Positions 1-59,559 of a DNA stretch of 59,559 nt are shown here, one piece after another (positions within the stretch are counted from its first letter, which is position 1; every line of letters starts with the position of its first letter). The notes under the pieces are model-generated. The model was given only the letters and a program-made list of their open reading frames with translations. It did no database searches and was not told the origin of the DNA. Both the position numbers and the translations under genes were made by a program. The stretch comes from Cytophagaceae bacterium (lineage in GTDB: Bacteria > Bacteroidota > Bacteroidia > Cytophagales > Cytophagaceae), in NCBI GenBank assembly GCA_025454925.1, contig JALONM010000012.1:1-59559 (forward strand), read 5' to 3'.

Positions 1-381
1 CCACTCCTGCGTACGGGTTTCTCCCCCTTGCCTGGCCAGTTCCACCCGTTTATGATGTTGCCTTCCCAATTGCATTGGCTTAGTCAACTGATACCATACC
101 TGGTGATTTTCTCTGGCGAAAGGCTTGGAAGGATCAGGCATAAACTGGCGATCCATCAATTGCAAAAACTGTTGATTCAACAACAGATTCGGCCTCATTC
201 TGGCACTTGCCAAATCCGCTTTGGTATACCCCAGCTTGATTTCTTCGGTCTTAATATCCGAATTATTGTTGGCAGCTTTCAGCAATGCGTCGCGCAGCGT
301 ATACGTTTGTCCAATTACCGTGCAGCATATCGAAAGAACCAAACAACGCAATAGCCAAAACCGACTCCAAGTAATCTTCAT
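1..381 (-). CDS. TolC-family outer membrane efflux protein, N-terminal part
   Basis: The gene runs off the left edge, so only its first 127 codons are present. It begins with ATG at 381 and a hydrophobic signal peptide ending near residue 25 (CCTVIGQ). After that comes YTLRDALLKAA, the usual opening of TolC-type outer membrane factors, followed by amphipathic helix with NSDIK and MRPNL. TolC proteins form the outer membrane channel of tripartite efflux or type I export systems. It starts 24 bases after the end of the S46 peptidase remnant on the same strand, so the two were probably co-transcribed. The partner pump genes would lie to the left, outside the window. The family call is fairly safe; the substrate is unknown. 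Confidence 0.8.
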   Translation of the reverse strand, partial: MKITWSRFWLLRCLVLSICCTVIGQTYTLRDALLKAANNNSDIKTEEIKLGYTKADLASARMRPNLLLNQQFLQLMDRQFMPDPSKPFARENHQVWYQLTKPMQLGRQHHKRVELARQGGETRTQEW

Positions 382-405
382 AATCGAAACTTTATTAACA
401 AAAGA

Positions 406-687
406 TTACTCTACTAATTTCATTTCCTTTACCAGATGGCCTGCGCCGGCATATTTATCTATCATAAACAATACATAGCGAATATCTACCGCTATGCAGC
501 GCTGCAAAGAAGGCTCAAAAATTATATCACCACTCATGGCTTCCCAGTTTCCATCAAAGGCTACTCCTATCAAATGACCCTCTCCGTTTATCACCGGACT
601 ACCGCTATTCCCGCCGGTTATATCGTTGGTAGTTATGAAACAAACCGGTACCGTTCCCTTTTCATTTACATATTTTCCGAAATCTTT
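406..687 (-). pseudogene. Detached C-terminus of the S46 peptidase (carries the catalytic serine)
   Basis: This segment continues in the same frame as the S46 gene after its TAA stop at 688-690. It reads [11 protein letters not shown], then the block [17 protein letters not shown], which holds the nucleophilic serine of S46 peptidases, then [12 protein letters not shown] and a normal family C-terminus. Compared with my recollection of the family, about 30 residues that normally join the DAVYY-type motif to KDFG are absent. The residue after AFD is glycine. In characterised S46 enzymes glycine at this position goes with DPP7-like hydrophobic P1 preference, and arginine with DPP11. The segment can only be made by readthrough or by internal initiation, and internal initiation would give an inactive fragment. 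Confidence 0.8.
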
Positions 688-2460
688 TTAGTGAATGGCA
701 TCGCCAGGATAAATATCCTGAACGGAACCATATGTTAATCTCATTGTAAAATTAGCATCCGGATATAATTTCGCATCCTTTTTCATTTCCAGAATTGCAG
801 ACAGATAGAGGTTATTGGCCTCATCGATTTTCGAACGAGCTCCAGCAAACTGGGCTCCTTGCTTTTGTCTGAAGCCAAACAACACAGAAGTCATTACTTT
901 AAAAAGGGGGTCATTCGCAAGCACCTTGGAGGTGGGCGCCGCCAGGAAGGCATCAAAGCGAGCTCTATCGGTAAAAATCGAACGTGCGAATGCTTTGGAG
1001 GCATAAGCATTAAAATTACCTTTGTACTTTTTATTGATTTCACCAATGATGGAAGGATGTTGTTTTTCTTCTATATCTTTTTTTAACATGGCGAACAATT
1101 CCGCAAAAACCCTCTCATCAACAGGGCGATAATAATCTTTAAAATGTTCGTTGCCCTTTTCTTTCAAGTCCTGTATGGCAGTTTGCAACAGCTCGCCTTG
1201 TTGTTTGGCATTCAGCACACCATACAACTCCATAGAGCGATATGCCAGCAATACCGCTTCAACAGCGAATGCCCCCTCTTCGAGGTATACATAGGATTTA
1301 TTTACTTTTCGTAAACTTTCGTAGCCCGATGTAAGGTCGGCCAGCACAGTACCATACTTTTTCTTACGAGCTTCATCGGCCTCTACCCAAGCCATAAACT
1401 GGCGTTCTTCTTCGATCTTTCGATCTACCACTTTCAGTCGGCGAAGCCCTTGATTCTGGCCGATAAAATATTTCCAATAATTGGACACATGTGCATATTT
1501 ACCCGCATATTTAATTTTCACTTCAGGATCTGCATCCATAAATTCTTTCATGACAGCCAAACGCTTTTCACGCAATTTTACACGGGAAGGATTACTTTGC
1601 TCCAGGGCCAATTTGACTGCTTCGGAAGTCATGTAACGATCAGTGCCACCGGGGTAGCCCATCACCATAGCAAAGTCATTCTTTTTAACGCCTTTCAACG
1701 AGATCGGGAAAAAGAATTTAGATTTTAGCGGAATATTATTTTCGGAGTATTCTGCGGGTTTTCCATCTGGACCGGTATAAATTCTAAACATGGAAAAATC
1801 TCCGGTATGACGTGGCCACATCCAATTATCGGTATCGCCCCCAAACTTTCCTACTGCAGAAGGAGGAGCTCCCACCAATCGGATATCTTTATAGGTTTCA
1901 TATACTAACAAGTAATAATGATTGCCTTCGAAGAAAGGTTTTACTTCGGCATTGTAATGCGTACCCTCTTCCGCTTTTTTTTCCAGTTCTTCGATTCGTT
2001 TTTCGATTTCTTCATCTCGTTGACCGGGAGTCATTTTAGAATCCAACCCTCCTAAAACCGACATGGTCACATCTTCAATTCGCACCAAAAATGCTGCAAT
2101 CAGACCTGGTGTATGCTTTTCTTCTTTGCGAGACATAGCCCAAAATCCGTTGGTGAGAAAATCATTCTGGACTGAGCTATGAAATTGAATGGCATCAAAG
2201 CCACAATGATGATTGGTCAAGATCAGACCATCCGGAGAAATAATTTCTCCGGAACAAAAATTCCCAAAATTCACCACCCCATCTTTCAAACTAGATTGAT
2301 TGATGCTGTATATCTGTTCGGCTGAAAGTTTTAAACCCATCCGCTGCATATCGCCTTCGTTCAACTTTTTCAACATATGAGGCAACCACATGCCTTCGTC
2401 GGCAATACTCAGAAAAGGAAGCAGGAAGCTTAGAACAAAAATCAGAATTCGCTTTGACAT
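688..2460 (-). CDS. S46 family dipeptidyl-peptidase, truncated before the catalytic serine
   Basis: S46 enzymes (DPP7/DPP11 type) are periplasmic serine exopeptidases that release dipeptides. The chosen ATG at 2460 gives a clean signal peptide (MSKRILIFVLSFLLP...) ending near residue 20; a longer reading from 2505 has no signal peptide at its start. The catalytic histidine lies in TNHHCG at residues 83-86. The conserved block DTDNWMWPRHTGDF is near residues 209-222 and contains the candidate triad aspartate. The frame stops with TAA right after GDAIH. The serine motif GGNSGSP lies beyond the stop in the same frame, so the 590-residue product lacks its nucleophile. Intact relatives are about 700-720 residues long. 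It is most likely a recent pseudogene, or else an assembly fault. Confidence 0.85.
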   Translation of the reverse strand: MSKRILIFVLSFLLPFLSIADEGMWLPHMLKKLNEGDMQRMGLKLSAEQIYSINQSSLKDGVVNFGNFCSGEIISPDGLILTNHHCGFDAIQFHSSVQNDFLTNGFWAMSRKEEKHTPGLIAAFLVRIEDVTMSVLGGLDSKMTPGQRDEEIEKRIEELEKKAEEGTHYNAEVKPFFEGNHYYLLVYETYKDIRLVGAPPSAVGKFGGDTDNWMWPRHTGDFSMFRIYTGPDGKPAEYSENNIPLKSKFFFPISLKGVKKNDFAMVMGYPGGTDRYMTSEAVKLALEQSNPSRVKLREKRLAVMKEFMDADPEVKIKYAGKYAHVSNYWKYFIGQNQGLRRLKVVDRKIEEERQFMAWVEADEARKKKYGTVLADLTSGYESLRKVNKSYVYLEEGAFAVEAVLLAYRSMELYGVLNAKQQGELLQTAIQDLKEKGNEHFKDYYRPVDERVFAELFAMLKKDIEEKQHPSIIGEINKKYKGNFNAYASKAFARSIFTDRARFDAFLAAPTSKVLANDPLFKVMTSVLFGFRQKQGAQFAGARSKIDEANNLYLSAILEMKKDAKLYPDANFTMRLTYGSVQDIYPGDAIH

Positions 2461-2701
2461 AAAATTACATTTCAAACTATGAAAATATGAGGCGGAGTTA
2501 AGCACCGCGTGATCTCGAAAATGCTCTGTTCGAAATTCATCGCAAAAAGTTTCAGGCTATCTGGTATTTTTCGGAACAAAATCCGGTATTGACAAAAATG
2601 ATCACAACCGAATGCCATGAAAAACAAAACAACGACCTCAAGGGAAATTTAAATTAAATTTTAGAAATGACAAACATTCCAGGTATTTAGAAACAATGAG
2701 T

Positions 2702-2965
2702 TTATGGAACGGGGTCATAACCATGGCCGCCACCCGGCCGACAGCGGCTGATGCGACGAATACCCAGCCATACTCCTTTCCATGGACCGTGCTTTTGGAT
2801 GGCTTGCGCCGTGTATTCTGAACATGTAGGCGTAAACCGGCAGGCATTGGGAAATAAAGGAGACAAAAGTATCTGATACAACCTTACGGGCATTACCAAA
2901 AGTGCTTTCAGCACGCCTTGAAGGCTTACTGGCTCTGGTGGTTCGCTGGGCTTTTTCTGGCACAT
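2702..2965 (-). CDS. yidD: YidD-type membrane protein insertion efficiency factor
   Basis: YidD is a small inner-membrane-associated protein that helps YidC/Sec insert membrane proteins. The 87 residues show the family core: [20 protein letters not shown], then TPTCSEY, then HGPWKG, and a C-terminal [17 protein letters not shown]. The conserved cysteines of NACRF, PTCS and SRCRP are all present. The N-terminus has a short charged stretch ([11 protein letters not shown]) before the amphipathic helix. It begins 13 bases after the GlmU-like gene and is probably transcribed with it. In many bacteria yidD sits by rpmH/rnpA, so the linkage here is different. The call is secure. Confidence 0.93.
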
Positions 2966-2978
2966 AAGTTAGCTCTAC

Positions 2979-4121
2979 TTATCGAACTTCGAGTTGATAG
3001 ACTTGCCACAAAATTCTCTTCTCGATTTCTGTCAGTTCCAGGTTGCGGCGCGCCATCATGCGACCGGCAATTTCATAAGCCTTGTCAAGTTGGAACGTCG
3101 TAAGATTTTCAATATCCCCCCAGGAAAAAGAGGGAATAAACTTGGGAGAATATTTCACGCCAAAAACATTTGCATTAACGCCTACCACCGTGCCTGAATC
3201 GAACATGATGTTGATTCCGCATTTGGAGTGGTCTCCCATCACCAGGCCACAAAATTGCAATCCGCTGTCAATAAGCTGATGGTCGGGATAAGAATAGACC
3301 TTAATGTTGGAATAGTTATTTTTAAGATTCGAAGTATTGGAGTCGGCACCTAAATTGCACCATTCGCCGATCACGGAATTACCCATAAATCCTTCGTGTG
3401 CCTTATTGCTGTAGCCGAATAAAATAGAATTACTTACCTCGCCCCCTACTTTGCAATAGGGGCCAATGGTATTGTCGCCACGCATTTTACCACCCATGTT
3501 TACTACGGCATGTTCGCCCAATGCAAAAGGTCCTTTGATGATGGCTCCTTCCTGCACCTCTGAATTCGCTCCCAAATAGATCGGACCGTCTTCGGCATTT
3601 AAAATGGCCGCGCGTATCTTCACTCCTGGCTCCACAAAAATCTGATGTTCGGCATAGGTACGTGTATGTACGTCTTGAATACCGGCAGACTTGCGCCCTT
3701 GGGTAAGCAGATTAAAATCATTTCTGATTTCGGCACCGTTATTTCTGAAAAGATCCCAATTGCGTTGAAGCACCAATACTGGCTCTTCCCACACATGCTC
3801 CTGATCGGCCGATTGGCGATAGGCCAAAACTTGTCCTTTACTGCTAATAAAATGTCCGGGCTGAAGCTGTTTAACCGCCGCAGCCAAGGCATCGGTAGGA
3901 CATACACAAGCATTGATAAATAGGGTATCTTCTGTGAGTACAAGAGGGAACTTCTCTTGGAGATAATCTTCGGTTTTATAGGAGAGTCTTAGCCCCAGGC
4001 GTTTTTCCCATTTCTCTACAATCCGCAAAATTCCAATGCGCATATCAGCCAAAGGCCTGGTAAAGGACAAAGGCAAAAAATTAGCCCTTACTTGCGGAGG
4101 ATCGTATATGACAACGTTCAC
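2979..4121 (-). CDS. GlmU-like putative sugar nucleotidyltransferase with left-handed beta-helix
   Basis: The N-terminal third resembles a degenerate nucleotidyltransferase (NVVIYDPP, LPLSFTRPLADMRIGILR, EKWEKRLG). The C-terminal half shows hexapeptide repeats typical of a left-handed beta-helix (residues about 170-330: IYLGANSEVQEGAIIKGPF, GEHAVVNMGG, GDNTIGPYCKVGGEVSNS). Bacteroidota commonly carry such a protein beside true GlmU. Substrate and reaction are unproven. I chose GTG at 4121, which gives MNVVIYDPP. The longer GTG start at 4175 lies inside the terminator hairpin of rpmE and is unlikely. It sits downstream of rpmE and upstream of yidD on the same strand. Confidence 0.8.
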   Translation of the reverse strand: MNVVIYDPPQVRANFLPLSFTRPLADMRIGILRIVEKWEKRLGLRLSYKTEDYLQEKFPLVLTEDTLFINACVCPTDALAAAVKQLQPGHFISSKGQVLAYRQSADQEHVWEEPVLVLQRNWDLFRNNGAEIRNDFNLLTQGRKSAGIQDVHTRTYAEHQIFVEPGVKIRAAILNAEDGPIYLGANSEVQEGAIIKGPFALGEHAVVNMGGKMRGDNTIGPYCKVGGEVSNSILFGYSNKAHEGFMGNSVIGEWCNLGADSNTSNLKNNYSNIKVYSYPDHQLIDSGLQFCGLVMGDHSKCGINIMFDSGTVVGVNANVFGVKYSPKFIPSFSWGDIENLTTFQLDKAYEIAGRMMARRNLELTEIEKRILWQVYQLEVR

Positions 4122-4155
4122 AAAATTAGATTTCAGAATTACTAGGCGTAAATAC

Positions 4156-4188
4156 AAAAATCCCACGTTGCGCACAACATGGGATTTT
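4156..4188 (-). terminator. Rho-independent terminator after rpmE
   Basis: Read on the minus strand, AAAATCCCATGTTG and CAACGTGGGATTTTT form a 14-bp stem with one mismatch around a four-base loop, followed by a T run. It begins 24 bases after the rpmE stop codon. Confidence 0.8.
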
Positions 4189-4211
4189 GAATATCGATAA
4201 AAATAAAGAAA

Positions 4212-4457
4212 TTATTTTTTTGCGTATTTCTTCTGGAATTTCTCCACGCGACCAGCGGTGTCCAAGAACATCTTCTTACCTGTATAGAATGGGTGCGAAG
4301 CGGAACTAACCTCGATACGAACCAATGGATAGCTTTTTCCATCTTCCCAAGTAGTAGTATCTTTGGTATCCATGGTAGAGCGTGTTAAAAAACGGAAACC
4401 GCTTGAAGTATCTTCGAAAACAACTTCACGATAGTTAGGATGGATTCCTTGTTTCAT
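4212..4457 (-). CDS. rpmE2: Type B 50S ribosomal protein L31
   Basis: The 81-residue protein opens [16 protein letters not shown] and carries [24 protein letters not shown] and [13 protein letters not shown], all standard for L31. It has no cysteine, which marks the zinc-free type B form. L31 sits at the subunit interface of the 70S ribosome. It has its own promoter (4527-4558) and terminator (4156-4188), so it is transcribed as a single gene. The 5' leader is about 60 bases long. Confidence 0.97.
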
Positions 4458-4526
4458 CGTCTGTATTTTTTATAATTAAATGATTCTGTTTTATTTCATG
4501 GAGATATACTACTCCACAAAGGACTG

Positions 4527-4558
4527 CAAAGATAGAAGTATTGATTCAAAATAACAAA
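4527..4558 (-). promoter_or_regulatory. Bacteroidota-type promoter of rpmE
   Basis: On the minus strand TTTG (4555-4558) is followed after 20 bases by TATCTTTG (4527-4534). This matches the -33 / -7 pattern TTG-N20-TAnnTTTG recognised by the Bacteroidota primary sigma factor. Initiation near 4520 would leave a leader of about 60 bases before the rpmE ATG. Confidence 0.7.
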
Positions 4559-4725
4559 TAGACTATACAGATATATAAAAGTTCTTCCAACTGACACATA
4601 AAAATCTGTTAAACAAATAATTACATCTTTATGGCAAAACATTTTCCTACAATAAAATGAATCATTAAGAGGTCAATTATACATTTTCCCATATTTTTAC
4701 GTTTAATCCAAATATAAACCTAGGG

Positions 4726-4747
4726 TCTTGCCGTCTTTGGGGCAAGA
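4726..4747 (+). other. Short inverted repeat just before the glycosyltransferase start
   Basis: TCTTGCC (4726-4732) and GGCAAGA (4741-4747) form a perfect 7-bp stem with an 8-base loop. It ends 3 bases before the first ATG of the glycosyltransferase, where it could hide the start region in mRNA. No T run follows, so it is not a terminator. Confidence 0.4.
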
Positions 4748-4750
4748 TTG

Positions 4751-6706
4751 ATGATATACATGATTAAGCTTTCCGTTGTCATTGTCAACTACAATGTAAG
4801 TCACTTTTTAGAGCAATGCCTGGTGTCTGTTTTTCAGGCCCTGAAAGAAGTGCCTTCTGAAGTATTCGTAGTAGATAATAATTCTGTAGACGGATCGGAT
4901 GAAATGGTGAGAAGTCGATTCCCACAGGCTCGTCTGATAGCCAATCAGGAAAACCTGGGCTTTTCCAAAGCAAACAATCAAGCAATTCGTCTTGCCAAAG
5001 GGGAATATGTTTTATTATTAAATCCGGATACCATTGTCGAAGAAGACACCTTCGTCAAGTGTATCGATTTCATGGACACCCATCCTCAGGCGGGTGCACT
5101 GGGCGTTAAAATGTTGGATGGAAGTGGCAATTTTTTACCAGAATCCAAACGAGGATTGCCCACTCCTTGGGTTGCCTTTTATAAAATATTCGGCCTTTCG
5201 GCATTATTCCCCAAATCAAAAAAATTTGGAGGCTACCATTTAGGATACTTGCATCCAAACCAAACCCATGAAGTGACGATACTATCCGGGGCCTATATGT
5301 TTATGCGAAAAGGTGCATTAGACAAATCCGGATTGCTTGACGAAACTTTTTTTATGTACGGCGAAGACATTGACCTCTCCTACCGGATCATCAAAGAAGG
5401 TTATAAAAATTATTACTTCCCCGAAACACGGATCATTCATTATAAAGGCGAAAGCACACGAAAGTCGAGTGTGAATTATGTTTTTGTATTTTACAAAGCC
5501 ATGATCATTTTCGCCAAAAAGCATTTTTCCCAACGGCATGCCGGCATCTTCTCTCTCTTGATTAATCTGGCCATATACCTGCGGGCCAGTATGTCTTTAG
5601 CGGCAAGAGTGGTCAAAGCGCTTACGTTGCCGGCAATCGATGCCGTAACCATTTACAGCGGATATTATTTCCTGAAAAATTTCTGGGTAAACACCTTTAA
5701 GCATTCGATTCAATACCCAAGCGAATACATGCTATTGGTGGCACCTTCCTACTTGTTGATCTGGCTGGGAAGTGTCTACCTGAATTCAGGATACAGTTGG
5801 CCGGTGCGTGGCCGCCGCATCATTCGAGGGATTCTGTTCGGAACGGTAATCATTTCTGTGATGAGTAATTTCATGGAAGAATACCGTTTCTCCAAAGCGT
5901 TGATTATTCTGGGAACGGGATGGTCCATTGTTGCAATGTTTGGCATCCGCTCCATCTGGAATCTGATCCGGTACAAAACTATCCGGTTTAGTTCTTCAAG
6001 GGTAAAAACGGTTTTGATAATCGGAAAGTCGGAAGAGAGCAACCGTATTATTCAATTGTTGCGCAGTCAATACAACAACAACCTGATAGTGGCCGGCTAT
6101 ATGCACCCAGAGCAGCGCATCCTCTCCGATCCCGCATGCTTGGGCGATACCAGCAAGATGCAGGAAATCATTGACGTATTCCGAGTAGACGAACTAATAT
6201 TCTGTTCCAGGGATGTTTCGGCTCAATACATCATCAATTGCATGACTGACGTATTTAGACGGGCCGTTGAATTTAAAATTGTATCCGATGGAAGCGATTA
6301 TGTGGTAGGTTCTACTTCTAAAAACAAGCAAGGCGATTTTTACTCCCTCAGCATCCAATTGGGTATCATCAACGAAGAAAATATTCGCAACAAGCGATTG
6401 CTCGACGTAGGGGTAGCTTTGCTATTGCTTCCCTTATCGCCTATCCTGGCTCCATGCATGAAAAATCCAGGCCGCTATCTTTGGAACCTACTTCAAGTAT
6501 TAGCCGGCAAATACAGCTGGGTAGGCTATTCCCGCGATATTCAGATTAAATTGCCCAAAATCCGGAAAGGCATTTTATCTCCTTCGGAAAGCAACGATCA
6601 GAAAGAAATCAATCAATTAAACTTCCGCTACGCACGCGACTATAGTCCTTACTGGGACCTGAAAATCATTATTCATTCCTTCCGCCAACTCGGAAGAAAT
6701 GAATAA
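4751..6706 (+). CDS. GT2 glycosyltransferase fused to a glycosylphosphotransferase-like membrane/Rossmann module
   Basis: Residues about 5-235 form a GT-A family 2 glycosyltransferase of the rhamnosyltransferase kind: SVVIVNYNV, VVDNNSVDGS, NPDTIVEE and FFMYGEDIDLSYR. Next come several membrane segments, then a Rossmann-like part (KTVLIIGKSEESNR). The C-terminus (NKRLLDVGVALLLLPLSPIL ... VLAGKYSWVGYS) resembles the ends of a polyprenyl-phosphate sugar-1-phosphate transferase but lacks its catalytic central stretch. It looks like GT2 joined to a decayed or regulatory WcaJ-type region. The start may be ATG 4751 or 4760; the second gives the usual MIKLSVVIVNYN. No other polysaccharide genes adjoin it. 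The acceptor is unknown. Confidence 0.8.
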   Translation: MIYMIKLSVVIVNYNVSHFLEQCLVSVFQALKEVPSEVFVVDNNSVDGSDEMVRSRFPQARLIANQENLGFSKANNQAIRLAKGEYVLLLNPDTIVEEDTFVKCIDFMDTHPQAGALGVKMLDGSGNFLPESKRGLPTPWVAFYKIFGLSALFPKSKKFGGYHLGYLHPNQTHEVTILSGAYMFMRKGALDKSGLLDETFFMYGEDIDLSYRIIKEGYKNYYFPETRIIHYKGESTRKSSVNYVFVFYKAMIIFAKKHFSQRHAGIFSLLINLAIYLRASMSLAARVVKALTLPAIDAVTIYSGYYFLKNFWVNTFKHSIQYPSEYMLLVAPSYLLIWLGSVYLNSGYSWPVRGRRIIRGILFGTVIISVMSNFMEEYRFSKALIILGTGWSIVAMFGIRSIWNLIRYKTIRFSSSRVKTVLIIGKSEESNRIIQLLRSQYNNNLIVAGYMHPEQRILSDPACLGDTSKMQEIIDVFRVDELIFCSRDVSAQYIINCMTDVFRRAVEFKIVSDGSDYVVGSTSKNKQGDFYSLSIQLGIINEENIRNKRLLDVGVALLLLPLSPILAPCMKNPGRYLWNLLQVLAGKYSWVGYSRDIQIKLPKIRKGILSPSESNDQKEINQLNFRYARDYSPYWDLKIIIHSFRQLGRNE

Positions 6707-6717
6707 TAGCAATACCC

Positions 6718-7131
6718 TTAAAAATTAAACTGAATTTCTTGCCGAATATCGGGATGCAAACTTAAAGCGACCGGGCAGGTATGTGCAGCTCTTTTTAATA
6801 CCTCCTTTTGTTTTTCGGAAAGCGATGCCACTTTACCCTCGGGCAGATGAAAATGCACTGCTATGGATGCAATGCGGCGTGGATCCGCAGCCATTACCTT
6901 AGTAATTTCTGCACGCAGTCCTACCAGGTCTAGTTGCTCTCTTCTGGCTACTATACCCATAATGGTCATCATACACGCGCTTAAGGAAGCACACACCAGA
7001 TCTGTAGGGGAAAACGCTTCGCCTTTGCCTTGATTATCCAAGGGCGCATCCGTCAGGATGGTTGTACCGGAAGACAAGTGTGTCGCTTGGCTGCGCAATT
7101 CTCCCAGATATTCTGAAGTCATTTGATGCAT
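6718..7131 (-). CDS. OsmC family peroxiredoxin-like protein
   Basis: OsmC/Ohr proteins reduce organic hydroperoxides with two conserved cysteines. Both are visible: LSACMM near residue 55 and AHTCPVALSLHPDI near residue 118. The stretch FSPTDLVCASLSAC is characteristic. I chose ATG at 7131, which gives 137 residues beginning MHQMTSEYLGELRS, a normal OsmC opening. The longer reading from 7245 would overlap the divergent gene and adds no recognisable sequence. It is convergent with the glycosyltransferase gene, 11 bases apart, and divergent from the barrel gene at 7183. OsmC rather than Ohr is likely from the general pattern, but the exact peroxide substrate is not known. Confidence 0.88.
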   Translation of the reverse strand: MHQMTSEYLGELRSQATHLSSGTTILTDAPLDNQGKGEAFSPTDLVCASLSACMMTIMGIVARREQLDLVGLRAEITKVMAADPRRIASIAVHFHLPEGKVASLSEKQKEVLKRAAHTCPVALSLHPDIRQEIQFNF

Positions 7132-7182
7132 AATCTTTTTTTTGACAAAGCAATTTATGTAATTTACCAACATTATATGTAT

Positions 7183-7911
7183 ATGAAGCGATTGGCTTGT
7201 TTGTTTCTCTTGCTGCCTGGTGCCTGGCTTTGGTGTCAGACGCAAGAGTATGGAATTGATTATTCAGAAGAATATTTGTTAGGGGCTAACCTCAACAGCA
7301 ATGCCGGATTAATCGGAGGAGGATTTTTCAGGTATTCGAAACAAATCAGCTCTAAGAGATTGCACGGGTTTTCATTGGAAATAGTAAATGTGAAACATCC
7401 AAAAGAAGTTCGCCAAAGCAACCAGGTATCAGGTAATTTATATATTCTTGGTAAACGGAATTATCTATTTTCCATACGTCCCAGCTATTGTCAGGAGTTT
7501 CTTTTTTTTAGTAAAGCAAAAGAAGATGGCATTCAAATCGATGGCATTATTGGACTGGGACCCTCGATCGGCATTGTGAAGCCCTACTACATAGAATACG
7601 ATTACATCACCAGCACACGCGTGGAAGCTTATGACCCAGCCATTCACAAAGATAATTTCAGAATACTGGGCTCCGGAGGAATGTTTACAGGCTTCGGCAA
7701 CAGCACTTTGGCGGGAGGCTTGCATTTTAAAGCCGGTGTTTCCTTTGAATATGGATCTTTTTCCAATGGTGTTACCGGAGTTGAGGCCGGATGGATGTTG
7801 GAAGCCTATAACCGTAAAATCCCCATTCTGGATATATTTGATGGCCTGGAAACGTTTAATCGCAGAGTTTTCTCCTCGGTGTACCTGAACATTTATTTCG
7901 GAGCCCGCTAG
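7183..7911 (+). CDS. Small outer-membrane beta-barrel-like protein, function unknown
   Basis: I do not recognise a named family. The 242-residue protein starts with a signal peptide (MKRLACLFLLLPGAWLWCQTQ). The rest alternates short hydrophobic stretches with glycine turns (GLIGGGFFRYS, LAGGLHFKAGVSFEYGSF) and ends ...VYLNIYFGAR. A terminal aromatic beta strand like this suggests insertion in the outer membrane. The start at ATG 7183 fits the signal peptide; ATG 7177 is also possible. The OsmC gene is divergent with 51 bases between the two starts, so they share a control region. The next gene on the strand begins 95 bases later behind its own -7 box. Confidence 0.6.
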   Translation: MKRLACLFLLLPGAWLWCQTQEYGIDYSEEYLLGANLNSNAGLIGGGFFRYSKQISSKRLHGFSLEIVNVKHPKEVRQSNQVSGNLYILGKRNYLFSIRPSYCQEFLFFSKAKEDGIQIDGIIGLGPSIGIVKPYYIEYDYITSTRVEAYDPAIHKDNFRILGSGGMFTGFGNSTLAGGLHFKAGVSFEYGSFSNGVTGVEAGWMLEAYNRKIPILDIFDGLETFNRRVFSSVYLNIYFGAR

Positions 7912-7979
7912 CATCTCCCTAAAATTTTACGATTTTGGTTGCATCCCATAAATCTCTTTATTTATTTGTGGATAAATCG

Positions 7980-7987
7980 TAGATTTG
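7980..7987 (+). promoter_or_regulatory. Candidate -7 element for the thioredoxin-fold gene
   Basis: TAGATTTG matches the Bacteroidota -7 consensus TAnnTTTG and lies 20 bases before the GTG start at 8007. I did not find a well-spaced TTG -33 partner, so this is a tentative call. Confidence 0.4.
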
Positions 7988-8006
7988 AGTATAAGCATTT
8001 GGGAAC

Positions 8007-8894
8007 GTGACCTATAGAGCATTACAACTGATAACCCTTTGGGCTGGATTTTTTTTCGCTTCGGCAGCTCCGCAGCTCAAAATCGGAGATAAGGCTCCCG
8101 ACATTACGATAACGGATCCTAATGGAAAAACAATTTCTTTGCACTCGCTCAAAGGAAAGATCGTGATGATTGATTTCTGGGCTTCCTGGTGCCACCCCTG
8201 TCGTATGGCCAATATCGAAATTGTTCCTTTATATCAAAAATTCAACTCCCTTGGCTTTGAAATTTTCAGTGTATCGCTTGATACTAAAAAAGATCTTTGG
8301 GTTAATGCTATAAAAAACGATAAGCTTAACTGGTCTCAACACGGAAGTGACCTGAAAGGATGGGAAAGCCCTATCGCTAAAACATTCGGAATAGAAGGAT
8401 TGCCTGCAACTTTCTTGCTTGATGAACATGGTACCATCATAGACAAAGATTTTGATGACTATGATCTTGAAGTGCGGCTCACTTCTATCTTCTTTGAACA
8501 GATCAATTTATATCCGGAAAAAGCATCCTCGAAAATTTACTTTACTGGTGAAACCAAGTATGAAATTGAAGATATGTCGGGTAAAGTAGTACTAAAAGGC
8601 AAAGGTAAAGAGATCGATATTTCTCATCTTCCCTTTGGCGATTACCAGGTAACCTTCGACGACAAAACCTCTCGATTTACCAAAATAAAAAACTCTGATG
8701 CTCCGACTTTTTATCCTCAGCGAGTAGAAGATGTGATACATATTTCAAGGAAATCCGAATTTGAAATTTACAATCAACGTGGCAGGCTTGAAAAGAAAGG
8801 CTCCACCGACGACACTATAGACGTTACCGTTCTTAAGCCAGGCCTTTATTACCTTTGCCTGGACGGGCATGTCAATCTTTTTCATAAAAAATAA
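8007..8894 (+). CDS. TlpA-like thioredoxin-fold protein with two tandem sorting-domain-like tails
   Basis: A signal peptide (residues 1-20) precedes a redoxin/TlpA domain: KIGDKAPDITITDPNGK, then FWASWCHPC with the redox pair C62/C65, and the cis-proline region GLPATFLLDE near 131-140. TlpA-type proteins reduce periplasmic disulfides, for example in cytochrome c maturation. Two similar beta modules follow, at about residues 176-228 (YEIEDMSGK ... IDISHLPFGDY) and 242-295 (FEIYNQRGR ... IDVTVLKPGLY ... FHKK). Each looks like a type IX secretion C-terminal sorting domain. GTG at 8007 is the only start that keeps the signal peptide. Shikimate kinase begins one base after the stop. The enzyme fold is secure; secretion by T9SS is inferred. 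Confidence 0.8.
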   Translation: MTYRALQLITLWAGFFFASAAPQLKIGDKAPDITITDPNGKTISLHSLKGKIVMIDFWASWCHPCRMANIEIVPLYQKFNSLGFEIFSVSLDTKKDLWVNAIKNDKLNWSQHGSDLKGWESPIAKTFGIEGLPATFLLDEHGTIIDKDFDDYDLEVRLTSIFFEQINLYPEKASSKIYFTGETKYEIEDMSGKVVLKGKGKEIDISHLPFGDYQVTFDDKTSRFTKIKNSDAPTFYPQRVEDVIHISRKSEFEIYNQRGRLEKKGSTDDTIDVTVLKPGLYYLCLDGHVNLFHKK

Positions 8895-8895
8895 C

Positions 8896-9402
8896 ATGCA
8901 TATTTTCTTAATCGGACTTCCGGGATCTGGGAAAACCACGCTCGGAAAACAATTGGCGCTTGAGTTAAAATTGCCGTTTATTGATACTGATAAACGCATT
9001 GAACAAACACAAGGCAAATCCATCGAACGGATCTTTGCTGAAGATGGAGAGCCTGCTTTCCGACAACTGGAGCATAACACTTTATTGACAATCAGTAAAG
9101 AAGATTCTTCCGTTATTTCTTTGGGGGGAGGAACTCCTTGTTTTCTGAATAACATGGAACTTATCAAATCTTCAGGCCAAAGTATTTTTTTGGATGTAAG
9201 CCCTGAAGAACTATGCAAACGCATGCTTGGAGATGGGCAACAACAGCGTCCGATGTTAAAAGGGAAAAAAGAAAATGAAGTACTGGAATTCCTTACACAA
9301 AAGAGAGCCGAACGATTGGCTTTTTATAGTCAATCGGATTATCAGTTAAAGCATGATCACATTCGTTTGGAAGATGTTTTACATATGCTACACCGGAACT
9401 AA
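8896..9402 (+). CDS. aroK: Shikimate kinase
   Basis: Shikimate kinase phosphorylates shikimate at the 3-OH with ATP, the fifth step of the chorismate pathway. The 168 residues begin MHIFLIGLPGSGKTT, holding the Walker A P-loop, followed by LPFIDTDKRIE (shikimate-binding aspartates), an arginine in AFRQLE and the glycine motif SLGGGTP. A lid-like region QQQRPML follows. I chose ATG at 8896, one base after the previous stop, because the P-loop family starts within a few residues of its Met. The longer reading from 8869 lies inside the upstream gene. The tight spacing implies translational coupling with the TlpA-like gene. Confidence 0.95.
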   Translation: MHIFLIGLPGSGKTTLGKQLALELKLPFIDTDKRIEQTQGKSIERIFAEDGEPAFRQLEHNTLLTISKEDSSVISLGGGTPCFLNNMELIKSSGQSIFLDVSPEELCKRMLGDGQQQRPMLKGKKENEVLEFLTQKRAERLAFYSQSDYQLKHDHIRLEDVLHMLHRN

Positions 9403-9432
9403 ATCTCAGTTATCTTCAATTTCAAAGAACGT

Positions 9433-11376
9433 ATGAAAAAATTTGTAGGATGGTCGTTGCTCCTGATTGTTTGCGCTGCGCTAGCCTGGTTTGCTTATCA
9501 ATGGTATTCGGCTCGGGGCAAAACGATCAATGGTTTTTCCCTTATACCGGAAGATGCCATTTATGTGCTGGAAACGGACCAACCTCTCGAGGCCTGGAAA
9601 ACCATTGCAGCCACTGAAACCTGGAAACACCTGCAAGGCAATGCTTGGTTTGCGTCTCTTACGTCCTCGGCCAATTCGCTTGATTCGTTGCTGCAAAAGC
9701 AACCTCAGCTTTTTGATCTTATCGGCAAAAGGAATGTACTTTTTTCCACGCACCTCAGCAGCCCAACTTCTTTCGACTTTCTCATCGTAGCCGACTTAGG
9801 AGAAGCGTCCGGAATTAAATTCATGGAGTCCTACCTCAGCACTATTTCCTTTAAAGGGTATCAGTTTTCCAAAGAAAAAATACAGGAAACCGATTGCATA
9901 CGCATGTATAATACCAGTGACAAAAGTACTATGTACATGGCCCTGGTTGAGACGTATTTAATTGTCTCTTTCAATAAATCTCTTTTAGAAAAATCGATCC
10001 TCGCAAAAAACCAAACTAACCTTAGCCAATTGCCTTCCATGAAATTGGCCAGCGAATCGGTAGGGCGTTCGGGATTTGCGCGCGTATACTTAAACTATAC
10101 CCAGCTCCACGATTATCTGGCGCTATATATGGGTCCCAACGAATACAACCGATATTTTTCAGAACATCTGACACTAGGAAGCATGTATCTGGAAGAAAAA
10201 AATGAGCGTCTCAATCTAATTGGCAGTGCCTGGCTTAAAGATTCAAGCGTCTCGTATTTTTCTGCCATGCTGAATTCTGGCAAGGGTCCTACGGAATGCG
10301 AAGAAATAGCGCCAGAGCGCACAGCGTTCTACCTAGGTCTTGGGTTCACTTCCTTTCAGACGTATTACAACGCGATGCTGGATAATCTTAAAAAAGATCT
10401 TAGCGCCTACGACGAATACATGAGTAACATCCGCAAGACTGAAAAGTTTTTAAACATTTCTATTGAAAAAGATTTTGTATCGTGGATTGATGACGAAGTA
10501 GCCTTGCTAGAGCTTACCTCAGCCGGAGAAGGTCTGGACAATGAAATGGCACTCGTATTGAAAGCTGGCAACATCGAAAAGGCTAAGGATAGACTGGAGC
10601 ATATTGAAAAAATGATTCGCAAAAGAACGCCTGTAAAATTTAAATCGATCGACTACCAAGGCTATAGAATCAGCTACCTCAGCATCAAAGGCCTATTTAA
10701 AGTATTGCTGGGAAAATTCTTTGCCCGATATGATAAGCCCTATTACACGATCCTGAATAATTATATTATTTTTTCAAATCATCCACAAACCTTGGAAAGC
10801 ATCATTGATGATTACCTTGCGAAACGCACCTTGGCCAGGTCGGAATCATATCGTAATTTCCGCTCAGGATTTGCCAACCAGGGAGCAGTATTTGCCTACC
10901 TCAACACTCCAAGCTTGTTTTCCTCCCTTAAAAACATTGCCACCAGGGACACCCGATTATCAATGGACTCCAACAAAGCTTATATACAATGCTTCAGACA
11001 TGTTGGCTTTCAACTCATTCCCTCTCAGCAAAAATTAGATGTGATGCTGTCGGAACAATTTGAATTAGCGAAAAAAGAAGTTCCTTCATTGGCCGACACC
11101 TTGCAGGTATCCGACAGTCTCGAAGCCTTATTCAAACTTCCATACATCTATGTAAAAGACCCCAATGCCAGAGAATACAAAGAATACTACGAAGACAGCA
11201 GCTCTATAAAATTAGTTGTAGAACTGAAATACGGCTTTAAGGATGGACACTTTACCGAATACTATCCATCGGGAGAGGTAAAGCTAAAAGGGAAATTCAA
11301 GAAAGATCGCCGCAGTGGAACCTGGAAAGCCTTTTCAGAGCAAGGTGAATTATTAGGCAAGTTTGATTTCGATTAG
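9433..11376 (+). CDS. Large membrane-anchored protein with C-terminal MORN repeats (DUF3352-like)
   Basis: The 647-residue protein has one N-terminal membrane anchor (WSLLLIVCAALAWFAYQW) and a long extracytoplasmic part. The stretch IPEDAIYVLETDQPLEAW resembles the opening of DUF3352-type proteins, which have no known activity; I hold this loosely. The last 60 residues (FKDGHFTEYYPSGEVKLKG, KFKKDRRSGTWKAF) are MORN-like repeats of the YwqK kind. It lies 30 bases after aroK and 14 bases before a radical SAM gene on the same strand, so one operon is likely. No catalytic motif is visible. The MORN tail may bind lipid or a protein partner, but that is inference. Confidence 0.65.
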   Translation: MKKFVGWSLLLIVCAALAWFAYQWYSARGKTINGFSLIPEDAIYVLETDQPLEAWKTIAATETWKHLQGNAWFASLTSSANSLDSLLQKQPQLFDLIGKRNVLFSTHLSSPTSFDFLIVADLGEASGIKFMESYLSTISFKGYQFSKEKIQETDCIRMYNTSDKSTMYMALVETYLIVSFNKSLLEKSILAKNQTNLSQLPSMKLASESVGRSGFARVYLNYTQLHDYLALYMGPNEYNRYFSEHLTLGSMYLEEKNERLNLIGSAWLKDSSVSYFSAMLNSGKGPTECEEIAPERTAFYLGLGFTSFQTYYNAMLDNLKKDLSAYDEYMSNIRKTEKFLNISIEKDFVSWIDDEVALLELTSAGEGLDNEMALVLKAGNIEKAKDRLEHIEKMIRKRTPVKFKSIDYQGYRISYLSIKGLFKVLLGKFFARYDKPYYTILNNYIIFSNHPQTLESIIDDYLAKRTLARSESYRNFRSGFANQGAVFAYLNTPSLFSSLKNIATRDTRLSMDSNKAYIQCFRHVGFQLIPSQQKLDVMLSEQFELAKKEVPSLADTLQVSDSLEALFKLPYIYVKDPNAREYKEYYEDSSSIKLVVELKYGFKDGHFTEYYPSGEVKLKGKFKKDRRSGTWKAFSEQGELLGKFDFD

Positions 11377-11390
11377 AAAACAACCGATGT

Positions 11391-12368
11391 ATGCGAATAG
11401 TAAGCCATCCCATATTGTGTAATTACTACGTTACCTACCGGTGCAACGCTTCCTGTTCGTTTTGTGATATCTGGGAAAAACCATCGCCCTATATTCAACC
11501 CGATCAAGTTTTTCAAAACCTACTAGACTTAAAAAAACTTGGCGTAAAAGTTATTGACTTCACTGGTGGTGAACCTTTGCTTCATCGCAACATCGGTCAT
11601 TTTTTAAAACAGGCAAAAGAACTTGGCTTCATCACTACTCTTACTACCAACACCCTTTTATATCCTAAAAAAGCAGAGGAACTGAAAGGCAACATCGACA
11701 TGCTTCATTTCTCTCTTGACTCTATACACCGCGAAAAGCACGATGCCTCGCGCGGGGTAGCCTGTTACGATTCGTTGCTGGAATCTATTAAACTGGCCTT
11801 GTCTTTAGGAGAGCGGCCTGATATTCTTTTCACTGTATTTCCGGAAAACATAGATGAAATCAAAGAGGTTTATGAAACCTTATGCAAGCCCAATGGACTT
11901 GTATTAATACTCAATCCTGTTTTTGATTACGGAGACATAGCGAAGGATAAAAAACTTTCTTCCGATCAACTCAACACCTTGCGCAATTGGGGAAAACAAA
12001 AAAAGATTTACCTAAACGATGCGTTCATCCAATTGCGCATCGACGGAGGCAACCAGGTGCATGATCCGGTTTGCCGAGCAGCAAGTACGACCGTGGTAAT
12101 TTCGCCTGAAAATAAACTGATACTTCCCTGTTATCACCTGGGCACGAAAGAATTTCCGATAGAGAACAAACTTTTTGAACGTTGGAAATCACAGGAAGTA
12201 CAGGACCAAATTCTTCTGGAAGGCAAACTTCCGGGCTGTCAGGGTTGTACCATTAACTGCTATATGCAACCTTCTTTTGCGGTAGAAATAAATCGTTATT
12301 TTTTTAAAGCGCTGCCTAGCACCTTAAAATATAATTACTGGAAGGGCACCTGGAAAGAACTTTTCTAA
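11391..12368 (+). CDS. Radical SAM enzyme with C-terminal cysteine-rich (SPASM/twitch-like) region
   Basis: The SAM-binding iron-sulfur motif is CNASCSFCDIW near residues 19-29 (CxxxCxxC). GGEP at about 59-62 binds the methionine group of SAM. The C-terminal part has more cysteines: DPVCRAAS, LPCYHLG and GCQGCTINCY. This pattern is typical of a SPASM or twitch domain that binds a further cluster, as in enzymes that modify peptides or proteins. The substrate cannot be read from the sequence, and no small precursor peptide gene is visible nearby. It follows the MORN-tailed protein by 14 bases and is the last gene of this plus-strand run. A structured repeat (family 1) starts 16 bases after its stop. 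Confidence 0.8.
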   Translation: MRIVSHPILCNYYVTYRCNASCSFCDIWEKPSPYIQPDQVFQNLLDLKKLGVKVIDFTGGEPLLHRNIGHFLKQAKELGFITTLTTNTLLYPKKAEELKGNIDMLHFSLDSIHREKHDASRGVACYDSLLESIKLALSLGERPDILFTVFPENIDEIKEVYETLCKPNGLVLILNPVFDYGDIAKDKKLSSDQLNTLRNWGKQKKIYLNDAFIQLRIDGGNQVHDPVCRAASTTVVISPENKLILPCYHLGTKEFPIENKLFERWKSQEVQDQILLEGKLPGCQGCTINCYMQPSFAVEINRYFFKALPSTLKYNYWKGTWKELF

Positions 12369-12383
12369 ACTGCCCATATACTG

Positions 12384-12507
12384 CTGTGCGTGAGGGATAG
12401 AGCGAAAAGCCCGCAGTGGTGCCTTCGGCGCCGCGAGGACTTGCAGCGATAGCCCGGCCCGCAGTAGCGTGGCGCTGAAGGCGCCACCACGGAGGGATAC
12501 GCCCAAC
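12384..12507 (+). repeat. Family 1 structured intergenic repeat, copy A
   Basis: The element reads TGCGTGAGGGATAGAGCG..., then a variable GC-rich stem region, then TTGCAGCGATAGCCCGGCC, a second hairpin GTGGCGC/GCGCCAC, and a tail ending ATACGCCCAAC. Copies B (29862-29968) and C (36786-36880, minus strand) share both conserved blocks; copy C also shares the tail. It sits between two converging genes, in the plus orientation, just after the radical SAM stop. Confidence 0.75.
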
Positions 12508-12545
12508 TATGAATCTTGAATTTGAGTATGGAGTTTAAACCCTAA

Positions 12546-12682
12546 TTTTTCAATAGAAATTCTTCTATTGAAAAACGACTACTAAAATCAAGGGCATGAG
12601 AAGGAATCGAATAAAAGAAATTCTTTTCTAAGCCCATGATTTTCTAAGTCGGGATTACCGGCCATGGATCTTCGATCCATGA
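12546..12682 (+). repeat. Family 2 structured intergenic repeat, copy 1
   Basis: It starts with a perfect 13-bp hairpin (TTTTTCAATAGAA at 12546-12558 with TTCTATTGAAAAA at 12563-12575). The body AAAATCAAGGGC ... AAGGAATCGAA follows, and the element ends in the hairpin CATGGATC/GATCCATG (12663-12680). It aligns with few gaps to the minus strand at 47540-47690. Together with family 1 copy A it fills most of the 356-base gap between the converging genes ending at 12368 and 12725. A further hairpin (TTTCTCAATT/AATTGAGAAA, 12685-12717) lies between it and the barrel gene. Confidence 0.7.
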
Positions 12683-12724
12683 GCTTTCTCAATTTTGCCA
12701 TCGCTTCAATTGAGAAAAACGGGT

Positions 12725-14134
12725 TTATTCTTCATGGCCTAAAAACCATGAACTTTTCAAATCGCGTTGCAAGCGAAACACAAAGGCAGGTTGGGCATAT
12801 AAGTAATGTGTAGGGTAATGCACATCCAGATTCAAGCCTTTGTTGGTTATTCCGACGCTGAGAAAATTATTTTCGACAGGCTCCCACCCTATGCCGAATT
12901 CAAAAAACGGATACAGGTAGGGAGCTACCTGATCTGCACCGATCATAGATAAATCTGCCGTTGCACGAATACTTATTTCCGGATGTACTTTCCATTTGGC
13001 CTGCATCCACATGGAAGCGCCCATCACATCGCGCCCAATACTATCCTGATATTCGGTAAAAACAGCCCACTGGCTAAATGGCCTGTCGAATACTTGCATG
13101 GGATAAAAATGACTTCCCACTGTATTCGCATAATTTTGAGGCAATCCTCTTCGACGATAAAAAACATTTACATCCACAAACGATTGGTTATACCCGGCTG
13201 CATAATATCGGGCTTCTATTACCTGCTTGTATTCGACCGTTGCGCCTTTCTTTTCCAAACGATTACCAACCATGCAGGCGATCATGGAAGCTTGCCACAG
13301 CCCTTCCTCGGGTGTGCGTTGAGAAAACTGAGCATACCAGCGAACATCCTTCTGGTATACTCCCAACGAAAGATCCCAGTGTGTATCCCACTGATTGTCG
13401 CCCATGCTCCACATGCCAAATCCGGCGCGGCTATCCATCTTCCAATCAGACCCGAGAGACAATTCTTCTATCGAAGAAACGATGTCGTATGTTTCATCAA
13501 TATTCAATCCGATTCCATTCAACAAATCATTCAATTGAAAATAGCGCAATTGAAATTTTCCATACCGAAAACTATAATTATGCCCTTGTTGAAATAAATT
13601 ATACAAGGTTAATCCTTCGTACAAGCGAGGATTCCATTGGTTTCCTACGGAACCTTTGGCCCTGAAGAGCCTGCCCGCCAAATCAAAACTCCGGTCGAAG
13701 GCAAATTTAACCATGGGGTACACCAAAATATTGGAAGTACTATTTACACCGTAGGAAAATCCGCGATGTTCGCCGTTGAGTGTAAAAAAAAGTTGCATGC
13801 CTCGAAGCAGCCGGAGTCGTGCGTGTGCCTGCATATAATATGCCGCATGATACAAAGGATTATCTTCTGCGTATTTCCAGGTTCTATTAAACTCCGGATT
13901 GTACTGCATTCTTCGCCAGCGCAGGTATTCAGGAAGGAGAATACGACGACTCCCTTGTACTGGCTTACTATGCCAGATGCCCGTGCCTGAAATTTCCACC
14001 TCCAAGCGTTGCTTCAAACTATCCAGTGCAATCTGGCCAGACACCGTTGTACAAGGCACGCTGATTACCCACCAAAGTAACAGATACTTCCCCAGTGGTG
14101 CCATGCGTGCGAGCATAATAAAAAGTTTATTCAT
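12725..14134 (-). CDS. Outer-membrane beta-barrel-like protein, function unknown
   Basis: I do not recognise a named family. The 469 residues open with a signal peptide (LLLWWVISVPCTTVSGQ). The rest is rich in aromatic and charged residues in short alternating runs (YRYGKF-like strands, WAVFTEYQDS, FRLQRDLKSSWF) with many tryptophans, as expected for a large barrel. It overlaps the 3' end of the LTA-synthase-like gene by 8 bases, so the two are translationally coupled and probably act on the same envelope polymer. It is convergent with the radical SAM gene. A capsule or phospho-polymer export role is possible but unproven. Confidence 0.6.
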   Translation of the reverse strand: MNKLFIMLARMAPLGKYLLLWWVISVPCTTVSGQIALDSLKQRLEVEISGTGIWHSKPVQGSRRILLPEYLRWRRMQYNPEFNRTWKYAEDNPLYHAAYYMQAHARLRLLRGMQLFFTLNGEHRGFSYGVNSTSNILVYPMVKFAFDRSFDLAGRLFRAKGSVGNQWNPRLYEGLTLYNLFQQGHNYSFRYGKFQLRYFQLNDLLNGIGLNIDETYDIVSSIEELSLGSDWKMDSRAGFGMWSMGDNQWDTHWDLSLGVYQKDVRWYAQFSQRTPEEGLWQASMIACMVGNRLEKKGATVEYKQVIEARYYAAGYNQSFVDVNVFYRRRGLPQNYANTVGSHFYPMQVFDRPFSQWAVFTEYQDSIGRDVMGASMWMQAKWKVHPEISIRATADLSMIGADQVAPYLYPFFEFGIGWEPVENNFLSVGITNKGLNLDVHYPTHYLYAQPAFVFRLQRDLKSSWFLGHEE

Positions 14135-15995
14135 TGTATCGGTACCAGGAATTATGATTTAATCCATTATTATAATATTGAATAAACATGTGTAAATCTT
14201 GCAGCATGCGATGACGCATGGTATCGTTTGTAATTTCATTTCTTTTAAACGGATCATTTATCGAATACATCTTGGATTGTCCTTGCTGATTTCGCACTAA
14301 AAAGAAATTTTTCTCAAGAAGTCGATGTTCGCCGTCGGTGAAATGTATGGCTCTCCCTGGAGATGACAAGGTCATAGACTGGCCGAAATACAATGACTTG
14401 CCGCTGGGCACTCCTAATAAATCAAGTACCGTGGAGGGCACGTCGCAATGCTGGGTAACCCGGGTGGTATCGAGTGGCAGTGCAGTGCCAGGTTTAAAAA
14501 TTACCAACGGCACCAAAAATTCATCAATTACATTTCTATGTTCAGGGTACTCCATTTCTTGGGTGTGATCAGCCGTTAGAATAAACAAGGTATTTGAGTA
14601 CCAGCTTTGTTTGGATGCGTATTCAAAAAATTTCTTCAACGAATAATCCGCATAACCAAGGCTCTCATGTATCGGCAATTTCCCTTTGGGAAACCTGCCT
14701 TTATACTTGACAGGAATGGAATAGGGCTGGTGCGAACTAAGGGTAAATGCTACGGCAAGAAACGGCTGTTGTGCGGCAGATAAACGAGTACCCATCCATT
14801 GCAAAAAAGGCTCATCGTAAATACCCCAGTTACCATCAAAATCTTTTTCTGGTTCTGGGTAATCCTCTTTTCCAAAATATTCTTGTATGCCGCAATTGTC
14901 GGAAAATTTATCAAAACCCATGGTTCCTGTTTTACCACCATGAAAGAAAAAAGTACGATACCCTTGTTCTTTAAGGCGTTCCGGAAATCCATGCAATTCA
15001 TTACTCTGATACACTCCTGTTATAAAAGGCTCATTCATGAGTGTCGGCATTCCGGCGAGCAAAGAGGGAAGCGCATCGATGGAGCGACGGCCATTGGTAT
15101 AGTGCGAAGGGAAAAAATACGATTGACGCGCCAAGGAATCAAAAAAGGGAATATACGATTGACGGTTGGGATATAAGCCGCTGTATTCTGAAGCAAAACT
15201 TTCCATTATCAGCAGCACTACATTCCAGGATTGAGGTTTTGCATTTGGGTTGACTGGAGGAATGAGCGTTTGCAAACGAGCTTTCATCGCAGTCTCACTC
15301 ATATAATGAGCATCTTCCAGACGCTGAAGCCCTAGTGTGGCAAAAAAATTATACGATGTATTTAAAGCCAGGTTCCCGAGTTTTGCCGGTTCGTGCACAA
15401 ATGCATGATCGGGTTTTAAAGGCTTAAACTGTATGCCTCCGCGAATGCCCACAACCATTGGCGGGATAAGAAATAGAAAAAGCAGCGCATGCTTTTTCCA
15501 GGCATACACCTGTGTGGCCTTTATGCGCCATACACCAAGCACAAGCAGCATTCCTATCAATAGAAACAAAACCAGGATATCCCAATAATACATGATCAAT
15601 TGTCCTAGTTGCGCCTGCACATCCGATTGAATGAGCAAAATTTCTGCCCCTGTTCGCTTTCCGGTAAATGCAAAATAATGAAGATCGACCAGATTGAAGG
15701 CCAGCAGCGGTAAGTTTACCAATACAAAAAGAACATTCAGACAAAGCTGATAGGTAGTATGTAAAGCCCACCGATAAGGCAATAGCATGCCTATGATCCA
15801 GGGGATATTAGCCACCAACACAAGAGAGAGGTCAAATCGAATACCGTGCAGGAAAGCAAGCATCAGGGCAGGCAAAGAGACACCTTGTTGAAACGAAGCA
15901 TGCTGGTAGGCATAAAATAAAATCCGCTCGAACTGGAAAAGTGCCAGTAACAATAGAATTCCAAGTAAAATTTTTTTATAGATATTCACGACCAT
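14127..15995 (-). CDS. LTA synthase family membrane sulfatase/phosphoglycerol transferase
   Basis: Five hydrophobic segments in the first 180 residues (ILLGILLLLALFQFERILF, LVLVANIPWIIGMLL, VLFVLVNLPLLAFNLVD and others) anchor an alkaline-phosphatase-fold sulfatase domain. Motifs include VLLIMESFASEYSGL, NGRRSIDALPSLLAG (candidate nucleophile serine), FFHGGKTGTMGFD and LTADHTQEM (metal-binding DH). Relatives transfer phosphoglycerol or phosphoethanolamine. Gram-negative Bacteroidota lack true lipoteichoic acid, so the product is probably a decorated envelope glycan or lipid. It has a strong promoter at 16047-16077 and overlaps the downstream barrel gene by 8 bases. Confidence 0.85.
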   Translation of the reverse strand: MVVNIYKKILLGILLLLALFQFERILFYAYQHASFQQGVSLPALMLAFLHGIRFDLSLVLVANIPWIIGMLLPYRWALHTTYQLCLNVLFVLVNLPLLAFNLVDLHYFAFTGKRTGAEILLIQSDVQAQLGQLIMYYWDILVLFLLIGMLLVLGVWRIKATQVYAWKKHALLFLFLIPPMVVGIRGGIQFKPLKPDHAFVHEPAKLGNLALNTSYNFFATLGLQRLEDAHYMSETAMKARLQTLIPPVNPNAKPQSWNVVLLIMESFASEYSGLYPNRQSYIPFFDSLARQSYFFPSHYTNGRRSIDALPSLLAGMPTLMNEPFITGVYQSNELHGFPERLKEQGYRTFFFHGGKTGTMGFDKFSDNCGIQEYFGKEDYPEPEKDFDGNWGIYDEPFLQWMGTRLSAAQQPFLAVAFTLSSHQPYSIPVKYKGRFPKGKLPIHESLGYADYSLKKFFEYASKQSWYSNTLFILTADHTQEMEYPEHRNVIDEFLVPLVIFKPGTALPLDTTRVTQHCDVPSTVLDLLGVPSGKSLYFGQSMTLSSPGRAIHFTDGEHRLLEKNFFLVRNQQGQSKMYSINDPFKRNEITNDTMRHRMLQDLHMFIQYYNNGLNHNSWYRYNE

Positions 15996-16046
15996 GCCTT
16001 GGGTAAAAACTACCAGCCGTTTTCATAAAGAAATTGGTGTAGCTTT

Positions 16047-16077
16047 CAAAAATAAAGTAAAGTAATCCCAATCGCAA
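16047..16077 (-). promoter_or_regulatory. Bacteroidota-type promoter of the LTA-synthase-like operon
   Basis: On the minus strand TTG (16075-16077) is followed after exactly 20 bases by TATTTTTG (16047-16054), a full match to TTG-N20-TAnnTTTG. It lies in the 107-base gap between the OmpA gene and the sulfatase gene, about 50 bases before the start at 15995. The sulfatase-barrel pair can therefore be transcribed apart from the OmpA gene. Confidence 0.7.
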
Positions 16078-16102
16078 CCCGGATTCCCTATTTCACCAGT
16101 AC

Positions 16103-17692
16103 TTATTCGTTTAAAATCTTCACCTCAATTCTTCGAAGCTGCGCGGGATCCTGAGGCGGCGTAATAGGTGGTTTGGAAGTACCATAGCCCACTGGTTTCA
16201 GGCGCTCATAGGGAATACCCTTTCGGTGCAGCCATTCCGCGACTGCTTTTGCCTGAGCCTGGGTATTATCTGTGCCGTACGTAATTCGTAATTTGGAAAT
16301 TTCACGTCCCAGGCTATCTACTACCATTTCTAGGGTATCTTTTTCGATGCGGGTATAATCAGGCAAGGGTTCCGAACTTTTTTCATCACGGTCGGTATGA
16401 GCGGCAATTTCTACCGACATCGTTACGTTGGCCTTCAGCATCATCAGCAATCGATTTAACTCTGGCATGGCCGCAGGCGCCAGCGTATCTGAATTCTGTT
16501 TAAACGAAATCGTTCGCGCCGTAAACACCACATCGGCTTTTACCGGTTGCAATTTTAACTCGATACTTTTTTCTTCAAACCGATTGGAATTCGTAAGATC
16601 ATAGGTAAACGATTGAAAACAAAAGTTACCGGCTGCAGCTTGCACCGAAACATCGTACACTTCGCCTACAGGCAAACTTATCGTAAAGGTACCATCCATA
16701 GCTCCATAATATGTATAGGCCTTATTAGCAGAGAGCGCCGTAACGTTTACTTTCGGTGCCACGGCGGTATTCGTGGCAATGTGCTTTACCATTCCTTGCA
16801 AGAGCATTACCTTTTGCGGAGTTAAGGCATCTGGAATTTTGGTTCTGAAAATATCCCGCCCTCCGGTTTTGGCTACTGCGCCATGAAACATAATTCCTCC
16901 GCCTGCTGGAACGCTTACATAGCGTTCGTCTTCCGTTGTATTAAAAAATGTAAACGATTCCGGCTCCGACCAGGAACCATCTTCTTTCCACTGGCTGCGA
17001 TACAAATCAAATCCACCTGCGCCCCCTTCTCGTTCCGAGGCAAACAAAAGTGTTTTATGATCGCTCAGCAAACGCGCGCTGCATTCGCAACCCTTGTTAA
17101 TGGGGGCTGGCAATGCAACAGGCATTTTCCAACCATCTTTTCCTTGTCGTTCTGCCATCATAATTACTCCACAAGGAACGCCTTTGCTATTTTTTTTATC
17201 GCCCAACCTAGTAAAAAAAAGAAAGCGTCCATCAGGACTTGGATATGGATCCATTTCGGCAGACAAACTATTGATGGGTTTTGCAAGATTTTTGGGAGCC
17301 ATCCAGCTTCCCGCGGCATTTTTTTCCATGAACCAGATATCCAGATTTCCTAGCCCACCGGCACGACCTGAATGAAACCAGATCTGGTTGCCATTATTAT
17401 TTAAAACCGCTCCTCCATTGACCATAGTTTTTAACTCGCTGTTCACACCAGGCAAGGCCTCTGGCCTCGACCAGCCTCCCCCTTTTTGCACCGACCATTG
17501 CAATTGAGTTTGAGTTTCATTAAAATAAATCTGATCAAAAATCATCATTCTTCCATTGGCCGAAAGAGATGGATTAAACTCTTCGGTGGTTGCCGTACTA
17601 ATAGGTTGACCGATCGGAGTCGTCTGAGCACTCAGCCAGGCAGGAAAAGCCATATACATGGCCATTCGCAGAAAAAAAAGTTCGATTCTCAT
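16103..17692 (-). CDS. PD40 repeat / OmpA-family peptidoglycan-binding outer membrane protein with an insertion
   Basis: After a signal peptide (MYMAFPAWLSAQ) come TolB-like PD40 beta-propeller repeats (NPSLSANGRMMIFD, DPYPSPDGRFLFFTR, TLLFASEREGGAGGFDLYRS), then a carboxypeptidase-regulatory-like region. An OmpA C-terminal domain ends the protein: EIAAHTD near 427-434 and NTQAQAKAVAEWL ... VGYGTSKP ... RRIEVKI from 476. In ordinary OmpA domains these two parts are adjacent. Here about 40 residues (435-475, LPDYTRIEKDTLEMVVDSLG) are inserted between them. Such proteins tie the outer membrane to peptidoglycan, and some Bacteroidota members (PorE-like) belong to T9SS; I cannot decide that here. 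Confidence 0.8.
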   Translation of the reverse strand: MRIELFFLRMAMYMAFPAWLSAQTTPIGQPISTATTEEFNPSLSANGRMMIFDQIYFNETQTQLQWSVQKGGGWSRPEALPGVNSELKTMVNGGAVLNNNGNQIWFHSGRAGGLGNLDIWFMEKNAAGSWMAPKNLAKPINSLSAEMDPYPSPDGRFLFFTRLGDKKNSKGVPCGVIMMAERQGKDGWKMPVALPAPINKGCECSARLLSDHKTLLFASEREGGAGGFDLYRSQWKEDGSWSEPESFTFFNTTEDERYVSVPAGGGIMFHGAVAKTGGRDIFRTKIPDALTPQKVMLLQGMVKHIATNTAVAPKVNVTALSANKAYTYYGAMDGTFTISLPVGEVYDVSVQAAAGNFCFQSFTYDLTNSNRFEEKSIELKLQPVKADVVFTARTISFKQNSDTLAPAAMPELNRLLMMLKANVTMSVEIAAHTDRDEKSSEPLPDYTRIEKDTLEMVVDSLGREISKLRITYGTDNTQAQAKAVAEWLHRKGIPYERLKPVGYGTSKPPITPPQDPAQLRRIEVKILNE

Positions 17693-18075
17693 GGCAGGGA
17701 ATATGTCAAAGTAAAGAAGTTATGGAATTTAATCCTTTTTATGAATTAAACGCAGTTCTCCACAAGTAGTTTTAGGATGAAAAACCTAAAGGCAGGAATT
17801 CCTTGTACGAAAAAGGATTCCGGAACGATGCCTGTTAAGCGTATTTTTATGTGCATAAAATATCCCTGCCGGACACGCATTTCCACTTTTTTTTCGTAAT
17901 ATTCAATAATACATTCGTAGAGGAATTACTCTTAAGAAGAGTAACCTCCTGGCGCAAGCCCGCTAGCCATGCTAGCATGTTGAATGGCAGGATGTAAGGG
18001 TGGTAACATATACAGACTGCTGAACATTTTGGTCGATTTTGGAACATTGAAAGGACGTTTTTCCGTTATACTGTT
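17693..18075. other. Gene-free control region between the OmpA gene and the TPR operon
   Basis: This 383-base stretch separates divergent genes and should hold promoters for both. I see no good TTG-N20-TAnnTTTG match. It holds an imperfect inverted repeat near 17790-17835 (AGGCAGGAATTCC ... GATGCCT) and two tandem hairpins at 17926-17977. No open reading frame here looks real; the minus-strand frames at 17847-18297 have no recognisable sequence and run antisense into the TPR gene. Confidence 0.5.
17926..17977 (+). other. Two tandem hairpins upstream of the TPR-comA operon
   Basis: TTACTCTT/AAGAGTAA (17926-17944) forms an 8-bp stem with a 3-base loop. GCTAGC-CAT-GCTAGC (17962-17976) forms a second stem. 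They lie about 100-150 bases before the TPR start and could be part of a leader or a binding site. No T run follows either. Confidence 0.35.
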
Positions 18076-19473
18076 ATGGCAAAGCGATATAAGCACGACG
18101 ACGAAGGGAAGGATGCAGTCCGCCGTTTTGAGGAGCTCCTGAAAAAAGGAGAGCCTGTTTTTTTCGATGTAAGCGAATACGAGCTCATCATTGATTATTA
18201 CGTTGAAAACGGTAAATACAAAAAGGCCAATCGTGCCTGCGAAATGGCAAGTGAGCAATACCCATTCTCCACCGAAATAATGGTGCAGCGCGCCCATTTG
18301 CTTCTTCGAAAAGAAGAATTTAATCAGGCCTGGGATTTATTGGAAAAAGCGGAGCTTTTTCAACCTCACGATCCAGACATCATTTTACTTAAATCCAATA
18401 TACTCTGCCAACAAGATCAGTTCGAAGAGTCTATTGCATTCCTGGAAAAAGCGTTACCCCTGGTAGATGAAAAAGATCAGATCTATTTTGCCATGGGCAT
18501 GACCTATGAAGACTGGGGCAAGCTGGAAGAAGCCATTGAAGCTTTCAAACAAGCTATCACCATTAACATTGACAACGAAGATGCGCTGTACGAACTGGCC
18601 TATTGTCTGGATATTACAGGCATGCTGGAACAAAGCATTTCCTATTATCAGAAGTTCATCGACAACGACCCTTATTCCGACTTTGCCTGGTACAATATGG
18701 GCATTGTTTATTTCAAGCTCGGGCGTGTTGAGGATGCCGTAAAGTGCTACGAATACGCAGTTACCATCAACGACAATTTCTCCTCTGCTCACTTCAACAT
18801 GGGAAATTGTTTTATGAACCAGGGGGAGTTTGACAAGGCAATTGAGTGTTTTAATCGCACACAGGAACTGGAAGAGCCTAGCGCAGACGTTTACTGCAAC
18901 CTGGCTATTTGCTACGAAGCCCAGAAAAAAATCACGAAAGCCCTCGAATATTATCGCAAATCTGCCAAGCTGGATTCCCAATACCACGAAGCCTGGTATG
19001 GAATAGGCAAATGCATGGAAAATCAGGATAAACCGTATGAAGCCATCCATCATTTTAAAAAAGCGGTTAAACTTGACAAGGAAAACCCTGCCTATTGGCT
19101 TGCACTGGGTAATGCAGAGTATAAACTCGGCAACCTTGTTTCCTGCGTGGAAGCATACGAAGAGGCCTGTCTGTTGGATCCCATGAACATTGAGGTTTGG
19201 CAAAACTGGTCGTTTGTGTTGTACGAAAACGGTGATATCGACAAAGCCATTATATTAATTATGAGTGGTATTGAAGAAGTTCCAGACAATGCCGAGTTAT
19301 ACTACCGGGCTACCGTTTATTTGCTGAATGCCGGCAAGTATAAAGAAGCCTATAATTACCTGGAAAAAGCGCTTTCGCTGGACTATGATAAACATACTGT
19401 ACTATTTGATTTTTTTCCTAAATTGCAGGCCCAAAAAGCACTGTTAAAGATCATAGATCAGTACAAAAAATAA
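18076..19473 (+). CDS. Tetratricopeptide repeat protein
   Basis: The 465-residue protein has no signal peptide, so it should be cytoplasmic. It is built of about ten TPR units with the usual W/G/Y/A/F/A/P spacing, for example AMGMTYEDWGKLEEAIEAF, AWYNMGIVYFKLGRVEDA, AHFNMGNCFMNQGEFDKA and AWYGIGKCMENQDKPYEA. TPR domains bind proteins; no enzyme domain is attached. The gene ends 2 bases before the start of the phosphosulfolactate synthase gene, so the pair is co-transcribed and probably translationally coupled. The partner is unknown, and a direct link with the downstream enzyme is only suggested by spacing. Confidence 0.88.
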   Translation: MAKRYKHDDEGKDAVRRFEELLKKGEPVFFDVSEYELIIDYYVENGKYKKANRACEMASEQYPFSTEIMVQRAHLLLRKEEFNQAWDLLEKAELFQPHDPDIILLKSNILCQQDQFEESIAFLEKALPLVDEKDQIYFAMGMTYEDWGKLEEAIEAFKQAITINIDNEDALYELAYCLDITGMLEQSISYYQKFIDNDPYSDFAWYNMGIVYFKLGRVEDAVKCYEYAVTINDNFSSAHFNMGNCFMNQGEFDKAIECFNRTQELEEPSADVYCNLAICYEAQKKITKALEYYRKSAKLDSQYHEAWYGIGKCMENQDKPYEAIHHFKKAVKLDKENPAYWLALGNAEYKLGNLVSCVEAYEEACLLDPMNIEVWQNWSFVLYENGDIDKAIILIMSGIEEVPDNAELYYRATVYLLNAGKYKEAYNYLEKALSLDYDKHTVLFDFFPKLQAQKALLKIIDQYKK

Positions 19474-19475
19474 CG

Positions 19476-20246
19476 ATGTACAATAATTTTTCAATTTCAA
19501 AAGTTCCTTCAAGAACTTCCAAACCGCGTAGCGCTGGTTTTACCATGGTCATGGATAAAGGGTTGAGCACCCGGGATGTAGAAGACATGATAGAAGTATG
19601 CGGTGAGTATATCGATATCGTAAAACTCGGATGGGCTACCTCTTATGTTTCTCAAAACCTTTCCAAAAAACTGGAAGTATACAAAGCCAATGGCATTCCT
19701 GTATACCTCGGAGGTACACTCCTTGAGGCATTTATTATTCGAAACGCATTCGATGAGTACCTCAAAATCGTAGACAAGTACAAGCTCACCTTCGCTGAAG
19801 TTTCAGATGGATCCATTGATCTTGACCACGATGAGAAGTGCAAACTTATTTCCAGACTAAGTCAACATGTAACTGTGCTTTCAGAAGTAGGCTCTAAAGA
19901 CGTACAAAAGATCATTCCTCCTTATAAGTGGATTGAATTGATGCAGAAGGAGCTGGATGCTGGTGCATGGAAAGTAATCGGTGAAGCCCGTGAAGGTGGA
20001 AATGTTGGTCTTTTCCGTTCCAGTGGGGAGGTACGTTCTGGCCTGGTGGAAGAAATCCTTACCAAAATTCCTTCAGAGCGCATTATTTGGGAAGCTCCTC
20101 AACGCGACCAACAAGTATGGTTCATCAAATTGCTTGGAGCCAATGTAAACCTTGGCAACATTTCACCAAATGAAATCATACCACTGGAAACACTTCGTCT
20201 TGGATTAAGAAGCGACACCTTCGATTTCTTTTTAAATAAACTTTAA
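19476..20246 (+). CDS. comA: Phosphosulfolactate synthase (ComA family)
   Basis: ComA adds sulfite to phosphoenolpyruvate to make (R)-phosphosulfolactate, the first step of coenzyme M synthesis in methanogens. The 256 residues match the family TIM barrel: GFTMVMDKGLSTRDVEDMI, EYIDIVKLGWATSYV, NGIPVYLGGTLLEAF, FAEVSDGSIDL, VIGEAREGGNVG and IIWEAPQRDQQVWFI. No comB or comC partner is adjacent, so coenzyme M itself is unlikely. In Bacteroidota the product could feed sulfonate metabolism or sulfonolipid precursors; this is inference. It follows the TPR gene by 2 bases and is closed by a strong terminator. Confidence 0.88.
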   Translation: MYNNFSISKVPSRTSKPRSAGFTMVMDKGLSTRDVEDMIEVCGEYIDIVKLGWATSYVSQNLSKKLEVYKANGIPVYLGGTLLEAFIIRNAFDEYLKIVDKYKLTFAEVSDGSIDLDHDEKCKLISRLSQHVTVLSEVGSKDVQKIIPPYKWIELMQKELDAGAWKVIGEAREGGNVGLFRSSGEVRSGLVEEILTKIPSERIIWEAPQRDQQVWFIKLLGANVNLGNISPNEIIPLETLRLGLRSDTFDFFLNKL

Positions 20247-20266
20247 GAAGAATTTCATTCCACTAT

Positions 20267-20303
20267 AAAAAAAGATCTTACCATATTCGTAAGATCTTTT
20301 TTT
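20267..20303 (+). terminator. Rho-independent terminator after comA
   Basis: AAAAAAAGATCTTAC and GTAAGATCTTTTTTT form a 15-bp perfect stem around a 7-base loop, ending in a T run. It lies 20 bases after the comA stop. Because of its A and T runs it may also act on the opposite strand. Confidence 0.92.
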
Positions 20304-20453
20304 GTTCAGGTTGTTTTTATACTCTGCCCCTTCATACTGCTTAAGCATAGTGTTGGCAAGGTGTTTCGGATGGTTTCCCTTGATCAGTCTGTTTCGTTTG
20401 AAAAAATTTCTATAAAAGAAATTCCTGAATTTCCTTCATAACACGGTTCCCCT

Positions 20454-20843
20454 TTATTTATGAAAAAAGGGGAACACCGAAACAATTGATAACACTGGAA
20501 AAAAGTGCATTGGAATAGCCAATCCGGGAAAGAGTTCTGGCGATTCCTGCTCTAGTGGCAACTGAAATCCTAACACGCCCAGGATGCTTACAAAACTTAA
20601 TACTGCATACCCGGTTTGCAGCCAACCAAGCAGCGAAGTGCCTCTCCAGCGCAGAGCCAACCAATACCCCAGTGCCATTAATAAACAAGACAATACGCTT
20701 GCCGCAATCATATTCACTGGACCTAATACCTTGCTAAAATCAACATAAAAAGCAGCTGCATGCAAGTATCCATAAACGATGCAGGCGACTGAGGACAGCC
20801 CGGCGCTTATGATCCCCAACCAAAAAGCTTGCTTTAGTTTCAT
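20454..20843 (-). CDS. Small four-helix membrane protein
   Basis: The 129-residue protein has four hydrophobic segments: FWLGIISAGLSSVACIVYGY, MIAASVLSCLLMALGYWL, AVLSFVSILGVLGF and HFFPVLSIVSVFPFF. I do not recognise a named family or any catalytic residue. Its start overlaps the stop of yceI by four bases (ATGA), so it is coupled to that gene. With YceI it may deal with a small lipid or with envelope stress, but that is a guess from position only. Confidence 0.65.
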   Translation of the reverse strand: MKLKQAFWLGIISAGLSSVACIVYGYLHAAAFYVDFSKVLGPVNMIAASVLSCLLMALGYWLALRWRGTSLLGWLQTGYAVLSFVSILGVLGFQLPLEQESPELFPGLAIPMHFFPVLSIVSVFPFFHK

Positions 20844-21364
20844 TGTACAACAGGAATAGTAAGTTGAATATCCAATTCTTCCGGCGTACCACTTTTATCT
20901 ACATGATACTCGGCTGGTTTGATTTTAAATTCACCTTCAAAAACACCCCCGGTCTGGTTTCTTTTAAAGGAAAATGGAAGTTTGATTTCCTTCGTAACAT
21001 CCTTAATTGTTAGCTTTCCAGTAGCTTCAAACATATCTCCTTTTTTGATGATGGCAATAGACTCAAACGCAATGCTTGCGTATTGATCTGCGCCAAGGCC
21101 TTGTTGGGCATGTTTGTTTCTCATGCCATTACCTGTATTTACCGTGGCTGCTTCAATGCTCGCTTTGATAGAAGAAGAAGCTAAATTAGACTCATCAAAA
21201 ACAATGTCGGTTTTCAACCCTTTAAAAACCCCTTCCATTTTAGAACTGGTAAAGCGCACTGAGTAATTGTCGCCATTCACTTTCCATTGGTTTGAGGTAA
21301 CAAGTGTAAACGCTGAAGCAAACACAAGAATGGCCATTGTGACCGGATAAACAAATGTTTTCAT
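20840..21364 (-). CDS. YceI family periplasmic lipid-binding protein
   Basis: YceI proteins are lipocalin-like barrels that bind isoprenoid-type lipids. The 174 residues have a signal peptide (FVYPVTMAILVFASAFTLV) and family motifs: WKVNGDNYSVRFTSSKMEGVF, VNTGNGMRNKHAQQGLGAD, FEATGKLTIKDVTKEIKLPF and a C-terminal LDIQLTIPV. The family usually has a histidine or aspartate in NGMRN..H; NKH is present. It shares an operon with the small membrane protein downstream. A Crp/Fnr gene lies 143 bases upstream on the same strand and may control it. Confidence 0.9.
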   Translation of the reverse strand: MKTFVYPVTMAILVFASAFTLVTSNQWKVNGDNYSVRFTSSKMEGVFKGLKTDIVFDESNLASSSIKASIEAATVNTGNGMRNKHAQQGLGADQYASIAFESIAIIKKGDMFEATGKLTIKDVTKEIKLPFSFKRNQTGGVFEGEFKIKPAEYHVDKSGTPEELDIQLTIPVVQ

Positions 21365-21507
21365 AGAAATATGTAGTTAATTGTTCCTTACAAATATGCG
21401 CATAGAAAAATTCAATTCACTTGATATAGGATAAGAAAGATAACCGTGTACGATTCCTGTTGCGTATCCACATAGCCTTTAACAAATAAAGAAGAGAACC
21501 CCGTCAA

Positions 21508-22041
21508 TCATTTCGTTTTTAATAATTCCTTTCGCACTCTGCTTAAACTCTCCGGGGTTACACCCAGGTAAGAAGCCACCATTTTAAGTGGAACCCGATG
21601 ATAAAGATTAGGATAGGTATTCATGAACGAGATATAACGTTCTTCAGCGGTGTACGAGAGCAGCTGTAATACCCGATTCTGAAGAGTGTACACGCGATTT
21701 TGAAACTTTTGAATTAAGGCTTGCAATATCGATGGATCATTATCTAAAATGGAATACATTTTATCTCGAGGAATCTCTTTCACTTCTGAATCTTCAATCG
21801 CATCAATGGAAAGAGTCGCTCCAGACTTATTCTTCACAAATTCCAGATCGCTGATAATCCAATCCTCGGGGGCAAACTGATAAATGTGATCTTTCCCTTT
21901 TACATCTGTAATATAACTTCGCAAGCATCCTTTCACCACATAGAACGATTCACTGGAATTCTGGCCAGGTCGAACTAATACCTCACCTTTCGACACCTGT
22001 CGAATCGGTTGTTCCTTAAAAAACTCTTCAAACGAATTCAT
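21508..22041 (-). CDS. Crp/Fnr family transcriptional regulator (no iron-sulfur cysteines)
   Basis: Residues about 10-115 form a cyclic-nucleotide-binding-like beta roll (KGEVLVRPGQNSSESFYVVKG). The C-terminal helix-turn-helix is seen in PLKMVASYLGVTPESLSRVRKELLK. At 177 residues it is shorter than E. coli Crp, as is usual in Bacteroidota. The N-terminal cysteine cluster of FNR is absent (only C38 is visible), so it is not a classical oxygen sensor. It may regulate the adjacent yceI genes. Its own operator is not evident. Confidence 0.88.
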   Translation of the reverse strand: MNSFEEFFKEQPIRQVSKGEVLVRPGQNSSESFYVVKGCLRSYITDVKGKDHIYQFAPEDWIISDLEFVKNKSGATLSIDAIEDSEVKEIPRDKMYSILDNDPSILQALIQKFQNRVYTLQNRVLQLLSYTAEERYISFMNTYPNLYHRVPLKMVASYLGVTPESLSRVRKELLKTK

Positions 22042-22141
22042 AGAAAATCAGTACTTCCAGATCAAGGTAAAATGTCCTTTACGAAATATACTAATTTATT
22101 CAGGCTGAAAAATCTAAGTAGCTGTGTGATGAGGAACAAAT

Positions 22142-22180
22142 AAAAAAAAGGGATTCAAAACAACGTCTTGAAATCCCTTT
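22142..22180 (-). terminator. Terminator after the CAT tRNA
   Basis: On the minus strand AAAGGGATTTCAA pairs with TTGAATCCCTTT with one unpaired base in the stem, and a run of T follows. It begins a few bases after the tRNA 3' end. Confidence 0.75.
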
Positions 22181-22183
22181 CTG

Positions 22184-22257
22184 TGGGCCCACTTGGGATC
22201 GAACCAAGGACCACCTGATTATGAGTCAGGTGCTCTAACCGTCTGAGCTATAGGCCC
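22184..22257 (-). tRNA. tRNA with CAT anticodon (Met, or Ile2 after lysidine modification)
   Basis: The 74-base gene folds as a full cloverleaf. The acceptor stem is GGGCCTA/TGGGCCC with one G-T pair and discriminator A. The D arm is GCTC..GAGC, the anticodon stem CCTGA/TCAGG, the loop CTCATAA with CAT anticodon, and the T arm CTTGG-TTCGATC-CCAAG. CCA is not encoded. It is not the initiator, because the first base pair is a normal G-C and the anticodon stem lacks GGG/CCC. The acceptor stem resembles tRNA-Ile, so an AUA-reading Ile2 is a real alternative to elongator Met. Confidence 0.93.
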
Positions 22258-22432
22258 CTGTATTAACAGGCTGCAAATATAAGAAAGATTTTTTATTTCC
22301 TCAAAATATACTGACTTACTTCGTAGTACAATTTCGGGTACTCAATCCCCCTTTCAGACAGCTAAACTCATCTACAGAGGGCTATGGTACTGAATAGGGA
22401 AAATAAAACGATTCTCGTTCCGTTCGAAAAAA

Positions 22433-23782
22433 CTATATGGTTTTAGAAAACAGAGGCTTCTCCACACCCTGATGTTGCAAGTATACATCAAATGCCATGC
22501 ATATATTTCGTACAAATCTTTTCCCCAATTCCGTTACCTGGAGACCCGATGGATTGATTTCCAGTAATCCATCTTGCTGAAATGCTGCCAGCGATGGCAA
22601 CACCCAACTTTTATAATCGGCTTCTTCCAAGGCCCAGGAAGTACCAAACTGGCACATCAGACGCATGATATGTTGCCGGATGCGTACATCTTCCGGGGAA
22701 AGAAAATGCCCCCTGAACACAGGCATTTGCCGCTGATGCAGGAGCCGCAGATATTCCTCTACCGTTTTCACATTTTGGGCAAATGCTCCACTAAAATCGC
22801 TGATAGAGGAAACTCCCAATCCGATGAGGCAATTCGATCTCACCTCCGTATACCCCATAAAATTGCGATGCAAAGTTCCTTCCTGCTGCGCCAGGTATAG
22901 AGCATCGTGGGGCAAGGCAAAATGATCCATGCCGATTTCAGAATATCCGGCCATTTCCAGCAAATCTCGTCCCATAGCATACAAGGACAATCGTGTTGAT
23001 TCATCTGGCAAATCCTGCTCGGTAAACTTGCGTTGACCGGGCTTTACCCATGGCACGTGCGCATAGCCATAAAAAGCAATCCGGTCGGGTTTCAGTCGAA
23101 TTACTTCGGTAATTGTATTCCACAAACTTTCCTTGGTTTGGAGTGGCAATCCATAAATCAAATCATAATTCACGGACAAATAGCCGATTTCACGTGCCCA
23201 ATTCGTTACTGTTTCTACTTGCTCCAACGATTGCTCGCGATTGATAATCTCCTGAACCTTGGGATCAAAATCCTGAATTCCTAAACTCATCCTGCGAAAC
23301 CCCGCTTCGTACAGCACTTCCAGGTGTTCGCGGCTGGTATTGGCCGGATGTCCTTCAAAACTAAACGCTGCATTAGAAACTACTTGTACACGACTTGTAA
23401 TTTCCTCCATAAGCCATTTCAAATTAGCCGGAGAGAAAAAAGTGGGAGTACCTCCGCCCAGATGTAAGTCTTTCAACAGCAATGGCTCTCCCGACAAAGC
23501 CGTATACATATCTAACTCAAGCAGCAAGGCTTGAATATAAGGACGCTCCACCGCATGATTGATTGTTATGCGTGTATTACATCCACAATAGGTGCATAAA
23601 CGTTCGCAATAAGGAAGGTGAATATATAATGAAATTTCTTTGTCCTCACGAAACGTATGCCTCAAGTATTGAGCCCAGGCTTGTTCGGAGAAGCCCTCTG
23701 TCTTCCAACAGGGTACGGTTGGATAGCTGGTATAGCGTGGACCTTGAACATTGTATTTTTGAATCAGACGTGCGAGTTCCAT
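22433..23782 (-). CDS. hemN: Oxygen-independent coproporphyrinogen III oxidase
   Basis: HemN is a radical SAM enzyme that makes protoporphyrinogen IX without oxygen, in heme synthesis. The 449 residues show QGPRYTSYPTVPCW, the cluster motif YIHLPYCERLCTYCGCN (CxxxCxxC plus the extra HemN cysteine), HLGGGTPTFF, RMSLGIQDFDPKVQ and YDLIYGLPLQ. It is the last gene of the cbb3 operon, 3 bases after the SafE-like gene. That position fits the demand for heme when the high-affinity oxidase is made at low oxygen. Start ATG 23782 gives MELARLIQKYNVQGP, as in relatives. Confidence 0.95.
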   Translation of the reverse strand: MELARLIQKYNVQGPRYTSYPTVPCWKTEGFSEQAWAQYLRHTFREDKEISLYIHLPYCERLCTYCGCNTRITINHAVERPYIQALLLELDMYTALSGEPLLLKDLHLGGGTPTFFSPANLKWLMEEITSRVQVVSNAAFSFEGHPANTSREHLEVLYEAGFRRMSLGIQDFDPKVQEIINREQSLEQVETVTNWAREIGYLSVNYDLIYGLPLQTKESLWNTITEVIRLKPDRIAFYGYAHVPWVKPGQRKFTEQDLPDESTRLSLYAMGRDLLEMAGYSEIGMDHFALPHDALYLAQQEGTLHRNFMGYTEVRSNCLIGLGVSSISDFSGAFAQNVKTVEEYLRLLHQRQMPVFRGHFLSPEDVRIRQHIMRLMCQFGTSWALEEADYKSWVLPSLAAFQQDGLLEINPSGLQVTELGKRFVRNICMAFDVYLQHQGVEKPLFSKTI

Positions 23783-23785
23783 TTC

Positions 23786-24490
23786 TTACTGTGATTTTTG
23801 TTGAGTGGAAACATTGCTGGTACAAGGTATGCTTGTATCTACCGTGGCATCATGAACATGATGTTGAAGATCTTGAACTCCCCGAAGAATAAGGAGTACA
23901 GCGGCGATGTATGGCAATGCTTTCATTACTATCATAGGTGTTGGTCGTTGAGTACTGAAGGAATGTTGACTTAGGTATTGCCACAACATCCAGATAGGCA
24001 AGGTACCCCATCCGAAAAGAATCATAAAGAGCATTGATGCCCACCAGCTTCCGGCCCCGATAGAAGCGACAGTTGCCGCATATACTAAGCCGCAAGGTAA
24101 AATACCATTCACCATGCCTGCCAGCACACTCTTGACTATCGGAGATTGAATTTTTGATTGCCAACCCAAAAGATATCTTCTGATCGGATTGGAAAGAAAT
24201 AAAAAAAAGGAACTGGTGTTTACCAGGAGCACCAGCAAAAGCAGAATGCCTGCCAGGAGCGAAAACCAATGCTGCATGGGAAGCAGCCAATCAAGGGCTC
24301 GGCCTGCTAAGCCTGCCAGTAAGCCCAGCAAGGCATATACCCCAACACGACCCGACTGATAATAATAAAAAGTAGCTTTACGCACAGAGTTGTTGGCCAC
24401 ACGCAACCACAAAGGTCCGCACATGCCCACACAATGCAAACTTCCTCCCAGGCCCAAGGCCAATGCAGACATCAGCCAATAGAGATTCAT
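23786..24490 (-). CDS. SafE/TauE-like membrane protein of the cbb3 operon
   Basis: The 234 residues form about six membrane helices. The opening ALALGLGGSLHCVGMCGPLWL, with the motif HCxGMCGP, is typical of the DsbD-like proteins found in cbb3 oxidase operons of many bacteria. They are thought to serve copper or thiol handling during oxidase assembly, although they are often annotated as sulfite exporters. It overlaps ccoH by four bases (ATGA) and ends 3 bases before hemN. The role in oxidase biogenesis is inferred from position. Confidence 0.82.
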   Translation of the reverse strand: MNLYWLMSALALGLGGSLHCVGMCGPLWLRVANNSVRKATFYYYQSGRVGVYALLGLLAGLAGRALDWLLPMQHWFSLLAGILLLLVLLVNTSSFFLFLSNPIRRYLLGWQSKIQSPIVKSVLAGMVNGILPCGLVYAATVASIGAGSWWASMLFMILFGWGTLPIWMLWQYLSQHSFSTQRPTPMIVMKALPYIAAVLLILRGVQDLQHHVHDATVDTSIPCTSNVSTQQKSQ

Positions 24491-24945
24491 GGTATCATGA
24501 TTTGTTCTTCCTGATAATATGCTTTGCGCGTATCACTCCATTCAATACTCAATGTATACAGACCTGTCTTAAGAGAAGAAAGGGGAACTATTTTTCTTGC
24601 GTGTTGCAAGTCTGCTACCATCCACTTTCGATCCAGCCTGGAATCCGAAGGACGCATAAAACGGAGATGTGCGCCATCAAAATCAGTAGTATCAGGAAAT
24701 TCAAGAATCAGGGTGGAATCGGACCAATGCAATTGCACTTTATGAGAGGCTGCATTATTCATTTTATCTAATTGTTGCTGAAAATCCAATTCACGTTGGT
24801 AGTAATCTTCCGAAACCAAATCAACCGTATATTGAGAAGAGCGGTATACCAAATACAAGATAAAGGCCGCAAAAAATACGAATGAAAGAATGATATAATG
24901 TCCCCAGTGTAATTTCATAATAGAGTTATTGAATTGGTCCGACAA
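24487..24945 (-). CDS. ccoH: CcoH / FixH family oxidase assembly protein
   Basis: CcoH helps assemble and stabilise the cbb3 oxidase. The 152 residues have one N-terminal membrane helix (IILSFVFFAAFILYLVY) followed by an extracytoplasmic domain. The family motif YYQRELDFQQQLDKMNNA appears right after the helix. The start overlaps ccoG by 20 bases and the stop overlaps the SafE-like gene by four, so all three are coupled. Confidence 0.87.
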   Translation of the reverse strand: MSDQFNNSIMKLHWGHYIILSFVFFAAFILYLVYRSSQYTVDLVSEDYYQRELDFQQQLDKMNNAASHKVQLHWSDSTLILEFPDTTDFDGAHLRFMRPSDSRLDRKWMVADLQHARKIVPLSSLKTGLYTLSIEWSDTRKAYYQEEQIMIP

Positions 24946-26320
24946 AACTGATATTAAAATCTTCTACCATGACATTGTTTTCAAAAACGCCAATACGAAG
25001 TTTGGTATTCATGGAATGAATTTCTCCTTTATCCAGCAGTATAAATAGACTACCTTCTGCCAGTGACTTAGATTTTAGCAGAGGCAGTTTACCCACTGGT
25101 TTTATTTCGCCACGACGATCTATTAATCTGAACTCAAAAGGAATATCCCGTTTGGTTTTATTGATGAGTTTATAAGAATACACATTTTGTACACGATTAG
25201 AATCCACTTCCTGAAATAACATCCCCGGAGTGCGCACCAAAATAGTTTCTACGTCTGTACGGGTAATCAACAACAACACAAAAACACCAAGAAGAACAGC
25301 CAATACTGCGGTGTATCCGAGTATGCGCTTGGTCCAGGTGAATGGTCGAGAATTGGCAATACCCTCTTCGGAACTATAGCGAATCAATCCGGCAGGAAGA
25401 TTTACTTGTTTCATCATGGCATCGCAGGCATCGATGCAAAGGGTACAGTTAATGCATTCCAGTTGTACGCCATTGCGGATATCAATGCCAGTGGGGCAAA
25501 CATCCACACAATGATGACAATCAATGCAATCTCCTTTCTGTGCGAGTTTACGATCTTCCCCTTTGCGAATCTTAGCCCTGCTTTCGCCACGCACATAATC
25601 GTAGGCAACCACTATGGAGTTCCGATCCATCATAACACCTTGCAAACGTCCATAAGGGCAAACCGTAGTACAAACCTGTTCGCGAAACTTGGAATACACA
25701 AAATAAAAAGCTCCGGAAAAAACAATCATAGCAATGAGTCCACCCAGGTGTTCGGAAGGATTGTCGCTTATAATCGAAAGCACTCCATCACTGCCAATAA
25801 TGTACATAAGCAGGATATTGGAAATAAAAACCGAAAGCACTATAAAAATAAGATGTTTGCTTCCTTTTTTCATCCATTTACCTGCCGACCAAGGGGCTCT
25901 GTCAAGGGCCTGTTGATCTCGCCAGTCGCCTTCTATCCAATATTCTACTTTCCTAAATACAAACTCCATGAATATCGTTTGAGGGCAAATCCAGCCACAG
26001 AACAAGCGCCCATAAATCACGGTAAATAGGACTATGAAGAGCATGAAGCAGAGTGTTCCGATCAGAAAAATATGAAAATCTTCTGGCCAAAAAATCTGTC
26101 CGAATAATACGAACTGGCGTTCTATAACATTCAGCATCAACAAGGGTTCTCCATTGATGCGTAGGAAAGGCCCGGACAAGAGCAGCGCAAGCAAGGTGTA
26201 ACTTACCCAGGAGCGATAGCGCATGAATTTCCCTTTTACCTTTTTTGGGTAAATCCAAACACGTTTCCCTTCTTTATCGACGGTTGAAATGCGATCTCTG
26301 AAACTTTCTACCTCTGCCAT
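24926..26320 (-). CDS. ccoG: CcoG / FixG iron-sulfur membrane protein
   Basis: CcoG is a membrane ferredoxin-like protein that reduces copper for cbb3 oxidase assembly. The 464 residues carry several membrane helices and the paired cluster motifs CIDCHHCVDVCPTG and CINCTLCIDACD. The extra sites FCGWICPQ and CTTVCPYGRLQG are typical of the family. A C-terminal Ig-like domain (NKTKRDIPFEFRLIDR) ends the protein. It follows ccoP after a 59-base gap that holds a 15-bp perfect hairpin, so the assembly genes may be expressed at a level different from the structural genes. Confidence 0.94.
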   Translation of the reverse strand: MAEVESFRDRISTVDKEGKRVWIYPKKVKGKFMRYRSWVSYTLLALLLSGPFLRINGEPLLMLNVIERQFVLFGQIFWPEDFHIFLIGTLCFMLFIVLFTVIYGRLFCGWICPQTIFMEFVFRKVEYWIEGDWRDQQALDRAPWSAGKWMKKGSKHLIFIVLSVFISNILLMYIIGSDGVLSIISDNPSEHLGGLIAMIVFSGAFYFVYSKFREQVCTTVCPYGRLQGVMMDRNSIVVAYDYVRGESRAKIRKGEDRKLAQKGDCIDCHHCVDVCPTGIDIRNGVQLECINCTLCIDACDAMMKQVNLPAGLIRYSSEEGIANSRPFTWTKRILGYTAVLAVLLGVFVLLLITRTDVETILVRTPGMLFQEVDSNRVQNVYSYKLINKTKRDIPFEFRLIDRRGEIKPVGKLPLLKSKSLAEGSLFILLDKGEIHSMNTKLRIGVFENNVMVEDFNISFVGPIQ

Positions 26321-26340
26321 CTGCTGCTATCTGCTAGTGA

Positions 26341-26376
26341 ACATCCTGCCGCCAGCGTGCACTGGCGGCAGGATGT
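26341..26376 (-). other. GC-rich intercistronic hairpin between ccoP and ccoG
   Basis: ACATCCTGCCGCCAG (26341-26355) and CTGGCGGCAGGATGT (26362-26376) form a perfect 15-bp stem with a 6-base loop. On the minus strand it starts 3 bases after the ccoP stop and is not followed by a T run, so it is better explained as an mRNA-stabilising or processing element than a terminator. Confidence 0.7.
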
Positions 26377-26379
26377 ATT

Positions 26380-27186
26380 TTATTTTTTTGCCATCGATTT
26401 GATATAACTGGAAACTTCCTGAATTTGCGCAGGACTCAGCTGAGACTGCCATGGAATCATTCCTTTGGCAGGCACACCGTATTTGATGGTTTTGAAAATA
26501 TCTTTGATGTCTCCTCCGTGCAGCCAGGTAGCATCTGTTAAATTAGGGCCAATTTTACCTTCTAAATTGGGACCATGACAACTGGCGCAGTTCACCGCAA
26601 AGATCTCTTTCCCCTTATCCAATCGAGGACCCGAAGCGATGAGAGTTACGTTGTTTTCATTTACTTTATCGGCAGCCAGTTTCATCTGTACTTCTGCTTC
26701 TACCATTTCTGCGAGGTATTCATCGTCTTGCAACCTTCCTTCTTCAGAGTGGTAATACCACATATACACAAATGCGAATACAATGGTCATATAGAACATG
26801 GCCACCCACCACGGTGGAAGCTTATTGTCCAACTCACGAATTCCATCGTATTCGTGATCCGTCAAAATTTCATGTTCGCGTTCAATAGGAACGGCTGCGT
26901 TAAAATCAATGAATGGCGTATTCTCTACTTCTTTGCCATCGGCCTTGTTCACCATGCGCATGAATACCGACAAGGCATACAGCATGTATAAAATGGCCAG
27001 TAATACCACAATGATGACCACCAATACCACAACAATAATCCAATTGTCGGCATTAAAAAATGAGCTACTGGACTCCGCAGAAGCTGCCGCTGGTGCCTCT
27101 TGCGCAAATACCGACGGAATGCCCAGGAAGAGCAAAGAAAGAAGCATCACTAATCCTCTTAACTTTTTATGAATAAAATGTTTCAT
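26380..27186 (-). CDS. ccoP: cbb3-type cytochrome c oxidase subunit III, one-heme form
   Basis: CcoP carries electrons to the CcoNO core. The 268 residues start with a signal-like helix (LVMLLSLLFLGIPSVFAQ), then two membrane helices (WIIVVVLVVIIVVLLAILYML and MFYMTIVFAFVYMWYY) separated by the usual PPWWVAMF linker. A single cytochrome c domain has its heme site CASCH at residues 200-204 and an axial methionine in KGMIPW. Proteobacterial CcoP has two hemes; only one CxxCH is visible here, as in other Bacteroidota. It lies 23 bases after ccoQ. Confidence 0.93.
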   Translation of the reverse strand: MKHFIHKKLRGLVMLLSLLFLGIPSVFAQEAPAAASAESSSSFFNADNWIIVVVLVVIIVVLLAILYMLYALSVFMRMVNKADGKEVENTPFIDFNAAVPIEREHEILTDHEYDGIRELDNKLPPWWVAMFYMTIVFAFVYMWYYHSEEGRLQDDEYLAEMVEAEVQMKLAADKVNENNVTLIASGPRLDKGKEIFAVNCASCHGPNLEGKIGPNLTDATWLHGGDIKDIFKTIKYGVPAKGMIPWQSQLSPAQIQEVSSYIKSMAKK

Positions 27187-27209
27187 CCGGTTCTGTTCGT
27201 TTAATGTTT

Positions 27210-27380
27210 CTATTCTTCTTCTAAGGGCAAATTCGACATATTCTGAATATGACTTTTATCTGCTCTGATTACCAGAAAAGCTACTGCCAAAAAGAACAGG
27301 AAAAATATTGCGAAGGAGATAAGGGGATATATTTCAATGCCCGTGATACTCGCCATGTGTTGTTTAATATATTTCAGCAT
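27210..27380 (-). CDS. ccoQ: CcoQ-like small subunit of cbb3 oxidase
   Basis: This 56-residue frame is easily missed. It has one membrane helix (YPLISFAIFFLFFLAVAFLV), then RADKSHI and an acidic tail LPLEEE, which is the normal layout of CcoQ. It begins 5 bases after the ccoNO stop and ends 23 bases before ccoP. CcoQ is thought to stabilise the interaction of CcoP with the core. The call rests on position and topology more than on sequence identity. Confidence 0.85.
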   Translation of the reverse strand: MLKYIKQHMASITGIEIYPLISFAIFFLFFLAVAFLVIRADKSHIQNMSNLPLEEE

Positions 27381-27385
27381 ACCGA

Positions 27386-29530
27386 CTATTCATTTGAGGT
27401 TAACGCTTCTTTACCTTTCGACTTGATATCTATTCCCAAACGCTGCAGATACGCAATGAGCGCGATGATTTCTTTATTTTTATCTGCTTTAATTTTGGAA
27501 GGACTAGCGGCCAGTCGATCTACAATTTGCTGACGTTGTTTATCCAGGTCCTGAAGGGCAATTTCTTCGTAGCCTTCCGGATAAGGAACACCAATGGTCC
27601 GCATGGCCGAAATTTTTTCTTTGGTACTGGAGATATCCAGATCTCGCTCAAAGAGCCATGGATAAGCTGGCATAATGGACCCATCGGAAATAGCACCCGG
27701 TACCAACATGTGATTGTAATGCCAGTCATCGCCATACTTGCCGCCTATACGATGTAAATCGGGACCGGTACGTTTTGAGCCCCAAAGGAAGGGATGATCG
27801 TACACATATTCACCGGCTTTAGAATATTCTCCCTGATACCTCACGGTTTCCGAGCGGAATGGCCGCACCAATTGAGAGTGACAGTTATTGCATCCTTCGC
27901 GGATGTACACATCTCTTCCTTCCAATTCCAGAGGGGTATAAGGTTTCACGCTGCTGATGGTTGGGATATTGGATTCGACCAAAAATGTTGGCATCATCTC
28001 TACGATTCCTCCGATCAAAATCACTACCAAACTGAATACAAGCATCTGTACTGGCTTACGCTCAATCCAACGGTGCATGGTTTCATTCTCATCGTGGTGT
28101 CCGCGAAGCACTGGGGCTTCGGTAGATTCATTGGCAATAAATTTCCCTCTCTTGGCGGTGGCTATCAGATTGTAAGTCATTACCAACACGCCCACTATAA
28201 ACAGGAAGCCTCCGAATGCGCGCAAAGCGTACATGTATTTAAGCTGTGTAACCGTTTGCAAAAATATCGGATATACGAGTGTTCCTTCTTCGGTAAATTC
28301 TTTCCACATGGAAGACTGTGTAAATCCGGCCCAGTACATGGGTAATGCGTAGAAGATGATTCCTAATGTTCCAATCCAGAAATGAAAATTGGCTAGCTTT
28401 TTAGAATATAATTGCGTCTCGTACATTTTTGGTATGAGGTAATACAGCATACTAAAAATGATAAATCCGTTCCAGCCTAATCCTCCAACGTGTACGTGGG
28501 CTACCACCCAGTCGGTAAAGTGCGCAATGGCGTTTACGTTTTTAAGTGACAGCATGGGACCTTCGAAGGTAGCCATTCCATAAGCAGTGAGGGCCACTAC
28601 CATAAATTTCAACACCGGATCTTCGCGCACCTTATCCCATGCGCCACGCAGGGTTAGCAATCCATTCAGCATACCTCCCCAGGAAGGAGCAATGAGCATA
28701 ATGGAAAATACGGCACCGAGCGACTGCGCCCAATCGGGAAGTGCGGAATACAGCAAGTGGTGCGGACCTGCCCAGATGTAAATAAAAATGAGTGCCCAAA
28801 AGTGAATGATGGAAAGGCGATACGAGTATACCGGACGGTTGGATACTTTAGGTACAAAGTAATACATGATGCCAAGAAATGGCGTAGTTAGAAAAAATGC
28901 CACGGCATTGTGCCCATACCACCACTGCACCAAAGCATCCTGCACACCAGCATACCAGGAGTAACTTTTCAGAAAGCTTACCGGAATTTCGAAGGAGTTA
29001 ACGATGTGCAGCACCGCCACCGTAACAAACGTGGCGATGTAAAACCAGATTGCTACGTATAAATGTTCTACCCGTCGTTTGAGAATGGTACCGAACATAT
29101 TAATTCCAAACACTACCCAAATGAGCGCAATGGCTATATCAATGGGCCATTCCAGTTCGGCGTACTCTTTACTGGTGGTGATGCCCAGAGGGAGCGTAAT
29201 GGCCGCAGCAAGAATGATCAATTGCCATCCCCAGAAGTTAATTTGACTGAGTGCATCGCTAAACATGCGGGCTTTGCACAAGCGTTGAAGGGAGTAATAC
29301 ACCCCGGCAAACATGGCATTCCCCACGAAGGCGAATATGACAGCGTTGGTGTGCAAAGGACGTATCCTTCCGAAGGATACATATTCTACAAAATTTAATT
29401 CCGGAAAAATAAACTGCAGGGCTACAGTAAGCCCCACCAGCATACCTACGATTCCGAATACGACCGTCGCCACGATAAAATTGCGGACTATGGCGTTGTC
29501 ATACGCAAACTTTTCTACTTTTTGATCCAT
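27386..29530 (-). CDS. ccoNO: Fused cbb3-type cytochrome c oxidase subunits I and II
   Basis: The first 470 residues are CcoN, the 12-helix heme-copper core: RPLHTNAVIFAFVGNA, the histidine-bearing WWYGHNAVAFFLTTP and HVHVGGLGWNGF for heme b, CuB and heme b3. After a linker comes a further helix and a CcoO domain with its heme c site CNNCHSQ at residues 547-553 and the methionine region SIMPAYPWL. Most bacteria encode ccoN and ccoO separately; the fusion is a known Bacteroidota feature. Together with CcoP it forms a high-affinity proton-pumping oxidase for low oxygen. It begins 12 bases after the ccoS stop. Confidence 0.97.
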   Translation of the reverse strand: MDQKVEKFAYDNAIVRNFIVATVVFGIVGMLVGLTVALQFIFPELNFVEYVSFGRIRPLHTNAVIFAFVGNAMFAGVYYSLQRLCKARMFSDALSQINFWGWQLIILAAAITLPLGITTSKEYAELEWPIDIAIALIWVVFGINMFGTILKRRVEHLYVAIWFYIATFVTVAVLHIVNSFEIPVSFLKSYSWYAGVQDALVQWWYGHNAVAFFLTTPFLGIMYYFVPKVSNRPVYSYRLSIIHFWALIFIYIWAGPHHLLYSALPDWAQSLGAVFSIMLIAPSWGGMLNGLLTLRGAWDKVREDPVLKFMVVALTAYGMATFEGPMLSLKNVNAIAHFTDWVVAHVHVGGLGWNGFIIFSMLYYLIPKMYETQLYSKKLANFHFWIGTLGIIFYALPMYWAGFTQSSMWKEFTEEGTLVYPIFLQTVTQLKYMYALRAFGGFLFIVGVLVMTYNLIATAKRGKFIANESTEAPVLRGHHDENETMHRWIERKPVQMLVFSLVVILIGGIVEMMPTFLVESNIPTISSVKPYTPLELEGRDVYIREGCNNCHSQLVRPFRSETVRYQGEYSKAGEYVYDHPFLWGSKRTGPDLHRIGGKYGDDWHYNHMLVPGAISDGSIMPAYPWLFERDLDISSTKEKISAMRTIGVPYPEGYEEIALQDLDKQRQQIVDRLAASPSKIKADKNKEIIALIAYLQRLGIDIKSKGKEALTSNE

Positions 29531-29542
29531 TGGTGTTCTTGG

Positions 29543-29707
29543 TTAATGAATGGTGTTACCTGAAGTTTTTTTGTCGTCGAGCAGCATTCGTACTGCTGGA
29601 GAATCGGGATCGTCGTATTGGCCAGTGCGGACGGCCCACAGAAAAGAAACCAGAAATCCGGCCGCCACTGTCATGCTGATACCTAATAAAATAAAGATGA
29701 TATACAT
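29543..29707 (-). CDS. ccoS: CcoS oxidase maturation protein
   Basis: A 54-residue frame with one N-terminal helix (MYIIFILLGISMTVAAGFLV) followed by SFLWAVRTGQYDDPDSPAVRML. The motif W-x-x-x-x-G-Q-Y/F-D-D is the hallmark of CcoS, which is needed for cofactor insertion into CcoN. It is the first gene of the operon. A candidate FNR/CRP-type site lies 72-85 bases upstream. Confidence 0.93.
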   Translation of the reverse strand: MYIIFILLGISMTVAAGFLVSFLWAVRTGQYDDPDSPAVRMLLDDKKTSGNTIH

Positions 29708-29778
29708 ACTGTTTAATCCTTTGTTACAAAGAAACAGGAATGACCTTGCTCATCGGATGAGGATAAACACCGCAAAAA

Positions 29779-29792
29779 ATGATATAAATCAA
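29779..29792 (-). promoter_or_regulatory. FNR/CRP-type palindrome upstream of ccoS
   Basis: The minus strand reads TTGATTTATATCAT, one base from the FNR consensus TTGAT-N4-ATCAA. It lies 72-85 bases before the ccoS start, a suitable distance for activation of a low-oxygen oxidase. A similar site precedes ccoI. Which regulator binds is not known; the Crp/Fnr gene in this window lacks oxygen-sensing cysteines. Confidence 0.5.
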
Positions 29793-29861
29793 TAAATAGA
29801 CGTAACCCCAGGTATGGAACGGCAGATGTTGTAAAAGTGAGGTTGCTGACGTTTGACCCTT

Positions 29862-29968
29862 TCCTTTTCCGGCCCGGATAGAGCGGAAAGCCCGTGGCTG
29901 GGCCGTTCGTAGTAATGGCGTGCAAGTGGCACGGCCTTGCAGCGATAGCCGGATAAGCCGGCCAAAAA
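29862..29968 (+). repeat. Family 1 structured intergenic repeat, copy B
   Basis: It contains GGATAGAGCGGAAAGCCCG, then a variable stem (GGCCGT ... ACGGCC), then CCTTGCAGCGATAGCCGG. The outer arms CCGGCC and GGCC lie before and after. It shares both conserved blocks with copies A and C but has a different outer arm and lacks the CGCCCAAC tail. It is on the strand opposite to the flanking genes. Confidence 0.7.
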
Positions 29969-30027
29969 AGTAAAATGAAAATACTAAAAGGTATCTCGAT
30001 GGAAATTTTTCGACGGACGCAAGCCGG

Positions 30028-30651
30028 CTAAAACATACTTTTTTGCACCAGCTCTACCTGAGCGGCGAGAGGCACATAAAAGGTAGCGCCGGTGCCCATT
30101 TCCTCGCAGAGGGCGCGGGTGCGCACGGTTTTCCCTTTTTTAAAAAACCGGTTCTGCAGCCTGAAAATATCGCCGTCAGAAAGATCGGAAAGAAATATCA
30201 ATGGCTGATCGTCGTACTGATGGAGGGCTCGCAGCAGGTCGATATCGGAGCAGGACGTTGCCTTGGGATTGCTGATGTAATCGAAGAGTGGCTCTAAAAC
30301 ATCGGGAGGAAAAATCTCCTCCTTCATGAGGGGGTAGGCAATTTCCTTGAAGCAGCTTTTCCATTCGGTACCGTGTGGTTTAACCCGGAAGCCATACCGT
30401 ACGCCGCACATGAGGTGTGCCACTTCGTGCAGATAGGTAACCAAAAACGCATAAGGATTTTGATCGCCATTGACGGTGATGGTATGCCGGGCAGTAGTGG
30501 GATCGTAGGAATAATCGCCCAGGCGGGTGTTGCGCTTTTTCTTTACGATAAAACGGAACTTATACAAAAGCCACAGTTCGCAGCAATAGCGAACGGTGGC
30601 TTCTGGCACATATTTACTTATAATTTCCTGAAACGTGTATTTACGCTTCAT
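30028..30651 (-). CDS. SprT-like zinc metalloprotease domain protein
   Basis: The zinc site HEVAH lies near residue 91 in LVTYLHEVAHLMCG, the usual SprT/Spartan-like pattern, followed by PHGTEWKSCFKEI. The C-terminus has SDGDIFRLQNRFFKKGK. SprT domains in eukaryotes cut DNA-protein crosslinks; the bacterial role is not settled. The start overlaps phoU by four bases (ATGA), so it belongs to the phosphate operon, an unexpected partner. No signal peptide is visible. The last 80 bases before the next feature hold repeat copy B. Confidence 0.8.
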   Translation of the reverse strand: MKRKYTFQEIISKYVPEATVRYCCELWLLYKFRFIVKKKRNTRLGDYSYDPTTARHTITVNGDQNPYAFLVTYLHEVAHLMCGVRYGFRVKPHGTEWKSCFKEIAYPLMKEEIFPPDVLEPLFDYISNPKATSCSDIDLLRALHQYDDQPLIFLSDLSDGDIFRLQNRFFKKGKTVRTRALCEEMGTGATFYVPLAAQVELVQKSMF

Positions 30652-31349
30652 TCATTGTCCTCCTCGCTCATTTTTTTACCAATGTGCTTGCGCTTGTGGC
30701 GCAGGACTTTGGCTTTTACATAGAAAATAATTTCTTCGGCTACGTTGGTAATATAATCGCCGCAACGTTCCATTTTGCGAATGACCGAAAGGAAATAAAT
30801 GGCTTGCAACAAAGCTTCTTTGTCTTGCGATGTTTGAGCGTATTCAGCCAAAACCAGATTGGCTGCTACGTTGATATCGTCCATTAACTCGTCTTTGGAA
30901 AAAATGGTTCTGGCGAGTTCGGTATCGTCGGACTCAAACGATTCGGACAGGATGGTAAGCATTTCCATGGCAGTATCCGTCATTTCGCGGAAGCGAAATT
31001 TCTCTACCAGTGCCGGATCGAAAGGCTTTTCGCAACGGATAATAAATTGTGCGATGCCTTTGGCATTGTCTCCGATGCGCTCGAGGTCGGACACCATTTT
31101 GATGGAGGCCAGCACGAATCGCAAGTCTACCGCCACCGGGTTGAACAGGGCTAAGATGTGCTCACATTTGGCATCGATGATAAGTTCGCTGCCGTTTACA
31201 CGCTTTTCGTTTTTCACAATTTCCTTGGCGAGGTCTTTGTCGAAGGTATAAAAAGCAGTGATGGCTTTTTCCAACTGGCCTTTCACCAGCAGGGTCATAT
31301 CGTTGAGAAGGGTTTTCAGTTCCCCTAATTCTGTTTCCAGTAAGTTCAT
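30648..31349 (-). CDS. phoU: Phosphate signalling protein PhoU
   Basis: PhoU links the Pst transporter to the PhoR kinase and lowers phosphate uptake when phosphate is high. The 233 residues form the two three-helix bundles of the family, with metal-binding motifs of the E/DxxxD kind: EKAITAFYTFDKDLAKEI, MVSDLERIGDNAKGIA in the first half and MERCGDYITNVAEEI in the second. It lies 60 bases after pstB and overlaps the SprT-like gene at its end. Confidence 0.95.
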   Translation of the reverse strand: MNLLETELGELKTLLNDMTLLVKGQLEKAITAFYTFDKDLAKEIVKNEKRVNGSELIIDAKCEHILALFNPVAVDLRFVLASIKMVSDLERIGDNAKGIAQFIIRCEKPFDPALVEKFRFREMTDTAMEMLTILSESFESDDTELARTIFSKDELMDDINVAANLVLAEYAQTSQDKEALLQAIYFLSVIRKMERCGDYITNVAEEIIFYVKAKVLRHKRKHIGKKMSEEDNE

Positions 31350-31409
31350 ACAACAGGGTATTTAAAAATGTTAAACGAAAATGGATGTAGCTTGTTCAAT
31401 CGTTTTCGA

Positions 31410-32165
31410 TCAACCAAAGCGTCCTGTGATATAATTCTGAGTTCTTTCTTTTTTAGGATTGGTAAAGAGTTGACGAGTATCCTCATATTCCACCAATTCG
31501 CCCATGTAGAAGAAAGCAGTTTTGTCGCTGGTACGTGTGGCTTGTTGCATGTTGTGGGTTACCAGCAAAATGGTAAACGAAGATTTGAGGCTGTAAATCA
31601 GTTCTTCGATTTTGGTGGTACTGATGGGATCGAGTGCAGAAGCGGGTTCATCCATCAAGAGCACCGAAGGCGAAACGGCCATGGCGCGGGCAATACACAA
31701 ACGCTGCTGCTGTCCACCGGAAAGGGCCAAGGCGGATTTCTTAAGTTTATCTTTTACTTCATCCCAAAGAGCTGCTTGTTTCAGCGACTCTTCTACCTTT
31801 TGCTCGATAAGGTATTTGTCTTTGATTCCATTCACTTTTAATCCATAGGCTACGTTTTCATAAATGGATTTAGGAAATGGATTGGGTTTTTGAAAAACCA
31901 TTCCAACGGCTTTGCGCAATTCGTTGACGTTGACTTTAGGAGAATAAATATCTACTCCATCGATGGTAATTTCACCTTCCACACGACAGTTGTCAATCAA
32001 ATCGTTCATGCGGTTGAACAGGCGCAGAAAGGTAGATTTTCCGCATCCGGAAGGGCCGATAAGCGCTGTTACGGTATTTTTTTTGATATTCATGGATACC
32101 CCTTTCAAGGTAAGATCGGGTCCATAATATACTTTTGCGTCTTTTACTTCAATTTTATTCGCCAT
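31410..32165 (-). CDS. pstB: Phosphate ABC transporter ATP-binding protein
   Basis: PstB powers high-affinity phosphate uptake. The 251 residues show Walker [10 protein letters not shown], the signature [14 protein letters not shown], Walker [13 protein letters not shown] and the switch histidine in VTHNMQQA. The stretch [18 protein letters not shown] and the tail [10 protein letters not shown] are typical of PstB rather than of other ATPases. It starts 6 bases after pstA. Confidence 0.97.
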
Positions 32166-32171
32166 GGTAGT

Positions 32172-33074
32172 TTACCATTTTATTTTTTTCTGAGACTTAT
32201 TTCGTAGGTATATCGCAATTCCATTCATCACAAATGTAAACATCAGCAAGATGATGATGGCTGCGGCTGCATTTCTGCTAAACTCTGGATCTGGCCGTGA
32301 CACCCAGTTGTAAATCTGAATGGGCACTACGGTGTAATTATCGAAAATACCCGTGGGCACTGCGGTAACGAAGGTAGCGGCACCCAACACTACCAGGGGC
32401 GCTGTTTCGCCGATGGCTCTGGAAAGTGCGAGGATGACTCCTGTAAAAATTCCACTCATGGAGGCGGGCAATACTTGGAACCAAATCGTTTGCCATTTGC
32501 TGGCGCCCAGGGCATAAGAGGCTTCGCGTATGGTATAGGGCACGGTGCGCAAGGCTTCGCGAGTAGACACAATGATGACGGGCAAAATTAACAGCGCAAG
32601 GGTGAGTGCTCCTGCCAACAAACTATTTCCCAGCATAAGGGTGCGCGCGAAAATTTGCAAGCCGAGTAATCCGTAAATGATAGAAGGTACTCCAGCTAAA
32701 TTGGCAATGTTGATTTCAAGTATTCCTGCCAGCTTACTTTTCTTGTTGTATTCTTCAAGGTAAATAGCCGCGCCAATACCAATCGGAAAGGCAATGACGG
32801 CAGTAAGCACCATCATCCATAAGGTACCGATGAGGGCGGTAAAAATACCAGCACGCAAGGGTCTGGCAGATGGTCCGTTACTTAAAAAATCCCAACTGAT
32901 CCGATCCAGACCGTTGGAACCAACTCCAACAAGCAGCAATACCAGGGCCACCACGCCAAAGAATGTGCAAACCATTGCAAAGCGATGGAAGAAGATATCC
33001 TGCCACTCAAAGTATTTTGCTTTGGGAAGTGCGCCAACCCGAAGTCGTTTTTTTAATTTTTTCTTTTCTCCCAT
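32172..33074 (-). CDS. pstA: Phosphate ABC transporter permease PstA
   Basis: PstA is one of two membrane subunits of the phosphate importer. The 300 residues carry six hydrophobic segments and the permease loop EASYALGASKWQTIWFQVLP, followed by ALSRAIGETAPLVVLGAA, both typical of PstA. The N-terminus is basic (KKKLKKRLRVGALPK). It lies 8 bases after pstC and 6 before pstB. Confidence 0.96.
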   Translation of the reverse strand: MGEKKKLKKRLRVGALPKAKYFEWQDIFFHRFAMVCTFFGVVALVLLLVGVGSNGLDRISWDFLSNGPSARPLRAGIFTALIGTLWMMVLTAVIAFPIGIGAAIYLEEYNKKSKLAGILEINIANLAGVPSIIYGLLGLQIFARTLMLGNSLLAGALTLALLILPVIIVSTREALRTVPYTIREASYALGASKWQTIWFQVLPASMSGIFTGVILALSRAIGETAPLVVLGAATFVTAVPTGIFDNYTVVPIQIYNWVSRPDPEFSRNAAAAIIILLMFTFVMNGIAIYLRNKSQKKIKW

Positions 33075-33082
33075 GATCGCGC

Positions 33083-34051
33083 TTATTTATAATTTTCCTG
33101 ATACTTTTTCTTCAACCAAAAACTAAGATTGTTTAAGGCCAGGGTGAACAGAAAGAGAGTGATACCAACGGCAAAAATAGTTTTGTATTCGATGGAATTC
33201 TGAGGCACATCTCCTTTGGCAACTTCCACGATGTAGGTGGTTGCCGTTTCGATGGGCACCGTAGGATCGAAGGTAAAGCGTGGCTGATTTCCGGCAGCAA
33301 TCGCCATGATCATGGTTTCGCCGATGGCCCTGGAAAATGCCAATATAACCGAAACAGCAATTCCACTGAGTGCTGCCGGAATAACAACCCGAAAGGAGGT
33401 TTGAAATTTGGTAGCTCCCATCGCAAAAGAGCCTTCTCTCAAGGAACGTGGCACCGCATACATGGCGTCTTCGCTCATGGAGGTAATTAGTGGCAATATC
33501 ATGATACCCATCACCAAACCTGGCGAGAGGGCGTTATAGCCTGCAATTTCAGGAAACCAGGATTGTAACATCGGGGTAACGAATACCAAGGCAAAATATC
33601 CATACACCACGGTAGGCACGGCCGCCAGAATTTCGAGCGAAGGCTTTACATACGTTCTTAATTTTTTGGGAGCGTATTCGCTCAAATATATGGCAATTAC
33701 CAAGCCCAAAGGCACGGCCACCAGCAATGCGATGAAGGTGGTTAGCATGGTACCCGACAACAGAGTCATGATACCAAAATGTTTATCGGCAAACAACGGC
33801 GTCCATTGGGTATCGGTTATAAATCTCCACAGCGACACTTCGCTGAAAAACTCAAACGATTCCCAAATCAAAACGCCTGCAATGCCTATGGTGGTGAGGA
33901 TGGTTAGCAGTGCGCAAGCCATCAGAAATTTCTCGATGATCTTCTCACTCAGGCGCACCGACTCGCCGGAGAACTGAAGCACCTTCTCCTCCTTTGGCGT
34001 GGCCAAACCTTCTGGTTTTATTTTTTCTTCTTGCATAAATGTAAAATCCAT
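33083..34051 (-). CDS. pstC: Phosphate ABC transporter permease PstC
   Basis: PstC pairs with PstA in the membrane. The 322 residues include EGSFAMGATKFQTSFRVVIP and AFSRAIGETMIMAIAAGN, the conserved permease loop of PstC. I chose ATG at 34051 (MDFTFMQEEK); the TTG at 34063 is less likely. An intercistronic hairpin separates it from pstS, so the permease genes may be made in smaller amounts than the binding protein. Confidence 0.95.
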   Translation of the reverse strand: MDFTFMQEEKIKPEGLATPKEEKVLQFSGESVRLSEKIIEKFLMACALLTILTTIGIAGVLIWESFEFFSEVSLWRFITDTQWTPLFADKHFGIMTLLSGTMLTTFIALLVAVPLGLVIAIYLSEYAPKKLRTYVKPSLEILAAVPTVVYGYFALVFVTPMLQSWFPEIAGYNALSPGLVMGIMILPLITSMSEDAMYAVPRSLREGSFAMGATKFQTSFRVVIPAALSGIAVSVILAFSRAIGETMIMAIAAGNQPRFTFDPTVPIETATTYIVEVAKGDVPQNSIEYKTIFAVGITLFLFTLALNNLSFWLKKKYQENYK

Positions 34052-34063
34052 TTTAACGGACAA

Positions 34064-34089
34064 AACCCAGAAGTAAAAACTCCTGGGTT
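34064..34089 (-). other. Intercistronic hairpin between pstS and pstC
   Basis: On the minus strand AACCCAGGAGT and ACTTCTGGGTT pair with one mismatch around a four-base loop, followed by a short T run. It lies 26 bases after the pstS stop and could act as a weak terminator or an mRNA 3' end stabiliser. Confidence 0.6.
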
Positions 34090-34114
34090 ATATCCGTTTT
34101 ATGCTGTATGTGTA

Positions 34115-35128
34115 TTACTTATAAACTTCATCCAACTTGGCTCCTACGGAGGAACTGAGCGTTAAGAAAGGAGAGCCTGTAATTTGTTGTTCGATGCGCG
34201 CACTGGCTTTGGCATACAAGGCGGGTGGCAAAGGAATGTACCCTGTTTCAGGAACAAACTTAGTGGCGTTCGCTACAAAGAAACTTGCAAAGTTTTTCAC
34301 TTCCGGACGTTGCATGGATTTCTTACTTACGTAAATGAACAAGGGACGTGCGAGAGGCTGGTAGGTAGCATCGAGAATCGTAGCTTCTGAAGGAAGGATG
34401 GCTCCCTTTCCGTTGGCATCGTTCTGGTCATCGATAGCCAGTGCTTTTAAGGTTTCTTTATTGGCTTTGTAATAATGATATCCGAAAAAGCCCAGTGCAA
34501 ATTTGTCGGTAGCCACTCCTTTCACGAGCACGTTGTCGTCTTCGGAAGGATTGTAATCGCCGCGGCAAGACTTGGCTTTGCCTACAATGGCTTCGGTAAA
34601 ATAATCGAACGTTCCGGAAGCGGTGCCAGCACCGTACAGGTTGATTTTTTCATTTGGCCACTCTTTGCGGATTTGATTCCACTTGGTGATTTTACCTTGC
34701 GCCTCAGGAGCCCACAGCATTTGCAATTCTTTTACTGTAATGTCGCTGGCCCAGGTATTGGCTGGGTTAACTACCACTGCCAATCCATCGAATGCCACTG
34801 GTATTTCTACATATTCGATGCCCGCGGCTTTGCATAAGCTATCTTCTTTTGCACTGATAGGACGTGAAGCATCCGCTACATCAATCTCCGAGCGAACGAA
34901 TTTTTTAAATCCACCACCAGTACCCGACTCTCCTACTACCACGCTCAAGCCCTGATTAGCGGCTTCGAACTCTTCGGCTATAATTTCAGTGATTGGAAAT
35001 ACCGTAGATGAACCGTCTACTTGTATGCTGGAAGCAGCGGAAGAATCTTTTGAATCTGTCCCTTTGGATCCTCCCCCGCAAGCAGTCAAGAGACCTGCTG
35101 CTGCAACCATTAAAAGATATTTTCTCAT
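34115..35128 (-). CDS. pstS: Phosphate-binding lipoprotein PstS
   Basis: PstS binds phosphate in the periplasm and hands it to PstCA. The 337 residues begin with a lipoprotein signal (LLMVAAAGLLTACGGG; lipid cysteine in LTAC). Ligand-binding motifs follow: VDGSSTVFPITE, GESGTGGGFKKF, DVADASRPIS and YGAGTASGTFDYFTE. A candidate Pho box and -7 element lie just upstream at 35174-35208, so the gene can be induced without the upstream porin gene. Confidence 0.97.
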   Translation of the reverse strand: MRKYLLMVAAAGLLTACGGGSKGTDSKDSSAASSIQVDGSSTVFPITEIIAEEFEAANQGLSVVVGESGTGGGFKKFVRSEIDVADASRPISAKEDSLCKAAGIEYVEIPVAFDGLAVVVNPANTWASDITVKELQMLWAPEAQGKITKWNQIRKEWPNEKINLYGAGTASGTFDYFTEAIVGKAKSCRGDYNPSEDDNVLVKGVATDKFALGFFGYHYYKANKETLKALAIDDQNDANGKGAILPSEATILDATYQPLARPLFIYVSKKSMQRPEVKNFASFFVANATKFVPETGYIPLPPALYAKASARIEQQITGSPFLTLSSSVGAKLDEVYK

Positions 35129-35173
35129 TGTATTACGTATTTATAAAAATTCTATGGTGTCTTATTTTATGCC

Positions 35174-35208
35174 CAAAAATAGGCATTGATATATTAAGGA
35201 ATTGTTAA
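35174..35208 (-). promoter_or_regulatory. Candidate Pho box and -7 element for pstS
   Basis: The minus strand reads TTAACA-N5-TTAATA, two 6-base units repeated at 11-base spacing (35192-35208), then a short spacer and TATTTTTG (35174-35181), a full match to the Bacteroidota -7 element. The 11-base repeat replacing a -33 element is the layout of PhoB-activated promoters. Confidence 0.6.
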
Positions 35209-35248
35209 GTTTCAGCTTATTCACAGCGTGTGGATAAGTTGCCATTCG

Positions 35249-36511
35249 TTAAAAATTGAGTTGGGCTTGTAAGCGTAACAATCTGCCTTCCTGCAAGTTA
35301 TTTTGTTTAGCAAAATCTTCGAACCTACGCGAAGAAATGGTGTACATGGCCACGAGTTCAAATTGTTTCAAGGGTTGCCATTCCAATCCGATCTCATATT
35401 CTTCCACCCGATAGCTTCTGGCATCAAGTTCATGTTTCTTCCCTCCTTCGTAATGTTGGAGCCTCACGAAAGGAATAAGGATTTGATCACCGATTTTTTG
35501 CATGTAAGAAAAAGTAACGAAGCCTCCGCGCAGGTTTTTGGTTTCTATGGAATCGGTCCATTTATTAAACTGCGGTCCACGTCCCCAGTTGTATTCTGCC
35601 AGAATTCCGAACGGCTTAGGATACAGAACAAATGTGGTTGCAACCCTTTGGTCAAGAAAACTTCTTGACCCATGGATTTTGGTTCCACCGGTAGTTTGAT
35701 CTTTGGCAATTACAAATCTTCCGCTGTATCCTTGCACCCCAGGTTCAATGATCTGGCTTCCAATTTTTATGGGAACACTAACTCGAGCTGCTAAGTGCGA
35801 TTCATCATTCAAATCGGGTTTATTGGCGGTCTGTCCGTTGTAAACACCTAATCCTACAACACCATAATCTCCTGAGCCTTTTAGTCCGCTACGAACCAAT
35901 TCCGAGAATAAGGTTCTCATGGCAGTGGGTGCCCAATAGAACATCAATCCTAAATCTCGCTCGTTGCTGAGTGCGCTGTTTAAAGCATCGGCACGGTCAA
36001 GAGGAAGCCTGTTTTGACTTGACTGCAAATTTTCAAATCCAAATGGGATTTTACTTTGTCCGAAACGGAATCGGAATCTATTTTTAGCATCGATGCCCAC
36101 ATCGAAATACGCATCACGCAGCTGTGCAAAGTGCCAACTTGTAGATGATACCGCGGAGGCCATGTCGGGTTGTACGTAAAAATATACACGCTTATTTATT
36201 TGCCCAAAAAATATCAGGCGCATCCTGCGAATAAAGAAGCCACCTTCTTTACCCCAACTGCGGTCGCATTGTTCACATTTTAAATCTTCGTTGGTTTCGA
36301 ATAATCGGTTATAGCGAATCTGGGTATACCCTCTCAAGGATATTGATTCAAACCATTTTTTCTCTTCTTTCTTCTCTTCCTTTTTCTCCGGTTTCTGAAG
36401 TTGTGTGCTGTCTTTGGCTGCGTTGGCATCTGTTTGGGCATTCGCCTGCATTGTAAACAGCGCAAGCATGCAGCATAGAAGTAATCGTGTCATGAATTGT
36501 TTTTTGATCAT
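35249..36511 (-). CDS. Phosphate-selective porin (OprP/OprO family)
   Basis: A signal peptide (LLLCCMLALFTMQANAQ) is followed by a short lysine/glutamate-rich coil (KPEKKEEKKEEKKWF) and a 16-strand porin domain. Typical parts include IRRMRLIFFGQINKRVYFYVQPDM, RFRFGQSKIPFGFENLQSS and the strand-rich C-terminus ending RLLRLQAQLNF, with a terminal phenylalanine as in outer membrane porins. OprP/OprO channels pass phosphate or polyphosphate. It is the first gene of the pst cluster and has its own Pho-box-like repeats upstream. Confidence 0.9.
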   Translation of the reverse strand: MIKKQFMTRLLLCCMLALFTMQANAQTDANAAKDSTQLQKPEKKEEKKEEKKWFESISLRGYTQIRYNRLFETNEDLKCEQCDRSWGKEGGFFIRRMRLIFFGQINKRVYFYVQPDMASAVSSTSWHFAQLRDAYFDVGIDAKNRFRFRFGQSKIPFGFENLQSSQNRLPLDRADALNSALSNERDLGLMFYWAPTAMRTLFSELVRSGLKGSGDYGVVGLGVYNGQTANKPDLNDESHLAARVSVPIKIGSQIIEPGVQGYSGRFVIAKDQTTGGTKIHGSRSFLDQRVATTFVLYPKPFGILAEYNWGRGPQFNKWTDSIETKNLRGGFVTFSYMQKIGDQILIPFVRLQHYEGGKKHELDARSYRVEEYEIGLEWQPLKQFELVAMYTISSRRFEDFAKQNNLQEGRLLRLQAQLNF

Positions 36512-36561
36512 TTTTGATGATGCAAAACAACCATTTCAATATTAGCAATCAGTTACCCCAT

Positions 36562-36578
36562 TGTTAACTAAATGTTAA
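36562..36578 (-). promoter_or_regulatory. Candidate Pho box upstream of the OprP-like porin gene
   Basis: The minus strand reads TTAACA-TTTAG-TTAACA, a perfect 6-base unit repeated at 11-base spacing, 50-67 bases before the start. TAATATTG, one base from TAnnTTTG, lies downstream of it. The same unit and spacing occur before pstS. Confidence 0.6.
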
Positions 36579-36785
36579 TTTGATAACATTGGGTTTATTT
36601 TAAGTTAAATAACAGCAGGTTTATTACACTCACTTCTAAGTATCACTAACTTTAGGTTAACATGGTTAACTATGTGATAACACATTAAACCCAATTTAAA
36701 GATATTGATACCCATTGGTTAGTCTGCAAATCTCTAACCACTGTGTTGCCTATATTTAGTATTCAAACACAAGACTAATACATTA

Positions 36786-36880
36786 TGTTGGGCGTGTCCC
36801 GCTGCGCGGGCCGGGCTATCGCTGCAAGCCATGGCGCCTATGGCGCCATGGCTTTACACTCTATCCCTCACGCAACAACC
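36786..36880 (-). repeat. Family 1 structured intergenic repeat, copy C
   Basis: Read on the minus strand: GTTGTTGCGTGAGGGATAGAG, then a perfect 12-bp hairpin AGCCATGGCGCC/GGCGCCATGGCT, then TGCAGCGATAGCCCGGCCCG and the tail CACGCCCAAC. The ends GTTG..GCGTG and CACGC..CAAC pair, closing the whole element. It shares the tail and both blocks with copy A. Confidence 0.75.
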
Positions 36881-36895
36881 AGCATGTATTTAAAT

Positions 36896-37183
36896 GAAAA
36901 TCTCCATAGAAGAATTTCTATGGAGATTTTCAACGTTATCGAACCGCAATTAGGCAATAGAAATTGTAACGTGAGCCGAAAGCTCACCATCAGGGCGAGT
37001 TCCGGCAAGAATTTACGAGGAAGGAATGCGAACCCGTATTTCGACGAGGAAATTCAAGGAAACACGCTCTGCTAAAGAGATTTCGACTCGTAGTAAATGT
37101 ACTATTGTCTAATGGCGGTTGAATCCATAATCCAATCGCCCTACCATGGAATGCAATCGGGTACATTCCATGGTAGGGCGATT
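36896..37183 (+). repeat. Family 2-like structured element, long variant
   Basis: It begins with a hairpin of 16 bp (GAAAATCTCCATAGAA at 36896-36911, closing at 36931). The body contains GGAAGGAATGCGAA, similar to GAAGGAATCGAA of family 2. It ends with a perfect 20-bp hairpin at 37134-37183 (AATCGCCCTACCATGGAATG and its complement, 10-base loop). A small hairpin GTGAGCCGAAAGCTCAC lies between. The layout matches family 2 but the body is longer, so membership is probable, not certain. Confidence 0.5.
37134..37183 (-). terminator. Long hairpin after the glutamate-synthase-like gene
   Basis: A perfect 20-bp stem with a 10-base loop lies 26 bases after the stop codon at 37209. It could end transcription of that gene although no clean T run follows. 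It also forms the end of the family 2-like element. Confidence 0.5.
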
Positions 37184-37208
37184 TCTCTTTCGTGAAAACT
37201 ACGTGCTA

Positions 37209-38768
37209 TTAGCTTTTGGCTTTACCTCCCAAATGAGGACATTCTTGCAAGTCGCTCATAGAGTTAAATGAAACGGGAATCTTATCGTAGCCGTAGGTAT
37301 GCTTTAACGTTTGCGTGAGGTTACTGTCGCCCATACTTACATCCACATCCGCCATTGACATTTGGGAAGGATGTTCATAGCCACATGCGTGTGTGATTTC
37401 CAAAATTTCTTTCCGAAGGTTCTTTACATAGTTGTAAAAGCGATCGGATTTCAAAGGCACATCCACCCCTGCCTGCAACCACTTGCTTTGTGTAGCGATA
37501 CCTGCCGGACATCGGTTGGTATGACAAACCTGCGCCTGTATACAACCAATAGACATCATGGCCTCGCGGGCAATGTTGATGAGGTCGGCACCCATCGCAA
37601 AGGCCATGAGCGCTTTGGCCGGGAATCCTAGCTTACCGGAGGCTATAAAGGTAACTCGATCTGTAATGCCACGGCTGGCAAACACTTTATACACGTTGCT
37701 GAAAGCGTACACAAAAGGAAGTGAAACGTGATCGGCAAATGCGGGAGGGGCTGCGCCGGTGCCGCCTTCACCGCCATCAATGGTAATAAAATCAGGGCCT
37801 TTGCCGGTGCGAACCATGTAGTCGGCCAGCTCTTCCCACATTTCCATTTTTCCAACGGCTGATTTAAAACCAACCGGCAATCCGGTACGATCTGCAATTT
37901 TCTCCATGAACTCCACCATTTCAACAATATTGGAAAACTCACTATGAAATGTGGGCGATAGGGCATCTTTGCCCATTGGTATGCCTCGTATCTCGGAAAT
38001 TTCTTTCGTGATTTTAGCTGCCGGCAGCACCCCTCCTTTGCCAGGCTTAGCGCCTTGAGAAAGCTTCACTTCAATCATTCGTACAAATGGATTGTCGAGC
38101 ACCAATTGTTCCAGTTTATCCATTGAAAATCCATTCTCGTCGCGGACTCCGAAATACCCTGTACCAAAATGAAATACTACATCGGCTCCGTTGCGGTGGT
38201 AAGGTGCGAGTCCACCTTCGCCCGTATTGTGGTAGCATCCGGCTTTTAGCGCGCCTTTGTTCATGGAATCCACCGCAGCAGCGGATAAAGAACCGTAACT
38301 CATGGCAGAAATATTGACTATCGACTGCGGCCTATAGGGACGGCGGCGTTTATTGAACGCTCCGATAACTTTAGCACATGGAATAAAGGAAGGATCTGTT
38401 TGATTGGGATGTCCTTTAGGCGGCACATAATTAAACATGGTGGGATTGATGAAGATATGCCCCGTGGCGAAAATATCCTGGTCGGTACCGAAACCAGAAT
38501 AATTATTTTCTCTTTTGGAAGAAGCATAAATCCAAGACCGCTCACTTCTTCGAAATGGCAACTCTTCGCGATTGTTGGCCACGATGTATTGACGCAATTC
38601 AGGGCCAATTTTTTCAAGCAAATACCTCAAGTGGCCTACCACCGGATAATTGTGTTTGATAGTATGTCTGCGATTAAAGAATACATCCTTGATCCCTACT
38701 CCTATCAAAAACAAGATAGGATATACCCACCAGGGTATTGAGGCGACAAAATCTACCACCTGCTCCAT
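37209..38768 (-). CDS. FMN-binding glutamate-synthase-like oxidoreductase
   Basis: The 519 residues resemble the synthase domain of the large subunit of glutamate synthase (GltB), without the amidotransferase part. An N-terminal membrane helix (WWVYPILFLIGVGI) anchors the enzyme. Motifs include MSYGSLSAAAVDSMNKGA, GEGGLAPYHRNGAD, SQGAKPGKGG, DGGEGGTGAAPP and the cysteine region CHTNRCPAGIATQ, which can hold an iron-sulfur cluster. Stand-alone forms like this are widespread, and their physiological substrate is often unclear. The start has an unusually good Shine-Dalgarno site for this phylum (AAGGGAGG, 4 bases before ATG 38768). Confidence 0.9.
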   Translation of the reverse strand: MEQVVDFVASIPWWVYPILFLIGVGIKDVFFNRRHTIKHNYPVVGHLRYLLEKIGPELRQYIVANNREELPFRRSERSWIYASSKRENNYSGFGTDQDIFATGHIFINPTMFNYVPPKGHPNQTDPSFIPCAKVIGAFNKRRRPYRPQSIVNISAMSYGSLSAAAVDSMNKGALKAGCYHNTGEGGLAPYHRNGADVVFHFGTGYFGVRDENGFSMDKLEQLVLDNPFVRMIEVKLSQGAKPGKGGVLPAAKITKEISEIRGIPMGKDALSPTFHSEFSNIVEMVEFMEKIADRTGLPVGFKSAVGKMEMWEELADYMVRTGKGPDFITIDGGEGGTGAAPPAFADHVSLPFVYAFSNVYKVFASRGITDRVTFIASGKLGFPAKALMAFAMGADLINIAREAMMSIGCIQAQVCHTNRCPAGIATQSKWLQAGVDVPLKSDRFYNYVKNLRKEILEITHACGYEHPSQMSMADVDVSMGDSNLTQTLKHTYGYDKIPVSFNSMSDLQECPHLGGKAKS

Positions 38769-38918
38769 ATGACCTCCCTTATATAAAAATGAAAAATGAA
38801 ACTCGTACTAAAGTACGCTAAAAATAAACCCTTGGTTTTTAATTTCCGTATGAATATACAGAATTATAAAATTAGTCAATTAGTAGCATTAAGCTGTTTT
38901 TGAAAAATCCGTAAGGAC

Positions 38919-39386
38919 TTGTCAAATAGGCCATTGACCATCTTATTAAACCATAATCGCGTGCATACACCGTTGAAGCCAGAGGGGATTGTACTTCTAT
39001 TGTTCGTGTTTATTATGCTAACCAGCTTGTTGCTGGGACACATCCTGTTGTTCATCTACCAGGTAAAAAAAACCTGGAGGATTTTATTTCTCAGCGGATT
39101 GTGTTTGTTTATCTGCGCGGTGTATATTCTATATGGTCTTCCATCCATGGTTTGGTTTTTGAATCATGAAGGAGTAAAATTAACGGCTGGCATTGGGCTT
39201 ACGCTAATCCTGTTTCGAAAAGTATTAGAACCTAAGATTATCGTACATTTTCCGGAAGACGACCTTGTGCGATTCATCTTCCGGGGCATGATCTTTTTTA
39301 TTCTGCTGATAAGTTCCAACGCCATTATTTATTCCCTGGGCATGATTGTGTACGAAGGGAATTCCATTTCGATGGCCTTGCATTAA
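38919..39386 (+). CDS. Small integral membrane protein, function unknown
   Basis: I do not recognise it. About four hydrophobic helices are visible: IVLLLFVFIMLTSLLLGHILLF, ILFLSGLCLFICAVYILYG, KLTAGIGLTLILF and FRGMIFFILLISSNAIIYSLG. The frame begins at TTG 38919; TTG 38973 and ATG 39015 are other candidates, so the first 30 residues are uncertain. It is divergent from the glutamate-synthase-like gene and convergent with maeB, 11 bases before its stop. The length (155 residues) and unbroken helices favour a real gene. Confidence 0.6.
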   Translation: MSNRPLTILLNHNRVHTPLKPEGIVLLLFVFIMLTSLLLGHILLFIYQVKKTWRILFLSGLCLFICAVYILYGLPSMVWFLNHEGVKLTAGIGLTLILFRKVLEPKIIVHFPEDDLVRFIFRGMIFFILLISSNAIIYSLGMIVYEGNSISMALH

Positions 39387-39397
39387 AATCGCATCGG

Positions 39398-41668
39398 CTA
39401 TGAGGATTGTTGTTGCGCCTCTACCACCGCCACAGCCACCATATTGACAATCTCCCTCACACTGCTCCCCATTTGCAATACATGCACAGGTTTGCGCATA
39501 CCAATAAGAATTGGGCCGATGGCTTCGCTGTTGCCCAGCTCCTGCAATAATTTATAGGCAATGTTCCCCGAAGTAAGATCAGGGAAAATGAGTGTATTGG
39601 CACCGTTTTCACGCAAGGTGCTGAACGGATAGTTTTCTTCCTGAAGTTCCTTATTAACGGCAATGTTGGCTTGCATTTCACCTTCGATAACCAAGTCCGG
39701 AAACTTTAATTTTGCTTTCCGGTATACCTCCTGCATTTTTTCCGGAACTTTTCCCTTGCTGCTTCCAAAATTAGAATAAGATAACAAGGCTACCCTAGGA
39801 ACCGCATCAAAAAAGCGCACCATCCCCGTTGTCAATCCGATAATTTCTACCAACTCGTCGGCGCTCGGATTTACGTTTACGGTAGTATCAGAAAAGAAGT
39901 AGGTACCCTTTTTAGTATTCAGGATGTACATACCTGCCACCCGATTGATACCATCTTCCACTCCGATCACCTGAAGGGCCGGGCGAATGGTGGACGCATA
40001 ATCTTTTGTAAGTCCTGAAATAAGTGCGTCGGCTTCGCCGTTTTCAACCATCATGGCACCGAAATAATTGCGGTCACGCATTACTTTCCTTCCGGCATCC
40101 AGTTCCAATCCTTTACGTTTGCGCTTCTGATATAATAGTTCTCCGAAATGGTATCTTTTTTCTCTTTCCAGAATCGGATCAATGATGGTAGCCTGATACA
40201 AGGCATCCAACTGATGTTCACGAATAATGTGCATGATCTTTTCCTTGTTGCCAAGTAAAATCGGAATAGCAATTCCTTCGTCTACCAGTATTTGTGCTGC
40301 CTTGAGTATTTTGTAATGTTCTGCTTCTGAAAAAACTACACGCTTTGGATTTTGCTTGGCTCTTGCGATAAGCCTCGACATAAGTCGCTGATCTATTCCC
40401 AAGCGTTTTTGCAAATCTAAGGCATAGGAATCCCAGTCCTGAATTTGCACTTTGGCAACGCCAGACTCCATAGCGGCTTTGGCCACAGCAGGAGACAGCG
40501 TGGTAATTAAGCGCGGGTCAAGGGGTTTGGGGATAATATAATCTTTTCCGAAGGTAATCGTCTCCACCCCGTAGGCTTTGGTAACTATATCGGGAACTGG
40601 TTCCATGGTAAGCTCTGCCAAGGCTTTGACTGCGGCTAGTTTCATTGCTTCGTTAATTTCCGTGGCACGCACATCCAAGGCACCACGAAAAATATAAGGG
40701 AAACCTAATACATTGTTCACCTGGTTAGGATGATCGCTTCTACCAGTAGCCATGATAATGTCTGGACGGGCTTGAGTGGCAGCTTCGTAAGAAATTTCCG
40801 GCACCGGGTTCGCCAAGGCAAATACAATGGGATTAGGAGCCATCGACTGTATCATTTCACTAGAAACAATATTTCCTGCAGAGAGTCCGACAAACACATC
40901 GGCGCCTTGCATGGCGTCTTTGAGCGTTGGATAAGGCTTTTCCGATGCAAACTGCATTTGTATGGCAGCAAGGTCGGTGCGGTGGGTAGTAAGCGGACCA
41001 TCCTTATCAAACAGGAACATATTCTCCTTTTTCGCTCCTAGCGCAACATACAGCCGCACACAAGAAATGGCCGCTGCTCCGGCACCGCTGACAGCAAACC
41101 TAACCTCATCAATCTTTTTATTGGCCAGTTGCAAGGCATTGAGCAGCGCGGCAGCGGATATAATGGCTGTTCCGTGTTGGTCGTCGTGCATGACTGGAAT
41201 ATTCATTTGTTGACGCAAGGCTTCTTCAATACGAAAACATTCAGGAGCTTTGATATCTTCCAGGTTGACGCCTCCAAAGGTAGGTTCCAGAGACTTTACA
41301 ATTCGAATAAATTGTTCAGGGTCTTTGCAATCGATTTCAATGTCGAACACATCGATGCCTGCGAATTTTTTAAACAACACGCCTTTGCCTTCCATTACGG
41401 GCTTAGAGGCTTCTGGACCAATATCACCCAAGCCTAATACGGCAGTGCCGTTGGAAATAACCGCCACGAGGTTTCCTTTGGCGGTATATTTATATACTTC
41501 TTCCTTATTCTTCTCTATCTCTTTGCAAGGCTCTGCCACGCCGGGTGAATAGGCCAATGCCAGGTCGAGCTGGGAACTGAGTAATTTGGTTGGTACTACT
41601 TCAATTTTACCAGGCTGCCCCTGGCTATGATAATTCAATGCATCCTCTTTTCTAATATCTATGGCCAT
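39398..41668 (-). CDS. maeB: NADP-dependent malic enzyme with phosphotransacetylase-like domain
   Basis: MaeB decarboxylates malate to pyruvate with NADP reduction, supplying NADPH. Residues 1-410 are the malic enzyme: [40 protein letters not shown] and the nucleotide site [11 protein letters not shown]. Residues about 425-756 form a phosphotransacetylase-like domain ([13 protein letters not shown] ... [13 protein letters not shown] ... [14 protein letters not shown]) thought to give acetyl-CoA control rather than acetyl transfer. The full length of 756 is normal for MaeB. Confidence 0.96.
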
Positions 41669-41802
41669 ACGCTACGCATTCGTTGTAAATAATGGTTTAT
41701 TCAGGCAGAGTCAATTCGTTTGAAGCGGAAACTGCGCCTGTATTTTGAAGGGTTTAAGGTATCAAAAAAACCGGGTTGTTTCCTATGATTTTGATGCTGA
41801 CA

Positions 41803-43173
41803 CTATAATATTTTCGAAAACACTTCATCAAGGCGGGAAACGAAATGTAATTTAATTTTATACCGGGCACCTTGCAATGACTTCTGATTAAATTTTGAAA
41901 CATACATTTCTTCAAAACCCAATTTTTCAGCCTCGGAAATCCGCTGTTCAATCCTGTTGACCGCACGAATTTCGCCACCAAGACCTACCTCTCCGGCAAA
42001 GCAGCTGGTACCCGGCAATACGGTATCCTCAAAAGAGGAAATGATGGAAGTGCACACTGCAAGGTCGACCGCCGGATCTTCAACTTTTATTCCTCCGGCC
42101 ACATTCAAAAATACATCCTGGGCACCTAAGCGAAATCCTCCTCTTTTTTCCAATACAGCAAGCAGCATATTCAACCGTTTGGCATCGTATCCGGTGGTGC
42201 TTCGTTGGGGTGTGCCATAGGTGGCAATGCTCACCAGCGATTGAATTTCTATTAACAACGGCCGGTTCCCTTCCAGCATAGCACTGATCGAAATTCCGCT
42301 CAAATGCTCGTCGCGTTGAGACAATAAAATTTCGGAAGGATTATTTACTTGCCGAAGTCCATCGCCCAACATTTCATAAATACCAAGTTCGGAGGTAGAT
42401 CCGAAACGGTTTTTGGTAGTTCGAAGAATACGGTAACTCAAATGCCGGTCGCCCTCAAACTGCAATACGGTATCTACCATGTGCTCCAAAATTTTGGGGC
42501 CGGCAATGGTTCCTTCTTTCGTAATATGACCAATTAAAAAAACAGGTGTATTGGTCTCTTTGGCAAACTTCATTAATTCGGCGGTGCATTCTCGAACTTG
42601 CGAAATACTGCCGGGTCCCGATTCAATGAAGGAAGACTGTAAGGTTTGAATAGAATCTACAACCAGCACATCCGGCTGCACCAATTCCATCTGCTTGAAA
42701 ATATTTTGAGTTCCTGTTTCTGTAAGAATGAAAATATCCGGATTAGAAATTCCGATCCGTTCAGCACGCATCCGAATTTGCTGTTCGCTTTCTTCCCCTG
42801 AAACATACAATACTTTAGAACCGGCTAAGCTAAGCGCTAACTGGAGCATCAAGGTGGATTTTCCGATACCCGGTTCACCTCCAATCAAAACCAGGGATCC
42901 TGGAACAATACCTCCTCCCAGCACACGGTTTAATTCCTGATCTTTCGTAACAAGACGCTTTTCTTCTGAAGATTCAATTTCCCATAATTTGCGTGGAGCC
43001 GGCACGCGTTTGGATTTGGCAGATTCACGCCATGGAGTTTTAGATTCATCTCCTTTGCTTACCAATTCTTCAACGTAGGTATTCCACTCCCCACAATGTG
43101 GACATTTACCCAACCATTTGGGTGATTGTGCCCCACAACTCTGACAAAAAAACGATGATTTTACTTTCGACAT
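41803..43173 (-). CDS. radA: DNA repair protein RadA
   Basis: RadA (Sms) is a RecA-related helicase that helps branch migration in recombination. The 456 residues show the N-terminal zinc finger CQSCGAQSPKWLGKCPHCGEW, Walker A GGEPGIGKST, the RadA motif KNRFGS and a C-terminal Lon-like domain (GGIKVEDPAVDLAVCTSI, FAGEVGLGGEIRAVNRIEQRI). The length is typical. It is divergent from the SpoIIE-type phosphatase gene. Confidence 0.97.
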   Translation of the reverse strand: MSKVKSSFFCQSCGAQSPKWLGKCPHCGEWNTYVEELVSKGDESKTPWRESAKSKRVPAPRKLWEIESSEEKRLVTKDQELNRVLGGGIVPGSLVLIGGEPGIGKSTLMLQLALSLAGSKVLYVSGEESEQQIRMRAERIGISNPDIFILTETGTQNIFKQMELVQPDVLVVDSIQTLQSSFIESGPGSISQVRECTAELMKFAKETNTPVFLIGHITKEGTIAGPKILEHMVDTVLQFEGDRHLSYRILRTTKNRFGSTSELGIYEMLGDGLRQVNNPSEILLSQRDEHLSGISISAMLEGNRPLLIEIQSLVSIATYGTPQRSTTGYDAKRLNMLLAVLEKRGGFRLGAQDVFLNVAGGIKVEDPAVDLAVCTSIISSFEDTVLPGTSCFAGEVGLGGEIRAVNRIEQRISEAEKLGFEEMYVSKFNQKSLQGARYKIKLHFVSRLDEVFSKIL

Positions 43174-43241
43174 AGCGTTTGAATTCTAACCTAAGCATCT
43201 CATTAGAATACTTTTATAAAAGTATCCGGCCTGCGCACGGG

Positions 43242-43249
43242 TATATTTG
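43242..43249 (+). promoter_or_regulatory. Candidate -7 element of the SpoIIE-type phosphatase gene
   Basis: TATATTTG matches TAnnTTTG. Initiation near 43256 gives a leader of about 64 bases before the ATG at 43320, which supports that start over 43179. I found no clear TTG -33 partner. Confidence 0.4.
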
Positions 43250-43319
43250 TTTGATGGGAACAAATTACAATTATTCCCGTAAAACCGATACAGAATTATT
43301 TCTAATTACAACTTTGTAT

Positions 43320-44927
43320 ATGCGTTTGGGGTGGACGGTTATTATTTTTTCAATCTTTTGTTTTTCAAGCCTTTCCGCCTATTCCTCCAGAAAAAAATCA
43401 GACTTATTGTCTTCGCAGAAAGACCAAAGCATTGCGGTTTTGATCAAGAATGGCGAAAAACTTCTGCAGGAAAAAAAATACGGCAAAGCCATCAAGGAAT
43501 TTGACAAAGCGCTGGAAGCTGCCATAAAAAGCCAAGACGAAGCCGCCCGACTGGAGTGTTACCGCCTGCTTTCGCAATCGCATTTAGCCGCCGGAAACAA
43601 AAAAAAATCATCCGAATTTGAAGATTTATACACCAGCCTCAAAGCAAAATCTGACAACGAAAAACTTCAGATTAAAGAAAAATTAAATCAGATTGAAATT
43701 AACCGGCTGAAAGAACAAAAACTCCGTTCCGAATTAGGATTACAAAAAGCGCAAACAGAAATCGAAGAGAAAAACCAAGTACTAGGTTCCACACTTGATT
43801 CTCTGGCTGCATTGGACCAATTGAATAAAGAAACACAGGTAAAAATTTCACTGCTGGAAAAAGAAAAAGAGCTCAAGGAGTTAAAAGTAAAAGAGCAAAG
43901 CATGCAACTCGAGAATAAAGAATTGCAGCTAAAGGAACAGGATGCCCGGTTGAGAGCTGAAAAATACATCATTGCATTACTGATAGGTGGCTTGGCTTTT
44001 TCAAGCATATTCGGCTTGGTGGTATACCGGAATTTTAAACAAAGACAAAAAGCTGCCCAAAAAATTCAAGAGCAATACGAAACCATCCACCATCAACATC
44101 AGAATATTTCCAACAGCATCCAATATGCGCAACGCATACAGCAAGCCATGTTACCGCAAGAGAAAGCGCTCCAACATTTTGTTCCGGACTCCTTTGTACT
44201 GTACAAACCCAAGGACGTAGTGAGTGGAGATTTCTACTGGTTTTACAATGTATACAATCAAAGTAGATTAAATGAAGCGCATCCGGAAGAAAATGAAGCC
44301 TTGGAAAATCTACCGGATCCCAAACATGCCAGCAAAATGATTATTGCCGCAGTGGATTGCACCGGGCATGGCGTTCCTGGTGCGCTGATGTCGATGATCG
44401 GATACAATCTTCTGAATGAAATCGCACATAAAAATATCCACGAGTCGAATTTGATGCTGAACGAATTGCACCGGAGTGTTCGGTTTGCCTTGCAACAATA
44501 CAAAAATGATAACAAGGATGGAATGGATATGGCCTTGTGCGTCATCGACAAAGTCAATAAAACCCTGGAATTTACGGGAGCCAAGAATCCTTTAATTTTC
44601 ATCCAAGACCATGAACTCTTTGTTATCAAAGGAGACAAAGAAGCCATTGGCGGACAAGGTGAGGCAAAGCGCAATTACAGCAAGCAACTGATCAGCATTG
44701 AGAAACCAACCTGGATCTATTTATTTTCTGATGGGTATGTAGACCAATTTGGAGGAAAGGATGGTAAAAAATTCATGATCAAAAACTTTAAAGAATTACT
44801 CCTTTCCATTCATCAGAAACCCTTTCACGAACAAAAACAAATATTAAACTCCACTATTGAAGAGTGGAAGGGAACGGAGGAAAAGCAAATTGATGATATT
44901 ATGGTTTTGGGACTTAAAGTATCTTGA
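43320..44927 (+). CDS. SpoIIE-family PP2C-type serine/threonine phosphatase with coiled coil
   Basis: A signal peptide (WTVIIFSIFCFSSLSAYS) is followed by TPR-like helices (LIKNGEKLLQEKKYGKAIKEF), a long coiled coil rich in E/K/L, a membrane helix (IIALLIGGLAFSSIFGLVVY), and a cytoplasmic SpoIIE/PP2C domain. The metal sites are in VSGDFYWF, AAVDCTGHGVPGALMS, NKDGMDMALCVID and LFSDGYVDQFGG, all intact. The layout suggests a periplasmic or membrane sensor acting on an anti-sigma-factor antagonist or similar switch; no partner gene is adjacent. I chose ATG 43320 because it gives a signal peptide. ATG 43254 and the frame start at 43179 lack one at the N-terminus. Confidence 0.88.
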   Translation: MRLGWTVIIFSIFCFSSLSAYSSRKKSDLLSSQKDQSIAVLIKNGEKLLQEKKYGKAIKEFDKALEAAIKSQDEAARLECYRLLSQSHLAAGNKKKSSEFEDLYTSLKAKSDNEKLQIKEKLNQIEINRLKEQKLRSELGLQKAQTEIEEKNQVLGSTLDSLAALDQLNKETQVKISLLEKEKELKELKVKEQSMQLENKELQLKEQDARLRAEKYIIALLIGGLAFSSIFGLVVYRNFKQRQKAAQKIQEQYETIHHQHQNISNSIQYAQRIQQAMLPQEKALQHFVPDSFVLYKPKDVVSGDFYWFYNVYNQSRLNEAHPEENEALENLPDPKHASKMIIAAVDCTGHGVPGALMSMIGYNLLNEIAHKNIHESNLMLNELHRSVRFALQQYKNDNKDGMDMALCVIDKVNKTLEFTGAKNPLIFIQDHELFVIKGDKEAIGGQGEAKRNYSKQLISIEKPTWIYLFSDGYVDQFGGKDGKKFMIKNFKELLLSIHQKPFHEQKQILNSTIEEWKGTEEKQIDDIMVLGLKVS

Positions 44928-45032
44928 TGACTGAGATACTTACACCATAACAGAATTAAAACAATGGTATGCCTGGCATGCCGCATTAGTAGAAATACGG
45001 TAAGAATACCTTGATGTTTGTTTCCAAATAGA

Positions 45033-45046
45033 TTGACAATAGTCAT
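45033..45046 (+). promoter_or_regulatory. FNR/CRP-type palindrome upstream of ccoI
   Basis: TTGACAATAGTCAT follows the pattern TTGAy-N4-rTCAT, as does the site before ccoS (TTGATTTATATCAT). It is centred 40 bases before the ccoI start. Confidence 0.45.
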
Positions 45047-45079
45047 CTTTTTTACCCTGGGTAATTTGGAAATTGAATC

Positions 45080-47491
45080 ATGGCAAACAAAACTACTTCG
45101 ACCCATGTACAATGCTTCCATTGCGGTGATGCCTGTGATTCCGGCAGCCTCCAATTCCACAACAAATCTTTCTGTTGCCAGGGATGTAAATCCGTTTACG
45201 AGCTTCTGCAATCCCATGACCTTTGCACCTATTACGACCTGGAAACAATGCCCGGTATTAAGGTCAATTCCGAAATTCAGAACCGCTATGCATTCCTGGC
45301 GGATGAGAAAATAATTAAATCACTTCTTGATTTTGACGAAGAAGGGTTACGAAAAATCCGCTTCAATCTTCCAGGCATACACTGCAGCTCTTGTATTTGG
45401 TTGCTGGAAAACCTGGAAAAACTTTGCTCCGGGGTACAAAGCAGTCAAGTGAATTTCCAAAAGAAAGAAATCTCTGTTCTGTATCAAAAGAACCTCACTT
45501 CGGCACAACGCATCGCAGAAACTTTACACGCGCTTGGGTATCCTCCCTCTCTTCAATGGGATGCCCTCGAAAAAAAATCTTCCCATCGGCAGGATTGGTC
45601 GCTGCTGTATAAAATTGGAATCGCAGGATTTTGTGGTGGGAACATTATGCTCTTAAGCTTCCCCGAATACCTTGGCCTGGATACGGCTTCCGACAAAGCT
45701 TTCGCTCGGCTTTTTTCGTTCTTATCCTTATTCCTTTCTATCCCTGTGGTGGTATACGGAGCCTCTGAATACTTCATTAACGCGTACAAAGGATTACGAA
45801 AAGGAATTCTTAACCTGGATGTTCCCATTGCACTGGGTACTGCTGCCGTTTTTTTTAGAAGTGTATACGAAGTGATAACACAGATTGGACCTGGATATTT
45901 TGATTCCCTTACTGGATTAATCTTTTTTCTTCTTATTGGAAAATGGTACCAACAGCGCACCTATCGACATTTTTCTTTTGAACGAGACTACCATTCCTAT
46001 TTCCCACTTACCGCCACGATCATCGAAGCTCATAAAGAATCGCCGGTATTGTTGCATGAGTTGAAAGAAGGTGATGAGGTATTAGTCCGAAACCAGGAAA
46101 TTATTCCTGCCGACGCGGTCTTATTGGAAGGTAATGCTTCGATTAATTATAGTTTTGTAACGGGGGAACAAAAGTTAATTCCTAAATCAGAAGGGGAGTT
46201 GCTGTTTGCCGGGGGAAGGCAGGAAGGAAGCTCCATTCGCATCCGCTTACAAAAAAATGTTTCGAGCAGTTATCTTCTGCAATTGTGGAACCACGAAGTA
46301 TTTTCTAAATCTGCCAATGCGTATCTCTCCGGATTTGTACTTTCCTTTAGCAAATATTTTGTGTATGCAACCTTGCTGCTGGCGTTGGGAACAGGTTTAT
46401 ACTGGTACTGGGCGGACAGCAGCCGGTTATTATTTGCAGTAACTGCGGTATTGCTGGTTGCTTGTCCATGTGCACTTGCGCTCTCTTTGCCCTTTGCCCT
46501 GAGCAATGCACTTCGCATTCTTGGTAAGCATGGCTTTTTCCTTAAAAATGCGGATACCGTTGAAAAAATTTCTGAAACAGAAATAATGGTATTCGACAAA
46601 ACAGGAACTTTAACACACAATGAAGAGCAGGCCATTCATTATGAAGGTTTAGAATTAAGTCATAGCGAAACGCTTTATTTAAAATCGGCATTACGAAATT
46701 CCACCCACCCGATCAGCAGAATGTTGTATGGATGGCTAAGCTCTGAATATTTACCTTGCGAACAATTTCAAGAACTACCAGGTAAGGGCTTGGAGGCAAG
46801 GGTGAATGGACATTCCATTAAGGCTGGCTCCGCCAGATGGTTGCTCAACCAAGGCATACAATCCGAATTCACGAGGGTTTACGTTGAAATAGACCACGAA
46901 GTAAAAGGATATTTTCAGTTGTCGCACCGCTTACGAAGTGGTATTCCTAACATGCTGAATGCTTTACAGGCGGAAAAGCAGACATTGCATGTCCTATCCG
47001 GCGATGGTCACGCAGATGAAAAATACCTCCGTAATATTTTCCCTAAAAACGCTACACTTCTTTTCAGACAGCAGCCCGAAGACAAACTCCGCTTCATACA
47101 AAGCATGCAGCAAGACGGGAAAAAAGTGATGATGCTAGGAGACGGATTAAATGACGCAGGAGCCTTACAAGCGAGTGATGCAGGAATCGCAGTTTGCGAC
47201 AACATCAACAGTTTTGCGCCCTCCTGTGATGGCATTTTATTAGGGAAGCAGTTGTACCGAATGCCGCACTTTATTCGCTTTACCCGTCAAACCATAAGCG
47301 TGGTAAAAGCATCGTTGGTGCTCTCTGTACTCTATAACCTTGTTGGCTTGTACTTTGCCGTGCAAGCCCAGCTAAGCCCGGTAATAGCTGCCATTCTCAT
47401 GCCTATGAGTTCGGTCTCTGTGGTTGCGTTTGTAGTGCTGCTTACCAATTACTTTGGCAGCAAATTGACAGCTGGCCCTGTCAACCAATAA
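45080..47491 (+). CDS. ccoI: CcoI-type copper-translocating P-type ATPase
   Basis: CcoI exports copper for insertion into the CuB site of cbb3 oxidase. The 803 residues begin with a cysteine-rich part (CFHCGDAC, FCCQGCKS) and a heavy-metal-associated domain (GIHCSSCIWLLENL). The membrane part holds the CPC site (VACPCALALS). Cytoplasmic motifs are TGEQ, DKTGTLTHNEEQ with the phosphorylated aspartate, HP in STHPIS and GDGLNDAGAL. Cysteine-rich N-termini of this kind are usual in FixI/CcoI. It stands apart from the other cco genes but has a similar upstream palindrome. Confidence 0.92.
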   Translation: MANKTTSTHVQCFHCGDACDSGSLQFHNKSFCCQGCKSVYELLQSHDLCTYYDLETMPGIKVNSEIQNRYAFLADEKIIKSLLDFDEEGLRKIRFNLPGIHCSSCIWLLENLEKLCSGVQSSQVNFQKKEISVLYQKNLTSAQRIAETLHALGYPPSLQWDALEKKSSHRQDWSLLYKIGIAGFCGGNIMLLSFPEYLGLDTASDKAFARLFSFLSLFLSIPVVVYGASEYFINAYKGLRKGILNLDVPIALGTAAVFFRSVYEVITQIGPGYFDSLTGLIFFLLIGKWYQQRTYRHFSFERDYHSYFPLTATIIEAHKESPVLLHELKEGDEVLVRNQEIIPADAVLLEGNASINYSFVTGEQKLIPKSEGELLFAGGRQEGSSIRIRLQKNVSSSYLLQLWNHEVFSKSANAYLSGFVLSFSKYFVYATLLLALGTGLYWYWADSSRLLFAVTAVLLVACPCALALSLPFALSNALRILGKHGFFLKNADTVEKISETEIMVFDKTGTLTHNEEQAIHYEGLELSHSETLYLKSALRNSTHPISRMLYGWLSSEYLPCEQFQELPGKGLEARVNGHSIKAGSARWLLNQGIQSEFTRVYVEIDHEVKGYFQLSHRLRSGIPNMLNALQAEKQTLHVLSGDGHADEKYLRNIFPKNATLLFRQQPEDKLRFIQSMQQDGKKVMMLGDGLNDAGALQASDAGIAVCDNINSFAPSCDGILLGKQLYRMPHFIRFTRQTISVVKASLVLSVLYNLVGLYFAVQAQLSPVIAAILMPMSSVSVVAFVVLLTNYFGSKLTAGPVNQ

Positions 47492-47539
47492 AGACAGCGA
47501 TTGAACCGGTTTTCTCAACAGATGCGAATCGCATGATTC

Positions 47540-47582
47540 GGAATTGCCCGCCATGGATCTATGATCCATGGCGGGCAATTCC
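47540..47582. terminator. Bidirectional hairpin between converging genes
   Basis: GGAATTGCCCGCCATGGATC (47540-47559) and its exact complement (47563-47582) form a 20-bp stem with a 3-base loop, 48 bases after the ccoI stop. It can serve both genes as a terminator, although clear T runs are absent. Confidence 0.55.
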
Positions 47583-47690
47583 GTCCTAGAAAATATTCGG
47601 CCTCGAAAAAAATTTCTTGTGTTCGATTCCTTCCCCAAAAGCCCTTGATTTTATACATCATTGCTCAACAGAAAAATTCCTATCGAGAAA
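47540..47690 (-). repeat. Family 2 structured intergenic repeat, copy 2
   Basis: The minus strand aligns with 12546-12682 through the 5' hairpin (CTCGATAG/CTGTTGAG with G-T pairs), the block AAAATCAAGGGC, GGAAGGAATCGAA, AAGAAATT, ATTTTCTA and the terminal hairpin. Some stem bases differ yet still pair. It lies between the converging ccoI and thiolase genes and fills most of that 220-base gap. Confidence 0.7.
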
Positions 47691-47711
47691 TTAGAATTAA
47701 ATACATGTTAG

Positions 47712-48893
47712 TTACATCGCTTCCACGATCAGTGAAGAAGCCCCGCCCCCTCCGTTACAAATTCCGGTGCAACCGAATTTTCCTTTTGTACTTTGCAACA
47801 CATGCAAAAGGGTAACTACAATGCGTGCTCCCGAAGCCCCCAATGGATGCCCTAATGATACGGCACCGCCCCAGCGGTTTACGTTGTCTGCATCCAAGCC
47901 AAGTTTCATAGCATTCGCAATAGATACTACCGAAAAAGCTTCATTAATTTCAAAAGAGTCAATTTGAGAAAGCTTCATACCGGCAGCTTCTAGCGCTTTA
48001 GGAATGGCCAATGAGGGAGCGGTAGTAAACCATTTAGGATCCTGCGCAGCATCGGCCCAAGCCACAATGCGTGCAAGTGGTTTTAAATTCTTTTCTTTCA
48101 ATAACTTTTCAGACACCAGCACCAGTGCAGCAGCACCATCGTTGAGTGTCGAGGCATTGGCGGCAGTGATGGTACCATCTTTTTCAAATACCGGTTTCAA
48201 CGAAGGTATTTTATCAAAAGACACTTTGGTATATTCTTCATCCATGTGTACCCAGGAACTTTCTTTCCCTTTTACCGGAATTTCTACCGGACAAATTTCA
48301 GAATCAAAATACTTGTTCTTCCAGGCTTCCTGAGATTTTTGATACGATTGGATGGCGAACGCATCCTGCATTTCACGGGTAATTTTCAATTCACGAGCTG
48401 TATTTTCCGCCGCATTGCCCATGTGGAAATCGTTGTATACATCCCACAAACCGTCTTTGATCAAACCATCGATGAGCTGTCCATGACCCAAGCGGTAACC
48501 ATTGCGGGCTTTATCGAGGTAATAAGGAACATTACTCATGCTTTCCATTCCACCGGCGATAGCGGCATCGTACTGTCCGAGCAAAATACTTTGAACGGCC
48601 ATCATGATGGCTTTGGTGCCTGATGCGCATACTTTGTTAACCGTAGTAGCCTCTACCTGCGGTGGCAAGCCTGCAAACATGGCAGCTTGACGGGCAGGAG
48701 CCTGCCCAAGGCCTGCGGACAACACATTTCCCATGATTACCTCTCCGATGTCAGTGCCTTGTAAACCACTTTGCGCCAAAGCAGCTTTAATAGCGGTGGC
48801 GCCAAGTTGGGTGGCACTTAACGAAGATAAAGATCCGGCGAAAGAGCCCATGGGCGTACGTTTGGCCGCTACGATGTAAACGTATGACTTCAT
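47712..48893 (-). CDS. Acetyl-CoA C-acetyltransferase (thiolase)
   Basis: Thiolases join or split acyl-CoA units. The 393 residues carry the active-site cysteine in VNKVCASGTKAIMM near residue 88, NEAFSVVSIANAM with the catalytic histidine region, and GHPLGASGARI and CNGGGGASSLIV near the end. The sequence YIVAAKRTPMGSFAGSL at the start is typical of the degradative/biosynthetic acetoacetyl-CoA type. Substrate chain length cannot be read. It is transcribed alone toward the family 2 repeat. Confidence 0.95.
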   Translation of the reverse strand: MKSYVYIVAAKRTPMGSFAGSLSSLSATQLGATAIKAALAQSGLQGTDIGEVIMGNVLSAGLGQAPARQAAMFAGLPPQVEATTVNKVCASGTKAIMMAVQSILLGQYDAAIAGGMESMSNVPYYLDKARNGYRLGHGQLIDGLIKDGLWDVYNDFHMGNAAENTARELKITREMQDAFAIQSYQKSQEAWKNKYFDSEICPVEIPVKGKESSWVHMDEEYTKVSFDKIPSLKPVFEKDGTITAANASTLNDGAAALVLVSEKLLKEKNLKPLARIVAWADAAQDPKWFTTAPSLAIPKALEAAGMKLSQIDSFEINEAFSVVSIANAMKLGLDADNVNRWGGAVSLGHPLGASGARIVVTLLHVLQSTKGKFGCTGICNGGGGASSLIVEAM

Positions 48894-48970
48894 AAGAGAA
48901 AAAATAAAACTAAAGAAATATACGACGTTTCCCCGGCAATGTTATTCCGACAAGTGCGAAGCTCGGCTCT

Positions 48971-51898
48971 TTAATCAAAAATAGAGGTGATATCGTCGCG
49001 AGTAAGATTCTTTACAAAACTTTCTTCCGTAGTGATCAAGTCTGAAGCCAGTTTTTGCTTTCCTCGCTGAAGGTTTAGAATCTTCTCTTCTACGGTATTC
49101 TTGGTAATAAACTTATAGGTAAACACCGTATTCTTCTGCCCTATCCGGTATGCTCTGTCTACCGCTTGCGCCTCAATGGCAGGATTCCACCAAGGATCCA
49201 GAAGAAAAACATAATCCGCGGATGTCAAATTAAGACCTACCCCACCGGCTTTCAACGAAATCAGGAATATCTTCACCTGGGTATTCTTTTGAAAATCTTC
49301 TACGGCTGCTTGTCTGTCGCGCGTAGAGCCGTCAAGGTAAGCATACTTCAATCCAGCTTTATCCAGGTAATCTCTAAATATGGAAAGGTGTTTTACAAAT
49401 TGTGAAAAAATTAAAATCTTATGATCTTCACTCAAGGCACTATGCAACATATGCAGCACATCTTCCATTTTTCCGGAATTCCCTTCATAGTCAGGATTTG
49501 CCAATTGTGGGTGATTGGCTATTTGTCTCAATTTTGTGAGCCCTTGCAACAACAAAATCTGAGAGCCACCCACTCCGTTCTGATCGATAGAATTGAGAAT
49601 CTCATTCCTGTATTGAGATTTTATTCGTTCATACTCTTCTTCTTGCAGAGGCGACATGGTGCAATAATGCACATTCTCTACTTTGGGAGGAAGTTCCGTA
49701 GCTACCTGTGACTTATGCCTGCGAAGAATAAAAGGTTTAATGAGGCTATACAAGCGCTTGGTTTTAGACTCGTCGTTTTTCTTTTCAATTGGAATTAAAA
49801 ATTCTTTTCTAAAAAACGTTTCGTTCCCTAACAAACCAGGGTTTATAAAATTCATCTGAGACCACAAGTCCAAGGTACTATTTTCGATGGGTGTACCTGT
49901 AAGAATAAGTCGGTATCGGGATTTAAGCATGCGCACGGCACGAGCAATATTGGAATCCGGATTTTTTATAGCCTGAGATTCATCGAGGAGTATATAATGA
50001 AAATAATAATTCTGCAAATATTCAATATCGCGTCGGGCCGTTCCGTAAGAAGTTATTACCAGATCATATCCGCTGAACTGCTCCACATTTTTTTCCCGAT
50101 GAATACCTGTATAATTAAAAATCTTGAGCTCCGGAGTAAATTTTTTGGATTCCATTTCCCAGTTGTATATCAGGGAAGTGGGCAAAATTAATAGCGATGC
50201 TGCAGAAGCCCCTTGCTCCTTCTGAGCCTGGAGCATAGCTAAGGTCTGAACGGTTTTACCAAGACCCATGTCGTCTGCCAAACAACCTCCAAGGTTGTAT
50301 TTAGACAAAAACATCATCCAGTTGTAACCCGCTTTCTGATAAGGCCTCAAATCTCCATTAAAAGTTTGAGGCAAATCAAAATCATCGATCTGTTCAAAAT
50401 TCCGTAGCTTTTCCAATTTATTGGAAATATCTACTTTGGCCAGATTACCAGACTTCAATTCTTCCACCAGAGCAATATGGTGCTTTTTGAGTTTGAGCAA
50501 TTCGTTTTCATCGTCAACAAAAGCAAACAGCTCCATGTATTGAGTAAACCATTCTTCCGGAATTACCGCGATTTCACCATTCGGCAATTCAAATTCCGAA
50601 ACGCCTTTCAAAATGAGCTTGCGTATTTTCAGGAATGGGATTTCAAACTCACCAAATCGTATGGTGGCAAAAATATCAAACCAATCGTTATTTTCTTTTA
50701 CCTCAAGATTGATATGGCTTTCTCCCACAAAATAGCGTTTCTCATCTTTACTATTCTGGCGAATATTAAAACCAATAGTTGTAAGAGGCTCACGATTTCT
50801 TTTAATCCAGGAAATGGCTTTTCTTCTCTCTAATACGGCTTTCCCATTTTTAACATCTAATCCTATAAAGGATAATTTTTCCAAAATATCTCGTTCCCAA
50901 GCCTCCTCACGCCGTACTTTGTGAAACACATAGGAGTCTTCGGTTTTTTCCAATTTCACGGTGCATTCCTGAAATTTTCCTGCCTGAAAATTAAATTCTC
51001 CGTATTGAAAACTTAAGGAAAAAACGATACTACTGTCATTATCTTCGAGTACTTCAATATCGTCGGTTTGGCCGAACATACTGAGGGTGGTATTTTTTGC
51101 CAACTCCGAAAACATCAACACCGGAACCGGTTGATATTTTTCAGACTTAATCGTAAAGCCCTTGGCATGCACATCAAAAGCGGCTACCAGCGGACTAATA
51201 AATTTTTCATAATACGAATCTTCGAGTTTACGGGGAATTTCAATAAACTTTTTCCTTAAGAATGGGCGAAGCTTATTTCCATCAACATCTTTTTCAAAAT
51301 GAAAAATTTTATCTTCCACCACCAACCAGGCAGGATGGTTACATAGGATGATGGCATTCTTATATTGAAAATCTATTTTCTGCTGATCGTATTTTATCGT
51401 GGGGAAATAATGTGTATTGTCTTCATTGCGCATGAAGTGAAACAATATGGTAGCCTTACCCGGCATAATCTGCACATGCTTCCAGGTCGGCTCTCCATCG
51501 TTTCCCATTTCAAACAACATCTTATTTTCCATCAACAAAAGCATCTCGTGCTTTTTGGTTTCGATGTAAGTATGTATGGCATCCTGAAGAATGGAATCGC
51601 CTTTGTCTTTATGAAAAACTTTTAGAAAGAATTCCTGAGGGGTAATTTTCTTGTTAAAGAATTTTTTTACGATGGTTTCCTGAGAGATGGCATCGGTGAG
51701 TTTTACCAACTTAAAATCAACGTCATCCATTCCGGAAGCAAACTCTTTGGAGTTTTTATCAGAAATATGCTGATGCTTTAAACTTAACTTTCCACTCTGA
51801 TCCAATTGCACTGCATACGCCTCAATAAGATAGCCAAGGTATTCGTGTTCCAGATAGGAATACACAATTTTAAAAGGTGCCGCCGTAGATACTTTCAC
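48971..51898 (-). CDS. SNF2/Swi2 family DNA-dependent ATPase
   Basis: The 975-residue protein has a long N-terminal region of about 480 residues and a SNF2 motor. Helicase motifs are LADDMGLGKTVQTLAM (I), LILPTSLIYNW (Ia), LLDESQAIKN (II), LTGTPIENS (III), and SLKAGGVGLNLTSADYVF, DPWWNPAIEAQAVDRAYRIG (V-VI). Bacterial SNF2 proteins remodel protein-DNA or RNA polymerase complexes (RapA type), but the exact role here is unknown. The start is GTG at 51898. A 263-base gap upstream to 52161 shows no other gene or notable signal. Confidence 0.93.
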   Translation of the reverse strand: MKVSTAAPFKIVYSYLEHEYLGYLIEAYAVQLDQSGKLSLKHQHISDKNSKEFASGMDDVDFKLVKLTDAISQETIVKKFFNKKITPQEFFLKVFHKDKGDSILQDAIHTYIETKKHEMLLLMENKMLFEMGNDGEPTWKHVQIMPGKATILFHFMRNEDNTHYFPTIKYDQQKIDFQYKNAIILCNHPAWLVVEDKIFHFEKDVDGNKLRPFLRKKFIEIPRKLEDSYYEKFISPLVAAFDVHAKGFTIKSEKYQPVPVLMFSELAKNTTLSMFGQTDDIEVLEDNDSSIVFSLSFQYGEFNFQAGKFQECTVKLEKTEDSYVFHKVRREEAWERDILEKLSFIGLDVKNGKAVLERRKAISWIKRNREPLTTIGFNIRQNSKDEKRYFVGESHINLEVKENNDWFDIFATIRFGEFEIPFLKIRKLILKGVSEFELPNGEIAVIPEEWFTQYMELFAFVDDENELLKLKKHHIALVEELKSGNLAKVDISNKLEKLRNFEQIDDFDLPQTFNGDLRPYQKAGYNWMMFLSKYNLGGCLADDMGLGKTVQTLAMLQAQKEQGASAASLLILPTSLIYNWEMESKKFTPELKIFNYTGIHREKNVEQFSGYDLVITSYGTARRDIEYLQNYYFHYILLDESQAIKNPDSNIARAVRMLKSRYRLILTGTPIENSTLDLWSQMNFINPGLLGNETFFRKEFLIPIEKKNDESKTKRLYSLIKPFILRRHKSQVATELPPKVENVHYCTMSPLQEEEYERIKSQYRNEILNSIDQNGVGGSQILLLQGLTKLRQIANHPQLANPDYEGNSGKMEDVLHMLHSALSEDHKILIFSQFVKHLSIFRDYLDKAGLKYAYLDGSTRDRQAAVEDFQKNTQVKIFLISLKAGGVGLNLTSADYVFLLDPWWNPAIEAQAVDRAYRIGQKNTVFTYKFITKNTVEEKILNLQRGKQKLASDLITTEESFVKNLTRDDITSIFD

Positions 51899-52161
51899 AA
51901 TCGTTCGCTTTGGGTTCTCCTAACCAAATTCAATCCTGCATTTAAAAAGAAAGCAAAAGAAGAAATTCTATCCTTTTCAAACCTGACAGGATATCCAATA
52001 TACTAATTAAAATGAAAGTGGGAAAGAGGAGGAAGAGACTTTTTATCGGCATTTATGCCTGATTTTTCAACGCCATTCTGAAATTCCAACAAAGAAGAGG
52101 TCTATCTGAATGATAGTCTTACCCCATACTCATCAAGTTGCTGACAATCAGAAAGCGGTGT

Positions 52162-52383
52162 TTATTTCTTCTTTTTGGAAGGCGATTTAGGCTTTGTATT
52201 TTCGTCTTGTTGGGAATATTGCGAGGCTTGACTCTTACGATAGCCATAATACATAAGACATCCGGCAGATATCATAAAGGCCCAGTAACTGGGGCCAAAA
52301 CCATACAGCATGGTCTGGTGAACTCCGATCATTAAAAATAAAACGGCGATACAAAACAAGGCCCAGTCACGAATGGAAGTCAT
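52162..52383 (-). CDS. Small two-helix membrane protein
   Basis: The 73 residues have two hydrophobic segments (WALFCIAVLFLMIGVHQT and YWAFMISAGCLMYYGY) and a basic serine/lysine-rich tail ending SPSKKKK. I do not recognise the family. It follows lptC by 5 bases and is probably the last gene of the coaX-barrel-lptC operon. Confidence 0.6.
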   Translation of the reverse strand: MTSIRDWALFCIAVLFLMIGVHQTMLYGFGPSYWAFMISAGCLMYYGYRKSQASQYSQQDENTKPKSPSKKKK

Positions 52384-52388
52384 AAACG

Positions 52389-52925
52389 TTATTGATTCAG
52401 CAAAATGCTGCCTGTTGGTTTCAAAATTCGATAATAGGTAAAATCTTCACTGGCATCAAGTCCTTCGCCCAGGAGTATTTTATCGGGGGTAGTGATGGTA
52501 AGCGATTTTTCGGTATACACACGCTTACTTCCAGGCTTCCAGAACAGTTCTTCGGTTTTCATCGTTTTGCTTTCGCCAATGCTTCGTATGATTACATTGC
52601 CTGTAACTTTGTACATATGCTGATCCTTGAAATAGTGGGCATGATTGGCTGTAAGCACTGAAGAAGAATCGCCTCGTTCACCAAAAAATTCTACGCGGAC
52701 ACCTTTAGGGAAATCGCGATCACCATTTTCAAATTCAAGTTGCTTGGGACCAAACATGCGGACACGTACAACGGAGGAATCAGAAAAAATAGTATTCACA
52801 CTGTCGATCTCCACCAAAGGTCCATCGTACTGCTGCATTTGGTCGAGCGTACGCTGATTTTCCATACAAGATACCAGCAAACAGCTATGCAGTGCGAAAG
52901 CTATAAGGAACACTTTCCGAAGCAT
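52389..52925 (-). CDS. lptC: LPS export periplasmic protein LptC
   Basis: LptC passes lipopolysaccharide from the inner-membrane LptBFG pump to LptA. The 178 residues start with a lipoprotein-like signal (LIAFALHSCLLVSCMENQ) instead of the single anchor helix of E. coli LptC, and then show the jelly-roll region (FPKGVRVEFFGERGDSSS, LTANHAHYFKDQHMYKVTGNV, ILLGEGLDASEDFTYYRI). Start and previous stop overlap (TAATG). The position after coaX and a barrel gene is usual in Bacteroidota. Confidence 0.87.
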   Translation of the reverse strand: MLRKVFLIAFALHSCLLVSCMENQRTLDQMQQYDGPLVEIDSVNTIFSDSSVVRVRMFGPKQLEFENGDRDFPKGVRVEFFGERGDSSSVLTANHAHYFKDQHMYKVTGNVIIRSIGESKTMKTEELFWKPGSKRVYTEKSLTITTPDKILLGEGLDASEDFTYYRILKPTGSILLNQ

Positions 52926-54334
52926 TAATCAAGTCTTCGTTTATGAAACCAGATTTCGTTTATGAGCAAACTGGCGTGAATTCGCACATAGTTCTCCTTC
53001 AAAAGACCATTGCTTGCATTCCCACGAGAACCCAGTACCAGGGCCAGGTTTATGCGTGGAAGCACCTGAGTGCCTGCCTCTGTTTTGCGAATTTTACCGA
53101 ATGGAATAGAAGCTCCCAAGGTAAGGGCTCTATCAGAAATGCGCTGACCTTGCAATTGAACAGGAAGCTGAGTCATGGTATAACCAATTCGGAATGTTTT
53201 AGACCTGCGTTTAATTCCTGGTGTAAATTCACCTCCGATATGTAGCCCCCAGGTATTCGCAAGCGTATCTCCTTCCAGGGCGGTTCCTATTAAATCGGAG
53301 GGTTTCATAACACTCCAATTGGTCAGGCTCAAATCTGTATTAATCATCCAGGAGTAATTCGTTTTCGGAGTAACTTTTCTTTCCACACTTATTCCTGCTC
53401 TCCAGGAACCAGGCATACTTAATTTATAGGAGGTTTCGCTAATGGTTGAGTCATCCTGAATACTATTGGCAGAAGTAAGGCTATACAAATTCAACTCCCG
53501 ATTAAGATTCATGGTACCTGCATAATCGTAGGTAATGCCAACATTTAAGACATACCCAGTGGAAACTTTCAATACGGTGTCACGCTTTTGGGCGCCGTAA
53601 GGTGTTTGCACCCAAACACTATCGTGTTGCTTTTTGAATAGCTCCTTGTGGGCTGACAAGCCTGGCTTCAGCTGAATACCTTGATACTGGCTTCTGATTT
53701 TGAATCCACTGTTAAGGGTGTTCAAATCTGAAATATTAGTTAGCACCACATCATTTATATTTCCATACAGGATCGATGATTCTAAGCCTACGGTGGCCCA
53801 GCGGGTAATTCCCCATCCATTGGACCAGTATAATTTATAAATCCCACCTCTCCCCTCGCGCCTGGTTGTAATGGTAGAGCCGGATAGCACTTCTGATTCA
53901 TCAATGTTATAATCTACTGTGGAGTACGGACTAAGGCCAATGGCTGTTCCCCAGGTTTTACTTAAAGGGAAAGCCAAGTTGATACTATTAATGTTGGTAC
54001 CGAATGATCGATCGCTGATGGATTCACTGCGCATGGTCCGAATGTGTGTAGCAAATCCCATTTCAAATTTTGTGGTTGCTTCGAAGCGTACAACTTTTTT
54101 AAAATAACCTAAGTGAGCTGGATTAAGCAGGTGCAGATTGTATTGAGAATTCACCACGGGACGACCGGCTACCCCAGAATAGCCCATTCCTATGTTGCGA
54201 ATGGAGGCACCGGAACCGGTAAGGTCACCTAAGCCGTAACGTGAATATGGATTATTTCCGGTGCCTTGTGCAAAAACAATGACATTGTTTAACCCGAAAA
54301 AAAACACCGCGAAACAATAAAAAAACTTATACAT
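52925..54334 (-). CDS. Outer-membrane beta-barrel protein between coaX and lptC
   Basis: A signal peptide (FFYCFAVFFFGLNNVIVFAQ) precedes NPYSRYGLGDLTGSGASIRN and LLNPAHLGYF, a pattern of FadL-like barrel proteins in Bacteroidota. Many glycine-rich and aromatic strands follow (WGTAIGLSPYSTVDY, GIKRRSKTFRIGYTMTQL). The C-terminal region LINEIWFHKRRLD completes 469 residues. Its function is unknown. It overlaps coaX by 8 bases at its start and lptC by 1 base at its end, so it may take part in envelope or LPS transport. Confidence 0.75.
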   Translation of the reverse strand: MYKFFYCFAVFFFGLNNVIVFAQGTGNNPYSRYGLGDLTGSGASIRNIGMGYSGVAGRPVVNSQYNLHLLNPAHLGYFKKVVRFEATTKFEMGFATHIRTMRSESISDRSFGTNINSINLAFPLSKTWGTAIGLSPYSTVDYNIDESEVLSGSTITTRREGRGGIYKLYWSNGWGITRWATVGLESSILYGNINDVVLTNISDLNTLNSGFKIRSQYQGIQLKPGLSAHKELFKKQHDSVWVQTPYGAQKRDTVLKVSTGYVLNVGITYDYAGTMNLNRELNLYSLTSANSIQDDSTISETSYKLSMPGSWRAGISVERKVTPKTNYSWMINTDLSLTNWSVMKPSDLIGTALEGDTLANTWGLHIGGEFTPGIKRRSKTFRIGYTMTQLPVQLQGQRISDRALTLGASIPFGKIRKTEAGTQVLPRINLALVLGSRGNASNGLLKENYVRIHASLLINEIWFHKRRLD

Positions 54335-55031
54335 TATATTCTAAAATTCGTTCTAAGCCGACAAAAATCAAGTCGGGATTTACAAAGATGGGGCTATTTA
54401 CTGAGCTTTCAAACATCCGATGATCTCCCCCGGCAATAAAAACGTGCAGATCCGGATAATCTTTTACCAATCGTAAAATTCTTGATTCAATTTCGAGCAA
54501 AGCCCCTTCTACAGCACCTGCCAGCATCGAATCCCGTGTATTTTTGCCTGGGTAGCCATCCTGAGGCCTCTCCATTTCAAGCCGGGGAAGCTTATCGGTA
54601 AAGCTATGCATGGCTTGCAGCCTCATAGCAATTCCTGGCGAAATGGATCCACCAGCAAATGTGTTGTTGCGCACCAAATCCATGGTAATACAAGTACCCA
54701 TATTCACTACCAGCAATGTTTTTCCTGGACATAAAAATTGGGCACCTACCGCCGCCGCTACACGGTCCATCCCCAAGGTCTCTGGCGTTTGATAATCCAC
54801 GAAAATAGGCAAGGGCGTTGAAGGTTGAAGATGCAAGGGGGTCAGACCTGCACCCTGCAAAATGCCTAACAATTCATCCGTATTACTTTTTACAGATGAA
54901 ACTATACTTTTCGCAGGACCAAAAGCAAGTATCTCCTCCCAGGGTGGATCCTGGGTATAAACTTTTACTTTCGAACCCTCCCAAAGTGCCGCTTTTACCC
55001 GGGTATTTCCTATATCAATCAAAAGATTCAT
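54327..55031 (-). CDS. coaX: Type III pantothenate kinase
   Basis: CoaX phosphorylates pantothenate, the first step of coenzyme A synthesis. The 234 residues carry the ASKHA-fold motifs LIDIGNTRVKAALWEG, LGMDRVAAAVGAQF, NMGTCITMDLV and GGSISPGIAMRLQAMH, and IAGGDHRMFES near the end. Type III enzymes are insensitive to CoA feedback. It is the first gene of a coupled group leading to lptC. Confidence 0.95.
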   Translation of the reverse strand: MNLLIDIGNTRVKAALWEGSKVKVYTQDPPWEEILAFGPAKSIVSSVKSNTDELLGILQGAGLTPLHLQPSTPLPIFVDYQTPETLGMDRVAAAVGAQFLCPGKTLLVVNMGTCITMDLVRNNTFAGGSISPGIAMRLQAMHSFTDKLPRLEMERPQDGYPGKNTRDSMLAGAVEGALLEIESRILRLVKDYPDLHVFIAGGDHRMFESSVNSPIFVNPDLIFVGLERILEYNV

Positions 55032-55101
55032 GAATACAGCATTATTGACGAAGATACATTATTTTAGGCTTTTAAATGAAAAGGTAGATCAATAGGATAG
55101 C

Positions 55102-56193
55102 ATGAGTAAAACGTACCAAGTAGCTGGATTAATGTCGGGCACTTCTCTCGATGGATTAGACATTGCAGTTTGTGAGTTTACAGAGCACAACGGTAAATGG
55201 TCGTACCAATTACTTGCGGCTGAAACGATTGAATACGAGCAAGCCTGGCGTCGCAAGTTGCTGGGAGCCATGCATTGCAGCGGCATTGAACTGGTAAACC
55301 TGGACATTGCTTTCGGTGATTACTGCGGAGAACAACTCAAACAATTTTTAGGCAGGCATCAACTAACGGTTCAATTTGCCTCTTCACATGGTCATACTAT
55401 TTTTCACAATCCTAAAGGAGGTTACACGTATCAAATCGGGCAAGGCTCCTGGATGGCTGCGGCCAGCGGTGTGCCTGTTATTTGCGATTTCCGCACCCTC
55501 GATGTTGCCTGCGGAGGCGAAGGCGCTCCACTGGTTCCTATTGGCGACAAACTTCTGTTTTCCGATTTTACGTTTTGCCTGAACCTGGGTGGTATCGCCA
55601 ATATTTCTTTTGATAAAGAAGGAAAGCGGCTGGCATTCGATGTTTGCCCTTTGAATCTTATCTTAAACGATATCACTGAAAAAGAATTCCATTTACCTTA
55701 CGATCCGGATGGGAGATTATCCTCTCAAGGCAATGTTCATTTCGGATTGCTGGACGAACTAAATCAATTAGACTTTTACGATGCGCCGTATCCCAAATCG
55801 TTGGGACGCGAATGGGTAGAAACAAAATTTCAACCTATCCTAAAACAATATTCGGTGTCGCCACAAGACGCTCTGGCTACTTTATGTGAACACATGGCTA
55901 CTCAAATTGCCCGATGCCTGGAAGAAAGTGGTTTGCAAGGAAAAGTACTGGTTACCGGTGGAGGTGCTTTTCATATGCACTTAATCCAGCGAATAAAATC
56001 TATTGCTCATTCTTTTGAGATTATTGTACCTGAAAAAGAATTGGTGCTTTTCAAAGAAGCGGTAATATTTGCTTTTCTAGGATTATTGAGAGCCCGGGAA
56101 GAGAAAAATTGCTTGAGTTCTGTTACTGGCGCCCAGATTGATGTGTGTGGGGGAGCAATCTATCTTCCACCCAATTGGCCAAGAAAAAAATAA
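55102..56193 (+). CDS. anmK: Anhydro-N-acetylmuramic acid kinase
   Basis: AnmK opens and phosphorylates 1,6-anhydroMurNAc from cell-wall turnover, giving MurNAc-6-phosphate. The 363 residues start GLMSGTSLDGLDIAVCEF and contain SSHGHTIFHNPKGGYTYQIG, VICDFRTLDVACGGEGAPLV, NLGGIANISF and VTGGGAFHMHLI, all characteristic. It is divergent from coaX with 70 bases between starts. Confidence 0.97.
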   Translation: MSKTYQVAGLMSGTSLDGLDIAVCEFTEHNGKWSYQLLAAETIEYEQAWRRKLLGAMHCSGIELVNLDIAFGDYCGEQLKQFLGRHQLTVQFASSHGHTIFHNPKGGYTYQIGQGSWMAAASGVPVICDFRTLDVACGGEGAPLVPIGDKLLFSDFTFCLNLGGIANISFDKEGKRLAFDVCPLNLILNDITEKEFHLPYDPDGRLSSQGNVHFGLLDELNQLDFYDAPYPKSLGREWVETKFQPILKQYSVSPQDALATLCEHMATQIARCLEESGLQGKVLVTGGGAFHMHLIQRIKSIAHSFEIIVPEKELVLFKEAVIFAFLGLLRAREEKNCLSSVTGAQIDVCGGAIYLPPNWPRKK

Positions 56194-56251
56194 AAACAAT
56201 TTCCAACTGAAAACACTTTCATTTGCCGGAAATTAATGCAGAAAAAAGCAA

Positions 56252-57337
56252 TTAATAAAAGCGGCGTTCTACCAATTCGTAAAATTCGCGCACCTCTGAC
56301 TTCTCTGGATCCCAGTCGTATTTCTTGGCATATACCTGTGCGATGATATTCAAGGCCGACTCATAACTTTCACTACGATCAATTTGTGAAACGGCCAACA
56401 GATAATCATCCTGAGATCCCTTAAATAATTCGTTTATAAAAATATATCGGAGATTAATTGGAATGGAGGCACGCAACTCGTGTATTTTGCTTTTTCTCGA
56501 CTTGGTTAGCAAGGTCTCTTGTTCTTTTTGTACCAGAATTTCATTCAACGTAAGCTGCTTACCTTTTGCAAAAAGGTCATTTAACGTTTCATGGGAATTC
56601 TCTTCCTTGAAGGGCTCCAGCAATGGGTTGGTATTCTTTTTATCCATGGAAGGAAAATTTTCCTTACTGGGCTCTAAGGATACCGGTACTTTTTTTTCTA
56701 TTAGATCTTCCGATTCAATGGAAGTTTCTGCGAATGGAAGTTTTAAAATTTTCTGAAAGGCTTCCAATTGCTTTTGCACAGGCTCCAGTGACATTTCATA
56801 ATTTTTAAATGCTTCCGTCAAGAAAGTCAAGGCCTCTTGCTGGGCTACGCCTGCCTTTCCGCTCAACTGTATTTTTTTACTAAAAGCCTGTACAAGAAAT
56901 TTATTATGTCTGAAATACTTTTCCTTTTCTCTTACTTCCTGAGCCGACACAATTGGTTTGCCGCAAAATTCCACCTTTAAAAAATCATGGGGGTGATTGA
57001 TGTACGCCAAGGAATCGGCTACCGCCTTTACCAGAAGTGGTTTGAAAAATTCTTTCCGCACCTGAATATGCTTCGAGAGCTTATTCATAAACACCGACAA
57101 CGCATCACGGACCTCATCCTGCTCAAAATCAAAATATGGACTGCGTAACCTTGATGCCTCCTCTTTCCAACGTTCAAAGAGATTCTTCAGTACAAAATAA
57201 TTTACTTGTTCTGAATTGGTAAGCTTTAAGATATCCTGTCCGGTGATGGTTCCCCTGTCACCCTGATAAAAATCAGCACATACTTTTTCAGCAAAAGCCT
57301 GGCTATAAGATTCTATTTTTGGAAGGTCTAACTTCAT
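56252..57337 (-). CDS. Conserved-looking protein of unknown function
   Basis: I do not recognise this 361-residue protein. It has no signal peptide or membrane segment, so it should be cytoplasmic. The N-terminal 130 residues are mostly helical (FAEKVCADFYQGDRG, LFERWKEEASRLRSPYFDF). A low-complexity middle (SIESEDLIEKKVPVSLEPS) links to a C-terminal helical part (INLRYIFINELFKGSQDDY, SYESALNIIAQVYAKKYDW, VREFYELVERRFY). No catalytic motif is visible. It is divergent from porZ (158 bases between starts), which may only reflect gene order. Confidence 0.65.
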   Translation of the reverse strand: MKLDLPKIESYSQAFAEKVCADFYQGDRGTITGQDILKLTNSEQVNYFVLKNLFERWKEEASRLRSPYFDFEQDEVRDALSVFMNKLSKHIQVRKEFFKPLLVKAVADSLAYINHPHDFLKVEFCGKPIVSAQEVREKEKYFRHNKFLVQAFSKKIQLSGKAGVAQQEALTFLTEAFKNYEMSLEPVQKQLEAFQKILKLPFAETSIESEDLIEKKVPVSLEPSKENFPSMDKKNTNPLLEPFKEENSHETLNDLFAKGKQLTLNEILVQKEQETLLTKSRKSKIHELRASIPINLRYIFINELFKGSQDDYLLAVSQIDRSESYESALNIIAQVYAKKYDWDPEKSEVREFYELVERRFY

Positions 57338-57495
57338 GATTTAACGAGTCCCCATGCAGTATAACGCAGGAACCACTAATTTACTTAGCCGGAAGCATAA
57401 AAAAGTACAGAGCATGCTAAAACTTACACACATTTCATATTTAAATCATAATGACGTACTTTCAACGTTATAAAGGCGAAGTCACCTAAAGTTGT

Positions 57496-59559
57496 ATGAA
57501 CCGTTATTTGCTTATTCTATTAAGTTTTTTGATTACCAAGGCATTATCGCAAATTGCACCCGTAGGCATTGGGCAATGGAGGGAGCATCTCCCCTACAAT
57601 GTTACCAACGAAATTTGCCATACAGGTGACAGGATTTACGTGGCATCCAACTTGTCTGGTTTTTATTACGATCTTAATGATTTATCTCTGGTACCTATAG
57701 GCAAAATCGCAGGATTTAGTGATAATGATGTTTCAGAAATTGCCTACAGCAAAGAATACAAAACGGTTATCATCGGCTATAAAAGCGGCAAAATCGATTT
57801 AACCTTCGACAATACAATTGTCAAAATAACGGATATCTACCGGGCTGGTTTTGAAGGCACTAAAACCATTAATCACATAACAGCCGTAGACGACTTCGCT
57901 TACATTTCAGGAGATTTTGGATTGTCGGTGTTGGACCTAAAGAAAAAAGAAATTAAAGAGAGCTACCGGAATCTGGCACCAGGAGGAATCAGCAATAAAG
58001 TATTTGCCTCTGCCATTTCGCCCGACAAGGATAGTATTTACCTCGCTACCAGCCGCGGTGTTATGAGTGCCCGACTTTCCAACCAAATCAACTTATTAGA
58101 TTTTTCCAATTGGTATACCTATCCGGCAACCGCCGGCATTCCGGTAACCGATGTATCTGCCGTTTGTTTTAACAATGGAATCCTCTACGCGAATGTAAAT
58201 TTCAAAGGTGTTTATTACTTTAATGGTTCATCCTGGTCATTAGGTATTTCCTTGTGGGATAGAATTCCGAGGTTATCAAGTTCTCAAGGAAAATTAACCA
58301 TCTGTCATTACTTTGAAATTATCACCTTTACTGCTCCTTCCAACTACAGCATTATTGCCGATACGAATTTATTGTTTCCCGAAGAAGCCATTTACGACGA
58401 GGCTGGACAACTTTGGGTGGCATCGTCCTACCGTGGTCTTATTAAGTATAAAGACAATAAAGTTAACTCCATTCATCCGTACAGCCCATGGAGTCAAAGT
58501 ATTTTTCATTTGAATTATTACAACAACAAAATAATAGCTTCTGCTGGTGGTTATAGCAGCGACATGTTGTTCACCTACAGAGAAGCGGAATTTTACGAAT
58601 TCGAAAATAATGTTTGGACAACTACCAACAGACGCACTAATTCGATTCTAAGCAACAAATCGGATGTTAACTTCTCCATCTACAACCCAGTCAACAAAAA
58701 ACTGTATTTTTCATCCTACACCGACGGAGTCATTGTAAAAGATGAAAATGGAACCATCAACTTTTTAAATCCATCCAACTCCCCGTTGCCAGAGAGTGTG
58801 ATAAGTGGCAAGGCTTGCGTTACAGGAACAGCAGTAGACGCGCAAGGAAATATTTGGTTTTGCAACAAACTTTTGGCTGGAAACAAATCCATTACGATCT
58901 TAAAACCAGACCATACTTTACTGAAGCATATCTCGTTTCCAATTTCGGGTGAAGCCAATTTTATTTTGCAGGATGATGTTGGAAATGTATGGATCATTAT
59001 CCGGGATTATTTAGGTAATAAAGGGTTACTCGTTCAGAAAAAAGACGGAAGTTTTGTAAACCTTACCACACTGCTGCCCGCAGAGCAGGTATTGTGCATT
59101 GAAAAAGACAAAAAAGGTTCAATATGGATCGGCACAACCAAAGGTATTGCCATCTGTTATGATCCCAATACCCCAACACAAATCACAACCCCTATATTTG
59201 ATGGTTTTCCATTGCTCTATGAACGCAGCATATCGTGTATTGAAATTGATGGAGGAAATCGCAAATGGGTCGGTTCGAACAATGGACTTTGGCTATTCAA
59301 CGACGATGCTACGGAAGTGATTCATTATTTTGATATGAGCAACGCTCCCATGCCAAGCTCCACTATCATAGACCTTGAAATCAATGATATTACTGGAGAA
59401 ATCTTTATCTCTACCGAACTCGGTACTATTTCGTATCGAAGCGATGCCACTCTGGGAGCTGAAAAGCATGAATCCATTCTCGTATTCCCTAATCCTGTAA
59501 AACCGGGATTCAATGGTTTGGTAGGCATTCAAGGACTTACCACAGACGCCGAAGTAAAA
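57496..59559 (+). CDS. porZ: PorZ-like type IX secretion component, C-terminus cut by window end
   Basis: PorZ is a surface two-propeller protein that works with the PorU sortase to deliver anionic LPS to cargo in type IX secretion. The frame opens with a signal peptide (YLLILLSFLITKALSQ) and GIGQWREHLPYNVTNEI, the usual PorZ start. Repeated propeller blades follow (LWVASSYRGLIKY, GSIWIGTTKGIAICY, NRKWVGSNNGLWLF). At the end, VFPNPVKPGFNGLVGIQGLT matches the start of the C-terminal sorting-like domain. The 688 codons lack perhaps 50-80 residues to the stop. The candidate cargo at 8007-8894 would fit with it. Confidence 0.9.
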   Translation, partial: MNRYLLILLSFLITKALSQIAPVGIGQWREHLPYNVTNEICHTGDRIYVASNLSGFYYDLNDLSLVPIGKIAGFSDNDVSEIAYSKEYKTVIIGYKSGKIDLTFDNTIVKITDIYRAGFEGTKTINHITAVDDFAYISGDFGLSVLDLKKKEIKESYRNLAPGGISNKVFASAISPDKDSIYLATSRGVMSARLSNQINLLDFSNWYTYPATAGIPVTDVSAVCFNNGILYANVNFKGVYYFNGSSWSLGISLWDRIPRLSSSQGKLTICHYFEIITFTAPSNYSIIADTNLLFPEEAIYDEAGQLWVASSYRGLIKYKDNKVNSIHPYSPWSQSIFHLNYYNNKIIASAGGYSSDMLFTYREAEFYEFENNVWTTTNRRTNSILSNKSDVNFSIYNPVNKKLYFSSYTDGVIVKDENGTINFLNPSNSPLPESVISGKACVTGTAVDAQGNIWFCNKLLAGNKSITILKPDHTLLKHISFPISGEANFILQDDVGNVWIIIRDYLGNKGLLVQKKDGSFVNLTTLLPAEQVLCIEKDKKGSIWIGTTKGIAICYDPNTPTQITTPIFDGFPLLYERSISCIEIDGGNRKWVGSNNGLWLFNDDATEVIHYFDMSNAPMPSSTIIDLEINDITGEIFISTELGTISYRSDATLGAEKHESILVFPNPVKPGFNGLVGIQGLTTDAEVK

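Follow-up and report, generated by a model that had tools for sequence, protein, structure and literature searches.

Three copies of a folded repeat in the window

The window analysed here, i.e., the whole 59,559-nucleotide stretch of contig JALONM010000012.1 from a Cytophagaceae bacterium, carries three copies of a structured repeat, the arrangement of which was read directly from the sequence and represents two subtypes, A and B. Copy 1 (subtype A) occupies positions 12387..12506 of the plus strand and is composed of the outer arm TGCGTGAG, the 5′ constant block (12395-12411) followed by variable hairpin 1, the 3′ block CTTGCAGCGATAGCC (12440-12454), variable hairpin 2 (about 12461-12493) and the closing GGGATACGCCC (12494-12504). 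Copy 2 (subtype B, plus strand, 29869..29963) is bounded by the outer stem CCGGC/GCCGG and is devoid of the second hairpin; its 5′ block (29876-29892) precedes a long irregular hairpin, and its 3′ block, again CTTGCAGCGATAGCC, lies at 29936-29950. Copy 3 (subtype A, minus strand, 36788..36875) proceeds from the 5′ block (36866-36850) through hairpin 1 ATGGCGCCATAGGCGCCAT to the 3′ block CTTGCAGCGATAGCC (36828-36814), a small hairpin 2 and the closing GGGACACGCCC. Three copies sharing two constant blocks had been proposed in the initial annotation, and all of them were confirmed at their positions and strands; absent from that description were hairpin 2 and the outer stem of the GCGTG/CACGC type in copies 1 and 3, as well as the outer stem of copy 2. 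With the covariance model R1, trained on 21 copies, copy 2, which is absent from the training sets of both R1 and the joint model R2, scored 54.3 bits (E 7.6e-12); copies 1 and 3, which belong to both training sets, scored 77.4 bits (match 12389-12464, E 1.1e-18; 66.8 bits by R2) and 90.8 bits (E 1.1e-22), respectively.

A second repeat block made of nested palindromes (CAATAGAAATTCTTCTATTG, CATGGATCTTCGATCCATG and others) was read at 12538..12695 of the minus strand, and a part of the same block (CTCCATAGAAATTCTTCTATGGAG), recognised from the sequence and the consensus, stands before copy 3 at 36880..36930 of the minus strand. In the consensus of 65 upstream flanks this block appears upstream of many subtype A copies; its nested hairpins contain CATGGATCnnnGATCCATG and CTCCATAGAA..TTCTATGGAG, and it adjoins many copies of this subtype on either side.

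A large family with a common fold and its relation to Flavo-1

The three copies constitute a small share of a large family populating the same genome (4,523,365 bases in 135 contigs, ~4.5 Mb). The 15-mer CTTGCAGCGATAGCC has 85 exact genomic matches (47 forward and 38 reverse), the reversed pattern having none, and 149 of the 150 own-genome candidates scored by R1 pass, all with E 8.4e-4 or better. Instead of only three chance-like matches, envisaged earlier as one possible outcome, the genome scan with the covariance model gave at least 149 copies, and chance similarity is ruled out by the ratio of 85 to 0 matches and by R1 matches in 15 of 58 relatives. Among the 83 copies having both blocks, 68 belong to subtype A (TTGCGTGAGGGATAGAGyGnAAAGCC - hairpin 1 - GGCTTGCAGCGATAGCCCGrCCC - hairpin 2 - GGGACACGCCCAA) and 15 to subtype B (GGCCCGGATAGAGCGGAAAGCC - hairpin - CTTGCAGCGATAGCCGGATnAGCCG), the core being common to both; the unit is imperfectly palindromic and spans ~85-120 nt. 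This set includes 80 of the 85 exact copies and three near matches, i.e., 83 of 95 loose matches to the 3′ block; the remaining 12, lacking the 5′ block, are chance matches, the inverted pair L009, and copies that are truncated, whether at contig ends or in some other way. Hairpin 1 varies from 20 to 56 nt. That the hairpins differ in sequence yet are retained as stems, as originally suggested, is borne out by 76 distinct hairpins in the 83 folded copies, with a mean z of -5.3 against mononucleotide shuffles (z < -2 in 76 of 83), and by arm swapping: for the 76 distinct hairpins own arms gave -26.8 kcal/mol on average versus -18.7 for swapped ones (751 swaps), although the own partner was the best in only 33 of the 76 because the GGCGCC centre is common to many hairpins. 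In L009 (about 1997-2021) the inverse of the 3′ block takes the place of the 5′ constant block, resulting in a near-perfect palindrome, and hairpin 1 of L025 and of L013 (from 1967) has G runs of 17 and 19 nt faced by only 5 and 3 C; these anomalies suggest copying errors at hairpins, with slippage as if ongoing, or errors of assembly.

The two constant blocks pair with each other to form a single helix, the non-standard positions of which are matched, GGATAGAGnGnA facing GCAGCGATAGCC. It is enclosed by an outer stem, GCGTG/CACGC and GGG/CCC or GGC/GCC, and followed further in by the stem AAGCC/GGCTT. Compensatory changes, the search for which had been recommended in the initial annotation, were found in a joint alignment of 22 sequences from the own genome, the sister genus, Flavo-1 loci elsewhere and Bacteroidales plasmids: standard pairs fill 90.4% of cells as compared to 72.9% after shuffling, 8 of 12 core pairs show compensatory changes, and the 38 doubly changed cells exceed the 10.5 expected from shuffles, none of 500 being as high, with the reservation that the rows were picked for good alignment (as in both alignments, A1 and A2) and group coverage and hence are not a random sample. 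Pairing in helix 1 has no exception among the 22 rows, and sliding the partner by 1-3 columns reduces pairing to 18-47%. The own-genome alignment taken alone is weaker, its four doubly changed pairs being a level reached by 146 of 500 shuffles, while its 18 doubly changed cells were reached by none. Loop bases are coupled as well. In copies fitting the two loop patterns (76 own, 46 sister-genus and 15 Flavo-1), the pair following GAT is A-T, C-G or T-A in 75, 43 and 14 cases, respectively; in conforming own copies it is always A-T, and in genome G036 it consists of G and C. An extra loop base is present on both sides in 27 sister-genus copies, on neither side in 14 and unmatched in 5 (Fisher p 2.8e-7).

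The described family to be compared is Flavo-1 (RF01705), which Rfam classifies as "Gene; sRNA" with no function given and represents by a 76-position model with a gathering score of 42 bits. The window copies score 16.6 (copy 1), 28.2 (copy 2; E 2e-4 for a 161-nt stretch) and 25.1 bits (copy 3; E 0.0016 for a 181-nt stretch), four unrelated families obtaining more bits than Flavo-1 at copy 1; being below 42 bits, they are termed divergent relatives rather than members by the Rfam rule. A dedicated search of the own genome returned five Flavo-1 matches at E<=0.001, the only one over the cut-off being C85:11341 (47.2 bits), which also carries the 15-mer CTTGCAGCGATAGCC; of five other loci examined, four had a Flavo-1 match coinciding with the copy, with 24.3-31.7 bits. 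The core helix and internal loop are homologous: copies 2 and 3 align in register with Flavo-1, the match of copy 1 covering the same stretch, and the letters of these parts coincide. The window copies are, nevertheless, one base short on each loop side relative to most Flavo-1 loci and possess GC-rich hairpins. Their outer stem and, for subtype A, their second hairpin lie beyond the 76 positions of the model; both are new features of the family. Intermediates between the two kinds are L095, L099, L100 and L101. The Flavo-1 locus L095, scoring 71.9 bits with the Rfam model, has the subtype A frame TTGCATGAGGG...GATAGCCCGACCC...GGGGCATGCCC, and the frame of L101 is of subtype A, too. Model R2 detects both kinds, partly by construction as it was trained on both. 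From the Rfam matches, the frames of L095 and L101 and the performance of R2, it follows that we deal with one family, wider than the Rfam model, and both this unity and the fold are well supported. The likeness to intergenic sequences of other Bacteroidota, tentatively suggested in the initial annotation, was real and corresponds to Flavo-1 in the wide sense. As to its caveat that the novelty would be lost if the copies matched a family already in Rfam, such a match exists for one sister copy (47.2 bits), whereas all window copies stay below 42. Flavo-1 is among the most abundant sRNA families according to a review (PMC9029176); neither there nor in the other literature examined is its function stated. 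None of the open-licence PMC papers searched, among them PMC2864571, PMC9723704, PMC9029176, PMC6006769 and PMC3733652, was seen to describe Flavo-1 as mobile DNA, and searches of the literature on Flavobacterium and Bacteroidetes repeats and for sequence strings gave nothing recognisable as the element among the matches listed.

Genomic placement and distribution

The intergenic location noted for the window copies holds genome-wide: with a simple gene caller, 83 of the 85 exact copies lie clear of genes, as against 19% of random 100-nt stretches, 80.7% of which overlap a gene. For the 69 copies flanked by genes on both sides, 38 tandem, 23 convergent and 8 divergent contexts were counted, and the tandem ones divide into 20 sense and 18 antisense, demonstrating the lack of a preferred orientation. 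The ends of the unit are sharp. In the sister genus g5, 109 of 115 matches of one copy from species G010 in its three congeners end at query positions 9673-9685; the start falls at 9556-9565 for 83 of them and at 9573-9578 for another 18, with 79 sharing the main start and end (ranges were copied by hand and then counted). TT and AA at the unit borders are conserved like the unit itself. Flanks of subtype B have nothing in common beyond the unit save one pair among 15 copies, and those of subtype A retain a thin, decayed similarity over ~250 nt upstream and 300-400 nt downstream, so that a part of the copying may concern a larger repeat; a coding origin of the downstream flank was rejected, as no consensus frame is open throughout. 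Flanking duplications, which were also to be looked for, were not found at 4-6 nt, the range covered by the test (2-3 nt being outside its reach): no offset was supported by three or more copies among 66 own and 48 sister-genus ones. A MITE of a DDE transposon generating target-site duplications of at least 4 nt does not agree with this result.

Five orthologous intergenic sites (S1-S5) differ in the presence of a copy among four congeneric g5 species, and at two of them reversed copies occur; the sites were chosen since a copy or a gap had been seen there, so that their number is not a rate. At S1 R1 finds no copy in G017 and G004, one in G010 and an inverted pair in G014, the copy common to G010 and G014 having different hairpin tips. 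Site S2 contains two inverted units in G017, one unit in G014, none by R1 in G010 and one in G004, which in G017 is matched most closely by a sequence pointing the other way. At S3, compared for three species, the copy is present in G017 only, G004 and G014 having another hairpin. Site S4 precedes an ORF which, judging from its first residues, we take to be hemB-like; there G017 has 13 nt, G014 and G004 carry a copy in one direction and G010 in the other, where a part of the flank also looks reversed by eye. At S5 (query 15.9-16.0 kb) copies are present in G010 and G014, and none is detected by R1 in G017 and G004. A clean empty site bearing a target duplication was not encountered, and since the segments compared are mostly 70-91% identical, loss is indistinguishable from gain. 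Both the variation in presence and direction at orthologous sites and the lack of a preferred orientation toward genes are new for this family. A 5′ cis-regulatory RNA with fixed orientation, considered as a candidate, does not conform to the 20 sense and 18 antisense contexts and to copies in both directions before the hemB-like ORF.

These observations bear upon the proposal that the family is a true structured RNA, as the Rfam label implies, i.e., a multi-copy small RNA or a protein-binding site of RNA that would be expressed from numerous loci. Conserved internal loops are common in protein-binding RNAs, and the strong covariation with compensatory changes is also expected of RNA. A gene or leader RNA should, however, keep its orientation and place, which this family does not, and at least 149 copies are unusual for an sRNA gene. 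Published data can be read both ways. In the table of a 2010 paper Flavo-1 is marked "y" as a probable RNA and as not cis-regulatory (PMC2864571), and a transcriptome study of F. psychrophilum found several 5′ transcribed regions at Flavo-1 matches; the same study, on the other hand, reports that the matches in this species are indistinctly sense or antisense to transcribed regions, many being outside of them (PMC9723704). The behaviour of the window family altogether speaks against the label "sRNA gene", and we regard the structured RNA as unlikely, the argument from orientation and place favouring a DNA repeat.

Beyond the own genome, the exact 15-mer CTTGCAGCGATAGCC is present in 3 of 58 relatives, and R1 matches occur in 16 of 59 genomes including the own one (up to 85 candidates scored in each), with 58-66 copies in each of the four g5 species and 18 in G003. 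On the scale of the phylum, the Flavo-1 model detects 27 of 198 genomes, 21 of them over the cut-off, under strict filters and with 22 candidates scored per genome, conditions under which the own genome gives 0 matches instead of the five obtained in the dedicated search; at least 21 or at least 22 matches were scored in each of nine genomes of genus g48. R2 detects 32 of the 198, the own genome included. The strict own form was encountered as seven stretches in four MAGs (Bacteroidetes bacterium SZAS-21, PH2015_14S_48_7, Marivirga sp. ANT-B6 and Chitinophagaceae UBA1930), the own genome possibly being left out of this count. Family copies within larger repeats were noticed in L258 and at contig starts of G125 (L261, L262 and L263); about 590-600 nt are common to contig starts at 86-97% identity, and local duplications of 231 and 422 nt were also observed.

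Bacteroidales plasmids harbour a compact form with GCGTT/AACGC, found in 85 of 72,556 plasmid records, 82 of which are from Bacteroides, Phocaeicola or Parabacteroides and include pBF9343 and p5482; window copy 3 itself has no match in plasmids. A sister-genus copy has no match in phages, the plasmid form occurs in 2 of 50,697 phage records, and viral contigs gave 0 matches to the own form and eight stretches of a looser one. Some plasmid copies overlap annotated ORFs, which counts against an intergenic DNA repeat. In pBF9343 (L237 5001-5669) the plasmid form lies between a recombinase gene and a gene for an ArdC-like ssDNA-binding protein, and in p5482 (L238 1912-1995) near an ArdC-like gene. 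It might be supposed that the element is a plasmid recombination or single-strand signal, namely, a hairpin of the leading region or a site at which a serine recombinase inverts DNA, and that it later reached chromosomes as well, in line with the number of matching plasmid records, the location of the copy in pBF9343-like plasmids directly after the recombinase gene and before the ArdC-like one, and the reversed copies at S2 and S4. Other plasmid copies are, however, located next to a JAB-domain gene, past an ATP-binding gene or after the transfer genes of p5482, and sharing within a plasmid family reflects common descent; moreover, the reversal at S4 seems by eye to include flanks and the reversed unit at S2 may be a remnant of an inverted pair, so that the element itself need not be the cause of inversion. 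This supposition appears very improbable. Its leading-region version in particular was rejected, some copies being near ArdC or JAB genes and others elsewhere.

Candidate enzyme and nature of the element

Since RAYTs of subclass 2.6 from Bacteroidetes have atypical flanking structures, a Y1_Tnp protein is a natural candidate for the mobilising enzyme. The repeat would then be a REP-like element moved by a Bacteroidota-type Y1 (HUH) REP-associated tyrosine transposase of this subclass, whose genes are flanked, according to PMC6006769, by atypical structures with no GT[AG]G foot. A GTAG/GTGG foot was not found at the hairpins of our family either, the listed units starting TTGCGTGAGGG-like or GGCCCGG-like, and the lack of 4-6-nt duplications suits the HUH mechanism. 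One of two partial Y1 matches in the own genome is located about 260 nt from a copy, and in G036 the sole R2 match is about 190 nt from the sole Y1 match, a single case met after examining many genomes. Cognate REPs normally flank the transposase gene, whereas three tests on overlapping sets of loci gave no support for such a link: a copy was found at 1 of 13 Y1 loci with the Flavo-1 model, at 0 of 20 (from 31 Y1 matches in G003 and the four g5 species) with R1 and at 2 of 52 with R2, 31 of these 52 being in family-bearing genomes, and the last value is close to the chance expectation roughly estimated for one copy per 30-60 kb. Y1 is present in 23 of 27 Flavo-1 genomes versus 122 of 171 others, the difference being weak, and two of the four lacking a Y1_Tnp match are rich in Flavo-1 (at least 22 matches in G139 and 21 in G193). 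The Y1 gene of G036 (L257 1000-1800) encodes the motif YIKNQKVHH, assigned to subclass 1.2 in PMC6006769. On its flanks this gene has short palindromes, among them GAAGTCCTTCGGACTTC, that may be its own repeats, and one Flavo-1-type copy is nearby. In the own genome, a truncated Y1/RAYT-like ORF (L083 1-462, G000:C54) ends where the palindrome block begins; it has QVH in place of HVH, the usual form of the HUH motif (PMC6006769), and judging from the sequence is probably dead. Taken together, mobilisation by an enzyme of this subclass seems doubtful at best.

We favour, with moderate confidence, the interpretation that the copies in the window belong to an extended Flavo-1 family and represent a REP/BOX-like intergenic DNA repeat that functions as a single folded strand; the DNA reading as such is likely, though unproven. 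The initial annotation, which offered a mobile palindromic element or a structured RNA, named the right pair of readings, and the evidence leans to the first of them. Direct observation provides a fold traced by covariation, the unity of the family, its many copies and their location between genes, indifference to orientation, and copies present, absent or reversed at orthologous sites; high copy number, intergenic location, palindromic structure and variable presence are traits of REP elements. The constant helix with its internal loop might be the feature recognised by a protein; the arms of the hairpins would be free to change provided that pairing stays. The active form may be a folded single-stranded DNA, and by analogy with REP elements a putative enzyme could spread it in trans.

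REPs and REPINs of Proteobacteria are likewise abundant, intergenic, mismatched palindromes occurring in both orientations and as inverted pairs, and such pairs are seen in the sister genus at S1 in G014 and at S2 in G017. In contrast to REPs, the family has no GTAG/GTGG foot at the unit start and no linked RAYT gene, its unit is longer, and subtype A contains two hairpins. BOX and RUP of pneumococcus and RU-type sequences of enterobacteria are also short non-coding interspersed repeats; in the present family no 4-6-nt target duplication was found and the enzyme is only putative.

A broader proposal, to which we assign somewhat less than an even chance, is that Flavo-1 as a whole is not an RNA but a mobile DNA repeat of Bacteroidota chromosomes and conjugative plasmids, active as a folded single strand, in which a strictly conserved non-standard helix is read by a putative enzyme while the arms vary freely yet pair. 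If Flavo-1 turns out to be DNA, the label "sRNA" would be wrong for many annotated loci, and the covariation that usually serves to prove an RNA would in this case stem from a folded strand of DNA. The search for the enzyme is now feasible with a single general model (R2) and the sites differing between species, and, should the proposal be true, Bacteroidota would gain a REP-like repeat with no known enzyme.
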